Shown here in pieces: positions 1-52,926 of a DNA stretch of 52,926 bases. Source of the stretch: a virus; the IMG/VR virus record IMGVR_UViG_3300038555_000005, positions 1 to 52,926 of that record. One strand, 5' to 3'. How positions within the stretch are numbered: position 1 is the stretch's first letter; every line of letters begins with the position of its first letter. The translations under genes and the position numbers were made by a program. A model generated the notes under the pieces. That model was not told the origin of the DNA, made no database searches, and saw only the letters and a program-made list of their open reading frames with translations.

Positions 1-38
1 GCACGACGTACGCGGCGTGGACCGTCGCATCAGAACGA

Positions 39-75
39 GAGAACGCGCCTCCCCGGAAAGGGGAGACGCGTTCTC
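39..75. terminator. GC-rich hairpin, probable terminator
   Basis: A 16-bp stem with one mismatch (39-54 paired with 60-75) closes a 5-nt loop. There is no clear U-tract on either side, so it could be a terminator or a boundary structure. It lies before the first gene of the window. Confidence 0.55.
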
Positions 76-81
76 CGTCTG

Positions 82-100
82 TCACGCCTCGGAGGCGTGA
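82..100. other. Short perfect hairpin
   Basis: An 8-bp perfect inverted repeat (82-89 with 93-100, 3-nt loop) sits just after the hairpin at 39-75. The role is unknown. The rest of 101-213 shows no convincing gene. Confidence 0.4.
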
Positions 101-213
101 GTCGACCTACTTCACCTGGGCCGAGATGATGCTCGTGATTACCCTCTGTTCGCAATGCAGAATCACGGGGAGAGAGTCACCATTCCAATCTCCGCTTGTA
201 CGCCCGAAATCGA

Positions 214-219
214 TATGGT
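214..219 (+). promoter_or_regulatory. Leaderless -10 element (TATGGT)
   Basis: TATGGT fits the actinobacterial -10 consensus TANNNT and lies exactly 6 nt before the ATG at 226. Transcription would therefore start at the start codon. No good -35 box is visible. Confidence 0.45.
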
Positions 220-225
220 CGGATC

Positions 226-786
226 ATGCCGAGCTACGAGGACATCATTGCCACTGCCCCGTGGCTGCCCCCGTCTGTCTTCTCCCTCGTCGGTGTCCTC
301 GTAGGTGCGACACTGACGTGGTTCGTTCAGCGGTCGCTCGCGAAGCGCGCACGGCGCAGCGATTTGGCGATGTCGACGCTCGAAGAGCTGACGACCGCAC
401 GAAGCCTGGTCACCCAACGACAGGCACAACACGGATCGCCGGGCTACGTTCAACCGCTGTACGCGGCCGAAGCGGCGACGGCGATCTGGGTGCGCTTCGA
501 GATGCTCGCCGCACTCGAACGTCGGGCGGACGATAGGAACGCCCTGGCGGCCAACGGCATGCTCGCTCACGAAGCGTTGATGGGCGGCTCGCAGACGGAG
601 AGCGACCTCGGGTCGCTGAGGGTAGACCTGCAGAGGCTGACCGTGTTGCTGCTCGCTTGGGAACGTGGCCGCGCACGAGGCCGCGACTTCCGGCTCTCCT
701 CAGACGAGGCATTCAAGCGGTTCGGCCCGAGGTTCACGGACGCTGATCTCCCGCCGCTGCGTGGCGAAGTCGGCGATCCGACGTAG
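226..786 (+). CDS. Putative single-pass membrane protein
   Basis: A 186-aa protein I do not recognise. An N-terminal hydrophobic segment (about residues 14-33) is followed by a basic stretch and a mostly helical, charged cytoplasmic region, suggesting an inner-membrane anchor. I chose the ATG at 226 over an in-frame TTG at 196 because it has no Shine-Dalgarno site but sits 6 nt after a -10-like TATGGT, which fits a leaderless transcript. It is plus-strand, opposite to the late operon, and at the non-integrase end of the phage, where accessory genes expressed in lysogens are often found. A superinfection-exclusion role is possible but unproven. Confidence 0.6.
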   Translation: MPSYEDIIATAPWLPPSVFSLVGVLVGATLTWFVQRSLAKRARRSDLAMSTLEELTTARSLVTQRQAQHGSPGYVQPLYAAEAATAIWVRFEMLAALERRADDRNALAANGMLAHEALMGGSQTESDLGSLRVDLQRLTVLLLAWERGRARGRDFRLSSDEAFKRFGPRFTDADLPPLRGEVGDPT

Positions 787-824
787 ACTCATGTCCTCTC
801 GGCCGGAGGAAGGAAGCACCGGCT

Positions 825-1145
825 ATGGGGAACCCTGGATCGACGCTCTCCGCGTACCGGGATAAGCAGTCACAGGAACGATCGATCCTGGAGGCGGCGA
901 AGCACGGCCCGCTGCAGTCGCTCACCGATCGTGAGATGGACGTGCGCGAGCAACCGATGACGATCTACCCGCGCCCCAAGCGCGTCCGCGCGTGGGTGCG
1001 GTTCGGGCCCGAGGCGGTGCGCGTCGACGCGAAGCTCTTACGCTCCACGCCCCTTGCCGCCGGCATCGAGTTCCGCGCCGGCGAGCAGACGTTCCGCTGT
1101 TGGGTGTGGGGGAACGCGGTCAGCCTCGATGATGACCGGACCTAG
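825..1145 (+). CDS. Hypothetical protein (106 aa)
   Basis: A small soluble protein of unknown function. A GGAGGA Shine-Dalgarno site at 805-810 and further purines support the ATG at 825. The gene follows the membrane protein gene after 38 nt and is probably co-transcribed with it. The C-terminal half looks beta-rich (strand-like VRAWVRFG and FRCWVWG); the N-terminal half is helical and charged. No catalytic motif is apparent. Confidence 0.6.
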   Translation: MGNPGSTLSAYRDKQSQERSILEAAKHGPLQSLTDREMDVREQPMTIYPRPKRVRAWVRFGPEAVRVDAKLLRSTPLAAGIEFRAGEQTFRCWVWGNAVSLDDDRT

Positions 1146-1162
1146 GAGCGCGGGGCGGCCGG

Positions 1163-1168
1163 TAGGCT
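1163..1168 (+). promoter_or_regulatory. Leaderless -10 element (TAGGCT)
   Basis: TAGGCT lies 7 nt before the ATG at 1176. There is no Shine-Dalgarno sequence, so a leaderless transcript is likely. The -35 region is weak. Confidence 0.4.
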
Positions 1169-1175
1169 CGGCGTC

Positions 1176-1985
1176 ATGGCGATGGAATGGCTCTTCGGTC
1201 GGGAGCGAAAGGACGGCGATACCTGGGCGCTGAGCCCTCGCGTATTCGATATCGATGTCGTCGGCGCGGTGTACCGAGAGATGGAAGCAACGAGCGTGAG
1301 ACACCGCGACGCTCATCTTGCGAATGCCCAAAATGACGCGGAGCGGGAGTCGATTGCTGCACGCTGGGCCGCTCTAGAACCTCGTGTACTTCTCAACGCT
1401 GAGAATCCCGCAGCAGACGCGCCCCAGCAGATCCCGCTCGATGATGTTCGCGGCCTAGTTGCCTACGATCGTGGGCGGCTTCGCGTCGAAGGCGCTGGTG
1501 TTGTCGTGGGATTCGATCGACGAATCACGCCCGTGGTTTCGATGGTCACCGACGGCGTGAGCACAGTGATTGTCGACGACATTGCACGTCTTCTCCGAAG
1601 CTCCGGCCGACGACGATTTCAGCCCTACGGGCTCGCTGCGATCGCGATAGTTCTGGGGGCGTCGGTTCTGACCGCGCTTGGAGTGTGGGCGCTCCTGGAG
1701 TCCAAGCCGCATGCGTCAGTGACGCTGTTCGTGACCGCATTGCTCGCTCTGGCATGGGGCGTGGCTGCGTGGGCGGCGGCAAAGGTAGTGCGGCTTGGGC
1801 CGACTCGCACGAAGGACACTCCGCCTGCATCGGCTCTTCGACCGGTTGGACACCGATTCCGGGAAGGTAGCCTCAGCGGCGTGCGTGATCGGATCGTGAA
1901 CGTCCGAGCAACGGCCATGGTGTCTCTCGTCACTGTTCCGGTCGGCGCGGCGATCGGTGCGGCCGTGACCGCGTGGCTCAGTTAG
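1176..1985 (+). CDS. Putative membrane protein (269 aa)
   Basis: An unrecognised protein with a soluble N-terminal region of about 150 residues and three hydrophobic segments in the C-terminal half (about residues 152-172, 180-203 and 245-267). The middle region alternates short hydrophobic stretches in a beta-like pattern. The ATG at 1176 has no Shine-Dalgarno site but has a TANNNT box 7 nt upstream. With its plus-strand neighbours it forms an accessory cluster converging on the end of the late operon. An effect on the lysogen's envelope or on superinfection is a reasonable guess only. Confidence 0.6.
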   Translation: MAMEWLFGRERKDGDTWALSPRVFDIDVVGAVYREMEATSVRHRDAHLANAQNDAERESIAARWAALEPRVLLNAENPAADAPQQIPLDDVRGLVAYDRGRLRVEGAGVVVGFDRRITPVVSMVTDGVSTVIVDDIARLLRSSGRRRFQPYGLAAIAIVLGASVLTALGVWALLESKPHASVTLFVTALLALAWGVAAWAAAKVVRLGPTRTKDTPPASALRPVGHRFREGSLSGVRDRIVNVRATAMVSLVTVPVGAAIGAAVTAWLS

Positions 1986-2010
1986 CCGGACGACGCCGAA
2001 ACAAAAAGAG

Positions 2011-2042
2011 AACCCCCACCCGGCCGTAGCCAGGTGGGGGTT
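2011..2042 (-). terminator. Late-operon terminator
   Basis: A perfect 10-bp stem (2011-2020 with 2033-2042, 12-nt loop) is followed on the minus strand by a T-rich tract (complement of ACAAAAAGAG at 2001-2010), a classic intrinsic terminator for the lysis end of the late operon. It also stands between converging transcripts and may act in both directions. Confidence 0.85.
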
Positions 2043-2061
2043 GTGTCGGTACTGGTCGAGG

Positions 2062-2355
2062 TCAGCTGTCAGCTCGGATCTGGAGCGTCTGGCCGTCCTC
2101 AGTGACCTTGACGCGCTTGAAGTAGTCCGGCTGCTTCGCGATGCCGAGGAGCCACCCGAACTTCGGTGACACGTAGATCTCGAACAGGCGCACGGCCAGG
2201 TAGTAGAGGCCGGCGAACAGTCCGCTCACAGCAAGAGTGAGGGCACCTTCGAATTCCGAGTCGAGGGTGACTCCGGCGGTCGTGAACCATGCCAGAACGC
2301 CACCGACGATGATCGGCGTGAACGTTCGCACAAGAGAATCGAACAGGGTCTTCAT
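2062..2355 (-). CDS. Holin-like membrane protein
   Basis: A 97-aa protein with two hydrophobic helices (about residues 13-30 and 37-60) and a charged C-terminal tail, typical in size and shape of actinophage holins. Holins open the inner membrane to release or activate the endolysin. It has an AGGAG Shine-Dalgarno site and is the last gene of the lysis cassette, next to the terminator. Other small membrane proteins lie directly upstream, so which one sets lysis timing cannot be read from sequence alone. Confidence 0.7.
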   Translation of the reverse strand: MKTLFDSLVRTFTPIIVGGVLAWFTTAGVTLDSEFEGALTLAVSGLFAGLYYLAVRLFEIYVSPKFGWLLGIAKQPDYFKRVKVTEDGQTLQIRADS

Positions 2356-2359
2356 GGGG

Positions 2360-2626
2360 TTACTCCTTGTAGTTCGGATATGGCGGGATGTCGTTGTTGT
2401 CTACGCACGGGGCTTCGATCAGAAGGCGGCGCACCTGCGAGGTGTGCTCCTCGGAGATACGCCTTTTGCGCGCTTCCTCGTCGGCGTGATCCCACGCCCG
2501 GTTCACCTCGTCGCGGCGCTTGCGACCGCGACCAGACAGGGCGTCCACGAGCCGCTTGATGAGCTCGAGGAGGATGCCGCCGGCGCCGAGGGCGATGAGA
2601 AGGGAGACGACCTGTGCACCGTCCAT
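2360..2626 (-). CDS. Small membrane-anchored lysis-cassette protein
   Basis: An 88-aa protein with one N-terminal hydrophobic helix (about residues 4-25) followed by a highly charged helical tail rich in Arg and Glu, ending in a Pro/Tyr motif. This architecture recalls pinholin or spanin-like accessory proteins of actinophage lysis cassettes, but no family is certain. The ATG at 2626 has a GGGGGTG ribosome site. It is 4 nt from the holin gene and 2 nt from the preceding gene, consistent with one coupled unit. Confidence 0.65.
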   Translation of the reverse strand: MDGAQVVSLLIALGAGGILLELIKRLVDALSGRGRKRRDEVNRAWDHADEEARKRRISEEHTSQVRRLLIEAPCVDNNDIPPYPNYKE

Positions 2627-2628
2627 CG

Positions 2629-3075
2629 TCACCCCCGAGTGCGTGGTTCGTAGCTGTACTCCTTGATGAAGAAGAACCTCAGAATGAACGGGGACGCAGC
2701 GAGCAGGATGATGCCGATCTGTGTGGCCCTCGACCCTCCCGTCTCGATCGCCTGCCAGTGCAGCACGGTGACCACAGACAGATAGATCGCGAGACCGATC
2801 ATGATCGGCGCGATCCCGAGCAGTCGTTCGACCCACCACCATCCAGGGAGGACAGTGACGACTCCGACGAAACCCCCCAGGATGAACAGGCCAGCCCATA
2901 CGTTGGTGAGCACTGGCCCCACTTCCCCCGCGATCGTCTGCGGAGGGTTCAACAGGGTGACCACCCCGATGAGCGATGAAAGTGCATAGATCACCGAGTA
3001 GATGACCTTCACGTGCCGTGGTCGTGTCACGCGATCCCACGCCTTTCGCAGTCCGCGGATCGCCCTCCAGGTCAT
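2629..3075 (-). CDS. Four-helix membrane protein of the lysis cassette
   Basis: A 148-aa protein with four hydrophobic segments (about residues 24-43, 60-82, 84-106 and 119-134). The ATG overlaps the stop of the endolysin gene (ATGA), so translation is coupled. Actinophages often carry such a polytopic protein beside the endolysin, sometimes annotated as a holin; the specific role is not established. The window thus has three membrane proteins in a row after the endolysin. Confidence 0.7.
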   Translation of the reverse strand: MTWRAIRGLRKAWDRVTRPRHVKVIYSVIYALSSLIGVVTLLNPPQTIAGEVGPVLTNVWAGLFILGGFVGVVTVLPGWWWVERLLGIAPIMIGLAIYLSVVTVLHWQAIETGGSRATQIGIILLAASPFILRFFFIKEYSYEPRTRG

Positions 3076-3926
3076 CGCGCGAGTCGCTTGCTGAGCTCGT
3101 CGGCGACCTCGGACGCCGTCGCACCTGTCCCGCCACCACCGGGCACGCCACCCTTGCGGAGCGCGGCCAGGATGTCGTGTTGCAGCGACCAGATCGTGCC
3201 GTTGCCGAGGTTGCCGTCGAGGTCGTAGCCTCGGCCCTCGCGGACCATCTCGACCTTCTCCCACGGGATGCCGTAGGAGCGGCAGATCGCGTCGGGCTTG
3301 TTCACTCCGCCGGGCTGTGCGTTCGCGTCGACGGGGTCCGGCTGGCCGATCACCGCGCGGGTGATGGACGCGGCCGCACCTTCGGTCTCGGCCTTGATGT
3401 ATCCGGGGGCGATCGAGTAGATCGTCGCCCCGATCTGAATCTGACGCATATCGTCCTCCTGGATCGTGCGACGGGTGGTCTGCGGGTTGACGGGCGGGAT
3501 GGTGGCGGCACCGGCCGGGACGACCCAGCCGTCGTTGAAGTCCCCGATGTGCCAGAGCTCCTGCGGCTTGACGAAGTCGACGGTGAAGCCCGCGAGGCGG
3601 CAAAGCGCCGCGAAGCGCGCCCAACCGAGCAACGCCCAGTTGGCGACATCGACGGCGAACACGACGCGCCCGTTGACGATGCCCCCGTGTGTGGAGAATC
3701 CCGGGAGCGCGGCCATGATGCCGAGTTCGCGACGGTAGATGACCTGAATGTCGAAAGGTCGGTATCCGTTCCACCCGGCGGTGATGACCAGCCAGATCCC
3801 GTACTTCTCCCAGCAGAGCCGCTGCAACCACCGCCATCTCGCGGCCGTCCCCGGAGGCAGGTAATGATCGCCGCCGAGGTGCACGAGCTGGTCGAGAGCG
3901 ATCCGACCGTTCGCGTGGTTGGTCAT
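3072..3926 (-). CDS. Endolysin, M15 (VanY-like) peptidase
   Basis: A 284-aa peptidoglycan hydrolase. The N-terminal half carries the zinc-peptidase M15 pattern: H80 in STHGG, D93 in FAVDV and H126 in WHIG would hold the metal, and R56/Q61 lie in the upstream substrate region. M15 enzymes cut within the peptide stem (L-Ala-D-Glu or D-Ala-D-Ala type). The C-terminal half (about 150-284) is unassigned and probably binds the cell wall. I chose the ATG at 3926, which follows GAGGTGG, over a TTG at 3950. It is coupled to the downstream membrane protein. Confidence 0.85.
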   Translation of the reverse strand: MTNHANGRIALDQLVHLGGDHYLPPGTAARWRWLQRLCWEKYGIWLVITAGWNGYRPFDIQVIYRRELGIMAALPGFSTHGGIVNGRVVFAVDVANWALLGWARFAALCRLAGFTVDFVKPQELWHIGDFNDGWVVPAGAATIPPVNPQTTRRTIQEDDMRQIQIGATIYSIAPGYIKAETEGAAASITRAVIGQPDPVDANAQPGGVNKPDAICRSYGIPWEKVEMVREGRGYDLDGNLGNGTIWSLQHDILAALRKGGVPGGGGTGATASEVADELSKRLAR

Positions 3927-3984
3927 GGTGCGGCCCACCTCGTTACCCAATGCATCGGCGCGCCGGCCGTGCGCGCACCAGAGG

Positions 3985-4167
3985 TCATGAAGATCCCCCG
4001 GCGAGTGCGGCTTCTAGCTCGACGATCTGCGAGTCGAGTACGACTATCGAGGCGTCTTGGGAGGCCAGGTCAATCGCCATCTCGTGGCGGCGTTGAGCAG
4101 CCTGAGCGCGGGCCGCAACCGTGTTGGCAAGAACGGTCTCGAGGGCGTTTCGTGCTGTTTCGTTCAT
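3985..4167 (-). CDS. Small coiled-coil protein (60 aa)
   Basis: A short, Ala-rich, helical protein with heptad-like hydrophobic spacing. The ATG at 4167 is preceded by AGGAGA; an upstream in-frame extension lacks a ribosome site and would overlap the tail gene. It lies between the last tail gene and the endolysin. The function is unknown. Confidence 0.6.
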   Translation of the reverse strand: MNETARNALETVLANTVAARAQAAQRRHEMAIDLASQDASIVVLDSQIVELEAALAGGSS

Positions 4168-4180
4168 CTTCGGTTCTCTC

Positions 4181-6124
4181 CTATGTGAGGGGGTACTGGA
4201 CGACCGTGGATGCCCAGGCACGTGGGGCTCCTGTGGCGTTCTGCAGACCGATCTGGCCCGCGTTGGGGTGCCCGACCGGGTAGATGCTCAGCCACCCCGT
4301 GAAGTCGTTCGTCAACGCGACCGGTACGCGGACGATGCCGAGCCCCGCGTCCGGACGCATCGCGGCGGGAAGAGCGGATGTGATGAAGCTCAGCCCGGTC
4401 GGGATGGACGCCCCGACGGACACCCGCAGCCACGCCGTCTTGCCGACGACCTTCACCGCAGTGGTGATGCCGTCGAGCGCCGTCGCGTATGCGGCCGACA
4501 TGGTGAGGTTCGTCCATGTGCCATCGAGAGCCGCGAGCTTCTTCGGTGTGACGAAGGTGGCGTCGTCCGTGCCAGTGTTCACCTGTGCTTGGGTGGCGAT
4601 CGCCGCCAGCCCTGTCCGTGTCTCTGTCGCCACACGCGCGGCGAGAGAGGCCGGCGTGACCGCGCGGGTGCGGATCAGGCCAAGCGCCGTCTCCGCATCG
4701 GTCGCCCCGGCGAGTAGCTGGAGGCCTTCGGCGTAGACGGTGCCAAGGACGTCGAGCCCGCCGCGCTCCCAGTACTTGCCGATGCCGACGCCCTGCGCCG
4801 CCCAGTGCATGTACACCTCGGATGTGGCGACGTCGGCGAGCGCGATCGCGGTGACGAACTTGTCTGCGACCTCGACGCGCACCTCGAAGGATGCGTTGAC
4901 GGGGTAGTTCGCGCCACCGGAGATCACGAAGGAGCTGCCGTAGGTGAGCGACCCGTGGTTGATGACGTTGCGTGCTGTCCACGCCGTCCCGCCACGAGGA
5001 CGGGTGAATGCACGGATCGTCATCGTGTTGCGTTGGGTGCCGTTGATGAGTGACTGCACCGCGGCGGCCAGGTCGACGCGCAGGCTGGTGCCGTTCTCAT
5101 CGAGCACGCCCGCTGCGGTGCAGCGCTTCACGGTCGCCGTGGTCACCAGGGGTGGCGCGTAGGCGAGGACGTTGATGTTCGCAGAGAACACACCCTTGCG
5201 GCCGCGCGAGTCGGTCGCCTCAGCGGTGACCTGTCGTGCACCCGCTGCGTTCAGTGCGATTGAGCCGCCGCTCGGAGAGGTCATGCCGTCGACGGAAAAC
5301 GAGCGCTGCGTGATCGTCGAACCATGCACGCCCTGAGCGTTCACGGTCGCGCGGATCGACGACAGCCCCTGCACGTACGCACCGACAACGCTCGAAACGG
5401 TGGCATTGTCGTCGGCCGCGGTGATGTTCGGGATCGTCGGAACAACTTCTGCGCCCGCGTGCAATGTGAACGCGGTGTCCCTGGTTCCGATGACGGTTGA
5501 GCCGTTTTTCGTCACCACGCGGATGAACCCGCTGCCGGAGGTGCCGTTCGGGATCTGTTCGAGCATCGACAGGGGCGGCGTCCATGAGACCGACGCGCCG
5601 ACAGCCGCGCCGATGGTGCCCGTGGCGGAGCCGAACTGCCAGGTGATGTCGTGCGTCCACGTATCGACTGCGCGGTTCGTCTGGACGGTAACGGCGGCTC
5701 CAGCGGTGAGGCTGGAGCCGCCTGTGAACGTCGCGACAGATGCGCGGGCGATCGATGGCAGTGCCATCACTGCATCGCCTTGCGTGTTCCCCAGGATCAA
5801 GTACCTGCCGACGACCGCCAAACCGATGCTCTTCGAGCCGTCTGCGTCGTGATCGATCTCGTAGTATCCCTGGCCGAGCAGCCACGGTCCCGCCCCGGTG
5901 AAGTCGAACTTCAGCCCAGTGGCACCGCCGCGCTTCGTACCGCCCGCCCAAAACTCCCATTCCGACGACGCGTCGTTGGAGAAGGACGGGGAGGTGCCGA
6001 GCTTGTCCACCCAAACCTGAAAGATCAGACCGGACTTGTTCGTGACCGTGTTCTGTGAATCGACCCACGTCTCCGCACGGAGCCGGAATGGCCGATTCGG
6101 GAAGCTGCTGCTGACGTTAGCCAA
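4181..6124 (-). CDS. Minor tail protein, DUF859-like
   Basis: A 647-aa structural protein. The first half is beta-rich with Ig-like modules, resembling the siphoviral DUF859 tail proteins. Around residues 455-480 is the characteristic GVGIGKYWERGGLDV stretch, and near 535 a TGTDDATFVTPKKLA motif, as in many tail-fibre repeats. The C-terminal region is a likely receptor-facing beta domain (carbohydrate or wall contact, inferred). It overlaps the preceding minor tail gene by 8 nt. Confidence 0.75.
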   Translation of the reverse strand: MANVSSSFPNRPFRLRAETWVDSQNTVTNKSGLIFQVWVDKLGTSPSFSNDASSEWEFWAGGTKRGGATGLKFDFTGAGPWLLGQGYYEIDHDADGSKSIGLAVVGRYLILGNTQGDAVMALPSIARASVATFTGGSSLTAGAAVTVQTNRAVDTWTHDITWQFGSATGTIGAAVGASVSWTPPLSMLEQIPNGTSGSGFIRVVTKNGSTVIGTRDTAFTLHAGAEVVPTIPNITAADDNATVSSVVGAYVQGLSSIRATVNAQGVHGSTITQRSFSVDGMTSPSGGSIALNAAGARQVTAEATDSRGRKGVFSANINVLAYAPPLVTTATVKRCTAAGVLDENGTSLRVDLAAAVQSLINGTQRNTMTIRAFTRPRGGTAWTARNVINHGSLTYGSSFVISGGANYPVNASFEVRVEVADKFVTAIALADVATSEVYMHWAAQGVGIGKYWERGGLDVLGTVYAEGLQLLAGATDAETALGLIRTRAVTPASLAARVATETRTGLAAIATQAQVNTGTDDATFVTPKKLAALDGTWTNLTMSAAYATALDGITTAVKVVGKTAWLRVSVGASIPTGLSFITSALPAAMRPDAGLGIVRVPVALTNDFTGWLSIYPVGHPNAGQIGLQNATGAPRAWASTVVQYPLT

Positions 6125-8798
6125 GTCGCCTCACCACCGTTCCAGTTCCGAATTGCTCGAGCTTGTGATTGGAGAGGACGACGGTTAGGCCGACGAACTC
6201 CGGCGCGACGAGACGATTCGCTTCAAGCCACGCGCGCGGAACACCGTCTTGAGTGATCTCGAAACGATCAGGCTTGATGTGCGACTGGAACGCGGAATCA
6301 GACCGCCCCATGTGGCCACCCTCGGCGTCCACGCGGAACCATGTCTGGATCATCGCGACCTCACCCGCTGTAGCGGCGTGCTGGCCTTGCAGTGTGCCGA
6401 CCTGGCCCTGCACGGTGCTGACGCCTGCGTTCGCGGTCGCCGCATCCTGCGCGGCCTGTTGCGCCGTCTGCCCCGCGAGGCTCGCCGCATCCTGCGCCGC
6501 GGTGATCTGGGAGCCCTGCGCGCTCTGCGTGTTGATGATCGTCTGCACATACCCGTTCGACGCAAGCTCAAGGCCCGCGGCGAAGTTCGGTTCCACCCGA
6601 TCAACGGAGAGAGTGCCTGCCCGGATCACGTTGCCTTCGAGCGAGTTCACTTCCACGTCGGGGCCGCTGATACCGGCCACGACGATCGAGGCGAGCTCGG
6701 ACGGATCGCCGATGCGGCCGAGTGTGTCGACGGCGCGCAGCCGGACCCAAACCTGTGTGCCTTTCGGAGCTCGCAGCAGGAATCCGCCAGCCTCGCGAGT
6801 AATCGGCGGTCCCTTGCGTTCCCACACAGCCGAGCCTGTCGGTGTCGTCTCCGACTCAACAGACTCGACGATCACATGCTGGAACCCCGCACCAGGTGCC
6901 CCGGTAGTCAGCGTTCCCGACCACGCGCCGATGACGTTTCCTCCACCCGTGGTCAGCATCGCTGCTGTGGGAATCATCGTCGGCGCTGCAGGCGTCGCTG
7001 GTGTCACCAGGAGCTCGTCCGAGAAGTCCGACCACACGCCCAAGTCCGATTGAGCACGCACTCGCAGATGTCGCACAGCACCGGAATCCCATTGCTGCGA
7101 CGCACCCGGCGTGCCCGTGACGAGCAACGTGACACCAGGATCAGCGTCGGTACCCTCCCACACCTCGTAGGCGACGATCGACACCAGCACGTCTTCGATG
7201 GACTGGGTGACTGCAACCCATGTGAACGCGACCGTCGCGATCGCTGACCCATCAGCCCGGAATGCCGCAACGTTGGACGTCACGGCTAGTCCCGTGGGGG
7301 ACTTTGGGACGATGGACGCTGGAGAACCGGGGGTGACGGAGATCTCGTCGGAGAACTCCGACCAGGCACCGCCTCGGGACTGGGCGCGTACCTTCACCCG
7401 GCGGGTCTTTCCCGGCTCCCACAGGTCTGTGGTCGTGGTGAGTGCGTCCGTCTGAACGAAAGCACTCGACTGATCGGCCTCTGAGCGTGCCCACACCTCG
7501 TAGATCGAGACGTCCGCAAGAGTCCCATCCGTGGACTGGGCAACAGCATTCCATCCGAGCGTGACTACGGACGCTGCCGAGCCGTCTTCGCGCCAGTACG
7601 GCGCATCCGACGCATGAAGACCGGTCGGGGCACTAGGACGAGCGCCCTCCGGTGCCGGCGTGGCAGGAAACGCATCCCCACTACCGGAGATGATCTGCCC
7701 CATCGATGCTGCTGCCGTGCGCTGAGCGATCTTCGCGCTCAAGGAGAGGAGTTTGTCGCCGACGACCGCAGTGGCCGTGACCTTGCCCTTGTCATCTTTC
7801 GAGATGTCGAGCTTGATCACTCGGAGGGACAGCTTCGCGCTCCGCGAGCGAACAGTCACGGTGTCACCGACGTTGAAATCCGACCAAGGCACGGGCAGGC
7901 CCGGACGTGGCGACCAGGAGTACGACTGTTCGCGCTTCTTCGCCCGGCCCGCGATCATCGCGGGCTGTGCGTTGCGGGTCGCTTCGGCAACAGTTTCCAC
8001 GCCTGACTGCGTCATCGTGGACCACAGGCGGCCGAACCGCATGTCCGCGCCCTCGTTGACCAGCCAAGCCCATTCGCCTGGAGAGTCGATCCGGATGGTG
8101 AGGTTAGTGAATACGTCATCGAACGTGGTCTTCGACGGCGCGCGATCGTAGCCGGGCCCGCCGAGCACGACACTCTCCGATAGGTCTGCGCCCGTTCCCG
8201 CGACGACTGCGCGGAGCTCTCCACCCTGCGTCCACCACTCGACGAACCCGGTCTGCGCCATGCCCTGCAGCACCCGAGTCATCGGGGTCAGCAGCTGATA
8301 GGCCCAGTCCTTCGCTTCCGGCCAAGCCTGCCCGTTCGAATCATGCGTGGACGTGAATGTGCTGGTGACCTGCGGTCCCCAGCCGTTGTTCTTCGCTTCG
8401 CTGATGAGAACGTTCAGGACATGGCCGGGAGACTTCGCTACCCACCGCCGCTGACCTTCAATCGTCTCGAACGACGACTGCACGTGCATGCGCGCCATGA
8501 GCCACGGGACGAACAGCTCACCCGTGAACGAGAAGATCTTCGCCGCGTCAGCATCATCGGCGTCGTCTTCCGCCGCGATGAACAGATCGTTTCGGGGAGC
8601 GACCCACTCGGCCCCGTCGACCGTGTACTGCACCTGTACCAGGAACGGAGACTCCGGCACCTCACCCGCCGCGATCTGGAACCGCAGAGCGGCGGTCCCA
8701 GACTCCGGGCCGGTCCAAGAGAGCGTCTTCGTTGGCAGGACGCGGCCGAGAACAAGGGCGTCGGACATCAGGCGGATACGCACGTCGAACACGGGCAT
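6117..8798 (-). CDS. Large minor tail protein with Fn3 modules
   Basis: An 893-aa baseplate or tail-tip protein. The N-terminal portion (about 1-360) matches the layout of siphoviral tail-associated proteins of the ReqiPepy6 gp37-like type. It is followed by Fn3-like modules, two starting with PSAPTGL and PKSPTGL (about 390-600) and a third less regular one (about 605-700). Then comes an Ala/Gln-rich helical coiled region (about 770-820) and a short C-terminal beta domain. Order after distal tail protein fits the tail-tip complex. The Shine-Dalgarno site is GTGAGG. Confidence 0.8.
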   Translation of the reverse strand: MPVFDVRIRLMSDALVLGRVLPTKTLSWTGPESGTAALRFQIAAGEVPESPFLVQVQYTVDGAEWVAPRNDLFIAAEDDADDADAAKIFSFTGELFVPWLMARMHVQSSFETIEGQRRWVAKSPGHVLNVLISEAKNNGWGPQVTSTFTSTHDSNGQAWPEAKDWAYQLLTPMTRVLQGMAQTGFVEWWTQGGELRAVVAGTGADLSESVVLGGPGYDRAPSKTTFDDVFTNLTIRIDSPGEWAWLVNEGADMRFGRLWSTMTQSGVETVAEATRNAQPAMIAGRAKKREQSYSWSPRPGLPVPWSDFNVGDTVTVRSRSAKLSLRVIKLDISKDDKGKVTATAVVGDKLLSLSAKIAQRTAAASMGQIISGSGDAFPATPAPEGARPSAPTGLHASDAPYWREDGSAASVVTLGWNAVAQSTDGTLADVSIYEVWARSEADQSSAFVQTDALTTTTDLWEPGKTRRVKVRAQSRGGAWSEFSDEISVTPGSPASIVPKSPTGLAVTSNVAAFRADGSAIATVAFTWVAVTQSIEDVLVSIVAYEVWEGTDADPGVTLLVTGTPGASQQWDSGAVRHLRVRAQSDLGVWSDFSDELLVTPATPAAPTMIPTAAMLTTGGGNVIGAWSGTLTTGAPGAGFQHVIVESVESETTPTGSAVWERKGPPITREAGGFLLRAPKGTQVWVRLRAVDTLGRIGDPSELASIVVAGISGPDVEVNSLEGNVIRAGTLSVDRVEPNFAAGLELASNGYVQTIINTQSAQGSQITAAQDAASLAGQTAQQAAQDAATANAGVSTVQGQVGTLQGQHAATAGEVAMIQTWFRVDAEGGHMGRSDSAFQSHIKPDRFEITQDGVPRAWLEANRLVAPEFVGLTVVLSNHKLEQFGTGTVVRRLG

Positions 8799-8846
8799 TC
8801 CTCACTTTCGGATAGGGCGGGCACTGCCCGCGGAACGAAAGACGGG

Positions 8847-9635
8847 TCAGAGAAGTCGGCGCGCGCGTCCTCGAATTTCGATGGCGCCGCCCAAGCGTGT
8901 TCCGGTGGACACCGTCACCCTTGCTCCCCAGGTCGACGGATCGCCGACCGCCATGCGCGGCGTAATCTCAAATCGACCTCGGGGGCCACCGAAGTCGCAC
9001 AGCCCGGAGCGCTCGACTCCGCCCTCCCAAACGTCGTCAGTAGAGACGAAGCACCGCCCACTGGCGGAGTCGAACCGAACCCACTCGGACGGCGATACAT
9101 CGGGGAGACGCAACCAAGCCCCTGAGGAATCACTGACCTGGATGCCTGTGGCGCCCTTCACTCGAACGATTGCGTCCTGGACAGCTGCCGTCATCCCCGG
9201 GAACACCGGCATGACCACAGAAGCCGATGCGAGCGGCGCAGAGAAAGTGAGAATCTCCTTGGTCTGCCATGCTCCCTCCAGCACCCGCACGACAACAGAA
9301 ACGTCGACGAGTTGCTCCGAGTTTCCGTAGCCCTCGACCGAGGATGACAGGAACCGAAAGGGTGCCTGCATCCCCGGCTCGAGCGGGGACTCGATCGTGC
9401 CTCCCGAGGCGAACAGCGCGACGATGGCCTCTCGTTGAGACCGTGCTGCCTGCACTACAAGAAGCATCGTGTTCGAGCCGCGGTCGCCGGGCGATCCGGC
9501 AGATACTCCGTCTCTGCCGGCTTCGGAAGATCCAGTGAACGAGACCTCAAAGCCGCTGAGCGGCTTCGATTTCCCCCGAAACGACCACCCCAGCGCAGGG
9601 TTATCGAGCGGTACGCCGTTCACTACGTAGCTCAT
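8847..9635 (-). CDS. Distal tail protein (Dit-like)
   Basis: A 262-aa protein in the canonical position just after the tape measure gene. Its beta-rich N-terminus (MSYVVNGVPLDNPALGW) and length fit distal tail or baseplate hub proteins that form a hexameric ring between tube and tip. Start and upstream stop overlap (ATGA), so it is coupled to the tape measure gene. Assignment rests on synteny and fold-like features rather than a clear motif. Confidence 0.75.
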   Translation of the reverse strand: MSYVVNGVPLDNPALGWSFRGKSKPLSGFEVSFTGSSEAGRDGVSAGSPGDRGSNTMLLVVQAARSQREAIVALFASGGTIESPLEPGMQAPFRFLSSSVEGYGNSEQLVDVSVVVRVLEGAWQTKEILTFSAPLASASVVMPVFPGMTAAVQDAIVRVKGATGIQVSDSSGAWLRLPDVSPSEWVRFDSASGRCFVSTDDVWEGGVERSGLCDFGGPRGRFEITPRMAVGDPSTWGARVTVSTGTRLGGAIEIRGRARRLL

Positions 9636-12600
9636 AGGCCAGCCCCTCTCATTTCACTGTCCTCGAACCGAGTTCGCACTGGGTCGGTGTGGATCGGATT
9701 GATCTCCGTGAAGGAATAGTTCGGCCGACCGAGCTCCTCCCGGAGGAACCGGATCTCAGCGATGAGCGCCTCGAAACCGGCGGCGCTCTGACCGCTAGGG
9801 CCCGCAGTCCCGGAGGCCACACGCACTAGAGGATCGCCGCCGTCCCGGATGGGGTAGATTGGCCCACCCTCAGCGCGGCCAGGGAACATCCCCGCCAGGC
9901 CGCCTATCCCTCCGTTGAGGAGAGCCTGACGGATCCGGAAGATGCCCTCGTGGCCACCGGCTGCGGCGACTTCGCGGGCCGTGAGCACATGCTCGTCGTT
10001 GGACAGCCGGAACAGACCAGCGGTGTCAGACGTGCCCGTTCCTGGGCCCTTGACCGGCCCACCCGTCGCCATGCCCGGAGTGAGCGTCCTGTTCCCCACC
10101 TTCACCTCACCGGAGGTGGTGACACGGATTGTCGCCGACCGGTCGCGCGCAAGGCGCGTCAGGGCGGCTTCAACCGACTCGACGCCAGAGGCCGAGACCT
10201 TCACACGCCCGTCGGGCAGCGTCGTGATCGTGAATCCCATGGCTTCGAGCTGCTGGCGTAGCGTCGCGATCGTCGATGCGTCGTCCACGATGAACGAACC
10301 ATCCGGGGTTTCCAAGACCTGCTGAGCGAGCAGGATCAGCTGCTGCTTCTGCGTGTCGATCGTGCCATCGTCCGTCATCAAGAAGGAGACGACCGAGGGC
10401 GTGTCCATCATGGTCCGCACGAGACCGTTGACCTGCTCGTCGGACAGCCCGGACTGGGTCGCGATTTCGCGGAGCTTGTCGATGTACGGCTGAGCCGCAG
10501 CGACTCCCGCATCCATCGCGCCCGCTGCGTCGCCGTTCTTCTTGGCGAAGTCGACGGCCTGGGTGATCGCGGTGAGCATCTCGTCGTTCAGGCTCGACAC
10601 CTGGTCGTGCAGGTTGACGCCTGCACGGGTGGTGGTGTCGATTTGACCGGCCGAGTTGATGAGCGTGCTGGCGAGCTTGTTGCCGTTCTCGTCGGTCTGC
10701 GCGAAGGCGTCCGCGAGGTTGAGAGCCTGCTCGTTCAGATCCCGAGTGAGCTCGGCCTGGGTTTTCGTCCCGCCGTTGAGCTCGTCGAGAGCCTGCTTGA
10801 GAGCGTTCAGCCGCTCCGTGGCGTCACGGGTGACGTCGCGCGCGATCGTGAGAGCCTCGTTCAGACGCCCGTTCGAGCGCTCAGCGTCGGTCATCGCGGC
10901 GGCGGCCGCCTGCATTCGCTCGTTGTACTCGGCCTGGATCTGAGCGGCCATCTCGACCGCTTCGCGCTGCTCCACGATCGATCCCTTGAGCAGGCTCGCG
11001 GCCTCCGCTTCGGAGGTCATGCGCTCCTTGAGGCCCGTCGTGCCGCTCGTCTCTTCCGTCTTCGCCCGGTACTTGTCGAGCGAGTCCAGGAGAGCCTGGT
11101 ACGCGGGACCACCGTCGCGGATTGCGTCAGACACGGTGCCGGAGGTCTCGCCGAACCGCAGCATCGCCTTCTCAGCGCCGCCGACCTTGTCGATCCAGTC
11201 CTTCGCTCGCTGGTCACCGCTCGACGAAAACAGGTTGATCTCGATGTCGCTGAATCCGTCGATGGCCTCACGGATCTTGTCGGTCGTCGCCGCAGTGGTC
11301 TCGCCAGCCTCGGTGAGCGTCTCGCGGTAGGCCTGGATGCGATCCTTGGTCTTCTGCGCCGCAGCCGCCTGTGCCGTCAGCGTCGCCGTGAGGATGGCGG
11401 CGGCTGTCGAGACACCCAGGATGATCAGGCCCACTGGGTTCGAGATGAACGCGGCCTTGAGGCTGTTCCCGAGACCCGTCGCTGCGACACCGGCAACGCC
11501 GAACGTGCCCGCCATCCGGGATGTGTTCCCCTCCATGCCAGCGAGGGCGGCTTGCACGGCTGCCTGCTCGCCGATGCGGCGGACGCCGTCGACGAAGCTC
11601 TGGATCGCGGGCGCACCGCTCCGAAGTGCGGTGAAGACGGCGATGCCGGCCGCCGCGGTGGCGAGCATCGGAGCAGGGATCTCGCTGATGATGTCAACGA
11701 GAGGCGCCGCGACCGACGTGACCGCGCGGATGCCCGTCGCGACGACAGGGAGCGCGATGCTCAGCGTGCCAGACAGCGTCGAGGCGAGCTGCGTCCCGAC
11801 TGGGATGAGCGGCTTGAGCTCGCCCAGCAGGTTGCCGAGCTCGGCGCGCAGCTGAGGCGATGCCAGCGCGGCGGCCGCGATGGCACCACCCAGCGGACCG
11901 AACGCAGGAACGAACCGACCGACCACAGGGATCGAGGCGAGCAGCTGCGAGTTCACACCCAGCACAGCGCCCGCGAGAGCCGCCAGGCCGGGGGCATGGT
12001 TCGCCATGGAATCGAGACCACGCTCGAGGCGAGACGAGTCCCACGCCTTCACCTGCACGCCCGCGGCGTCGAGCATCTCGGTGATACCGGCGAAGGCCGG
12101 CATCGCGCGGGAAACGAGCATCGACACCACGGGGGCCGTGTGCTTCTCGACCGCACGCATGACGTCGGCGACCTGGTTTCCCCAGGTGACCGCGAGGCCC
12201 CCGCCGTTCTTCGACACGAACGGCTCAGCCAGTGCGGCGCCGATGTCGCGGGAGGCAGCGGCGATCCGGTCCTTCGTCCCAGCGAACGTCTCCTTGACGT
12301 TGCTCGCGGCTCCAGCGAACTTCGTGTTCATCTGCGCCACGAGCACGTCGACAGCCTCGCCGGCGTCGAGCGTGCCCTTCGTCACGGCTTCGCGGATCTC
12401 GGCGGCGCTCTTGCCGAAGCCAGCGCCGAGGAGAGTGGCGGCATCGAGGCCACGCTCGCCGAGCATGTTGAAGTCCTCTGCCGTGAGCTTCCCGGAGGAT
12501 CGGATCTTCGCGAGAATGGACACGATCGCGCTGATCTGGTCGTTGTTGCCGCCGACGGCCGCGACGGAGTTCTGCACCGCGTCGAGAATCGGGATGACTT

Positions 12601-13003
12601 TCTCGGCCTCGAACCCGAATCCGATCAGCTGCTGCTGCGCGGAGATGAAGACGGACTTCGAGAACGGGCTATTCCGCGCGAACGCGTCGAGCTTGTCCAT
12701 CTGCGCGTTCGCAGCCTCTGCGCCGCCCATGAGGGTGCGCATCGCCGCGCGGGACGTCTGCTGCAGCTGGTTGTACGCGACACCGGTGGAGAACAGCTTC
12801 GTGACGAACACCGCGGCCGCGGCGGACGCGACGCCGATACCGACAGCGGTGCCACGGAACGCGGCCTCGGCAGTCTTCCCCAGCTTCGATGCGACGGAGT
12901 CCGTGTCGTTCAGCTTCCCGCGGACCCGATCGAGGTCGCGGGAGACGGAGTCCACACCGCCGAGCTGGATCGTGGCGACGAGATCAGCTGCGCTGAACGA
13001 CAT
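9632..13003 (-). CDS. Tape measure protein
   Basis: An 1123-aa protein, the longest in the window, which sets tail length and helps DNA cross the membrane. It has an N-terminal Ala-rich helical region, the tape-measure core (about 70-260, with GFGFEAEKVIPILDAV and LTAEDFNMLGERGLDAA), and a hydrophobic segment at about 517-545. A Gly-rich C-terminal region follows with TGGPVKGPGTGTSDT and SNDEHVLTAREVAAAGG, typical of actinophage tape measures. At roughly 1.5 angstrom per residue the tail would be near 170 nm (inference). The Shine-Dalgarno site is GAGGTGA. Confidence 0.93.
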   Translation of the reverse strand: MSFSAADLVATIQLGGVDSVSRDLDRVRGKLNDTDSVASKLGKTAEAAFRGTAVGIGVASAAAAVFVTKLFSTGVAYNQLQQTSRAAMRTLMGGAEAANAQMDKLDAFARNSPFSKSVFISAQQQLIGFGFEAEKVIPILDAVQNSVAAVGGNNDQISAIVSILAKIRSSGKLTAEDFNMLGERGLDAATLLGAGFGKSAAEIREAVTKGTLDAGEAVDVLVAQMNTKFAGAASNVKETFAGTKDRIAAASRDIGAALAEPFVSKNGGGLAVTWGNQVADVMRAVEKHTAPVVSMLVSRAMPAFAGITEMLDAAGVQVKAWDSSRLERGLDSMANHAPGLAALAGAVLGVNSQLLASIPVVGRFVPAFGPLGGAIAAAALASPQLRAELGNLLGELKPLIPVGTQLASTLSGTLSIALPVVATGIRAVTSVAAPLVDIISEIPAPMLATAAAGIAVFTALRSGAPAIQSFVDGVRRIGEQAAVQAALAGMEGNTSRMAGTFGVAGVAATGLGNSLKAAFISNPVGLIILGVSTAAAILTATLTAQAAAAQKTKDRIQAYRETLTEAGETTAATTDKIREAIDGFSDIEINLFSSSGDQRAKDWIDKVGGAEKAMLRFGETSGTVSDAIRDGGPAYQALLDSLDKYRAKTEETSGTTGLKERMTSEAEAASLLKGSIVEQREAVEMAAQIQAEYNERMQAAAAAMTDAERSNGRLNEALTIARDVTRDATERLNALKQALDELNGGTKTQAELTRDLNEQALNLADAFAQTDENGNKLASTLINSAGQIDTTTRAGVNLHDQVSSLNDEMLTAITQAVDFAKKNGDAAGAMDAGVAAAQPYIDKLREIATQSGLSDEQVNGLVRTMMDTPSVVSFLMTDDGTIDTQKQQLILLAQQVLETPDGSFIVDDASTIATLRQQLEAMGFTITTLPDGRVKVSASGVESVEAALTRLARDRSATIRVTTSGEVKVGNRTLTPGMATGGPVKGPGTGTSDTAGLFRLSNDEHVLTAREVAAAGGHEGIFRIRQALLNGGIGGLAGMFPGRAEGGPIYPIRDGGDPLVRVASGTAGPSGQSAAGFEALIAEIRFLREELGRPNYSFTEINPIHTDPVRTRFEDSEMRGAGL

Positions 13004-13011
13004 CTGTCACC

Positions 13012-13748
13012 TCACTTCTGCAGGGCTCTCGCGAGCCGTGTGTCTGGGTTGTCGAGGAGCGCGATGATGTGCGCCCTCAGCCACCGCCATGGGCGGTCGA
13101 TGGCGTCGAGGTCATAGGCGTCGATGTCGAAGTACTCGCGCAGGTCAGGAAGCGTCCACCGGTCCCACTCGGTGAAGACCGTCCGCCAGACCTTCGACTG
13201 TGGGATGCCCTTCGCCGCGGCGGCCTCGGGCTTCGCGCTGGCAGCCTGAATCAGCTCTTGGAACCATCCGGGGTACTCGTATCGCTCGTAGCGACCGGTG
13301 CGGGGGTCTCGTCGGCCGCGTCCGAACTGAGCAATGTCGTCAACTGTGCGAAAGCTGTCGAGAGCCCGTTGCGCTGCATCAGCGTCGAGAGCGCTTTTGG
13401 GTAGCCACCGAGCGCTTCGTTCAGCACGGTGTTGACGAGGTCGATGCCGCCGCCCTGGACGTTCCAGAAGAAGGCGGCGTTGATCACAGCCTCGGACTCC
13501 GACCAGCGGAGGTCTCCGTCGATGATGGGCCAGTTCTCCTCGCCGACAGCGAGCTTGCCCATGAACGTGACGTCACGCTCGGGATCCTCGGACTGGCCGA
13601 AGGCGACTCCAGCGTGCAGCGCCTGCAACGCGGCTCCCTGCGTGGCGGGGATCGGCTTGACGATGATGCGGATCAGGTCGTCGGTGTCGGCTTCGTCGCC
13701 GAGGTCGATGAAGAGCTTGCGGCCGCGCTCGTACGCCTTGATGGTCAT
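13012..13748 (-). CDS. Tail assembly chaperone, -1 frameshift product
   Basis: The frameshifted chaperone (about 245 aa) shares residues 1-118 with the shorter protein, then slips back one base at CCCAAAA (13395-13401) and reads to the TGA at 13012-13014. The -1 frame is fully open between these points but has no plausible start of its own. Its C-terminus (YPGWFQELIQAA, WRTVFTEWDRWTLPDLREYF) has the helical, Trp-rich look of the T extension of tail chaperones. Such G/GT pairs coat the tape measure before tube assembly. Both the frameshift and its direction fit siphoviral precedent. Confidence 0.85.
13251..13748 (-). CDS. Tail assembly chaperone, short form
   Basis: A 165-aa protein upstream of the tape measure gene, the unshifted (G-type) chaperone. 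It has a beta-rich N-terminus and an acidic, Pro/Thr/Ser-rich tail after residue 140. The AAGGAG ribosome site supports the ATG at 13748. P117-K118 are encoded by CCA AAA, the slippery codons. Confidence 0.85.
   Translation of the reverse strand: MTIKAYERGRKLFIDLGDEADTDDLIRIIVKPIPATQGAALQALHAGVAFGQSEDPERDVTFMGKLAVGEENWPIIDGDLRWSESEAVINAAFFWNVQGGGIDLVNTVLNEALGGYPKALSTLMQRNGLSTAFAQLTTLLSSDAADETPAPVATSDTSTPDGSKS
13395..13401 (-). promoter_or_regulatory. Programmed -1 frameshift heptamer CCCAAAA
   Basis: On the minus strand the heptamer reads C CCA AAA in the frame of the short chaperone, matching X XXY YYZ. After slippage both tRNAs re-pair with CCC and AAA. No stop interrupts the -1 frame for 129 codons downstream. 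Confidence 0.85.
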
Positions 13749-13792
13749 GGGGTCTCCTTGAGTGAGTGGTTCGAGAGTGAGTGAGCGGGGGA

Positions 13793-13824
13793 GCGCGGGG
13801 CCGCCGTCGGAGGCGGCCCCGCGC
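13793..13824 (-). terminator. Intercistronic GC hairpin after major tail gene
   Basis: A perfect 13-bp stem with a 6-nt loop lies between the major tail gene and the chaperone gene. It lacks a T-tract, so partial termination or mRNA 3-prime protection of the abundant tail transcript is likely. Confidence 0.6.
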
Positions 13825-13830
13825 GAGGGA

Positions 13831-14343
13831 TCAGCCGTTGCCGGCGGGCACGTTGACCGGGTTGGTGATCGGGAGGATCTGGCCAGCGGCGGAGAACGTG
13901 AACGCGTCCCAGCCGGGGCCCTGCGCGCCGTTCTCGGGGCGAGCGTCGCGCGAGACGAGGAACAGGCCCTCGTAGGCGTCGGACGCGCCGAGAGCGTCGT
14001 ACCAGCGGAGGTAGACGAGGTTGTCCTGACCGGTCTTGTCGGAGGCGTTCTTGAGGATCAGCCACTCCGGCTGGAACTCGCCGGTGTTGTCGCGGATCTT
14101 CAGGATGTTGAACGCGGCCGTCGGTGCGGACCCGACCTTCGTCTGGGCCTGCTGGCCCTTGTTGGCGTAGGTCGTGATGTCCTGCAGCTGCGCGGGGAAC
14201 TGCGGGTTGAACTGGTTGATGTCCGGGATGTTGACGAACTGCTTCTCGGCGGGGCCGACCGGGACGGTGGCGACGTCGACGATGTACTCGTAGGACTGGG
14301 CGACGGAGCCAACGGTGGGCACCACGTCATCGAATGCGGTCAT
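13831..14343 (-). CDS. Major tail protein
   Basis: A 170-aa tube subunit, placed between the tail terminator gene and the chaperones as in most siphoviruses. It is beta-rich and acidic, ending in a Gly/Pro tail. No catalytic motif is expected. The strong hairpins before and after it suggest tuned high expression. Assignment is by synteny, size and composition. Confidence 0.82.
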   Translation of the reverse strand: MTAFDDVVPTVGSVAQSYEYIVDVATVPVGPAEKQFVNIPDINQFNPQFPAQLQDITTYANKGQQAQTKVGSAPTAAFNILKIRDNTGEFQPEWLILKNASDKTGQDNLVYLRWYDALGASDAYEGLFLVSRDARPENGAQGPGWDAFTFSAAGQILPITNPVNVPAGNG

Positions 14344-14417
14344 GGGATTTCCTTTCCAGGAATGACGAGAGCCCCCGCGGGGTGCGGAGGCTCGAGGGGT
14401 GGTGCCGCGCCTGGCGG

Positions 14418-14873
14418 CTATCCCGCGGGCGGGACGAGGGGGAGGCCTGCGAGACCGGTCAGCTTCCAGTTCGTGGTGAACTCGTAGCCCGATCGCGCTT
14501 GCCGAGACGGGCCGAGCTCGCCGAACGAGACGTACTCGCCGGTGGCTCGGATGTCGCCGAGGCCGAGGGTCTTCCGGTCGATCAGATCGTGGAGACGGTC
14601 GAAGTACTCCACCCCGGCGAGCGGGTGCCCGGTCAGGCGGTACTTGATCTGCACGCGCGTCTCTGCGAGCCTCCGCGTCGCTGTCGGGGATAGCCCGACA
14701 CCGCCGGGGAGGTAGAGGAACAGTCCGACGATCTCGACCGGCTGTTCCGGGAAGCGGCCGACGACAATGCCGCGGTCTGTGGCGGCGTACACACCGTCGT
14801 CGCGGTAGACGCCCATGCTTTGGGAGGCCAGCAGTCGGGCGATGCCTTCGAGAAGGCCAGCGTGAAAGCTCAT
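14418..14873 (-). CDS. Tail terminator / minor capsid-type protein
   Basis: A 151-aa protein in the position of the tail terminator (lambda gpU-type). It resembles the short phage minor capsid/tail completion family, with a helical N-terminus (LLEGIARLLASQ) and beta strands such as VGLFLYLPGG and VQIKYRLTG. Its start overlaps the previous stop (ATGA). Confidence 0.65.
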   Translation of the reverse strand: MSFHAGLLEGIARLLASQSMGVYRDDGVYAATDRGIVVGRFPEQPVEIVGLFLYLPGGVGLSPTATRRLAETRVQIKYRLTGHPLAGVEYFDRLHDLIDRKTLGLGDIRATGEYVSFGELGPSRQARSGYEFTTNWKLTGLAGLPLVPPAG

Positions 14874-15241
14874 CCGACCTCCCGCTTGATCTCCATGGCG
14901 ACGACGCCCATGAGCTGCGCCTTCATCTCCTCGGCGGGCCGTTCGAGGAACTTCGCCTGCGCGCCGGGATTGTGATCGGTGCGGAAGTCCATGTCGAGGC
15001 CTTCATGCGCGGCCACGCCGTAGTTGAAGCCGTCCTCGGACGTTGCGCTGAAGCTCACCGCGGACTCCAGCTCCTGCGGGGTCGCGTCGTGGGCGGTGCC
15101 GGACTGGGACAGGTCGCCGCTGTCGAACGGGACGCGCGTCTGCGACTCGGCGAGTAGCGCGCGGGCCGCTCGGTTTAGCCCGCGCGCTCCGCCGACACGG
15201 ACTCGCTGGAGGGCTTCGTCTCCGTGCCAGTTGACGACCAT
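14870..15241 (-). CDS. HK97 gp10-like head-tail protein
   Basis: A 123-aa protein with the usual gp10-like pattern: helical N-terminus (GLNRAARALLAESQTRVPFDSGDLSQS), then a beta region and a C-terminal helix. The motif TRVPFDSGDL is common in this family. The ribosome site is GGAGTG. It probably joins tail and head. Confidence 0.72.
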   Translation of the reverse strand: MVVNWHGDEALQRVRVGGARGLNRAARALLAESQTRVPFDSGDLSQSGTAHDATPQELESAVSFSATSEDGFNYGVAAHEGLDMDFRTDHNPGAQAKFLERPAEEMKAQLMGVVAMEIKREVG

Positions 15242-15247
15242 TTGCGA

Positions 15248-15580
15248 TCACTCCAATGCGATCTCGACGAACTGGGGAAGGCCCGGCCACTCGGCGAGAG
15301 CGACGACGACGGCCGTCGCCTCGCGTTCGTTCGACCGTCCGCGCCAGATCGTGACGATGGAGCCGAGAGGCATGAGGTGCTCGCGGTCGAGCGCGATCCG
15401 CGCCGTCGACATGAATTGCCGACCATCCGCGGTGCGGATGAGCTTCTGCTTGTCGTCGATCGCAGCGCGAGTCGGCACGACCTCGGGGCCGTGCTTCTCC
15501 TCGTAGACGCTCTCGCCGAGCTTCGGTCGGTACGCGACGAGCCCGCCATGCGGGAGCATCCGCTTCGGCAGGCGTCTCAT
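15248..15580 (-). CDS. Head closure / stopper protein
   Basis: A 110-aa protein in the head-tail connector block. Its short beta-rich C-terminus and position after the adaptor fit a stopper (SPP1 gp16-like), which closes the filled head. Start and previous stop overlap (ATGA). The family assignment is from synteny. Confidence 0.6.
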   Translation of the reverse strand: MRRLPKRMLPHGGLVAYRPKLGESVYEEKHGPEVVPTRAAIDDKQKLIRTADGRQFMSTARIALDREHLMPLGSIVTIWRGRSNEREATAVVVALAEWPGLPQFVEIALE

Positions 15581-15978
15581 CGGTAGCCCACTCCCCAGGC
15601 GATGCCGGGGCAGCCGCGCAGGATCATCTCGACGGTCGGAGCGTCGAGGGCATCCTGCTTTGCGCGGGCGTCACTCGTGCCACCGCCGCCGGGCAGACTG
15701 ACAGACAGGATTGATCCGCCACCGTTCTGCGCGCCGGCGCCGGTGGTGTCACCGGTCTCGGCCCAGAACGCGAGCTGCGCGAGCGTCGCGTCCTTGATCG
15801 CGGTAGCGACACCGTCGTCGGTGGGGCGGCCGTCCTCGTTGACAGCGAAGCGCGCCGTGCGGAGGGCATCGCGGATCCGATAGGACGCGTTGCGGATCGA
15901 GAACGCCACGTCCTCCAGCTCGGCGGCCACCGACTCGGGCACGTCGGAGGCTTCAGCGTACGGGAACCACACGGTCAC
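15577..15978 (-). CDS. Head-tail adaptor (gp6/gp15-like)
   Basis: A 133-aa largely helical protein (EDVAFSIRNASYRIRDALR, ATAIKDATLAQLAFWAE) consistent with head-tail adaptors that bind under the portal. A Gly-rich stretch lies near residue 90. It is coupled at both ends by ATGA overlaps. Confidence 0.65.
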   Translation of the reverse strand: MTVWFPYAEASDVPESVAAELEDVAFSIRNASYRIRDALRTARFAVNEDGRPTDDGVATAIKDATLAQLAFWAETGDTTGAGAQNGGGSILSVSLPGGGGTSDARAKQDALDAPTVEMILRGCPGIAWGVGYR

Positions 15979-16313
15979 TCCTCGCGGGTGAACGCCTGCA
16001 GGAAGGCGTTGAGGATCTCGGGCTTGCGCGCCTTTGACGGAAGGTCGATGCCCTCGGTCTCCGCGAGATCACGCAGCTCCTCGACGGTCAGGTCGGTGAG
16101 CAGCCTGTCGCCGACCTGCATGGTCTCGATGGTCAGATCGCGATGGCTGGGGGAGGCGGACTCGGCGTCACCGAAGATGGCGCCGGTGATCTCCAGAAAG
16201 CGGCGGGTGTTGCTGCCAATGCTCTCGACCGTGGCGATGCCGTCGGTGAACTCGATACCGGCGAGGATGCGCTGCGAAGCGAGGTGCTCGGGCAGGCGGA
16301 TGATGAGGCTCAT
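15975..16313 (-). CDS. Head-region protein with SAP-like C-terminus
   Basis: A 112-aa protein. The C-terminal 40 residues (LTVEELRDLAETEGIDL ... KPEILNAFLQ) have the helix-extended-helix pattern of SAP/HeH domains, also seen in head proteins of other phages. The N-terminal half is beta-rich. The function is unknown; a head-associated or connector role is inferred from position. Confidence 0.6.
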   Translation of the reverse strand: MSLIIRLPEHLASQRILAGIEFTDGIATVESIGSNTRRFLEITGAIFGDAESASPSHRDLTIETMQVGDRLLTDLTVEELRDLAETEGIDLPSKARKPEILNAFLQAFTREE

Positions 16314-16338
16314 GGTGTGCTGATCTCCTTCGAGTCGT

Positions 16339-16376
16339 GAGCGGGGAGCCGCACCGGATGATGCGTCTCCCCGCTC
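16339..16376 (-). terminator. Intercistronic hairpin
   Basis: A perfect 10-bp stem (16339-16348 with 16367-16376) and an 18-nt loop that itself can pair. It lies between two head genes, without a T-tract. Confidence 0.5.
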
Positions 16377-16382
16377 GTGCGG

Positions 16383-17036
16383 TCAGGCCTTCGCCCAGCC
16401 CGCGTTGATGACGGCGGTGCGGATCTTCTCGCGGCCCGCGCCGTCCTCGACCTTCACGCCGTGCTTCTCGGCGTAGTCGGCCCAGTCCTCGCCGCGGGCG
16501 TTCCCTGCGGGCGCGAACTTCTCGATGTACGCGGCGACGATGTCGTCACGTCCGGCGTCGTCGGCGACGTCGAGGCCGATCGAGTCGTGCTTCGCGTACG
16601 CGAGCCACTCCTCGTTGGAGCCGTTGAGGCCGGGGCGCTCGGGCTGGTCGTCGCCGTCGTTGCTCCCGACGGCGTTGCCTTCGGCGGAACCATCGCTGGA
16701 CCCGCCGCCGCCCGCTCCGGTGTCGCCGGTGGGCTCACCGTTCGCATTCGCGGCGGCATCCTCGGCGGCCTTGCGCTGCGCCTCTTCGGCGCTGAGCGTG
16801 TCGGCCGGGTTCGCGATGCCGGCGGTCGCCGATGTGAGCGGCGGGGTGCCATCGGTGACGGTGTCCGTGTTGACCTCGCCAGCGACGGGGCCCGGGCTCT
16901 GCGGGACGAGGCCCTGCGGCTCGGTGCTGACCGGACTGTCGTCGCGCTCCCAGCGGGAGAGCGCGTCCAGGTCGGCGCGGGGCTCGTCGCTGACGATGAC
17001 CTGGCCGTCCTCGAGGGACGTGTACTTGGGGGACAT
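16383..17036 (-). CDS. Head protein with two SAP/HeH-like repeats
   Basis: A 217-aa acidic protein next to the coat gene. An extended, low-complexity middle (Gly/Ser/Asp-rich, about 95-135) leads to two similar 30-residue C-terminal units: EEWLAYAKHD..GLDVADDAGRDDIVAAY and EDWADYAEKHGVKVEDGAGREKIRTAV. These look like tandem helix-extended-helix modules. It could be a head decoration or connector-associated protein; no enzyme motif is visible. The ribosome site is GGAG. Confidence 0.65.
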   Translation of the reverse strand: MSPKYTSLEDGQVIVSDEPRADLDALSRWERDDSPVSTEPQGLVPQSPGPVAGEVNTDTVTDGTPPLTSATAGIANPADTLSAEEAQRKAAEDAAANANGEPTGDTGAGGGGSSDGSAEGNAVGSNDGDDQPERPGLNGSNEEWLAYAKHDSIGLDVADDAGRDDIVAAYIEKFAPAGNARGEDWADYAEKHGVKVEDGAGREKIRTAVINAGWAKA

Positions 17037-17066
17037 GCTGATCTCCGTTTCTCTCGGGCGACCGAA

Positions 17067-17094
17067 GGGTGGACGGCCCGGAGGCCGTCCACCC
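17067..17094 (-). terminator. Hairpin downstream of coat gene
   Basis: A perfect 12-bp stem and 4-nt loop directly after the coat gene on the minus strand. It may partially terminate or stabilise the coat mRNA. Confidence 0.6.
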
Positions 17095-17100
17095 GATCGG

Positions 17101-18036
17101 TCAGGCCTTGTTCGGGCCCTTGAGCAGGACGGCGCGGTTCGCGTCGAGCAGCTTCACTCCGTAGAGGAAGTCGACCGACACGACCGTCTGCTTGTACTTG
17201 ATGTCCCAGCCGTACGCGACGCGCACGGACAGACCGCGGTAGCTCTGCACAGCGACCTGGCCCTGGTTGGCACCCGAGGGCACCTCCAGCGGCGCGGACG
17301 CGAGCGCCAGAGCCGAGCGGTGGAACGCCAAGCCGACCTCGGTGGTCGGCTGGCCGACCGCGGGGTTGCTGGCCGGCTGGCCGACCAGGCCCGTCTGGAA
17401 GGCGTCGAAGCCGAACAGGTTGCGGCCGATCGAGCCCTCGCGGAGCGCTTCGGTCGAACCGGACTTGTTCGCCGTCTTCAGCAGCTCGGTGTTGAGCCAC
17501 TTCGACGCCATGGTGGGGCCGACGACCGCGTAACGGTCGCGCTGCGGGACGCTCCGGAGGTCGAGCTGACGCTTGGCCTCGATGAGCACCTCCGGCTTGT
17601 CCCACGTCTGACCGTCGGCGACTGCGTCGGCGTGGGTGCCCGCGACCTGGGTGACCTGGTCACGCAGGCTGAGGACCGCGAGGTCGACGTGCTGAGCGAT
17701 GGCCTCCAACGCCGGCGAGAGGAGCTGCTGATCGAAGTCCTCGATCTTCAGGCTCATGTCCTCGTCGGTGACCGCGAAGGACACGTCGGCGATGTTGTCG
17801 AGCTTCACGGGGACGGAGCCCTCGGTCGCGTCCTGGAGCTGGATGCCCTGGGCGCGGTCGAACTTCTGCGCCGTGAACGTCGCAGGCTTGCGGATGTTGA
17901 TGGTGTCACCCTGCTTGCGGGTCGCGAGCTCGGTGCCGTAGTCCGTGTAGACCAGCGGCCCGAGGAACGTCGACTCGTAGAGGGTGGCGAGCGCCTGCTG
18001 AGCGATCGCGGTGGTGCTGAGGAGGGTGTTTGCCAT
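17101..18036 (-). CDS. Major capsid protein (P22 coat-like)
   Basis: A 311-aa coat protein of HK97 fold. The N-terminus MANTLLSTTAIAQQALATL and the following YTDYGTE region are typical of the P22-type coat family in actinophages. It follows the scaffold gene as usual and is bracketed by hairpins. Coat proteins assemble around the scaffold into the procapsid. Confidence 0.9.
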   Translation of the reverse strand: MANTLLSTTAIAQQALATLYESTFLGPLVYTDYGTELATRKQGDTINIRKPATFTAQKFDRAQGIQLQDATEGSVPVKLDNIADVSFAVTDEDMSLKIEDFDQQLLSPALEAIAQHVDLAVLSLRDQVTQVAGTHADAVADGQTWDKPEVLIEAKRQLDLRSVPQRDRYAVVGPTMASKWLNTELLKTANKSGSTEALREGSIGRNLFGFDAFQTGLVGQPASNPAVGQPTTEVGLAFHRSALALASAPLEVPSGANQGQVAVQSYRGLSVRVAYGWDIKYKQTVVSVDFLYGVKLLDANRAVLLKGPNKA

Positions 18037-18054
18037 GGTGGTGGCCCTTTCTGC

Positions 18055-18753
18055 CTACGACTCGACGCCGCGGCGGTTCTGACGCTCCTTGCGGATGTCG
18101 TCGATGGACTTCTCGCCGGCGGGTGCGCCGCCAGCGGGTGCAGGGTCTCCGTCACTGGACTTGGGGGCCACCTGGGCCTTCCGGTAACGGGCATGCGACT
18201 CGACGGTCGACTTGACCAGCGCCTCCACCTGGGCGGCGTGGTCATCTGCAGTCGGGTCGAGTTCCTTGAGCTTCTTCTTGAAGCTCTCGGAGTCTGTGAG
18301 GGCGTCGACGTCGCCGCCGAAGCGGTCGGCGTGACGCAGGATCGCGTTCTCGATGCGCAGCGCCTGGGTCTCAGCCTGCGACGCCGTGAGCGACTGGTCC
18401 TTGTCCTGGAGAGCCTGCGTGAGGCCGTCCACCGTCGGCGGCTCGTCGTCGGTCACGAGACCGAGCGCCTTGCCGACCTTCTGGACGAAGTCCTTCTGCG
18501 CCTGCTCGGCGGCAGCGCGCGCCTTCTGCGCTTCGCTGCGATAGCCCGCGGCTTCCTTGTTCGCCTTCGTCAGCGAGTTGCGCGCCCACTCGGGGAGCTC
18601 GTCGATGTTCTCGTTCGGGTCCGCGGGGTCGGCAGCGGGCGCAGTCGGCGCAGCGGGCGGACCCGGCACGGGCGGCGCTGGAGTCGGGGCGGGTGCGGCC
18701 GGCGCGGGAGTGGGCGTCGGCTCTGCGGGCTCGGGTGCGGGTGCATCGGGCAT
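18055..18753 (-). CDS. Scaffolding protein
   Basis: A 232-aa protein with an Ala/Pro-rich N-terminus (about 1-45), a long Gln/Glu/Lys/Ala helical region (about 55-180) and a basic C-terminal tail (DDIRKERQNRR), the usual design of scaffolds that bind coat protein electrostatically. I chose the ATG at 18753, with AAGGAGA upstream, over a longer in-frame extension. Confidence 0.82.
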   Translation of the reverse strand: MPDAPAPEPAEPTPTPAPAAPAPTPAPPVPGPPAAPTAPAADPADPNENIDELPEWARNSLTKANKEAAGYRSEAQKARAAAEQAQKDFVQKVGKALGLVTDDEPPTVDGLTQALQDKDQSLTASQAETQALRIENAILRHADRFGGDVDALTDSESFKKKLKELDPTADDHAAQVEALVKSTVESHARYRKAQVAPKSSDGDPAPAGGAPAGEKSIDDIRKERQNRRGVES

Positions 18754-18851
18754 TGTGGATCTCCTTCCCGGCGCCTGGCCGGATTCGGTGGACCGCGCCG
18801 ACATGACGCGGGGTCTGGATGTGCGCAGCGGGGCGCGGTAGAATGGCGGGT

Positions 18852-18897
18852 AGAAGGCGGCAGGCAGTTCACTTTTCGGACAGCCCAGCCGCCTTCT
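18852..18897 (-). terminator. Long-loop hairpin between MuF and scaffold
   Basis: A 10-bp perfect stem (18852-18861 with 18888-18897) and 26-nt loop lie between the nuclease-tailed MuF gene and the scaffold gene. It could attenuate transcription or separate mRNAs. Confidence 0.45.
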
Positions 18898-18910
18898 CTG
18901 TTGCCCGGGA

Positions 18911-20491
18911 TCAGCGCATGAGCCGGGTCACGGTGCCGTCCTTCGCGATGTGGATCATCGACGTGAACCACGGGAAAGACGCGAATCGTCGGCGCATCTC
19001 ATCGAGCACCATGGCGTCGTCCAGTCGAGTGCGGGCCGTGTCGATGACCACGCGACGAGCGCCCTGCTCCTTCGCACGGTGTAGCTGGTTCGAGATCGTG
19101 CTCTTCCCGATGCCCTGGGGGCTCTTGAACTCCCACAGCTGGCTGTCGACAGTCGCGTCGATGTTCTTGACGCCCTGCCCGGTCTGGATCGTGCGGAACC
19201 GGACCCTGAGACCGACGTCGGCGAGCCTGTTCGCCGTGGCGAGCTCGTGACCCTGCAGGGCCAGGCCCTCGGGGATATGCGGGGCGACCCTCGACGCGGC
19301 AGATACCGGTCGGAGGATGCGCTCCGCAGAGCTCGCCGAGCCGTGGCGGCCGTCAGCGAATCGGACCTGAGCGCGCTCGTAGCGGCGGCGCTGACCAGTC
19401 GCGGAGACATGCGCACGGGTCTCCGCCTGGATAGTGAGGACCCGGCTCTGCTGCCGCTTCGCCTTCGCGGTGTCGCCGGCGGCCGTCGCAATCTCCAGCT
19501 TCCGCTTCGCGTCGCGCTCGCGGACCTCCAGCTCGCGGAGGCGGTCGCGCGCGGCGTGCGCGGCCGGGTCGTACGCGGGGGCCGACACGGAAACCGAGAA
19601 TCCGGGCAGGTACTCGACCAGCACACAGGTGCAGTTCGGGTGCTTCGCCCCAGACGCACGCCAGTCGGCGAGCGTGCCCGCAACGTCGACGGTGATGGTC
19701 CGGTCCTCGTACGAGTGGAGTACTTCGCGTGGCCCTGCCGTGCCGGTGCTCGCGATGATCTTCCCGAACCACGGTGCGCAGTGGTCGCACGCGTTCCGAC
19801 CGCCGAGCACCGTGAACAGGTCGATGCCAACCTGCGCGGCGCGGAATACCTTCGCGTCGTCGTACGCACGGGTGACGGCCGTCCGGGTCGCCATCTCCGA
19901 GTACGTGCCGATGCGCCAGTTACGGCCGGCGATGTCGGTGAACCCAGTGACGCCCCGCTCGAGGAACTCCTGCAGCGCTGCCTTCCGCGCCACGGCCGTC
20001 GGTATGCCGAGCGGCACCTGGCCGGCGTGGTTCGCGATGACCTGCTGGAAGACGTCGCCGCCGACCACGAACTGGCCCATCGCGTCTCGCGGGTAGCGCA
20101 GGATCCTCGCGCGCATGTCCTCGAAGGCGTTGCCGAGATCGTAGGCGACGAGCGCCGCGGCGAGGGCCTGCTGCGTGGAAACGCCAGCGAGCGGCGGTAT
20201 CGACGGCAGCTGCACGACGGATGCCGCGCCCTCGCGCGCCGCGCGAGCGACGATGTCCCCGGCGAGGTCGCGAGTGATTCCCTCCGTCAGCGCGGCGGCG
20301 ATGCCTTCGAGCTCGCGCACGATGGCCAGGCGCTCAGCCAGGTCGGGCATGTCCGGGAGGTCGCGGATCAGGCGGCGGGCGATTGCTGCGAGTAGCCGAG
20401 TCTCGGCGTCCGCGAAGGTGCCCGCCACCTGAGCAGCGATCCGGTACACGAGCTGCTGATAGTCGTCATGCTCGGGGGCGAACCCAGCCAT
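18911..20491 (-). CDS. MuF-like head protein with CdiA-type nuclease
   Basis: A 526-aa two-part protein. Residues about 1-300 form the MuF / phage minor head domain, with a likely zinc site (C235, C238, H284, C287 or C289). After a charged coiled linker (about 310-375), residues about 412-526 resemble the CdiA C-terminal tRNase domain of the PD-(D/E)XK superfamily: GHELATANRLADVG, D445 in KNIDATV, E454 and K456 in LWEFKSP, then an alpha helix and VVIDTA. MuF proteins enter the head and may be ejected with DNA, so the domain could act on a recipient cell. The ATG at 20491 follows GGGAGGTG. No adjacent immunity gene is evident. Confidence 0.82.
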   Translation of the reverse strand: MAGFAPEHDDYQQLVYRIAAQVAGTFADAETRLLAAIARRLIRDLPDMPDLAERLAIVRELEGIAAALTEGITRDLAGDIVARAAREGAASVVQLPSIPPLAGVSTQQALAAALVAYDLGNAFEDMRARILRYPRDAMGQFVVGGDVFQQVIANHAGQVPLGIPTAVARKAALQEFLERGVTGFTDIAGRNWRIGTYSEMATRTAVTRAYDDAKVFRAAQVGIDLFTVLGGRNACDHCAPWFGKIIASTGTAGPREVLHSYEDRTITVDVAGTLADWRASGAKHPNCTCVLVEYLPGFSVSVSAPAYDPAAHAARDRLRELEVRERDAKRKLEIATAAGDTAKAKRQQSRVLTIQAETRAHVSATGQRRRYERAQVRFADGRHGSASSAERILRPVSAASRVAPHIPEGLALQGHELATANRLADVGLRVRFRTIQTGQGVKNIDATVDSQLWEFKSPQGIGKSTISNQLHRAKEQGARRVVIDTARTRLDDAMVLDEMRRRFASFPWFTSMIHIAKDGTVTRLMR

Positions 20492-20602
20492 CACGCACCT
20501 CCCGCGTAGTTGACGGGTGGTTGACGCGAGGCGCTGACGTGCCGCGGTTCCCGCGTGATCTCGGGCTTCTGGTTGTTGATCGGTATCTGATTCACACGGC
20601 CT

Positions 20603-22258
20603 CTATGCGCCGTCGTCGGGAGTCTCGCCCGCCGCCTCCCGCGCCATCCGGTCCCGCAACTTCTCGATGTCCTCGGGCGTCGGCTGCGTGTCGTCGTCCA
20701 CCGTCCCGACCTTCGTCGGATCGGCGGCCTCTCCGATACCGAACTCCTCGCGGATCCGCTTCACCTCGCCGTTGACGGTCTCGCCGTCCCACTCCGGGTG
20801 CTGCATGCGGACTCGCGTCTCGACGGACGCGGACTGTGCGGCGTAGAGCATCTGGTTCGTGCGGGCCATCGACTCCTGATCGGCCTGCGCTTCCGCGGGG
20901 AAGCGGAACTCCGGCTCCTCCTGGGGGCTCTGGCCGTCATACACGATCGAGTCCAGCTGAAGCCACGTGAGGAAGAACGGCGAGAGCGTCTTCCAGTAGT
21001 TGATCTTCTTGTCTCGGGTGCGCTCGGAGAGGCGGTCGTCGGACTTGATCTCCGTAGCGGTGCGCATGCCGGCGTCGGAGCCGCCGATGCTGCCCGGGGT
21101 CCACCCTGCGGAGCGCATCGCCTGGTCACGCAGCTCCTTGACGGTGGCGGCGTGCTCCTCGACACGGATCTCGAACTGGTGGGCGTGGAAACCGAAGTCC
21201 TGCCCGCCGGGGCCCGTGAGCGCGTTCATGCCCTCGTATACCTCGCGGTCGAAGTCGAACGACGCGCCGCCGCCGAACCCGCCGCCTTCGAGGTATTGCT
21301 TCGCGACGACGATGCGGGCCTTCGCGATGCGGATGTCCCGCATCCACGACGACCAGACCTCGTCGACGGCGTCGAACAGCTGGACGATGTCGGCGTAGTC
21401 GGAGATCCCGAGCTGCGAGAGGCGCGGCTCCTTCCGGAACAGCTTGTTCGGGCGCATGTTCGGGACGTAGGCGGCGGTGAGGCCCTTGACCTGCGTGAGG
21501 ATCTGACTGTTCGCGTTGACCACGGCCGGGATGCCGTTGGCGGGGTCGCCGGCGAGCCACGCGGTCTCGGGGCGCTCGGACAGCGGCTGGCGGGTGCCGA
21601 GCTTGTCCTCGGTGCCCTCGTACAGGCCGTGCTCGATCGAACCGGCGGCGTGGTGTTCCAGGTGACGCCAGACATTGCCCTTCTCCCGGGACAGCTCGGT
21701 CCAGAACGTGACCTCGTGCAGCTGACCGAACCGGAAGGTCGGGATCGCCGCGTCGGCGTAGACCGCCTCGGCTCGCACGGTGGTCAGGCGCTCTTTGTTC
21801 CATACGAGGCGGAGGAACGTGCCGCCGAGAGCCGACGCGATCTCGCCGGACTCCAGCAGCAGCGAATGAAACGAGGACGTGTTGATGACCTTCTCGGCGC
21901 GGTCCTGCATCGTGTCGCGGGGCGTGTTCCCGTCCTTCGACCGTTCGCCGGGAAGTACCACGCGCGGCGCCTCGGAGAATAGGTAGTCGGCGGAGAGCGT
22001 CGCGATGTCGGCGGCGAGAGGGATGTGCAGCCGCGAGCGTGTCTCGGCGGTCGCCTGTGGCTTGCCGAGCCATGCGCGCGCGCCGGCGCCGAGGATGCCG
22101 CCGTTGTACTGCGCCGGGTGCGAGATCGGGCGGTCGCGGTAGATGGACGCGAGTGCGGCGATGTTGCCGGTGTACCAGCCGTCGAACACTTCGAGGAGGT
22201 CGAAGTAGGGAGAGAACTCCTTCGGCGGCCAGGTCACGTTCCCAGTGGGCAGCGGCAT
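20603..22258 (-). CDS. Portal protein (SPP1 gp6-like)
   Basis: A 551-aa portal, the dodecameric DNA gate at one head vertex. Its length and order (terminase, portal, MuF, scaffold, coat) match gp6-like portals; conserved-looking stretches include LLLESGEIASALGGTFLRLVWN and MRTATEIKSDDRLSERTRDKKI. The acidic C-terminus (TPEDIEKLRDRMAREAAGETPDD) is typical. The ribosome site is AAGGGAG. Confidence 0.9.
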   Translation of the reverse strand: MPLPTGNVTWPPKEFSPYFDLLEVFDGWYTGNIAALASIYRDRPISHPAQYNGGILGAGARAWLGKPQATAETRSRLHIPLAADIATLSADYLFSEAPRVVLPGERSKDGNTPRDTMQDRAEKVINTSSFHSLLLESGEIASALGGTFLRLVWNKERLTTVRAEAVYADAAIPTFRFGQLHEVTFWTELSREKGNVWRHLEHHAAGSIEHGLYEGTEDKLGTRQPLSERPETAWLAGDPANGIPAVVNANSQILTQVKGLTAAYVPNMRPNKLFRKEPRLSQLGISDYADIVQLFDAVDEVWSSWMRDIRIAKARIVVAKQYLEGGGFGGGASFDFDREVYEGMNALTGPGGQDFGFHAHQFEIRVEEHAATVKELRDQAMRSAGWTPGSIGGSDAGMRTATEIKSDDRLSERTRDKKINYWKTLSPFFLTWLQLDSIVYDGQSPQEEPEFRFPAEAQADQESMARTNQMLYAAQSASVETRVRMQHPEWDGETVNGEVKRIREEFGIGEAADPTKVGTVDDDTQPTPEDIEKLRDRMAREAAGETPDDGA

Positions 22259-22395
22259 GGTGGCTCCCTTCCGGGGATGCTGTGGCGTGAGGGTGTGGAG
22301 GGGCGCAGGTCATCCACGCCCGGTTGGGACGGGCGCTGCGGTAGCGGGAGCCTTCGCGGTTCTCGATGCGCGTTGACGCCCCTCCAGGCATGGGG

Positions 22396-22425
22396 GAGGG
22401 CGCGAGGTCTGGGCCTCGCGCCCTC
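22396..22425 (-). terminator. Strong hairpin upstream of portal
   Basis: A perfect 12-bp stem and 6-nt loop in the 236-nt gap between the HIT/2H cassette and the portal gene. The rest of the gap holds no convincing gene. Confidence 0.6.
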
Positions 22426-22494
22426 GGGTGCGCTCTTCTCGTCTTCTCGGGCGACGCGTGCCCTCAACTCAGGGACGGAGGACCCCCTGGACGT

Positions 22495-22761
22495 CTATGC
22501 GAAGCGGTGCAGCAGGTACGCGCCGAGACCGGCCGTCGCACTGACGGGCTGCTCGGACGGAGAGACGACAGCGCGGCCAGCTTCCCCCGACTGCTCGAGC
22601 TCGGCGTTCGTCCACTCCACACCGACCGCCCACGCGACCACGAACGGGTCCTCATCGGGGCGGATCAGGCGGAGGTACTCGGAGATCGCCCGGCCGACGG
22701 CGTCGCGAGCGGCGACGACATCGGGCGCGAGGTACTCGTACGGCCGTTCACCGTCGCTCAC
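22495..22761 (-). CDS. Hypothetical protein (88 aa)
   Basis: A helical, acidic 88-aa protein of unknown function that ends the HIT/2H cassette. It starts with GTG overlapping the preceding stop (GTGA), so it depends on upstream translation. No family motif is recognised. Confidence 0.65.
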   Translation of the reverse strand: MSDGERPYEYLAPDVVAARDAVGRAISEYLRLIRPDEDPFVVAWAVGVEWTNAELEQSGEAGRAVVSPSEQPVSATAGLGAYLLHRFA

Positions 22762-23138
22762 GAGCGCTGTTCTGTCCACGGCAGCCGGAGGCCGTCGCCT
22801 GCGCGGCGGGGCACGTAGTGCACGTGCAGGTGGCGGACGGTCTGCGATGCCTCCGGCCCGGCGTTCACGATGAGGTTGAAGTCCTCGCCCTGCTGCGCCG
22901 CCCACCAGGCGGCCCACTCGAAGACAGCGCCGGTCGCCGCGGGAGCTTCCGCTGCGTCCTCGTAGTGGAAGGCGGGGATGAACAGACGGTGGCGGGGCGT
23001 GACGGGGTTGAGGGGTTCGAAGTGGTAGACCCCGGACGAACCGAGCTGCTCGATGCCCGTCCCCTTGGTGACGTGCTCCATGACCAGCACGCAGAACGGG
23101 CATCCCGCCTCGGCGGCGACAGCGGTCGCGGCGCTCAC
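22758..23138 (-). CDS. HIT-family nucleotide hydrolase
   Basis: A 126-aa protein with the histidine triad H103-L-H105-V-H107-Y and the upstream FNLIVNAGPEASQ loop typical of HIT enzymes. An N-terminal C13-x2-C16 pair matches the zinc-binding HIT subgroup. HIT proteins hydrolyse or transfer nucleoside phosphates (AMP-lysine, dinucleotides, adenylated intermediates). The GTG start overlaps the 2H phosphoesterase stop (GTGA). The partner enzyme upstream suggests handling of a nucleotide or RNA-end product; the substrate is unknown. Confidence 0.85.
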   Translation of the reverse strand: MSAATAVAAEAGCPFCVLVMEHVTKGTGIEQLGSSGVYHFEPLNPVTPRHRLFIPAFHYEDAAEAPAATGAVFEWAAWWAAQQGEDFNLIVNAGPEASQTVRHLHVHYVPRRAGDGLRLPWTEQRS

Positions 23139-23737
23139 GGCCGGCCCCCGTAGTCGATGCCTGTCACCGCGAGCGGGGCATCGCGCAGCGCACCTTGGAG
23201 CGCGCGCACCCAGGCTTCGGCGGTGGTGCTCGCCCAGTCGACGCCGGACGGCTGATCCTTCACGTAGGCGAGGGTCACATGCGCCCGGTAGCCGGGGAAC
23301 GTGTTGATGTGCGGGAGGTACGACAGGCGAGCGTGCGCCTTGGCGAGCTCGGGCGTGATCACCAGGTGCGCAACGATGCACTTGTACGGCTCATCGGGGT
23401 AGGGCGAGTCGAAGATGCCGACGTGGTCGACCTTCACCGATGCGAGTTCGACGTCGGCGAGGAGCGCGTCGACGTGCTCGCGCCACACGGGCCCGGGCTG
23501 CATGAGCCCGTAGAGCAGGGTCGCGTGCGCGCCGGTCTCGGCGACTGCGCCGTCGATCCAGAAGCGCTCCGCCAGGTTCGGCGAGGTGTAGAGGTCACGT
23601 TCTGGGGCCAGGCCCGCGTCACGCGCGTAGTCGGTGACCGCGATGTGCTCGACCTCGGCCATGATGCAGCCGAGGTCGCTGATCTTGATGCCGAGCGCGG
23701 CGTGCACGTCGGGGAACAGGTGGACGGACTCGCTCAT
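23135..23737 (-). CDS. 2H phosphoesterase family protein
   Basis: A 200-aa protein with both signature motifs of the 2H superfamily: H71-A-T73-L and H153-V-T155-L, spaced as in ligT/AKAP7-like enzymes. Family members cleave 2',3'-cyclic phosphates or 2'-5' linked and cyclic oligonucleotides, including phage anti-CBASS enzymes. It is coupled by ATGA/GTGA overlaps to a small membrane protein gene and the HIT gene. Target molecule unknown. Confidence 0.83.
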   Translation of the reverse strand: MSESVHLFPDVHAALGIKISDLGCIMAEVEHIAVTDYARDAGLAPERDLYTSPNLAERFWIDGAVAETGAHATLLYGLMQPGPVWREHVDALLADVELASVKVDHVGIFDSPYPDEPYKCIVAHLVITPELAKAHARLSYLPHINTFPGYRAHVTLAYVKDQPSGVDWASTTAEAWVRALQGALRDAPLAVTGIDYGGRP

Positions 23738-23916
23738 CGGCCGACTCCCTTCAGCGCGATGCAAAGCGCCGGATCCTGCGCGAATGCGCACCCGACGTCG
23801 CCACCGGTGATCACGAGGCGGATGCCGAACACGACAGCGCAGATCGCGAGGAAGATGAAGGCGACGATCACCCAGGCGAACACGGTGGCAACGGCGTCGA
23901 ACTTCCGGCTGGCCAT
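23734..23916 (-). CDS. Small membrane protein (60 aa)
   Basis: A 60-aa protein with one long hydrophobic segment (about residues 10-36) and two Cys residues in the C-terminal tail. It overlaps its neighbours at both ends (TGATG and ATGA). The role is unknown; its coupling suggests the cassette acts partly at the membrane. Confidence 0.65.
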   Translation of the reverse strand: MASRKFDAVATVFAWVIVAFIFLAICAVVFGIRLVITGGDVGCAFAQDPALCIALKGVGR

Positions 23917-24326
23917 CACGCGTCCTTCCCGTATGCGACGTCGCGCGCGCGGCGCAGCGCGGAGATGGCGAGGTTCGTCTCTCGGCGGTCGAGCACGTCG
24001 GAGGTGACGCGGAAGGTGCACGCCTCGGTGTCGAGCGCGCCGATGTCGGCGTACTTGCGAGCCTCAGCCTGCGCCTGAGCTTCCGCGGAGGCGAGCATCG
24101 ACCGGAGGTCAGCGACGGACACCTCGATGCCGAGCTGTACCCAGCCGATGTCGTGCTGGACGCCAAGCGCGCCGGATCCGCCGGTGCGGTTCCACTCGAT
24201 GTGGAGGTTCTTCCGGGCGATCTCCTGGTGGACGATCGCCTCGGGGGCGTCGTCGGAGTCGCTGATCGTCGGCGCCGCGACGGATTGCGCCACGATGCGG
24301 TTGTGGGTGATCTGTTCTCTGGGCAT
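23916..24326 (-). CDS. Hypothetical protein (136 aa)
   Basis: A soluble protein with a beta-rich middle (HIEWNRTGGSGALG, GWVQLGIEVSVADL) and a helical C-terminus rich in Ala. It is the first gene of the coupled HIT/2H cassette. Ribosome site GGAAGGG. No family recognised. Confidence 0.65.
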   Translation of the reverse strand: MPREQITHNRIVAQSVAAPTISDSDDAPEAIVHQEIARKNLHIEWNRTGGSGALGVQHDIGWVQLGIEVSVADLRSMLASAEAQAQAEARKYADIGALDTEACTFRVTSDVLDRRETNLAISALRRARDVAYGKDA

Positions 24327-24345
24327 GGTCGCCCTTCCTATGAGA

Positions 24346-24380
24346 GCCCCGTCACGGGGCCTACCCGGCGTCGCGCCGGG
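24346..24380. terminator. Tandem GC hairpins between oppositely oriented genes
   Basis: Two adjacent hairpins (24346-24360, 6-bp stem; 24364-24380, 7-bp stem, 3-nt loops) separate the minus-strand cassette from the plus-strand gene at 24430. They could limit read-through in either direction. Confidence 0.45.
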
Positions 24381-24429
24381 AAGTCGTGAGTAGCCGGTAC
24401 CTTTGGGGCACTAGTGAAAGGGGGGCGCC

Positions 24430-24969
24430 ATGCAGCCCACTAAGCAGCACCGAGAGACGGCCTCTGACCTGGATCGGAAGTTCCGCAGGGGTGCGTACGT
24501 CGGGATACTCGTCAGCGAGAGCGATAAGGACGCGCACGCACTCTGGTATGGGCGTGTGCTCACCGCACTGACCATCACGGCCGCCGGCGAAGAGATCATC
24601 TGGGCGCAGATGCAGGTTCGGGATGAGGGCGGGGGCGAAGTGTTCTTCACTGTCCTCACCGCCCAGGCGGTGCTCCTTGGGCACGCCACCGGCGTCAAGG
24701 AGGGCACTCCGAAGATCGACGACGTACGAGCGATCGGTCGAAACGCCCTTGCCCTGGTCGAAGTGAAGGCCGATGTCGAGATCGACGGGAATGGCGCGTC
24801 CGCGCACGCTTGGCCCGGCAACGTCCAGGTCGTCGCCGAGTACCGCGTGCCGAAACCGCAGGGCAAGCAACTCGTCTTCTTCGGGGCCTACGAGACGCAG
24901 AGCGACCAGGAGAACGAATCTCCGGTGCTCGGCCTGCTGGCCGAGTTGCAGAAGGACCTGAACTCCTGA
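24430..24969 (+). CDS. Hypothetical protein (179 aa), plus strand
   Basis: An unrecognised soluble protein with a strong GGGGGG ribosome site. It has a beta-rich middle (VGILVSESD, ALWYGRVLTALTI, FFTVLTAQAVLLG) and ends with an acidic helical tail. It is oriented against the late operon and paired with the lipoprotein downstream, which suggests separate expression, perhaps in lysogens. An immunity role toward the MuF nuclease is possible but untested. Confidence 0.6.
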   Translation: MQPTKQHRETASDLDRKFRRGAYVGILVSESDKDAHALWYGRVLTALTITAAGEEIIWAQMQVRDEGGGEVFFTVLTAQAVLLGHATGVKEGTPKIDDVRAIGRNALALVEVKADVEIDGNGASAHAWPGNVQVVAEYRVPKPQGKQLVFFGAYETQSDQENESPVLGLLAELQKDLNS

Positions 24970-24986
24970 GGCGGGTGGGACGGCGC

Positions 24987-24992
24987 TATTCT
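24987..24992 (+). promoter_or_regulatory. Leaderless -10 element (TATTCT)
   Basis: TATTCT lies exactly 6 nt before the lipoprotein ATG and there is no Shine-Dalgarno site. The lipoprotein mRNA is thus probably leaderless and driven from its own promoter, within the end of the gene at 24430. The -35 region is poor. Confidence 0.5.
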
Positions 24993-24998
24993 GAGCGC

Positions 24999-32168: not shown

Positions 32169-33028
32169 GCTGCTGCGGTCCTTTCGGAGGTGGGGTGGAT
32201 GGTGAGGGCGTCCTGGATGAGCCAGAGCGACCGGTATGGCGGGTCGGCGGGATGCGACGGCCGTCGACGGAGGTCGCCGCGGGCGTCGCGTCGCCAGGTC
32301 TGGGTGCGGTGCTGGTCGGCGTCCCAGAGCGCTTCGATGCCGCCGGTGCGGGACTGTGCGCCCATGACGTGGCAGCTGCAGCGGCAGTCGAGTGCTTCGC
32401 AGTCGGCGTGCATGAGTTCCGCGCACGTCGCTTCGCGCGCCCAGCGTGCGGCGCCGACGCGGACGCGGGACAGCTCGTGGCCGCAGAAGTCGCACGAGAC
32501 GACGGTGACGCCGCGCTCTTCGCGGGTGACGTGCCCGTAGGTGGTGAGGCGGCTGCAGTTTGGGCATCGCTCGCGTACGAGCTCGCGTTCGCGTTCCTCG
32601 ACCTCGAGCGACTGGTAGGCCTGTTCGGCTGCGACGGCGAAGCGGATCGCGTCGCGGGCACCGTCCTCGTCGTGCACCCACAGATCGACTGTGCGACCGT
32701 CGCGCGACGCGAGCAGGCGTTCGCACTCGTCGAGGGAGAGGAAGGAGAGCGTGAGGTTCGAGTAGCCGCTCGGAGAGGATCCCGCGCCACCCTCCGGGGA
32801 CACCAGGCGGCCGCCGGCGGCTCGCAAGTGCGCGGTGAAGTCGGCCCACGCGATGACCGCGTTCACTACGCGCTCGTAGCAGGCAGTGCAGAGGAAGCCG
32901 CGCTCGGCGGCGCGGGGTAGGCAGCCGCGGCACAGTCCGGGGCGCTGCGCTTCGACCCAGCCGGGGTGGTCGGGACAGGTGACGCGGTGCTCGCCGGGGG
33001 CGGGGTGGTTGCGGACGCAGGTGATCAT
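32165..33028 (-). CDS. Multi-zinc-ribbon protein (287 aa)
   Basis: Several Cys pairs suggest zinc sites: C-x2-C near residues 30-50 (CRGCLP, CTACYE), CPNC...CDFCGHE near 150-180, and a CRCSCH cluster near 210. A helix in between carries many acidic and basic residues. It is a likely DNA- or RNA-binding accessory protein of the replication operon, but no family is certain. The ATG at 33028 is preferred over an upstream extension. Confidence 0.6.
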   Translation of the reverse strand: MITCVRNHPAPGEHRVTCPDHPGWVEAQRPGLCRGCLPRAAERGFLCTACYERVVNAVIAWADFTAHLRAAGGRLVSPEGGAGSSPSGYSNLTLSFLSLDECERLLASRDGRTVDLWVHDEDGARDAIRFAVAAEQAYQSLEVEERERELVRERCPNCSRLTTYGHVTREERGVTVVSCDFCGHELSRVRVGAARWAREATCAELMHADCEALDCRCSCHVMGAQSRTGGIEALWDADQHRTQTWRRDARGDLRRRPSHPADPPYRSLWLIQDALTIHPTSERTAAA

Positions 33029-33498
33029 GCTGGGGCTCCGTTCTTCGCGGCGCGGTACGCAAGCCGCTGGATGACGGTCTGAGGGAGCGGGTCGGGCGTC
33101 TTGCTGACGATCGCCTTCTTCGCGATGGTGATGCGGCCGCTCTCGCTGACCTTCCATAGGCCGATGCCGTGCGGCGTCATGACGTCGAGGTCTTCGGGTA
33201 CGGCGTAGACGAACCGATGTGTGACGTTCTGCCAGGCGCGGCGCTTCCAGTACGTGTCGCGCATGAAGTCGGCGCGGGTGACCTTGATCTCGATCGCTGT
33301 GCGCACGAGCGAGTCGAACATCAGCGCGTCGATACGACGGGAGTACTTGTGGCCCTCAGGAGGCGCGGTGTGTGCATGCAGGTGCTCGACGGTCTCGCCG
33401 CTGTCGGCGATGTCGAGATCCTCGATCGTCAGCTCGGGGACGACGGCCGTCGACGGGTACGCCGCCCGAATGGCATCGAGGATGAATGCGGCGTTCAC
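33025..33498 (-). CDS. MmcB-like PD-(D/E)XK nuclease
   Basis: A 157-aa protein whose core matches the MmcB/DUF DNA-repair family: KYSRRIDALMF (D57), AIEIKVTRADFMRD (E70, K72) and HRFVYAVPEDL. These fit the PD-(D/E)XK fold that cuts DNA. A GTG start overlaps the ASCH gene stop (GTGA). It probably helps repair or process phage DNA. Confidence 0.73.
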   Translation of the reverse strand: MNAAFILDAIRAAYPSTAVVPELTIEDLDIADSGETVEHLHAHTAPPEGHKYSRRIDALMFDSLVRTAIEIKVTRADFMRDTYWKRRAWQNVTHRFVYAVPEDLDVMTPHGIGLWKVSESGRITIAKKAIVSKTPDPLPQTVIQRLAYRAAKNGAPA

Positions 33499-33959
33499 GC
33501 GGCTTCTCCGATTCGCGCGAGGATCTGCGCCGTGGTTGCGGCGTCGAGGTGGCGAAGGCCGAGCGCCCCGGTGTACGGGATGGGTTCGGGGAGGGGGCGG
33601 GCGTTCGCGATCACGAGATGCTGCACCTCGGGTTCGGCCCACGGACTGCACCATTCCTCGTGCGTCTCCCCGGCGCGGTCCTCGTAGCCGGTCCAGCACT
33701 GGTCGTGTACATCGGTGAGATCGACGACGCCGATGATGGCCGCGGGCGTGAACTCGATCTCATCGCCCTGACGGAGCGCCTCGTCGAGCATGGGGCCGAG
33801 AACGGGGTGATCCCATCCGGCGTCGTCGAACGCCTTCCCGGCATGGATAGCGACCGGGCCGCGGTACTCACCGGCGAGGTTGCGGACGCGGTTCTCGACG
33901 TTCTTGCCAGCGTGAAGGATGGCCCAGGCCCACGGCTGCTTGACGGTCAGAATCCTCAC
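33495..33959 (-). CDS. ASCH-domain protein
   Basis: A 154-aa protein with the ASCH signature KQPWAWAILHAGKNVENR and a GPVAIHAGK strand. ASCH domains bind RNA or modified bases; some are nucleases or act on 4-acetylcytidine. The role in phages is unclear. It begins with a GTG in a GTGA overlap. Confidence 0.75.
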   Translation of the reverse strand: MRILTVKQPWAWAILHAGKNVENRVRNLAGEYRGPVAIHAGKAFDDAGWDHPVLGPMLDEALRQGDEIEFTPAAIIGVVDLTDVHDQCWTGYEDRAGETHEEWCSPWAEPEVQHLVIANARPLPEPIPYTGALGLRHLDAATTAQILARIGEAA

Positions 33960-34270
33960 GTGTCGCTCCTCTCTTTGAACGCGGCGCATGCGGGCCAGCG
34001 TTTGGTCATGTCGCGGCCGTCGCCGCGGTGGTTTCGTGAGTTCGGATCTGCGGTGCCGCACTTCCACCCGGACCACCCGCCGGCGGTCTTGCGGCGGAGC
34101 CACTCGCAGTCGCCGCAGGTCTTGCCGTTGTCGGCGAGCCGGAGGCGGGTCGCGGGGTGAATGCCGGCGTCGATCGCGAGCTGGTCGCGTTCACGCTGAG
34201 GTAGGCGCTCTGCGCGAGGCGCGTGCTTGGGTGGGGGCGGTGGATCGAATCCGGGGAGCAGATCGGTCAT
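33956..34270 (-). CDS. Small zinc-finger protein (104 aa)
   Basis: Basic, Pro-rich N-terminus, then CGDCEWLRRK...WKCG and a later C that together suggest a zinc finger. The start overlaps the preceding stop (ATGA). The function is unknown. Confidence 0.58.
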   Translation of the reverse strand: MTDLLPGFDPPPPPKHAPRAERLPQRERDQLAIDAGIHPATRLRLADNGKTCGDCEWLRRKTAGGWSGWKCGTADPNSRNHRGDGRDMTKRWPACAAFKERSDT

Positions 34271-34569
34271 CGGAGGATGCACCCCCGGTGAGGATCGACG
34301 TGGACGGCATGCTCGCGACAGCATCGGCTCTCGTGGTCGTGGGCCGGAGTGACGGTCCATGCCTCCACCACTTCGAAATCGACGACTTCATGCTCGCGAG
34401 AATCCGCGTGCGACATCGTCGCGCCTTCCATCGCGTCCGGCGTGCTGCCGTCGTTCACGGCATGCATCCACGCCTCGGCATCCGCGGCCTGGCCGTGATC
34501 GATGTCGTTGAGTGCGCTGAACGGGACCCGCACCGTGACGTCGACGTAACCCTGGATCGTCGTCAGCAT
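34267..34569 (-). CDS. Hypothetical protein (100 aa)
   Basis: Starts MLTTIQGYVDVTVRVPFSAL and ends with a His/Cys-rich stretch (HDHESRCCREHAVHVDPHRGC), which may bind a metal. It overlaps the zinc-finger genes on both sides. Confidence 0.52.
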   Translation of the reverse strand: MLTTIQGYVDVTVRVPFSALNDIDHGQAADAEAWMHAVNDGSTPDAMEGATMSHADSREHEVVDFEVVEAWTVTPAHDHESRCCREHAVHVDPHRGCILR

Positions 34570-34787
34570 GAGCAGGCTCCATTCAGTGCGAACTCCATGT
34601 GGCAGGTCGGGCAGACAGGGCGGGGCGCGGGCTCGGGCTGCTCCTCGGGGATGCAGCCGTGGTGGACGAGCTGTCCCTCGACGTACTGCGCCACGTCGCC
34701 CGGGTGGATCCGGTTTCCGCAGTCGGCGGCGCACACACCGTCGCGGCGTGCGTGGAACGGCCGTGAAGGTCCGTCGTAGTTGGTCAT
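34563..34787 (-). CDS. Small zinc-ribbon protein (74 aa)
   Basis: A 74-aa protein with two Cys clusters (CAADCGNRIHPGDVAQYVEGQ...HHGC and CPTCHMEFALNGACSC). The first resembles a PARP/Ku-type zinc finger pattern. AAGGAGA supports the ATG. It lies just after ssb in the operon. Confidence 0.62.
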   Translation of the reverse strand: MTNYDGPSRPFHARRDGVCAADCGNRIHPGDVAQYVEGQLVHHGCIPEEQPEPAPRPVCPTCHMEFALNGACSC

Positions 34788-34809
34788 GCGGTCTCCTTTG
34801 GTGAGCAGT

Positions 34810-34838
34810 GCCGGGGCGCTGTGGCGCAGCACCCCGGC
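34810..34838 (-). terminator. Hairpin after ssb
   Basis: A 7-bp outer stem and a 4-bp inner stem form a hairpin between the ssb stop and the zinc-ribbon gene. It lacks a T-tract and may reduce downstream transcription. Confidence 0.5.
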
Positions 34839-34845
34839 GTGGTGT

Positions 34846-35361
34846 TCAGAACGGGGTGTCGTCGCCGAAGCTGCCGGGAGTGCTCCAGGCATCCGCGCTG
34901 GTCGACGAACCGGGCGTGGACCACGGCTCCTCCGACACCTGCTGCTGCGCGGGACGGGACTGTCCACCGCCACCGGCACCGCCGGCACCGCCGGTCGAGG
35001 CCGCACGGGTGACCTGCGCGGTCGCGTACCGGAGCGAGGGGCCGATCTCGTCGACCTCCAGCTCGATCGCGGTGCGCTGGTTGCCCTCGCGGTCCTGGTA
35101 GGAGCGCTGACGCAGACGGCCCTGCGCGATGACGCGCATGCCCTTCGTCAGCGAACCCGCCACGTGCTCGGCGAACTCGCGCCAGACGGATGCGCGGAGG
35201 AACAGCGCGTCGCCGTCCTTCCACTCGTTCGCGGCACGGTCGAAGTTCCGAGGCGTCGATGCGATGGTGAAGTTCGCCACCGGCAGCCCGTTCTGCGTGT
35301 AGCGCAGCTCGGGGTCGGCCGTGAGGTTTCCCACCACGGTGATCACGGTTTCGCCGGCCAT
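34846..35361 (-). CDS. ssb: Single-stranded DNA-binding protein
   Basis: A 171-aa SSB with an OB fold in about the first 110 residues ([59 protein letters not shown]), a Gly/Ser/Pro-rich linker and the acidic tail FGDDTPF. It coats replication and recombination intermediates and docks partner proteins through the tail. It overlaps the following gene by TGATG. Confidence 0.95.
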
Positions 35362-35660
35362 CAGAGGCTCTCGACGATCGTGCCAGAGGGGACCTCGATG
35401 ACGATCGCGGGGTCGCCCTCGCGGTCGGGACGCTCTGCGAAGTGGATAGGCCACGCGGGCCAGGTCCCGCTGTTCTCGACTCCGAGCGTCCACTCGGCGT
35501 CCGAGTCGCTCTTGCCGAACTCGGCAGTGACGATCAGGGACTCGCCGTCGGGAGCAACGACGCGGCCACGCCATGCACCGAGCGCGTCGAACTCCTCACT
35601 GAAAGCTCCCTCGATCTCAACGAGGTCATCGGACGCTCCATAGATGGTGATTGTGTTCAT
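35361..35660 (-). CDS. Hypothetical protein (99 aa)
   Basis: An acidic beta-rich 99-aa protein ([44 protein letters not shown]). Coupled to ssb by TGATG; it may be an SSB-associated or DNA-mimic-like factor, but this is speculative. Confidence 0.55.
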
Positions 35661-36148
35661 GCCGCTTCCTTCCATTCGGCCGGACGGGCGTCCGGGTTGT
35701 CGATGTCGTCGTCGTCCCAGGCGAGCGGCGGCGCCCACCCTTCGCGGAAGGCGCGGGCCTTCGTCTTGGCGACGACGATCCGTTCCTCGCGCGTGGCCGG
35801 TCGGGGCGGGGTCGCCCACATCTCCTCGTACGCCGCTGCGACTGCGTCCGCCGTTGCTCGCGTGACCGTGGCGCGAGCGGCGATGTCCCGGCCCCGCCCG
35901 AGGCCCGCACGCTTTGCCGTCGTCTGGAACGACCAGCCCATGCACGCGAGCGCCTGCATGCGTCGGACCATGCCCGTCGCGTCGACGTGACCGAACGGCA
36001 TCGGGCGGCCCGCAGCGTGCTGGTGGCGACGCCAGTACTGGTAGTCCGTGTTCGCCTGTCGGCAGTCAGCGCACCGGCAGCGGTGGCCCATGTAGCAGGT
36101 GAGGTTCTCGCCATGGCGGTGCTCCGATGGGCAGACATGCTCATGCAT
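35657..36148 (-). CDS. Zinc-finger / HTH protein (163 aa)
   Basis: A 163-aa protein with an N-terminal zinc-like part (CYMGHRCRCADC) and a middle HTH-like segment (MVRRMQALACMGWSFQTTAKRAGLGRG). It is probably a DNA-binding regulator of the replication block. The ATG at 36148 is close to GGGAGGTG. It overlaps the 67-aa gene by 8 nt. Confidence 0.58.
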   Translation of the reverse strand: MHEHVCPSEHRHGENLTCYMGHRCRCADCRQANTDYQYWRRHQHAAGRPMPFGHVDATGMVRRMQALACMGWSFQTTAKRAGLGRGRDIAARATVTRATADAVAAAYEEMWATPPRPATREERIVVAKTKARAFREGWAPPLAWDDDDIDNPDARPAEWKEAA

Positions 36149-36344
36149 GGAGCACCTCCCGTCCGAGTGAGCGATCCAGGAGATCGAGCTGGCGATCGGT
36201 CTCTGCGTCGTACGCCTTCGCCGCGAGGACAGGACCAGGAAGCGGTCGGTAGAGCTCGGAGATCGCGCGGCGCACCCGCAGCGGATCCGACTCGAGCCTC
36301 TCGATGAACGAGTCGAACCACTCGTCAGCCGTTGTGGCGTGCAT
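36141..36344 (-). CDS. Small helical protein (67 aa)
   Basis: A 67-aa charged helical protein downstream of the initiator. Its start overlaps that gene's stop. Function unknown; it may assist initiation or be a regulator. Confidence 0.55.
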   Translation of the reverse strand: MHATTADEWFDSFIERLESDPLRVRRAISELYRPLPGPVLAAKAYDAETDRQLDLLDRSLGREVLHA

Positions 36345-36982
36345 CAGCGCGTCTCCTCTGCTTCGAGCGCGCAGCGGTCACACGGTAGGGGGTAGCCGGG
36401 GTGGATCTCGCACTCTGGGTCTCGTGTGGGGGTCGGGGTGGGCTTCGACTTGGCGGCTGCCTGCGCTGCGAGGAGCGCGAACTTCGCATCGCCGCAGGCG
36501 CGACAGGCGCGTCCCCCGGGACCCGTGGGCATGTGCTTTGGGCAGAACGGAGGGAGGCTCGAGGGGTCTGGGAGTTCTGCGCGTGCGTCGGCCACCGTTC
36601 CACCGATCACGGCGTCAGCACCGCGTGAGTCACGGCGTGACGCCGGGCGTGACGCCCGATGCGACGCCTCCCGTGACTTCCGCTTGCGCTCTGTTGCCTT
36701 CGCGCGCTCCGAGATGACGTGCTCGCGGGTCGGCTGGTACTCCGCCCAGTCGTGGAAGCGGAATCCGCCCGTCGGCTCAACCTCCCAGAGACCCGCGTTC
36801 GTCAGCTCTACGGCGGCGTCGCGGTCAGCGAGCATCCGCAGGGCCTGGAGGGACACGATCCCGTCCGTGAGCTGCTGCGCGCAGTACGCACCGGCACGGA
36901 CCCACAGAGCGAGGGCATCGCCCGACAGTGGCAGCACCTTCGGGTGCGACCAGAACGAGTCATCGACCTTGAACCACACCAT
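36344..36982 (-). CDS. Replication initiator / replisome organizer
   Basis: A 212-aa protein whose N-terminus (MVWFKVDDSFWSHPKVLPLSGDALALWVRAG) is typical of actinophage replication initiators with a winged-helix DNA-binding domain. A Ser/Arg tetrapeptide repeat (S-R-x-A, about residues 104-123) is encoded by 12-bp iterons. The C-terminus has Cys/His pairs (CPKH, CRACG, CEIH, CDRC) for zinc. By analogy with lambda O the gene may carry its own origin. Confidence 0.8.
   Translation of the reverse strand: MVWFKVDDSFWSHPKVLPLSGDALALWVRAGAYCAQQLTDGIVSLQALRMLADRDAAVELTNAGLWEVEPTGGFRFHDWAEYQPTREHVISERAKATERKRKSREASHRASRPASRRDSRGADAVIGGTVADARAELPDPSSLPPFCPKHMPTGPGGRACRACGDAKFALLAAQAAAKSKPTPTPTRDPECEIHPGYPLPCDRCALEAEETR
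36623..36682. repeat. 12-bp iterons inside the initiator gene
   Basis: Five tandem 12-bp units, consensus GCGTGACGCCSG, start at 36623, 36635, 36647, 36659 and 36671; the last two are degenerate. They contain the palindrome GTCACGGCGTGAC (36629-36641) and encode S-R-x-A repeats. Iterons in the initiator gene are a hallmark of origins in lambdoid-type modules. Confidence 0.65.
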
Positions 36983-37590
36983 CAGCCGACCGCCCTCGTG
37001 CTGAGGAGGCGTGCGCGGGCGGTGTCGTCAGCGATGGCCTTGAGGCGGAAGTACTCGACCTCGCCATAGACCTCGATCATCATGACCATGGCCGTCGCGT
37101 AGCCGATCTCCTGTCGGCTTTCGCCTTCGAGGCGATACCAGCGGCCCTCGTTGGCGAAGTACACCGGCACGCGTCGTTCGTCGTCCACCCAGACGGGCAC
37201 CTTCACGCCCCACGCCTGTGCCTGAGCAGCCCACTCGGCGTTGGACTCGATCCAGCCATTGAGGATGGAGTCGAGCCAGAGCACGTTCGTCAGGCGGTGC
37301 TTGTTCTTGCGTCCGCCCATGCCGCCCTGACGGTGCTGCGGGACGATGCGGTCGCTCTGTGATCCACTCATGACGCAGGCGCGGCCGCGCAGCGCGTCAC
37401 GGCGGTCGAGGGCGAGGATGGTCATCGCGGGTACGCGGTCTGCCACGAGGGCTCCTTGGTGACATGCGCACCGATAGGTGGTGCGGCAGAAGTACGGGGT
37501 CTTGCAGCACGACGGGCGGCAGCGGCCGCGGGGATCGTCGTGCGGGAGGGTGTCGGGGGATGGGCGCGGGTGCGCGAACGCCACAGTCAC
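36982..37590 (-). CDS. HNH-like nuclease with N-terminal zinc part
   Basis: A 202-aa protein. An N-terminal Cys/His-rich segment (C24, C28, C29, C35, C41, C43, H44) precedes the HNH-like core: C72 VMSG, DRIVPQHRQGGMGG (H86), H98, N102 in HRLTNVLWLD, then ILNGWIESNAEW. A replication-linked nuclease is likely. The GTG start overlaps the methyltransferase stop (GTGA). Confidence 0.7.
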   Translation of the reverse strand: MTVAFAHPRPSPDTLPHDDPRGRCRPSCCKTPYFCRTTYRCACHQGALVADRVPAMTILALDRRDALRGRACVMSGSQSDRIVPQHRQGGMGGRKNKHRLTNVLWLDSILNGWIESNAEWAAQAQAWGVKVPVWVDDERRVPVYFANEGRWYRLEGESRQEIGYATAMVMMIEVYGEVEYFRLKAIADDTARARLLSTRAVG

Positions 37591-39320
37591 GCGACGACTC
37601 CGAGAGCCTCGTTGACGTCGTCGCCGATCCAGTGGGCTACGTTCACCGCGACGGCGTTGCCAGCGCCCTGCGTCGTCTCGCTCTTGTTCGCCGCCGACGT
37701 GTCGTACTCGTCCCAGAACCGCTGCGCGCGCAGGTGCTCCTTGGGGCCGAGCATCCGGAATCGGACGTCGTCGAGATCGAACGGCAGGTCCCCCTCGTAC
37801 ATCGACTTCGGTCGCGTCCGCTCGGGCACGACGAGGGAGACGTTCGGGCGCGCGACCATGCTGGGCAACGGGTCGCCGACGCTCTTGTTCATGTGCTCGA
37901 TGCGCGCGTAGTCCAGCCCGCCATGATGCTTCGACACGAAGGCGCCCGGCGGAACGGTCAGCCCGTGGTGGCTTCCGCCGGCAGTGACGGCCGACAGGGC
38001 GGTGTCATCGAGGCCCCGGACGGATCCAGTACCGTACAGCTCGGCGATGTACGGCGGCACGACGAGGTTGTGGTGCGCGCCTCCCGCGGTGATCGCGCCC
38101 AGGGCCGTCGCAGCGGGGTCGCTGTTCCGACGCTCAGACCCGGCTTGCTCGCCGTACTGATGCGAGACGAATGGCGGGAACGCCAGCCCATCACCGATCT
38201 TCGTGGAGCGCGTGGGTAGCGGCCCGGCGGCGAGCTCACGAGCGCGAGCGTCGCCGTCGTGATTCACGGCGAGCATGTACGGCGGGACCGCGACGGCGTC
38301 GCCAGTTCCGCCCGCCTGGCGCGCCATGAGCGGTGCGAGGGAGTCCCACGCTCGGTAGTACGAGTCCGGCTCGCCGAAGCGCGGGTGCCTCGGGTTCGCG
38401 GCATCCCAGGTCTGGCCGGAGTTCGCGACCACCGCAGGACGGGCGAACATCCTCAGCCCCACCTCGATGCGACGGAGCGTCGCCGCGCTCAGCTTCCGCA
38501 TTCCCAGCGACGGACGGTCGCCGAGTCGAATGCCGAGGTCGGACCAGTCGATGACGGCCGCCGCCGGGAGGACGAATGGCTCGACGACCTGCAGCGCGTG
38601 CGTGCCTGAGTCGCAGACGTACACGTACTGCGATCCGTACTTCCCGAATCGGGGCGCGCCTTCCGGTGCCGGCTTCTTCCAGTGCTGGCGTGTCAACACG
38701 ACGGAGTCGCACTGCGCGCACCAGCCCGGCGGCGACGGTTCGAGGCGCGGCTGCGGCACCCCCTTCCGCGTGAGCGCGATGTAGATCCGGTCCCGCCACT
38801 GACCTGCTGGCGCGTTCGTATCCGAGTAGATGTGCGCCGCGTTGACGTTGACGATCTTCCACCGGTAACCGAGCGACTCCCACATGCGCAGCCACGGCTC
38901 GAACAGGGGCCAGGATGCGACCTCGACGACGTTCTCGATCAGGATCACGTCGAAGTTGCGGGCTTCCGCGGCACGCAGCGGGTCGTACATCGTCGCCCGT
39001 GACCGCACACCCGCCTCCGCGGGGAGAGGATCGTCGCCGAAGAGCGTCGGGCCCGTCACCGTCACCCGCTTGCGGCCGCCGGCAGGGGAATGCCACGTGC
39101 ATTCAGGGGACGCCCACAGCACCGGCGCATAGGGCAGGCGGCGCATGTCGTACCCGGACAGGTCGCCCTGGACATGATCGGCGTCACGGTGGTTCGCCGA
39201 GTGCACCTGGATCGCCTTGTCCCAGTGGTTGTACGCCGAGACGAGCGTGAACCCCGCCTCCACGAGGCCGCTGCTGGCACCGCCGAATCCGGCGAAGAAG
39301 TCGAGAAATGGCAGGCTCAC
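37587..39320 (-). CDS. C5-cytosine DNA methyltransferase
   Basis: A 577-aa SAM-dependent enzyme. Motif I DFFAGFGGASSGL (7-19), catalytic C74 in the atypical motif IV SPECTWHS, motif VI ENV (129-131), motif VIII QWRDR (174-178) and C-terminal motif X GAGNAV (about 552) are in order. The long variable region between VIII and X would choose the DNA site. A typical role is masking phage DNA from host restriction. It is translationally coupled at both ends. Confidence 0.87.
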   Translation of the reverse strand: MSLPFLDFFAGFGGASSGLVEAGFTLVSAYNHWDKAIQVHSANHRDADHVQGDLSGYDMRRLPYAPVLWASPECTWHSPAGGRKRVTVTGPTLFGDDPLPAEAGVRSRATMYDPLRAAEARNFDVILIENVVEVASWPLFEPWLRMWESLGYRWKIVNVNAAHIYSDTNAPAGQWRDRIYIALTRKGVPQPRLEPSPPGWCAQCDSVVLTRQHWKKPAPEGAPRFGKYGSQYVYVCDSGTHALQVVEPFVLPAAAVIDWSDLGIRLGDRPSLGMRKLSAATLRRIEVGLRMFARPAVVANSGQTWDAANPRHPRFGEPDSYYRAWDSLAPLMARQAGGTGDAVAVPPYMLAVNHDGDARARELAAGPLPTRSTKIGDGLAFPPFVSHQYGEQAGSERRNSDPAATALGAITAGGAHHNLVVPPYIAELYGTGSVRGLDDTALSAVTAGGSHHGLTVPPGAFVSKHHGGLDYARIEHMNKSVGDPLPSMVARPNVSLVVPERTRPKSMYEGDLPFDLDDVRFRMLGPKEHLRAQRFWDEYDTSAANKSETTQGAGNAVAVNVAHWIGDDVNEALGVVA

Positions 39321-41959
39321 GCTGCGCTCCCTTCGAGGTCGAGGAGGTCGAACAGCGTGGGTGCGTTCGCCTGGTTGTCATGGCGGGTGAGGTAGACGAC
39401 CGAGTCGGCCGTGCTCACGGGGTTGAGTTCGGATCCGAAGCCGCGGCGGCCCTGGCGCACCGCTTCGAGGACCGTGGAGCCGAGACCGCTGAACGGGTCC
39501 CCGACCAGCTCGCCGGGGTTCGAGTACATCCGGATCAGGCGGCGTGGGATGTCGAGCGGGAACGGGCAGATGTGCGCCTCGACCTCGCGCTTGCGCTGCT
39601 CGCTGTTGAGGGTGTCGATGCGCAGCACATCGGTCCAGACGTCGTCGCGCCAAGAGCCGGGCACGAGCGACGCGAACGTACCGGGGAGCGCGTTGGCCGC
39701 GGCGAGGCGGTCAGCGAGCGCGACGTGCGCGTCGTAGTCGTATACCGAGCGCTCCGACTGCGCGGTGAACAGCTTCGACCGGACGCCGACCTCCAGAGCG
39801 GCGAGCTCGTCGCCGGACAGCAGCCGGTTCCCGCCCGTGCGCCACTCGGCGGCGGCGTCGATCTGCCACTGGCCGACGGAGTACTGCGCCTTCTCCTTCT
39901 GCACGGGAAGGTCCGCGTACCCGCGGGAGCGGTTCGTCTGCGGCTTGTGGAACAGCAGCACGTACTCGGGCGAGCCGACGCCCATCTTCGAGTGATCCTT
40001 CGCCATCTCCGAGTACGAGAGCCGGTACGTCTGGTTGTTCTCGCGCACGACGTCGGTCGTGACGGTGATCATCCCGAAGTAGTCGAACCCGTGGCCGGTG
40101 TAGTGTGCGATCGCCTCGGCGTGCATGGTGTCGAACGTGTAGACGCCCGTGCCGGTGACGGATCCGTAGAGCGGGAAGTCTTTCACGTGCACGGCGAGGA
40201 TCCGGCCGGGCATCAGGGCCCTATACAGCGATGGCGTCAGATAGTCCATCTGCCACCAGAACTGGCCGTTGTCGTCGACGTGGCCGAAGTCGGCGTAGTT
40301 GGGGGAGTACTCGTACTTGCCGCCGAAGGGGATCGACGTGACGATCAGCCCCATCGAGTCGGCGGCGACGTGGTCGCGCCACTCGACGACCGAGTCGTTC
40401 AGCACGATCTCCCACTGCTGGCCTGACCATGCCTCGCGCTCGACGCCCATGGCGCGGGCGAGCTCGGTGGAGACGGCGGTCGCGTCGAGGCCGAACTCGC
40501 GGAGGATGTCGCTCATCGTGTCGGTGAGCGCGTCGTCCTCCTGCCACTTCGTGAGCAGGTTGTCGCGGACGTCGGACTCGGTCTCGCCGTAGAGCAGGTA
40601 CACGGTGCACGCGCTGGTCTGGCCGAATCGGTGGATGCGGTGGATGGCCTGCACGGTCTGCTCGTACTTGTGCGTGACGCCGACGAACACAGCCGTGGAG
40701 CATTGCTGCAGGTTCAGACCTCGACCGAGCATCATCGGCTTCCCGATCAGCGCGTACGTCTCGCCGGCGAGCCAGGCGCGCAGTTGCTCCTCGACCTCGT
40801 CGTCGGACTGCGCGCCGCGGATCGAGGAGAAGGTCACGCCGAACTCGCGGAGCCCGGCTTCGAGAACGTCCTGCTCGTCGTTCAGGTCACACCAGAGGAT
40901 GATCTGCTTGAGCTTCGATCCGGCGCGCTGCAGGTCGAAGTGCGGCTTGACGATCTGCATGGCGCGTTCGATGCGCGCGGCGAGCGTGTGCCGCTTCTCG
41001 CGTGAGGACTCGACGGCGGACTTCGCGCCGCCGCGCACGAGCACGCCCTGGCCGTCCTTCTCGATCTGGTCGGAGAGGATGCCGACCTCGACTTCGTCCC
41101 AGACGACCTCGAGCGGAGGCAGTGCGTAGCCGTCGTCGGAGTAGCCGAGGTCGGAGGGCCGCTGGATGAAGCACGCCCAGGTGTTGAGCCACAGCATGAA
41201 CTCGCGCTTCTTGTGCGGGTGGATCTTGAGGTTGCCCGCCTTCGAGGAGTCGCGCTTGAAGAACCGCGTGAGCGCCTGGCCGGTGTCCATGATGCCGAGG
41301 AACCCGGCGTAGTGGATGAGCTCCTTGTGCCGGTTCGGCGCCGGCGTCGCGGTCGCCACGAACCGGTATGGCACGTCGTTGAACAGCGGGAGGAACCTCT
41401 GGTACGTCTCCGAGCCGAACGAGCGCAGCACGGCGGCCTCGTCGAGCGACGCGGCGACGAACAGGGATAGGTCGAGCTTGCCGTCCCGCACCGACTCGTA
41501 GTTCGTGACATAGAGACCGGACCACGCCGGGTCGACGTCGGCCGTCGATCGGACGAACCGCACCTCAGTGTCGAGGAGGTCGCGTCCGTCGGCGATGATG
41601 TCGAAGCGCACGCCAAGAGGGGCGACGATGAGCCCGCGGCGGGTTTCGGTACCGAACGCGTCGCGGGTGCCGCCGATCGCGGGGCCGTGCTCGACGATCA
41701 GGCGCAGGATCTCCAACTGCATGACGGACTTGCCGAGGCCGTAGCGGGCGAAAATCGCGCGGCGACCGCCCTTCACCGCCCACTTCACGATGTCGGCCTG
41801 GTGGGGCTTGAAGTGCTCGTGACCGGGGCGCATGATCGGCGACAGCCATTCGTCGCGAACGTCGAACCCGAAGGACCGGTCGAACGCGACCTTCTCGCGG
41901 AGGAAGGACGTGTAGTCGCGGCCGTCGTTGCCCGTTCTCAAAGTCAGAAGAGTGTTCAT
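39317..41959 (-). CDS. SNF2-like helicase fused to DNA methyltransferase
   Basis: An 880-aa protein. The N-terminal half is an SNF2/SF2 ATPase: Walker A GLGKS (74-78), DEAA box (173-176), TATP (203-206) and motif VI QAIHRIHRFGQT (437-448). The C-terminal half has permuted amino-methyltransferase motifs: TSIPF at 541-545 (in place of TSPPY) and DPFSGLGST at 821-829. Such fusions can scan DNA and methylate it. It resembles anti-restriction helicase-methylases more than a restriction enzyme, since no nuclease motif is evident. Confidence 0.85.
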   Translation of the reverse strand: MNTLLTLRTGNDGRDYTSFLREKVAFDRSFGFDVRDEWLSPIMRPGHEHFKPHQADIVKWAVKGGRRAIFARYGLGKSVMQLEILRLIVEHGPAIGGTRDAFGTETRRGLIVAPLGVRFDIIADGRDLLDTEVRFVRSTADVDPAWSGLYVTNYESVRDGKLDLSLFVAASLDEAAVLRSFGSETYQRFLPLFNDVPYRFVATATPAPNRHKELIHYAGFLGIMDTGQALTRFFKRDSSKAGNLKIHPHKKREFMLWLNTWACFIQRPSDLGYSDDGYALPPLEVVWDEVEVGILSDQIEKDGQGVLVRGGAKSAVESSREKRHTLAARIERAMQIVKPHFDLQRAGSKLKQIILWCDLNDEQDVLEAGLREFGVTFSSIRGAQSDDEVEEQLRAWLAGETYALIGKPMMLGRGLNLQQCSTAVFVGVTHKYEQTVQAIHRIHRFGQTSACTVYLLYGETESDVRDNLLTKWQEDDALTDTMSDILREFGLDATAVSTELARAMGVEREAWSGQQWEIVLNDSVVEWRDHVAADSMGLIVTSIPFGGKYEYSPNYADFGHVDDNGQFWWQMDYLTPSLYRALMPGRILAVHVKDFPLYGSVTGTGVYTFDTMHAEAIAHYTGHGFDYFGMITVTTDVVRENNQTYRLSYSEMAKDHSKMGVGSPEYVLLFHKPQTNRSRGYADLPVQKEKAQYSVGQWQIDAAAEWRTGGNRLLSGDELAALEVGVRSKLFTAQSERSVYDYDAHVALADRLAAANALPGTFASLVPGSWRDDVWTDVLRIDTLNSEQRKREVEAHICPFPLDIPRRLIRMYSNPGELVGDPFSGLGSTVLEAVRQGRRGFGSELNPVSTADSVVYLTRHDNQANAPTLFDLLDLEGSAA

Positions 41960-42540
41960 GCGGCGTCCTTCTTGGCGTTGGTGCGGATCGCGACGCAGGC
42001 GCGGCAGCGTTGTGCGCCTGTCGACGGGACGACGTAGAGGTTCGGCCCCTCGAGGCGGTGGCCGCGCTGACAGATCCCGGTGCGGTGAGTGACGATGTTG
42101 GGTGCCGCACTGCGGAGGTTGTTCACCTTCTGCGTCACGGGTTCGAGGTGTGATGGGTTCACGCAGAGTCGATGCGGGCAGTCGTCGTGTCCGAGGCACT
42201 CGCCTGCGAGAGCGGCCTTGCTGTGGCACGTGTGATCGATGTGCCGACCGTCTGGGATCGGGCCGACTGCGAGCTCGTAGGCTCGTCGGTGGGCGAGCTC
42301 CTGGCCAGTCCAGCCGTAGCCGGTTCTTCCGGATGAGTGACGCGTTCCGGTCCACGGCCAGCATGACTCGGGGCCGCGCGAGCGGTCGACTCGCGCCCAG
42401 AACCGCTCTTCGGCGGTTGGGAAGGGGAACACCGGGTCGCCGTACTTGTACCAGCGCTGGTAGTGAGAGCTGCAGAATCCGCGGGCCTCGTGCTCGCCAT
42501 CACATCCGGCGATCGAGCAGGTGCGGGTGACGGCATTCAT
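41956..42540 (-). CDS. HNH endonuclease (HNH_3, homing-type)
   Basis: A 194-aa protein with N-terminal and C-terminal CxxC-like pairs and an HNH_3 core: AHRRAYELAVGPIPDGRHIDH (H100-D102-H103), C126-VN-PSH (N128, H131) and N140 in KVNN. It is the homing-type nuclease frequent in actinophages. It overlaps the helicase-methyltransferase start (ATGA), which suggests long integration in the operon rather than recent insertion. Confidence 0.82.
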   Translation of the reverse strand: MNAVTRTCSIAGCDGEHEARGFCSSHYQRWYKYGDPVFPFPTAEERFWARVDRSRGPESCWPWTGTRHSSGRTGYGWTGQELAHRRAYELAVGPIPDGRHIDHTCHSKAALAGECLGHDDCPHRLCVNPSHLEPVTQKVNNLRSAAPNIVTHRTGICQRGHRLEGPNLYVVPSTGAQRCRACVAIRTNAKKDAA

Positions 42541-42830
42541 GCCTCACCGTCCGGATCCGTTGCCTCGACCTCGACCGGGATCGGTGTTGTCAGCGACTCG
42601 GGGATCACCACGACGGCCTCAGGGCGCAGCGGGATGAACGCGGCTTTCGGGAGCCGCAGCATCACCTTCACGATGACCACACCTGGCCGCGGCTGTTGCG
42701 GCCGCTTCTGAGTCATCCCGACCACGCGCGCGCCGCGTACGGCATCGGCGGTGTCGGCAGGGCGGTAGCTGAAGAAGTCGGGCTCGACCTGCAGAAAGAC
42801 TGGCGCGTCGACGTAGCCCCGGGCGTTCAT
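42537..42830 (-). CDS. Hypothetical protein (97 aa)
   Basis: A 97-aa protein with beta-rich stretches (APVFLQVEPDFFSYRPA, PGVVIVKVMLRLP, EAVVVIPESL). It overlaps the RuvC-like gene and the HNH gene at its ends. No family is recognised. Confidence 0.55.
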   Translation of the reverse strand: MNARGYVDAPVFLQVEPDFFSYRPADTADAVRGARVVGMTQKRPQQPRPGVVIVKVMLRLPKAAFIPLRPEAVVVIPESLTTPIPVEVEATDPDGEA

Positions 42831-43396
42831 CGGCCGACTCCGCTCAGGGCAGCGATGTGCGCGGCGGGGACGGCGTCGATGGGGTGGCCCTCGATCCGCG
42901 CGCGCATAGCGGCGAGCCAGAGGGCGTCGGCTTCGTCGTTCCCGGTGACGTCGACGTCAGGGAACCGGCGGACGGCGGCGGCGAGCACGGCGTCTTTCGG
43001 CGCGTTGCCCTTGCCTGTCGCGTACTTCTTGAGGGTGGTCGGCGGGATCACGACCGTGTCGATGCCCTCTGCGTCGAGCATGTCGCGGACCATCCACCAC
43101 AGCCCGCCGCGTACGTGGGCGCCGGAGTCGTTCGCGCCAAAGGCGGGACCTTCGACCGCAGCGACCGTATGATCTGACGCCGGGAGCTCGGCCCGGATCT
43201 CGGTGACGATCCGCCGAAGCCTCGCGAGCTGATCCGCCGTGCTCTTGCCGTTCGGCTTGCTCGTGACGCGGGTTACGCGGGTGAGTCCGGCGACCGTGAT
43301 CGCGATGCCTGTGGAAGCGACGGACAGGTCGAGGCCGACGAAGATAGGTGTCGGTGGCGTCTGTGTTGCGGGTGCGCCAGAGTAGAGGGTGCTCAT
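42827..43396 (-). CDS. RuvC-like Holliday junction resolvase
   Basis: A 189-aa RNase H-fold nuclease with acidic residues in order: D23 in FVGLDLSVASTG, E82 in AAVEGPAF, and D154/E155/D157 in NDEADALWLA. It would resolve branched DNA from recombination before packaging. The ATG at 43396 has AGGAG upstream; a longer in-frame extension is rejected. It pairs functionally with RecT and YqaJ upstream. Confidence 0.85.
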   Translation of the reverse strand: MSTLYSGAPATQTPPTPIFVGLDLSVASTGIAITVAGLTRVTRVTSKPNGKSTADQLARLRRIVTEIRAELPASDHTVAAVEGPAFGANDSGAHVRGGLWWMVRDMLDAEGIDTVVIPPTTLKKYATGKGNAPKDAVLAAAVRRFPDVDVTGNDEADALWLAAMRARIEGHPIDAVPAAHIAALSGVGR

Positions 43397-43434
43397 GATG
43401 AGGCTCCTGCCAGGGAGAGAATTCGGTGAGTAGA

Positions 43435-43465
43435 GGGGCCGAGCTGCTGCAATCAGCTCGGCCCC
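43435..43465. terminator. Perfect hairpin between DUF2303 and RuvC-like genes
   Basis: A 12-bp perfect stem (43435-43446 with 43454-43465) and 7-nt loop. No strong T-tract on the minus strand; it could be a partial terminator or an RNA-processing site. Confidence 0.6.
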
Positions 43466-43520
43466 CGTTTCGTCCGGGACCGGCACCGGGGGGTGATGCC
43501 GTGGGGAGTCCCGGACGGGT

Positions 43521-44420
43521 CTATGCGGCCGGGCGGCCGTAGAAGATCGGCACGTTCCCGATGCCGTCGTGGACGCGGGTCTCGACGAGCTCCGACGAGT
43601 CCGCGTTCGCGCGCTTCTCGGTCTTCCCGTCGCGGATCTCGGTGACGATGTCCGCGAACGCAGCCTCGAGGATCAGCTCGGGACGTTCGAGCTTGAAGCC
43701 CAGCGACACGCTCCCGCCGCGGAGGCGGTAGCGGAAGTTCGCCCAGATGGAGTAGATCGGGCCGCCGATGTACGGACGCAGCGCGAGCTGAATCCTGGCG
43801 GGGATCTCGATGTCGCCCTTCTGCCCGGCCTTCGCGGCCGTGTCCTCGATGTACGAGAGCTTCACGTCGCCGGAGGTGTCCCGGATCACCGATTCGAAGT
43901 TCACCTTCGTGTGTGCCTGGAACGTGCGGGCGATGTCGATCATCCGCGCGGGCTCGGGGTCGATGACGTCGTTCCACTGGTCGTCGATGAAGTCGGCGAA
44001 CTCGTCCTGAGCGAGCAGCTTGCCGTCGGCGTTCTTCCACGCGAGCCACTGCTTGGAGTGCTCCAGGTCGAGGCTCACACGGTGCTTCTGCCAGCCGGGA
44101 TCGCCGGTCGATTCATCGTGGGAGTCGATCACGGCGATGACCTTGGAGGTGTTCGTGTGTGCGTAGACCTCGGTGTGGTCGTCGGCGTGGCGGTTGACGT
44201 AGGCGACGAAGGATGCGGCGTCGGTGACGCTGCGCTTCGCCTCCTTGTGTCGCGGGTGCTGCGCGTAGTCGTCGGTGTCGACGACGCGAAGCTGGCCTTC
44301 GTCGCCGCGGACGAGGTAGACCTCGCCGACGGAGATGGCTACGCGCTGGTTCTCAGCGGCCTGGTCGGCGAGCTCCGCGACGACTGCCGCCTCTGTCTTG
44401 GTGTCCTCGATGGTGGTCAT
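43521..44420 (-). CDS. DUF2303 (YfdQ-like) protein
   Basis: A 299-aa protein of the DUF2303 family, recognised by features such as SKVIAVIDSHDE, HRVSLDLEHSKQWLAWKNADGKLLAQDEFADFID and PARMIDIARTFQAH. Such proteins are common in the recombination block of phages, and their role is unknown. It starts in an ATGA overlap. Confidence 0.85.
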   Translation of the reverse strand: MTTIEDTKTEAAVVAELADQAAENQRVAISVGEVYLVRGDEGQLRVVDTDDYAQHPRHKEAKRSVTDAASFVAYVNRHADDHTEVYAHTNTSKVIAVIDSHDESTGDPGWQKHRVSLDLEHSKQWLAWKNADGKLLAQDEFADFIDDQWNDVIDPEPARMIDIARTFQAHTKVNFESVIRDTSGDVKLSYIEDTAAKAGQKGDIEIPARIQLALRPYIGGPIYSIWANFRYRLRGGSVSLGFKLERPELILEAAFADIVTEIRDGKTEKRANADSSELVETRVHDGIGNVPIFYGRPAA

Positions 44421-44800
44421 GCCCCGGGGGCCTCCTTGATCTCGCCGGTGTTGAGATCGACATTCACGCCGGCGTCGCGGATGTCTTCGTCGGTGAACAG
44501 GGGAGCGGTCGCCGGGTCCGTGCGGGACAGGTCCCCGTCGGCGGTGACGAACGCGAGGGCCCCGATGCGGGTTTTCTCCGGGATCTTCTGCGTGATCTTG
44601 TCGGTGACGATCACCGCGTCGAGTCCGCCGTCGGCGGGCTTCACATCCAGTCGGAGCACGAGGGAACCGACCTTCCCGGTGTCCTTGACCGCGGCGACGA
44701 CCTTCCGCAGCGTCTCCGCTGCTTCGATGTCGGTGCCGGGGCGTACTCCCGCGAGCATCACGCTGAAGCTCGGCGGGGCTTCGTTCTCTTTCTCGGCCAC
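44417..44800 (-). CDS. Hypothetical protein (127 aa), DUF2303 partner
   Basis: A 127-aa soluble protein with a helical part (DIEAAETLRKVVAAVKDTGK) and beta strands (SLVLRLDVKP, LDAVIVTDK). It is coupled to the DUF2303 gene, as in other phages where the pair recurs. Function unknown. Confidence 0.62.
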   Translation of the reverse strand: MAEKENEAPPSFSVMLAGVRPGTDIEAAETLRKVVAAVKDTGKVGSLVLRLDVKPADGGLDAVIVTDKITQKIPEKTRIGALAFVTADGDLSRTDPATAPLFTDEDIRDAGVNVDLNTGEIKEAPGA

Positions 44801-44825
44801 TGATTTCTTCTTTCTATTGGGTGGT

Positions 44826-44957
44826 CTATGCGATCTGGTGGGCGTGCTCGTTGGCCTCAGCCCACGTGGGGAAGAACTCGACGCTGGTGATCGTGATGAC
44901 CATCCAGGGGCGCTCGTAGTCCAGCCAGGTCGGGAGGCGGTGCACGTAGGGCTTCAT
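44826..44957 (-). CDS. Tiny protein (43 aa)
   Basis: A 43-aa protein starting MKPYVHRLPTWLDYERPWMV and ending with a helical AEANEHAHQIA. Its ATG overlaps the stop of the upstream gene (ATGA), which supports translation. Function unknown. Confidence 0.55.
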   Translation of the reverse strand: MKPYVHRLPTWLDYERPWMVITITSVEFFPTWAEANEHAHQIA

Positions 44958-45394
44958 CGCTGCCCCATCCCGAACGAGGCCGTGATCCGCTTGCCGATGT
45001 TCATCAGCCCGAAGCTGCGGTTCTGGATCGCCTTGTGCATCTCCTCGGCGTATCGAAGCTTCTCCTTCGCGAGGTTCAGCTGGTGGCGCTCCTCCTTGGT
45101 CTTGGAGATCGCGTACTGCCGTGCGAGCACCGCACCCGACTTCTCGTGCATCACCATGAGTTCGGAGAACCGGCCCTCGTAGGCCTCCTCCGCGCGGTGG
45201 CGGTCTTCGTAGAGCACGACGATCACCTGTGCGACGTGCTCGATCAGGTCGGCGATGTCGAGGATCATCTGATCGATCTGCCCGAGCATCGGGGCGCCGT
45301 AGATCCCAGACGGGATCGCCAGCATCTCGCGCACGGCGACCTCGGCGGGGGAGAGGCGCAGCTCTCCGGTGCGGCCGTCCACGATGTCCGTCAT
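44954..45394 (-). CDS. Hypothetical helical protein (146 aa)
   Basis: A 146-aa, mostly helical protein with long amphipathic stretches (QMILDIADLIEHVAQVIVVL, and ARQYAISKTKEERHQLN), likely a coiled coil. It lies between the RecT block and the DUF2303 pair, so it may assist recombination; inference only. Coupled at both ends. Confidence 0.58.
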   Translation of the reverse strand: MTDIVDGRTGELRLSPAEVAVREMLAIPSGIYGAPMLGQIDQMILDIADLIEHVAQVIVVLYEDRHRAEEAYEGRFSELMVMHEKSGAVLARQYAISKTKEERHQLNLAKEKLRYAEEMHKAIQNRSFGLMNIGKRITASFGMGQR

Positions 45395-45687
45395 AGTCCG
45401 AGCCCCTCTCGGATCTCAGGAAGAAGCTCGGTCATGCTGAACTCGTGCTCGGGCGTGAACAGCACCCCGCCGATATAGCCCTGCGCGGCCGTGTCGGAGA
45501 GGACTGTGCCGAGCGTGATGCGGTTGGCAATGCGCTGCTGCTCGACGAGCGCGAGCACGGCCTCCGCGACGGCGAGTGTCGCGTTGTGCTGAACGCTCTC
45601 CTCGAACTCGCCATACGATGCCTGCTGCGCATGAGCCCACTCGACGTGCTTGCGGGCCTCGGCGGCGTGGTCGATGCGATCAGTCAC
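45391..45687 (-). CDS. Hypothetical protein (98 aa)
   Basis: A 98-aa helical protein, coupled by ATGA to the next gene and overlapping the recT stop by 8 nt. No motif is recognised. Confidence 0.55.
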   Translation of the reverse strand: MTDRIDHAAEARKHVEWAHAQQASYGEFEESVQHNATLAVAEAVLALVEQQRIANRITLGTVLSDTAAQGYIGGVLFTPEHEFSMTELLPEIREGLGL

Positions 45688-46678
45688 GGTCGACCTCCCC
45701 GGCGGTGTGCTCGGCGTCGAAGCGTGCGGCCTCGGCGGCCTCGTACTCCTCAGGCGTCATCTCAGGACCGGGGGCGGCTGTGGCCGGCACTCCTGTTGCT
45801 TCGGGGTGGTCTCCGTCAGCGGCCTCACCGCCCCCGGTGGTCTCGTCATCGACCACATCGGCGTCGATCGTCTGTTCCTCGCGGGCGAGCATTCCCGCGC
45901 GAGCCAGGAACGCGGCGCGGAGCTTGTCGTTGCCCTCGCCTGTCGCTTTGAGGCGGTCACCGATCGCGTCCAGCTCGGTACGCGTGGTGGCAGCAGCGAA
46001 CAACGCCTGCCAGTCCTCTGACGGCTCGACCACCGGCTCCGGCTCAGCGATTGGGATACCGCCATCGCTCATCTCCTCGGTGCTGTAGAGACCGAACAGC
46101 ACGTCGGCGAACCCTTCGCGGCCGACCTCGGACATAGCGCGCCAGACCGGCAGGAGCTCTGCGTACGACTCCCACGGCTTCGCGTGGCCCCTATCTGACC
46201 GCGCGCGCACCTCCCAGACGCCGGATGCGTTCGGCTGGTAGCTCTGCACGAGGCCCGCGCGGATCGCTCGGGGGATGTCCCACGTCGAGGTGAATACGGA
46301 TCCGTCGTCGGCGCGGGTGCCCGTGACGGTGACCGCGTAGTCCCCGCCAGGGATCGTGCCGCTCTTGAGGATCTCGAGCTTGTGTCCGGCCTTTCGGATC
46401 AGCGCCCCCATGAGGCGCGCCGAGAGAGTGGCCTTGCCCTCCACCACATCGATGGACTGGAGCGCTGCAGCGGGCATCAGGCCGAGCATCGCGCCCGTCT
46501 CCATGACGAGCAGAACCTTGCCGGGGGACGGTGCCGCCGGGATGACGTTCCCGTTCAGGTTCGTGGCGGAGTTCCAGAGCCCTTTCGGGATCAGGTCGCC
46601 GGCGGCAGCGAGGGTCTGGGCGTACTTCATCCGGTCGTTGAGGGATGCGGCTTCGTAGGCGACGACAGCGGTGGACAT
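45680..46678 (-). CDS. recT: RecT-family single-strand annealing protein
   Basis: A 332-aa protein with RecT/Bet signatures: GDLIPKGLWNSATNLNG, METGAMLGLMPAAALQSIDVVEGKATLSARLM and FTSTWDIPRAIRAGL. The C-terminal third is acidic and low-complexity, perhaps for SSB or nuclease contact. It anneals ssDNA exposed by the YqaJ exonuclease, whose gene overlaps its start. Confidence 0.87.
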   Translation of the reverse strand: MSTAVVAYEAASLNDRMKYAQTLAAAGDLIPKGLWNSATNLNGNVIPAAPSPGKVLLVMETGAMLGLMPAAALQSIDVVEGKATLSARLMGALIRKAGHKLEILKSGTIPGGDYAVTVTGTRADDGSVFTSTWDIPRAIRAGLVQSYQPNASGVWEVRARSDRGHAKPWESYAELLPVWRAMSEVGREGFADVLFGLYSTEEMSDGGIPIAEPEPVVEPSEDWQALFAAATTRTELDAIGDRLKATGEGNDKLRAAFLARAGMLAREEQTIDADVVDDETTGGGEAADGDHPEATGVPATAAPGPEMTPEEYEAAEAARFDAEHTAGEVDRD

Positions 46679-47283
46679 CAGAACGGGGTCCTTTCGAGGC
46701 GGGCGGCGTTCACGCCGGCGAGTACTTCGTGCGCGATCGGCACGATGAGGTTGAGAGCGGCCACGATCTGTGGGTGGTCACGGGGGAAGGTGATGGTTTC
46801 GGGGTCGCGGCGGAGTCGCCACGGCTCAGGACCGAACGCGCGGACGAGCTCGCCCCAGGTGAAGTCGACGGCGTCGTACTCGGGCAGTACATGGAGCTGC
46901 CATGCCATCTGCCGGATCTCGCGCGGGGTCGGGCCCGTCACGACCTTCATGAGCTTCGCTTTCGTCTCGACGATGCGGGAGCCGCGGATGCCGTCGACCG
47001 TGGCGCCGAACTGCTTCTCGTCCGGGTGATGAATCAGGAGGCTGTTCGGCTCCGCGCCAGCCCATGCCAGCAGCAGCGGCTCCCACTGGTTGCCGGTCCT
47101 GGTCGCCTCGTTGCCCTTGAAGTCGCGCGGGGCGCGCATTTGCCGGACATACGTCTCAACGCTCTGGGGCTTCGCGAACGCCCCGGCCTGGTAGGAACCG
47201 ATCACGCGACCATGTGCCTGGTCCCATGAGGATGGATCCGCACTGTCGGCGAGAGTCCTGTCCAGGATCGCGAGCGCGCTCAC
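46678..47283 (-). CDS. YqaJ-type viral recombinase / exonuclease
   Basis: A 201-aa PD-(D/E)XK nuclease: GNQWEPLLLAWAG, D97 in GATVDGI, E106 and K108 in IVETKAKLMK, then QMAWQLHVL. It is the 5-prime to 3-prime exonuclease partner of RecT. The GTG start overlaps the preceding stop (GTGA); the recT start overlaps its stop. Confidence 0.83.
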   Translation of the reverse strand: MSALAILDRTLADSADPSSWDQAHGRVIGSYQAGAFAKPQSVETYVRQMRAPRDFKGNEATRTGNQWEPLLLAWAGAEPNSLLIHHPDEKQFGATVDGIRGSRIVETKAKLMKVVTGPTPREIRQMAWQLHVLPEYDAVDFTWGELVRAFGPEPWRLRRDPETITFPRDHPQIVAALNLIVPIAHEVLAGVNAARLERTPF

Positions 47284-47552
47284 TCGGCACCGCCGAAATA
47301 GTCGATGAGACGCTGCGCCTGGGCGCCCTCCACGAGTAGCCCCTCCCACACGAAATCCGGGCACGAGATCCAGATGAGCGAAGCGCGACCGTCAGGGTCG
47401 AGACCGACCTTCCAGACGGCGCGGTTGCGGAGCGTCGCGGCGAGGACGATCACATTCACGTGGGATGCGAGGGCCTCCTCTGTAACGGACTCGTGCCCGG
47501 CGCAGTGACGCGCCACGAACTCGATGACGGTGGACCCTGTCTGCTCGCCCAT
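47280..47552 (-). CDS. Hypothetical protein (90 aa)
   Basis: A 90-aa protein with beta-rich VNVIVLAATL and SLIWISCPDFVWEGLLV. The start region reads GTGATG, so the ATG at 47552 or the GTG three bases earlier could be used; both overlap the ATPase stop. Function unknown. Confidence 0.55.
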   Translation of the reverse strand: MGEQTGSTVIEFVARHCAGHESVTEEALASHVNVIVLAATLRNRAVWKVGLDPDGRASLIWISCPDFVWEGLLVEGAQAQRLIDYFGGAE

Positions 47553-48805
47553 CACGCCGCCTCCTCGTCTGCGAGCGCACCGTCGCGGACGGTGAAACCG
47601 ATGCTGCGGGACTCGTCGCGGTCGCGCTCGACCAGCACCGTGTAGCCGCGCTCGTCGGCGACCTCACGGATCGCGGCGAGGGAGTCCGCATCGAGCAGGT
47701 CACCGTCCTTGACGATGACGAGCTTGAGCTTCGGGTCCCCGGCAGTGGCGATCGCGAACGCGACACGACGGCGCATCGCGGAATTCACCTGCGAGAACGG
47801 GACGCCATTGAGCGTCACGCCGTCGTCATCGACCGAGAGCCCGTCCACGGGGAACGTCGCGGCGGCGAGCCCTTCGGCCTTCACCTTCGAGATCCGGTCC
47901 AGCTCGCCCTGCGCGGTCTGATGCGCGGCATCCGCGACCTGCAACTCGCCGGAGACGGTGAGGTACTGGCGACCGGCGCGAATCGCCGCGTTCGTGTCCT
48001 CCACGGCGGCGAGACGCTCCCGGAGCGGAGCGATATCGACAGGCGAGGGAAGCGTGTTCAGCTCCGCCGCGGCGACCTCCTGCAGTCGCTGCGCCTCGTC
48101 GCGCTGACGGGTCAGGTCCGCGATCTGCTGATCCAGCGCCTCCCATCGCGCACCGTGCGCGTCGTAGGAGGCATTGGCGAGCGACCGACGCTGCTCGATC
48201 TCCTGCGCGGCCTGAATCTCGTCGAGGAGGTCCTGCGCGGAGACCTCGGCGTCGGGGAGACCCGGAGAGGGCTTCGGCAAGGACGCGAGCGCACCCTCCA
48301 GCCGCTTCACCTCACGGCCGGCTTCGAGGCGGCGGTCCTCCGCGGCCTTCTTATCGCGAGTGAGCTCATCGAGGTCGAACGGCAGCGTCACCTTCTGGAG
48401 GAGCGCCTCGCGCTGGTCCTTCGCTGGCAGGTTGAGGAAGGCGACGGGGTCGAAGATCGCGCCGCCCAGCAGTGAGGCGACGACGTCGGCGGGGCGGGAG
48501 TACTTCGCACCGTCGAGCGTCTCGACGGCAAGCGTCCCCGCGGTGCCGTTCTTCGTCCAGCGGCGCGTGATCTTGAGGTCGAGGTCCTGGTCAACGTACT
48601 CGGCGCGCGCCTCGTCCGCGCCCTCGCGGATCGGCATGGGGGTGAGCTTGGTGCCCTTCGGGTCGAACAGCTCGGTGATCGCGTCGATGAAGGATGACTT
48701 GCCCGCGCCGTTCGACCCGGCGATGACGACGAGTCGGCCGCTCGGCTGCAGGGTGATCTCGCGCACGCCCTTGTAGTCGCTGACGCTGAAGGTCGGGGAG
48801 GTCAT
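47552..48805 (-). CDS. SMC/SbcC-like ATPase
   Basis: A 417-aa ABC-type ATPase with Walker A GSNGAGKS (30-37) near the N-terminus and a Walker B-like KLVIVKDGDLLD near the C-terminus, joined by a coiled coil (about 150-290). This is the half-size plan of SbcC/RecF-like phage proteins that process DNA ends with a nuclease. The ATG at 48805 is preferred over a longer extension. It precedes yqaJ and recT and likely works with them. Confidence 0.8.
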   Translation of the reverse strand: MTSPTFSVSDYKGVREITLQPSGRLVVIAGSNGAGKSSFIDAITELFDPKGTKLTPMPIREGADEARAEYVDQDLDLKITRRWTKNGTAGTLAVETLDGAKYSRPADVVASLLGGAIFDPVAFLNLPAKDQREALLQKVTLPFDLDELTRDKKAAEDRRLEAGREVKRLEGALASLPKPSPGLPDAEVSAQDLLDEIQAAQEIEQRRSLANASYDAHGARWEALDQQIADLTRQRDEAQRLQEVAAAELNTLPSPVDIAPLRERLAAVEDTNAAIRAGRQYLTVSGELQVADAAHQTAQGELDRISKVKAEGLAAATFPVDGLSVDDDGVTLNGVPFSQVNSAMRRRVAFAIATAGDPKLKLVIVKDGDLLDADSLAAIREVADERGYTVLVERDRDESRSIGFTVRDGALADEEAA

Positions 48806-49038
48806 GCGGACACCGCCTCGTACTTGGCGCGGAGGTCTTCGACGCGGATCGACGCGATCTTGCCCTTGCGGTGCGGGTGGGTGTCGTTGCGGAGGACGCG
48901 ATACCCGACCGGGTTCGACAGGGTCGGCGCGCTGATCACCTCGATCTCGCGGATGCGCTTGCCGCCGCGGGGACCGGCAGGCAGGGTCTGCCGCCAACGT
49001 GAGCCGACGGTGATGGAGGTGACGGAGAGATCGTTCAT
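48802..49038 (-). CDS. Hypothetical protein (78 aa)
   Basis: A small basic, beta-rich 78-aa protein (SVTSITVGSRWRQTL, IREIEVISAPT, GYRVLRND). ATGA overlap with the ATPase. Possibly an SH3-like nucleic-acid binder; unproven. Confidence 0.55.
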   Translation of the reverse strand: MNDLSVTSITVGSRWRQTLPAGPRGGKRIREIEVISAPTLSNPVGYRVLRNDTHPHRKGKIASIRVEDLRAKYEAVSA

Positions 49039-49217
49039 GGCTTATGCGCCTTTCGAGAATCGGTAGTTGAGAAGGCTCCGAACGTCCAGCAGACGGTGAC
49101 GAAGCAGAGAGAGAAGATGACGACGACGACGGTGGACCAGAGTCCGTATGGGGCGAAGAACAGGCAGGCTAGGCACTCGACGCCAAGAAGGATGGCGAGC
49201 CAGCGGACGGCGGCCAT
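49035..49217 (-). CDS. Small membrane protein (60 aa)
   Basis: A 60-aa protein with two hydrophobic helices (about residues 5-22 and 23-43). The ATG at 49217 overlaps the previous stop; longer starts exist in frame but are less likely. Function unknown. Confidence 0.58.
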   Translation of the reverse strand: MAAVRWLAILLGVECLACLFFAPYGLWSTVVVVIFSLCFVTVCWTFGAFSTTDSRKAHKP

Positions 49218-49639
49218 CAGAAGCACGCCGAGCATGTGCAGTGGGCAACAACGCGCGGCCGGTAGTGGCAGCGACGAGACGGCTCGTGGGCGGGCGCACC
49301 AGGCTGCTTGCACATCTCGCACGGCTCCGCGAGGGCACCCACATACACCTCCGGGTACACGCCTCGCTCGAACGCGGAGAACGCGCCCTCGTCATCCGCG
49401 AGGGAGTGTCCCGCGAGCTCTTCGGCGAGGGTGAGCCACTTTCCCCACAGAGTGGGGTCGAGCGTCGCGGCAGCCGCCATGCGAGCGGCCGACTCGACCG
49501 GGGCAGCGCTCCCCACCGTGCCCCGGTCGGTCGTGCCGGAAACCCCAGCCGGCGAGCCGACCCCCAGAGTCGGCTGATTCAGAATGTGGCTCGTCGCCAG
49601 GCGCGGAGACAGGACCACGGGTACAATCGGAGTGAGCAT
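49217..49639 (-). CDS. Hypothetical protein with C-terminal zinc motif (140 aa)
   Basis: The first part is Ala/Gly/Pro-rich, the middle helical (LWGKWLTLAEELAGHSLADD), and the end has CEMCKQPG...CHYR...CTCSAC, a probable zinc site. It has an AGGAG ribosome site. No family is recognised. Confidence 0.58.
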   Translation of the reverse strand: MLTPIVPVVLSPRLATSHILNQPTLGVGSPAGVSGTTDRGTVGSAAPVESAARMAAAATLDPTLWGKWLTLAEELAGHSLADDEGAFSAFERGVYPEVYVGALAEPCEMCKQPGAPAHEPSRRCHYRPRVVAHCTCSACF

Positions 49640-49662
49640 CTCGAGTGCTCCTTTCTGCGATT

Positions 49663-49684
49663 CGCCCCCGTGCCAGCGGGGGCG
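49663..49684. terminator. Hairpin with T-tract on plus strand
   Basis: An 8-bp perfect stem (49663-49670 with 49677-49684) followed on the plus strand by TTTCTCTTT. This would stop plus-strand read-through toward the immunity region rather than the early operon. Confidence 0.55.
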
Positions 49685-49698
49685 TTTCTCTTTGTGGA

Positions 49699-49848
49699 TC
49701 AGGCGGCGTGGGCCGCGAGGCGTTCTGCCTCAGCGCGTGCCTCGCGCTCCGCGAGGTTCCGCATGATGCGTGCGCCAATCTCGCCGGACCGTCGCCACGC
49801 CTCATCGGAGGGAGCTCTCCGGATCTCGGGGAGCGGCGTGACAGTCAT
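49699..49848 (-). CDS. Tiny helical protein (49 aa)
   Basis: A 49-aa Arg/Ala/Glu-rich helical protein whose ATG overlaps the stop of the Cro-like gene (ATGA). Function unknown. Confidence 0.52.
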   Translation of the reverse strand: MTVTPLPEIRRAPSDEAWRRSGEIGARIMRNLAEREARAEAERLAAHAA

Positions 49849-50108
49849 GCTGCGGCCGGGACGGTGATGGTCTGCGTCTGCGTCGGAGCAGCGACGTCGA
49901 CGATGGTGAAGACGTCCTCGAACTTCACCGGGAACGTGAGAAGCACGGACGAGATGAACTTTGGTCCAGGGGCCGTTTCACCGTTGAGAGCCCGTGACAC
50001 CGTGCCCTTGTCGAGGCTGAGTGCGGCCGCGAGGGCCTGCACCGTGTCGAGACCCTGGGACGCTCGCACCGCGGCGAATGCCTCCGTGTCGATGCTGAGA
50101 GTGGCCAT
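49845..50108 (-). CDS. Cro-like HTH regulator
   Basis: An 87-aa XRE-type protein with HTH at about residues 21-44 (DTVQALAAALSLDKGTVSRALNG). As the first gene of the early operon, opposite the repressor, it fits a Cro-type antirepressor that binds the same operators. The ATG at 50108 follows GAAAGGG; longer starts are rejected. Confidence 0.75.
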   Translation of the reverse strand: MATLSIDTEAFAAVRASQGLDTVQALAAALSLDKGTVSRALNGETAPGPKFISSVLLTFPVKFEDVFTIVDVAAPTQTQTITVPAAA

Positions 50109-50128
50109 CCGCGGCACCCTTTCGCTCA

Positions 50129-50138
50129 GTTGTGCAAC
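50129..50138. promoter_or_regulatory. Immunity operator O1 (GTTGTGCAAC)
   Basis: First of three identical 10-bp sites with GTTG/CAAC arms in the divergent immunity region. It lies in the leader of the early transcript, downstream of its promoter. Confidence 0.7.
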
Positions 50139-50161
50139 CAGCGATTGCTGGCCTGCAACCG

Positions 50162-50190
50162 AAGCTAACACCACTCTCACAGTTGTGCAA
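50162..50190 (-). promoter_or_regulatory. Early promoter (leftward)
   Basis: On the minus strand TTGCAC (complement of 50185-50190) and TAGCTT (complement of 50162-50167) are 17 nt apart, a good SigA-type pair. Operator O2 covers the -35 box, so repressor bound there would block it. Confidence 0.65.
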
Positions 50191-50191
50191 C
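50182..50191. promoter_or_regulatory. Immunity operator O2 (GTTGTGCAAC)
   Basis: Second copy of the operator, 53 bp from O1 and overlapping the -35 box of the early promoter. Confidence 0.7.
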
Positions 50192-50215
50192 TCCGAATTG
50201 GATTGCTGCACTCCC

Positions 50216-50244
50216 TTGCGCTGTTGTTGTTGTGCAACTACGAT
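50216..50244 (+). promoter_or_regulatory. Repressor promoter (rightward, leaderless)
   Basis: TTGCGC (50216-50221) and TACGAT (50239-50244) are separated by 17 nt. The ATG at 50252 lies 7 nt after the -10, so the mRNA has no leader. Operator O3 sits inside the spacer, which would give autorepression. Confidence 0.7.
50229..50238. promoter_or_regulatory. Immunity operator O3 (GTTGTGCAAC)
   Basis: Third operator, 47 bp from O2, abutting the -10 box of the repressor promoter. Confidence 0.7.
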
Positions 50245-50251
50245 GACAGGC

Positions 50252-50719
50252 ATGACAGACACCCGCTGGTGGAGCTATGTGCAGACGGTTTCGGCCGGCG
50301 CGCCCAACAACGAGATCGCAGACCGCGTCGGCATCGACAAGTCGAATGTGACCCGCTGGAAGCAGGGGAGCCGGCCTGCAGTCGACTTCGTCCTGAAGTT
50401 CGCGCGCAGCTATGGCCGCCCTGTGGTCGAGGCGCTGGCCGAAGGCGAATACATCACGGACGACGAGGCGGAGATCCGCGAGGTGAAGATCGGAGTCAGC
50501 GACCTCGCCACGGTCGAGCTTGCTCGCGAGCTCTTGACGCGCGTGGAAGCCGCGGAGACGCCCGCCGCTCCGCTGCGCGCGCTGAATGTCCCCACCTCCA
50601 CAGAGGATCTTGAGATGCGCCCTCCGCGAACCATGGATCGCAGCAAGATCGCGGCCAAGGATCGGACGCCTCGCGAAACAGATCAGGCCGCCCCCGGCGA
50701 GCACCCCGCTGACCACTGA
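50252..50719 (+). CDS. Immunity repressor
   Basis: A 155-aa HTH repressor (HTH about residues 19-42, NNEIADRVGIDKSNVTRWKQG), basic in its C-terminal region with an acidic middle. It is divergent from the Cro-like gene and leaderless. The ImmA-like gene follows 10 nt later, so repressor cleavage by that protease is the likely induction route, as with ImmR/ImmA. Confidence 0.82.
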   Translation: MTDTRWWSYVQTVSAGAPNNEIADRVGIDKSNVTRWKQGSRPAVDFVLKFARSYGRPVVEALAEGEYITDDEAEIREVKIGVSDLATVELARELLTRVEAAETPAAPLRALNVPTSTEDLEMRPPRTMDRSKIAAKDRTPRETDQAAPGEHPADH

Positions 50720-50729
50720 GGAACAACGG

Positions 50730-51173
50730 TTGAGACAGCTTCTACGCCACGCCGCGCAGCTCGGCTACAGTGTGCGTGTCTGGGACCTCGGCGATTCGAT
50801 GGCCGGCCAGACCGACACCGTGGACCGAGTAATCACCCTGAATCTCGGGCTGACGCTCCCTGAGCATCGATCGACTCTCGCTCATGAGTGTGGTCATGCC
50901 TACTACGGCCACGACTGCACCGACCCTGTGACGGAGCGACGTGCTCGGAAGTATGCAGCAACGCTGCTGATTGATCCCAGCGAGTACGCGCGCCTGGAGC
51001 GCATCAACCCTGACCAGCACTGGCTCGCTGAGGAGTTTTCTGTGACGGTCGACATCATCGAGGACTACGAGGAGCTCTGTCTCACACCCTTGCGCGGCGT
51101 GACCTACGCCAACGCTCGCGACGGCGTAGGTCAGTGGTCGTTCATGTCGCAACGGGTGGGAGCGCTGGCATGA
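50730..51173 (+). CDS. ImmA/IrrE-type metallopeptidase
   Basis: A 147-aa protein with the zinc protease motif HECGH (H52, E53, H56) in LAHECGHAYYGH. ImmA enzymes cut the adjacent HTH repressor to induce a mobile element. I chose the TTG at 50730 because GAGGAA lies 6 nt upstream; an ATG at 50586 would run through the repressor gene. Coupled expression with the repressor is expected. Confidence 0.82.
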   Translation: MRQLLRHAAQLGYSVRVWDLGDSMAGQTDTVDRVITLNLGLTLPEHRSTLAHECGHAYYGHDCTDPVTERRARKYAATLLIDPSEYARLERINPDQHWLAEEFSVTVDIIEDYEELCLTPLRGVTYANARDGVGQWSFMSQRVGALA

Positions 51174-51178
51174 AGCAG

Positions 51179-51187
51179 TTATCCACA
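51179..51187 (+). promoter_or_regulatory. DnaA-box-like site (TTATCCACA)
   Basis: A perfect match to the DnaA box consensus TTATCCACA lies just after the ImmA gene. A single site may be a coincidence or a regulatory element; it is not evidence of an origin on its own. Confidence 0.4.
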
Positions 51188-51213
51188 GGGGGAGCGCGCC
51201 TCGCGCGCACGCG

Positions 51214-51237
51214 ATCCCCTCTCGTAAGAGAGGGGAT
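51214..51237 (+). terminator. Terminator after the immunity operon
   Basis: A 10-bp perfect stem (51214-51223 with 51228-51237) and 4-nt loop follow the ImmA gene by 40 nt. It is A/G-rich afterwards, not T-rich, so termination may need help. Confidence 0.55.
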
Positions 51238-51239
51238 AA

Positions 51240-51258
51240 GGGTCGGGTCGGGTCGGGG
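51240..51258 (+). other. G-quadruplex-type motif
   Basis: Four G-runs separated by TC (GGGTC three times, then GGGG) match the G-quadruplex pattern. It lies between the terminator and the integrase gene. Region 51174-51471 otherwise holds no gene. Confidence 0.5.
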
Positions 51259-51290
51259 AAGCCGGACTCACAGAGAGACTCACGCGAGGA

Positions 51291-51303
51291 GTCACGGCGT
51301 GAC
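51291..51303. promoter_or_regulatory. Palindrome GTCACGGCGTGAC upstream of int
   Basis: A 13-bp perfect palindrome identical to one in the iterons at 36629-36641. A related palindrome GTCACAGTGTGAC is at 51444-51456, ending 15 nt before the integrase ATG. These could be binding sites for the initiator or another regulator. Confidence 0.5.
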
Positions 51304-51443
51304 CGTGACGCCGATCCCCGGAAAATCAGCATTTCCTGCGGTTTGCGACGACTCCGTCGAAGGTGGCTACTCAACGCGCGAGTCCTCGCGACGGGACCGA
51401 AACAGAGACGACCCGCGGCCTCTCGATGTGAGGGACACCGAGA

Positions 51444-51456
51444 GTCACAGTGTGAC
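51444..51456. promoter_or_regulatory. Palindrome GTCACAGTGTGAC at integrase start
   Basis: Same arms GTCAC/GTGAC as the site at 51291, just upstream of the integrase ribosome site. Position suggests an operator that controls integrase. Confidence 0.5.
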
Positions 51457-51471
51457 GACAAGGGGGACGGA

Positions 51472-52926
51472 ATGATGAACGTTCAGGGCGCCCGCGAGGG
51501 CACACAGCCCGCACAGCGACGGCGCGGTCTCGGCATGATCCGAGTGTCGAAGGAGCGCGACGGAATGACGTCGCCTGACATCCAGCGCAACGCCATCGAG
51601 TCCTTCGCCGCCGCGAACGCCATCGACATCGTCGATTGGGTCGAAGGCATCGACGAGTCGGGGTCGCGGGTTCGTTCGGCATGGTGGCCGAGACTCGACC
51701 AGTCAGTCGAACGCCTCAAGCGCGGGGAGATCGACGTCATCGTGGTGTGGAAGTTCTCCCGCACCGGTCGCAACCGGCTCAAGTGGGCCATCGCGATCGA
51801 CAGCGTTGATACCGCCGGCGGTGCGATCCTCTCCGCCACTGAGCCGATCGAGACCGCTACCGCCTCGGGCAGGTTCGCGCGGGGGATGCTCGGCGAGCTC
51901 AACGCCTACCAAGCCGACCTCATCGGGGAGGGCTGGAAGGACTCGCACGCCCGCCGATTCCGCGAAGGTAAGCCGATCAACGGCCGCCCGCGGTTCGGCT
52001 ACGTCTACGACACAGCGTCGAAGTCGTTCGCGCCGGATCCGGTGAGCGGTCCGATCCTCGCCGCGGCCTATCGGCGATACATCGCGGGGGAGAGCTTCTA
52101 CTCGCTCATCGAGTGGCTGAACAGGGGGCCGACCCGGCCTGTCGCCGGATACGGGCCGAGAGGCGGCGACGGTCTATGGACTCAGGAGACGCTGCGCCGC
52201 GTTCTGGACGCCGGATTCGGTGCCGGGGTCATCACGTACCGCGGGGAGACGAAAACGGGCGCACACGAGCCTGTGATCACCGCGGATGAGTGGGAGGCCT
52301 ACCTGGAGACGCGCAATCGCCGCCGCGTCTACCGCAGGACCGAGCGATCTGAGTACACCTACTCCGGAATCCTCTGGTGCACGTGCGGGTCCAAGATGCA
52401 CGGCAGCACCTCTGGTGGCGACCCATCGCGGGCCTATCGGTGTCGATACGGCATCGAGAAGCGCGCTCACGCGGGCGGCTACATCCTGGAGAAGCAGATC
52501 GACAAGGCCGTGCTGGCATGGCTGGGCGAGAGTCGGGACCGTGCGCACAGCGAGATCGCGGAGAGCATCAGCCGCCTCCCGGAAGTCGCACCGGTGGACG
52601 CTACTGCCGAACTCGAGCGACGTCTCGCAGAGCTCGCCAACAAGCAGGTCGTGCTCGCTGAACAGCGCCTCATCATGGGGCTCCCGCAGGCCTCCTACGA
52701 GACCCTCCGCGACAGGTGGGCGGCGGAGGCTGCCGGGCTGGAACAGGAGCTCCGAACGATGAAGAAGCGACGGGTAGCACCCCTGACGGTGCTACCCGTG
52801 CTCCTCGACCGCTGGGATGATCTGGAAGTGGCCGAGAGGCGCGAATACATCCGGTCTCTCGTGGCGCGGATCGAGATTACGCCCGGCACCCGCGCCTCTC
52901 AGCGCATCGCCATCACGCCGCACTAG
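51472..52926 (+). CDS. int: Large serine integrase
   Basis: A 484-aa serine recombinase. The catalytic N-terminus has S26 in MIRVS, with R24, then the WKFSRTGRNR region (R97, R100). A recombinase domain (about 160-290) and a zinc-ribbon-like part follow (C303-T-C305, C324, and H333 as possible fourth ligand), then a coiled-coil region (about 375-440) and a basic end. It integrates the phage at an attB site and, with a directionality factor, excises it. The ATG at 51472 follows AGGGGG. The stop codon is the last triplet of the window, so attP is not resolved. Confidence 0.93.
   Translation: MMNVQGAREGTQPAQRRRGLGMIRVSKERDGMTSPDIQRNAIESFAAANAIDIVDWVEGIDESGSRVRSAWWPRLDQSVERLKRGEIDVIVVWKFSRTGRNRLKWAIAIDSVDTAGGAILSATEPIETATASGRFARGMLGELNAYQADLIGEGWKDSHARRFREGKPINGRPRFGYVYDTASKSFAPDPVSGPILAAAYRRYIAGESFYSLIEWLNRGPTRPVAGYGPRGGDGLWTQETLRRVLDAGFGAGVITYRGETKTGAHEPVITADEWEAYLETRNRRRVYRRTERSEYTYSGILWCTCGSKMHGSTSGGDPSRAYRCRYGIEKRAHAGGYILEKQIDKAVLAWLGESRDRAHSEIAESISRLPEVAPVDATAELERRLAELANKQVVLAEQRLIMGLPQASYETLRDRWAAEAAGLEQELRTMKKRRVAPLTVLPVLLDRWDDLEVAERREYIRSLVARIEITPGTRASQRIAITPH

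What the first reader, a model, noticed from the sequence alone, without database searches (positions are those of the whole stretch)
22495..24326. Coupled HIT + 2H phosphoesterase cassette inside the structural operon
Five genes overlap end to end: a 136-aa protein, a small membrane protein, a 2H phosphoesterase (H71-x-T, H153-x-T), a HIT hydrolase (HxHxH) and an 88-aa protein. They interrupt the terminase-portal order. 2H enzymes include phage anti-CBASS nucleases (established), and HIT enzymes handle nucleotidyl products. The pairing suggests degradation of a cyclic or adenylated signal, possibly a defence countermeasure. The substrate is unknown.
Basis: partly seen in the sequence, partly recalled or inferred. 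Interest (0 to 1): 0.82.

Follow-up and report, generated by a model that had tools for sequence, protein, structure and literature searches.

The report
Swappable counter-defence genes beside phage portal
Between two virion-assembly genes, this temperate phage of an actinobacterium carries a small, exchangeable set of genes including two nucleotide-cutting enzymes, and its sister phages keep a known immune-signal blocker in the same place, so these genes most likely disarm the bacterium's chemical alarm signals.

Summary
Five minus-strand genes (24326 to 22495) overlap by 1-4 bases between terminase and portal. One is a 2H phosphoesterase (H71xT, H153xT, invariant in 30 relatives) and one a HIT hydrolase. 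Between the window and its nearest relative, dN/dS of both is about as low as that of terminase.

The block is not a conserved unit. Sister phages keep the terL-portal-MuF backbone and swap the contents: p136 without 2H or HIT, HIT without 2H, 2H without HIT. The 2H gene is 81% identical in a phage whose portal is only 38% identical, so it moves on its own. Elsewhere the same 2H family is fused to portal proteins of two Pfam families.

Two results favour counter-defence. First, the 2H model (pLDDT 94.8) matches avipox cGAMP phosphodiesterase clearly best (Z 15.8), ahead of Acb1 (10.5) and E. coli LigT (9.8). Second, two related phages carry an Acb2/Tad1 sponge (PF24729) in this same interval, and 11 of 26 relatives of that sponge lie in the terL-portal-MuF region.

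Portal/MuF-fused 2H domains with an anti-signalling role were already proposed (PMC9503650). New here are the swappable site, the avipox-type 2H, and HIT plus 2H in head modules of two phage lineages. Substrates are unproven.

The parts
23916..24326 (-). p136: 136-aa protein of unknown fold (phrog_10659), a recurrent head-module resident
   Evidence: relatives near terL/portal/MuF in the other IMG/VR contigs found, usually without 2H; AF2 model too weak to use (pLDDT 51)
23734..23916 (-). TM60: 60-aa small membrane protein
   Evidence: kept 70% in L002 and 57% in L160, where the gene in front of it is an Acb2/Tad1 homologue
23135..23737 (-). 2H phosphoesterase, 200 aa, catalytic H71xT and H153xT
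   Evidence: AF2 model pLDDT 94.8; best match avipox cGAMP PDE Z 15.8
22758..23138 (-). HIT-family hydrolase, 126 aa, HxHxH and CxxC
22495..22761 (-). p88: 88-aa protein of unknown function; a relative lies upstream of a terminase-like gene in L161 and a similar sequence ends the L003 block
24996..25403 (+). Small lipoprotein (DUF732-like), antisense to the late genes; boundary gene of the variable site in sister phages
   Evidence: Pfam PF05305 35.9 bits; similar lipoproteins at the same place in L002, L156, L160
24430..24969 (+). 179-aa protein of unknown function, antisense to the late genes, inside the variable site
   Evidence: no significant family
25407..26741 (-). Terminase large subunit: upstream flank of the variable site
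   Evidence: phrog_2, E 5e-44
20603..22258 (-). Portal protein: downstream flank of the variable site
   Evidence: phrog_533, E 1e-88
18911..20491 (-). Minor capsid/MuF-type protein with C-terminal CdiA_C toxin-like domain
   Evidence: PF06152 108.6 bits and PF18451 33.9 bits, both over cut-off

Best explanation
The interval between terL and portal in this family of temperate actinophages is an exchangeable cargo site inside the late (head) operon. In this phage it carries a small counter-defence set. The 2H protein is most likely a phosphodiesterase that destroys a cyclic nucleotide immune signal of the host (CBASS-type cyclic di- or trinucleotide), cutting through its two HxT motifs without metal, as avipox cGAMP PDE and T4 Acb1 do. 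Being in the late operon, it would be made when virion parts accumulate; it may also be packaged, since the same 2H family is covalently fused to portal proteins in other phages. HIT is a separately acquired nucleotide hydrolase that probably removes a second nucleotide signal or adduct. Shown: genes, motifs, fold, purifying selection, swapping of the site's contents, an Acb2/Tad1 sponge at the same site in related phages, portal fusions. Inferred: substrate, timing, packaging, any cooperation between 2H and HIT.
For: Fold: the 2H model (pLDDT 94.8) matches avipox cGAMP PDE 9bkq at Z 15.8 (171 residues, 2.6 A). Next are plant CPDase 12.1, Usb1 11.1, Acb1 10.5, archaeal LigT-like 10.4 and E. 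coli LigT 9.8. Foldseek also puts 9bkq first (E 8e-8). The match starts at residue 7, so it includes the N-terminal part; avipox PDEs have their lid at the N-terminus, Acb1 at the C-terminus (PMC12064943). Site: sister L160 (terL 83%, portal 65%, same TM60 gene) has an Acb2/Tad1 homologue (PF24729, 65 bits, cut-off 27) directly before TM60; L075, with the HIT closest to ours outside the sister group (64%), has one (64 bits) about 0.8 kb before HIT, also between terL and portal. Of 26 contigs with relatives of that sponge, 11 have it in the terL-portal-MuF series. Head association: portal-2H fusions with two portal families, PF04860 and PF06074; the head label clusters on the 2H tree (7 changes, shuffled mean 12.3, 1 of 500 as low). 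Two portal-fused relatives pass Pfam's Acb1 cut-off. No tRNA gene, and no RNA-ligase or kinase family among the 20 non-structural proteins scanned with Pfam.
Against: No activity has been measured for any member of this 2H family that I know of, and a shared fold does not fix the substrate. The window protein scores below Pfam's Acb1 cut-off (16.3 against 27 bits) and just below 2_5_RNA_ligase2 (26.5 against 27). In NiceHouse a relative lies between an RNA ligase and a polynucleotide kinase, and in Weasels2 near a tRNA gene and a tRNA-His guanylyltransferase, so part of the family may repair RNA. The site's other proteins (p136, p88, TM60) have no known role. 2H itself has not been seen beside Acb2. 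No promoter or terminator was recognised, so expression timing is inferred from gene order only.
Confidence: 0.5

Rival explanations
1. The 2H protein is an RNA end-healing enzyme: it opens 2',3'-cyclic phosphates on tRNAs or mRNAs cut by host toxins so that ligases can reseal them. HIT is an unrelated housekeeping nucleotidase.
For: Relatives in large phages sit near RNA ligase and polynucleotide kinase (NiceHouse) or tRNA-His guanylyltransferase and a tRNA gene (Weasels2). PHROGs names the family RNA ligase. RNA healing is the proposed role for 2H in many large phages (PMC9503650; PMC7824862).
Against: The window has no tRNA gene, and no RNA ligase or kinase family was found in the non-structural genes scanned. 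LigT-type enzymes are clearly weaker structural matches (Z about 10) than avipox cGAMP PDE (15.8). The site is a late, head-module site used by Acb2 sponges in relatives. NCBIfam's RNA cyclic phosphodiesterase model does not match the window protein.
Confidence: 0.25
2. The 2H and HIT enzymes act in NAD+/ADP-ribose chemistry: 2H opens ADP-ribose 1''-2'' cyclic phosphate or a cyclic ADP-ribose signal of Thoeris, and HIT removes a related adenylated product.
For: Plant CPDase, which acts on ADP-ribose 1''-2'' cyclic phosphate, is the second-best fold (Z 12.1). In Pumpernickel the 2H gene stands beside a PRPP-synthetase-like gene and a nicotinate ribosyltransferase, and in L021 an NAPRTase gene lies about 2 kb away. 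A HIT gene (ThsC) accompanies 2.4% of Thoeris systems (PMC8565338). The Acb2/Tad1 hairpin family at this site includes Thoeris-signal sponges.
Against: NAPRTase occurs in only 5 of 33 2H-bearing records and is close by in two. No NAD gene was recognised in the scanned part of the window. The window HIT matches ThsC only at E 0.07, over the HIT motif.
Confidence: 0.13
3. The genes are ordinary accessory passengers, or 2H is a virion-structure domain, with no role against host defence; their meeting is chance at a tolerant insertion site.
For: Contents differ between sisters, HIT and 2H rarely lie together, and p136, p88 and TM60 have no known function.
Against: 2H and HIT are about as constrained as terL. 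Both HxT motifs stay invariant even in portal fusions, which suggests catalysis. Sponges recur at the site, and HIT with 2H met again in Leonardvirus head modules.
Confidence: 0.12

Closest known systems
2H domains fused to portal or MuF proteins in phages (PMC9503650, 2022)
   Same: Same superfamily, same terminase-portal context; those authors already proposed packaging and injection to counter (oligo)nucleotide immune signals
   Different: Here the 2H is a free-standing gene between terL and portal, in a set with HIT, at a site whose contents are swapped between sister phages
Avipox cGAMP phosphodiesterase (9bkq, 9ciw; Hobbs et al. 2024, known here through PMC12064943; related pigeonpox work in PMC11410667)
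   Same: Best fold match by more than 3 Z units, two HxT motifs, alignment includes the N-terminal part where the avipox lid lies
   Different: About 16% sequence identity; phage gene; substrate untested
Phage anti-CBASS nuclease Acb1 (T4, FBB1; PMC9117128)
   Same: 2H fold, HxT/HxT; portal-fused relatives pass the Pfam Acb1 cut-off
   Different: Window protein is below that cut-off; larger (200 against about 150 aa); lid expected at the N- not the C-terminus
Acb2/Tad1 sponge genes (PF24729)
   Same: Occupy the same head-module site in related phages; act on nucleotide signals
   Different: Bind rather than cleave; none found in the window genome
LigT/ThpR-type RNA 2',3'-cyclic phosphodiesterases
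   Same: 2H superfamily
   Different: Weaker fold match (Z about 10), no RNA-repair context in the window
Actinophage HIT proteins (phrog_3962) and ThsC of HIT-bearing Thoeris systems (PMC8565338)
   Same: HxHxH hydrolase fold; phrog_3962 is this family
   Different: Most phage HIT genes lie outside the head module; no specific similarity to ThsC

Membership tests
2H phosphoesterase superfamily | Two HxT catalytic motifs | tested here: met
   H71/T73 and H153/T155 invariant in 30 sequences
2H phosphoesterase superfamily | 2H fold | tested here: met
   AF2 model pLDDT 94.8; the top-ranked matches are 2H enzymes
2H phosphoesterase superfamily | Pfam 2_5_RNA_ligase2 cut-off | tested here: inconclusive
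   26.5 against 27 bits for the window protein; relatives L023, L030, L031, L052 pass
Acb1 anti-CBASS nuclease | Pfam PF23474 cut-off | tested here: not met
   16.3 against 27 bits; relatives L023 and L052 pass
Acb1 anti-CBASS nuclease | C-terminal substrate lid with base-stacking aromatics and E141 (PMC9117128) | tested here: inconclusive
   No residue-level superposition available; the avipox match covers the N-terminal part of the model
Acb1 anti-CBASS nuclease | Cleaves CBASS cyclic nucleotides | not testable with these tools
   Needs enzyme assay
Avipox-type cGAMP phosphodiesterase | Fold closer to it than to other 2H enzymes | tested here: met
   Z 15.8 against 12.1 or less; Foldseek first rank
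Avipox-type cGAMP phosphodiesterase | cGAMP hydrolysis | not testable with these tools
   Needs enzyme assay
LigT/ThpR RNA cyclic phosphodiesterase | NCBIfam TIGR02258 match | tested here: not met
   No match for the window protein; 17.2 against 65.7 bits for the L052 fusion
HIT hydrolase | HxHxH motif and PF01230 cut-off | tested here: met
   HLHVH; 40.8 against 21.5 bits; invariant in 10 relatives
ThsC (Thoeris HIT protein) | PADLOC ThsC model match | tested here: inconclusive
   E 0.066, HIT motif only
Swappable cargo site in the head operon | Same flanks, different contents in sister phages | tested here: met
   Window, L002, L156, L160, L075 share terL and/or portal but differ between them
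Swappable cargo site in the head operon | Known counter-defence gene family at the site in relatives | tested here: met
   Acb2_Tad1_hairpin in L160 and L075 between terL and portal; 11 of 26 sponge loci in the terL-portal-MuF series

The most novel reading that the evidence does not exclude
The terL-portal-MuF region of this broad actinophage group is a dedicated nucleotide-signal counter-defence site that exchanges sponges (Acb2/Tad1), avipox-type cyclic-dinucleotide phosphodiesterases and HIT hydrolases, and HIT plus 2H form a two-step pathway: 2H linearises the immune signal and HIT removes the remaining nucleotide adduct or a second, Thoeris-type signal.
Probability: 0.18. Interest if true: 0.78.

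Novelty: new variant of a known kind. Interest (0 to 1): 0.57.

Why it matters
If the site is a counter-defence slot in head operons, its contents across many actinophages become a list of candidate inhibitors of CBASS, Thoeris and related signalling, with p136, p88, TM60 and HIT as untested entries. It would also place in phages a 2H phosphodiesterase that resembles the animal-virus cGAMP enzyme more than Acb1, a direct test of how virus enzymes against cyclic-nucleotide immunity are related. Portal-fused versions would allow a test of whether such enzymes are carried in the virion.

Tried and rejected
(1) The five genes as a conserved cassette: rejected; only sister L002 keeps four of them. 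(2) HIT and 2H as an obligate pair: rejected; genome-level co-occurrence is 10 of 50 HIT records, with no matched control set, so I draw no enrichment claim. (3) HIT beside NAD genes in Gordonia Wizardvirus: the neighbours labelled PnuC or nicotinate ribosyltransferase are an 82-aa membrane protein; a NAPRTase is normally 400-500 aa, so I treat the label as doubtful and dropped the link. (4) A general NAD link for 2H: 5 of 33 records, too weak. (5) p136 fold: AF2 pLDDT 51, not searched further. (6) Enrichment of Acb2 in HIT records: 4 of 46 records, all HIT-bearing, too few to claim. (7) Close named phage relative: none by megablast. (8) Promoter or terminator consensus in the interval: none; actinobacterial promoters may not fit this scan. 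(9) The scan of the L160 sponge and the alignment used a frame off by one base and are void; the Pfam result used the correct protein, which comes from L160:3411-3650.

Full report
WHAT IS THERE. The window is one whole 52,926-base virus record. A serine recombinase (51472 to the contig end) suggests a temperate phage; its nearest relatives infect or lie in actinobacteria. On the minus strand, between the terminase large subunit (25407-26741) and the portal (20603-22258; both PHROGs-confirmed), five genes overlap by 1 or 4 bases: p136, a 60-aa membrane protein, a 2H phosphoesterase, a HIT hydrolase and p88. Two plus-strand genes, one a small DUF732-like lipoprotein, lie between terL and p136. 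Between the window and its nearest relative L002, dN/dS is about 0.21 for 2H, 0.12 for HIT and 0.14 for terL, with the same dS of about 0.5. These are real genes inherited together with terminase in that pair.

THE BLOCK IS NOT A UNIT. I collected relatives of each gene separately and compared their surroundings. L002 keeps p136-TM60-2H-HIT up to its contig end. L003/L004 have p136 and 2H after the portal, followed by a PGDYG-type phage protein and a p88-like end, with no HIT. Their 2H is 81% identical to ours while terL is 40% and portal 38%, so 2H has moved between phage lineages. L156 (terL 89%, portal 77%, MuF 79%) has p136 at the site but no 2H or HIT. L160 (terL 83%, portal 65%) has TM60 and a PGDYG-type protein there, with p136 moved behind the portal and HIT upstream of terminase. 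L075 has HIT (64%) between terL and portal without 2H. HIT was absent from 32 of 33 2H-bearing phage records (the exception, L002, was found by BLAST), and a 2H gene was within 8 kb in only 2 of 78 HIT loci. Those two are Gordonia Leonardvirus phages (MelBins, EMoore; a third phage, Belphegor, is alike), where HIT follows the MuF gene and a 2H domain lies inside the head-maturation-protease gene. Phinally, a sister without HIT at that place, shows HIT as a clean insertion. So head-module HIT plus 2H has come about twice, by separate insertions.

THE 2H FAMILY AND THE HEAD MODULE. In L028/L029 and L052 the 2H domain is the C-terminal part of a Mu-type portal (PF06074, tested on L052), in L030 of an HK97-type portal (PF04860), and in L023 and L031 it lies behind an HK97-type portal, with a MuF domain after it in L023 (PF04233, below cut-off) and an apparently similar C-terminal region in L031. 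Both HxT motifs are kept. In L019 and L020 the 2H gene follows terL by about 10 bases. On a tree of 40 sequences the head-associated label is clustered (7 changes against a shuffled mean of 12.3; 1 of 500 shuffles as low), the portal fusions form one clade, and at least 6 changes are forced, so the association was gained or lost repeatedly. Other relatives in large lytic phages lie elsewhere, some near RNA-repair genes (NiceHouse, Weasels2) and one near NAD genes (Pumpernickel). Portal- and MuF-fused 2H domains, and the idea that they are injected to counter nucleotide signalling, were published in 2022 (PMC9503650); that part is not new.

FOLD AND LIKELY CHEMISTRY. The AF2 model is confident (pLDDT 94.8). 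Its best match is the avipox cGAMP phosphodiesterase (9bkq, Z 15.8, 171 residues, 2.6 A), then plant ADP-ribose-cyclic-phosphate CPDase (12.1), Usb1 (11.1), phage Acb1 (10.5), archaeal LigT-like protein (10.4) and E. coli LigT (9.8). Foldseek gives the same first rank. The match begins at residue 7, so it takes in the N-terminal part of the model; avipox PDEs carry their lid at the N-terminus and Acb1 at the C-terminus (PMC12064943). By sequence the family profile is about equally near Acb1, archaeal LigT-like proteins and avipox PDE (E 0.001 to 0.015). The window protein misses the Pfam Acb1 cut-off, while two portal-fused relatives pass it. I therefore do not call it Acb1; I say it probably works like one.

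THE SITE IN SISTER PHAGES. In L160 the gene directly before TM60, the place held by p136 in our window, is an Acb2/Tad1 hairpin protein (PF24729, 65.1 bits, cut-off 27). In L075 another (64.1 bits) lies about 0.8 kb before HIT, again between terL and portal. A scan with the L160 protein found 26 contigs with relatives; in 11 of them the gene lies in the terL-portal-MuF series of the same gene families: two between terL and portal, two between portal and MuF, seven just behind MuF (three of these seem to be one lineage). Acb2/Tad1 proteins are known sponges of CBASS and Thoeris signals. This is the strongest contextual argument that the site serves counter-defence, and it favours a signal-degrading role for 2H over RNA repair. 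The window has no tRNA gene and no RNA ligase or kinase family in the 20 non-structural proteins scanned with Pfam.

HIT. It is a bona fide HIT protein (PF01230, phrog_3962) with an invariant CxxC and a phage-type DGLxLPW ending. Its relatives are common in Mycobacterium, Gordonia, Microbacterium and Streptomyces phages, mostly outside the head module. PADLOC's authors linked a HIT gene (ThsC) to 2.4% of Thoeris systems and suggested it acts on the signal (PMC8565338), but our protein shows no specific similarity to it. Its substrate stays open.

VERDICT. A functional coupling of 2H and HIT is possible but not shown.

Noticed in passing
18911-20491 (-): The minor capsid/MuF-type protein (PF06152) ends in a CdiA_C domain (PF18451, 33.9 bits, cut-off 26.6; 44.8 bits in sister L156), so the head module also carries a MuF-type polymorphic toxin. 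No immunity gene was looked for.
   Followed up: partly
L023 6714-9335; L031 2689-5376; L030 2988-5000; L052 6690-8630; L028 and L029 6663-8648: Portal proteins of two Pfam families with the same 2H clade fused behind them; in L023 a MuF domain follows in the same ORF.
   Followed up: yes
L044, L045, L046, L047, L050: Distant 2H domains inside open frames of 1,553 to 3,710 codons, resembling polyvalent injected proteins.
   Followed up: no
L056 6001-9928 (Microbacterium phage Pumpernickel): 2H next to a PRPP-synthetase-like gene and a nicotinate ribosyltransferase, an arrangement like phage NAD-rebuilding genes; an enzyme removing ADP-ribose 1''-2'' cyclic phosphate would make sense there.
   Followed up: no
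L064 and L065 4327-4575 (Gordonia phages Evamon, ClamChowder): Gene behind HIT is annotated nicotinate ribosyltransferase or PnuC, but it is an 82-aa membrane protein; the label looks wrong.
   Followed up: partly
24430-24969 and 24996-25403 (+): Two plus-strand genes run against the late operon at the edge of the site; similar lipoprotein genes occupy the same place in L002, L156 and L160, typical of separately expressed prophage genes.
   Followed up: partly
27970-28701 (-): A phosphoadenosine-phosphosulfate-reductase-like gene, kept 77-92% in L002, L156 and L160, near the terminase small subunit.
   Followed up: no
37587-41959 (-): A C5-cytosine methylase gene overlapping a helicase/N6-N4 methylase protein (PF00145; PF01555 plus PF00271): DNA modification genes of this phage.
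   Followed up: no
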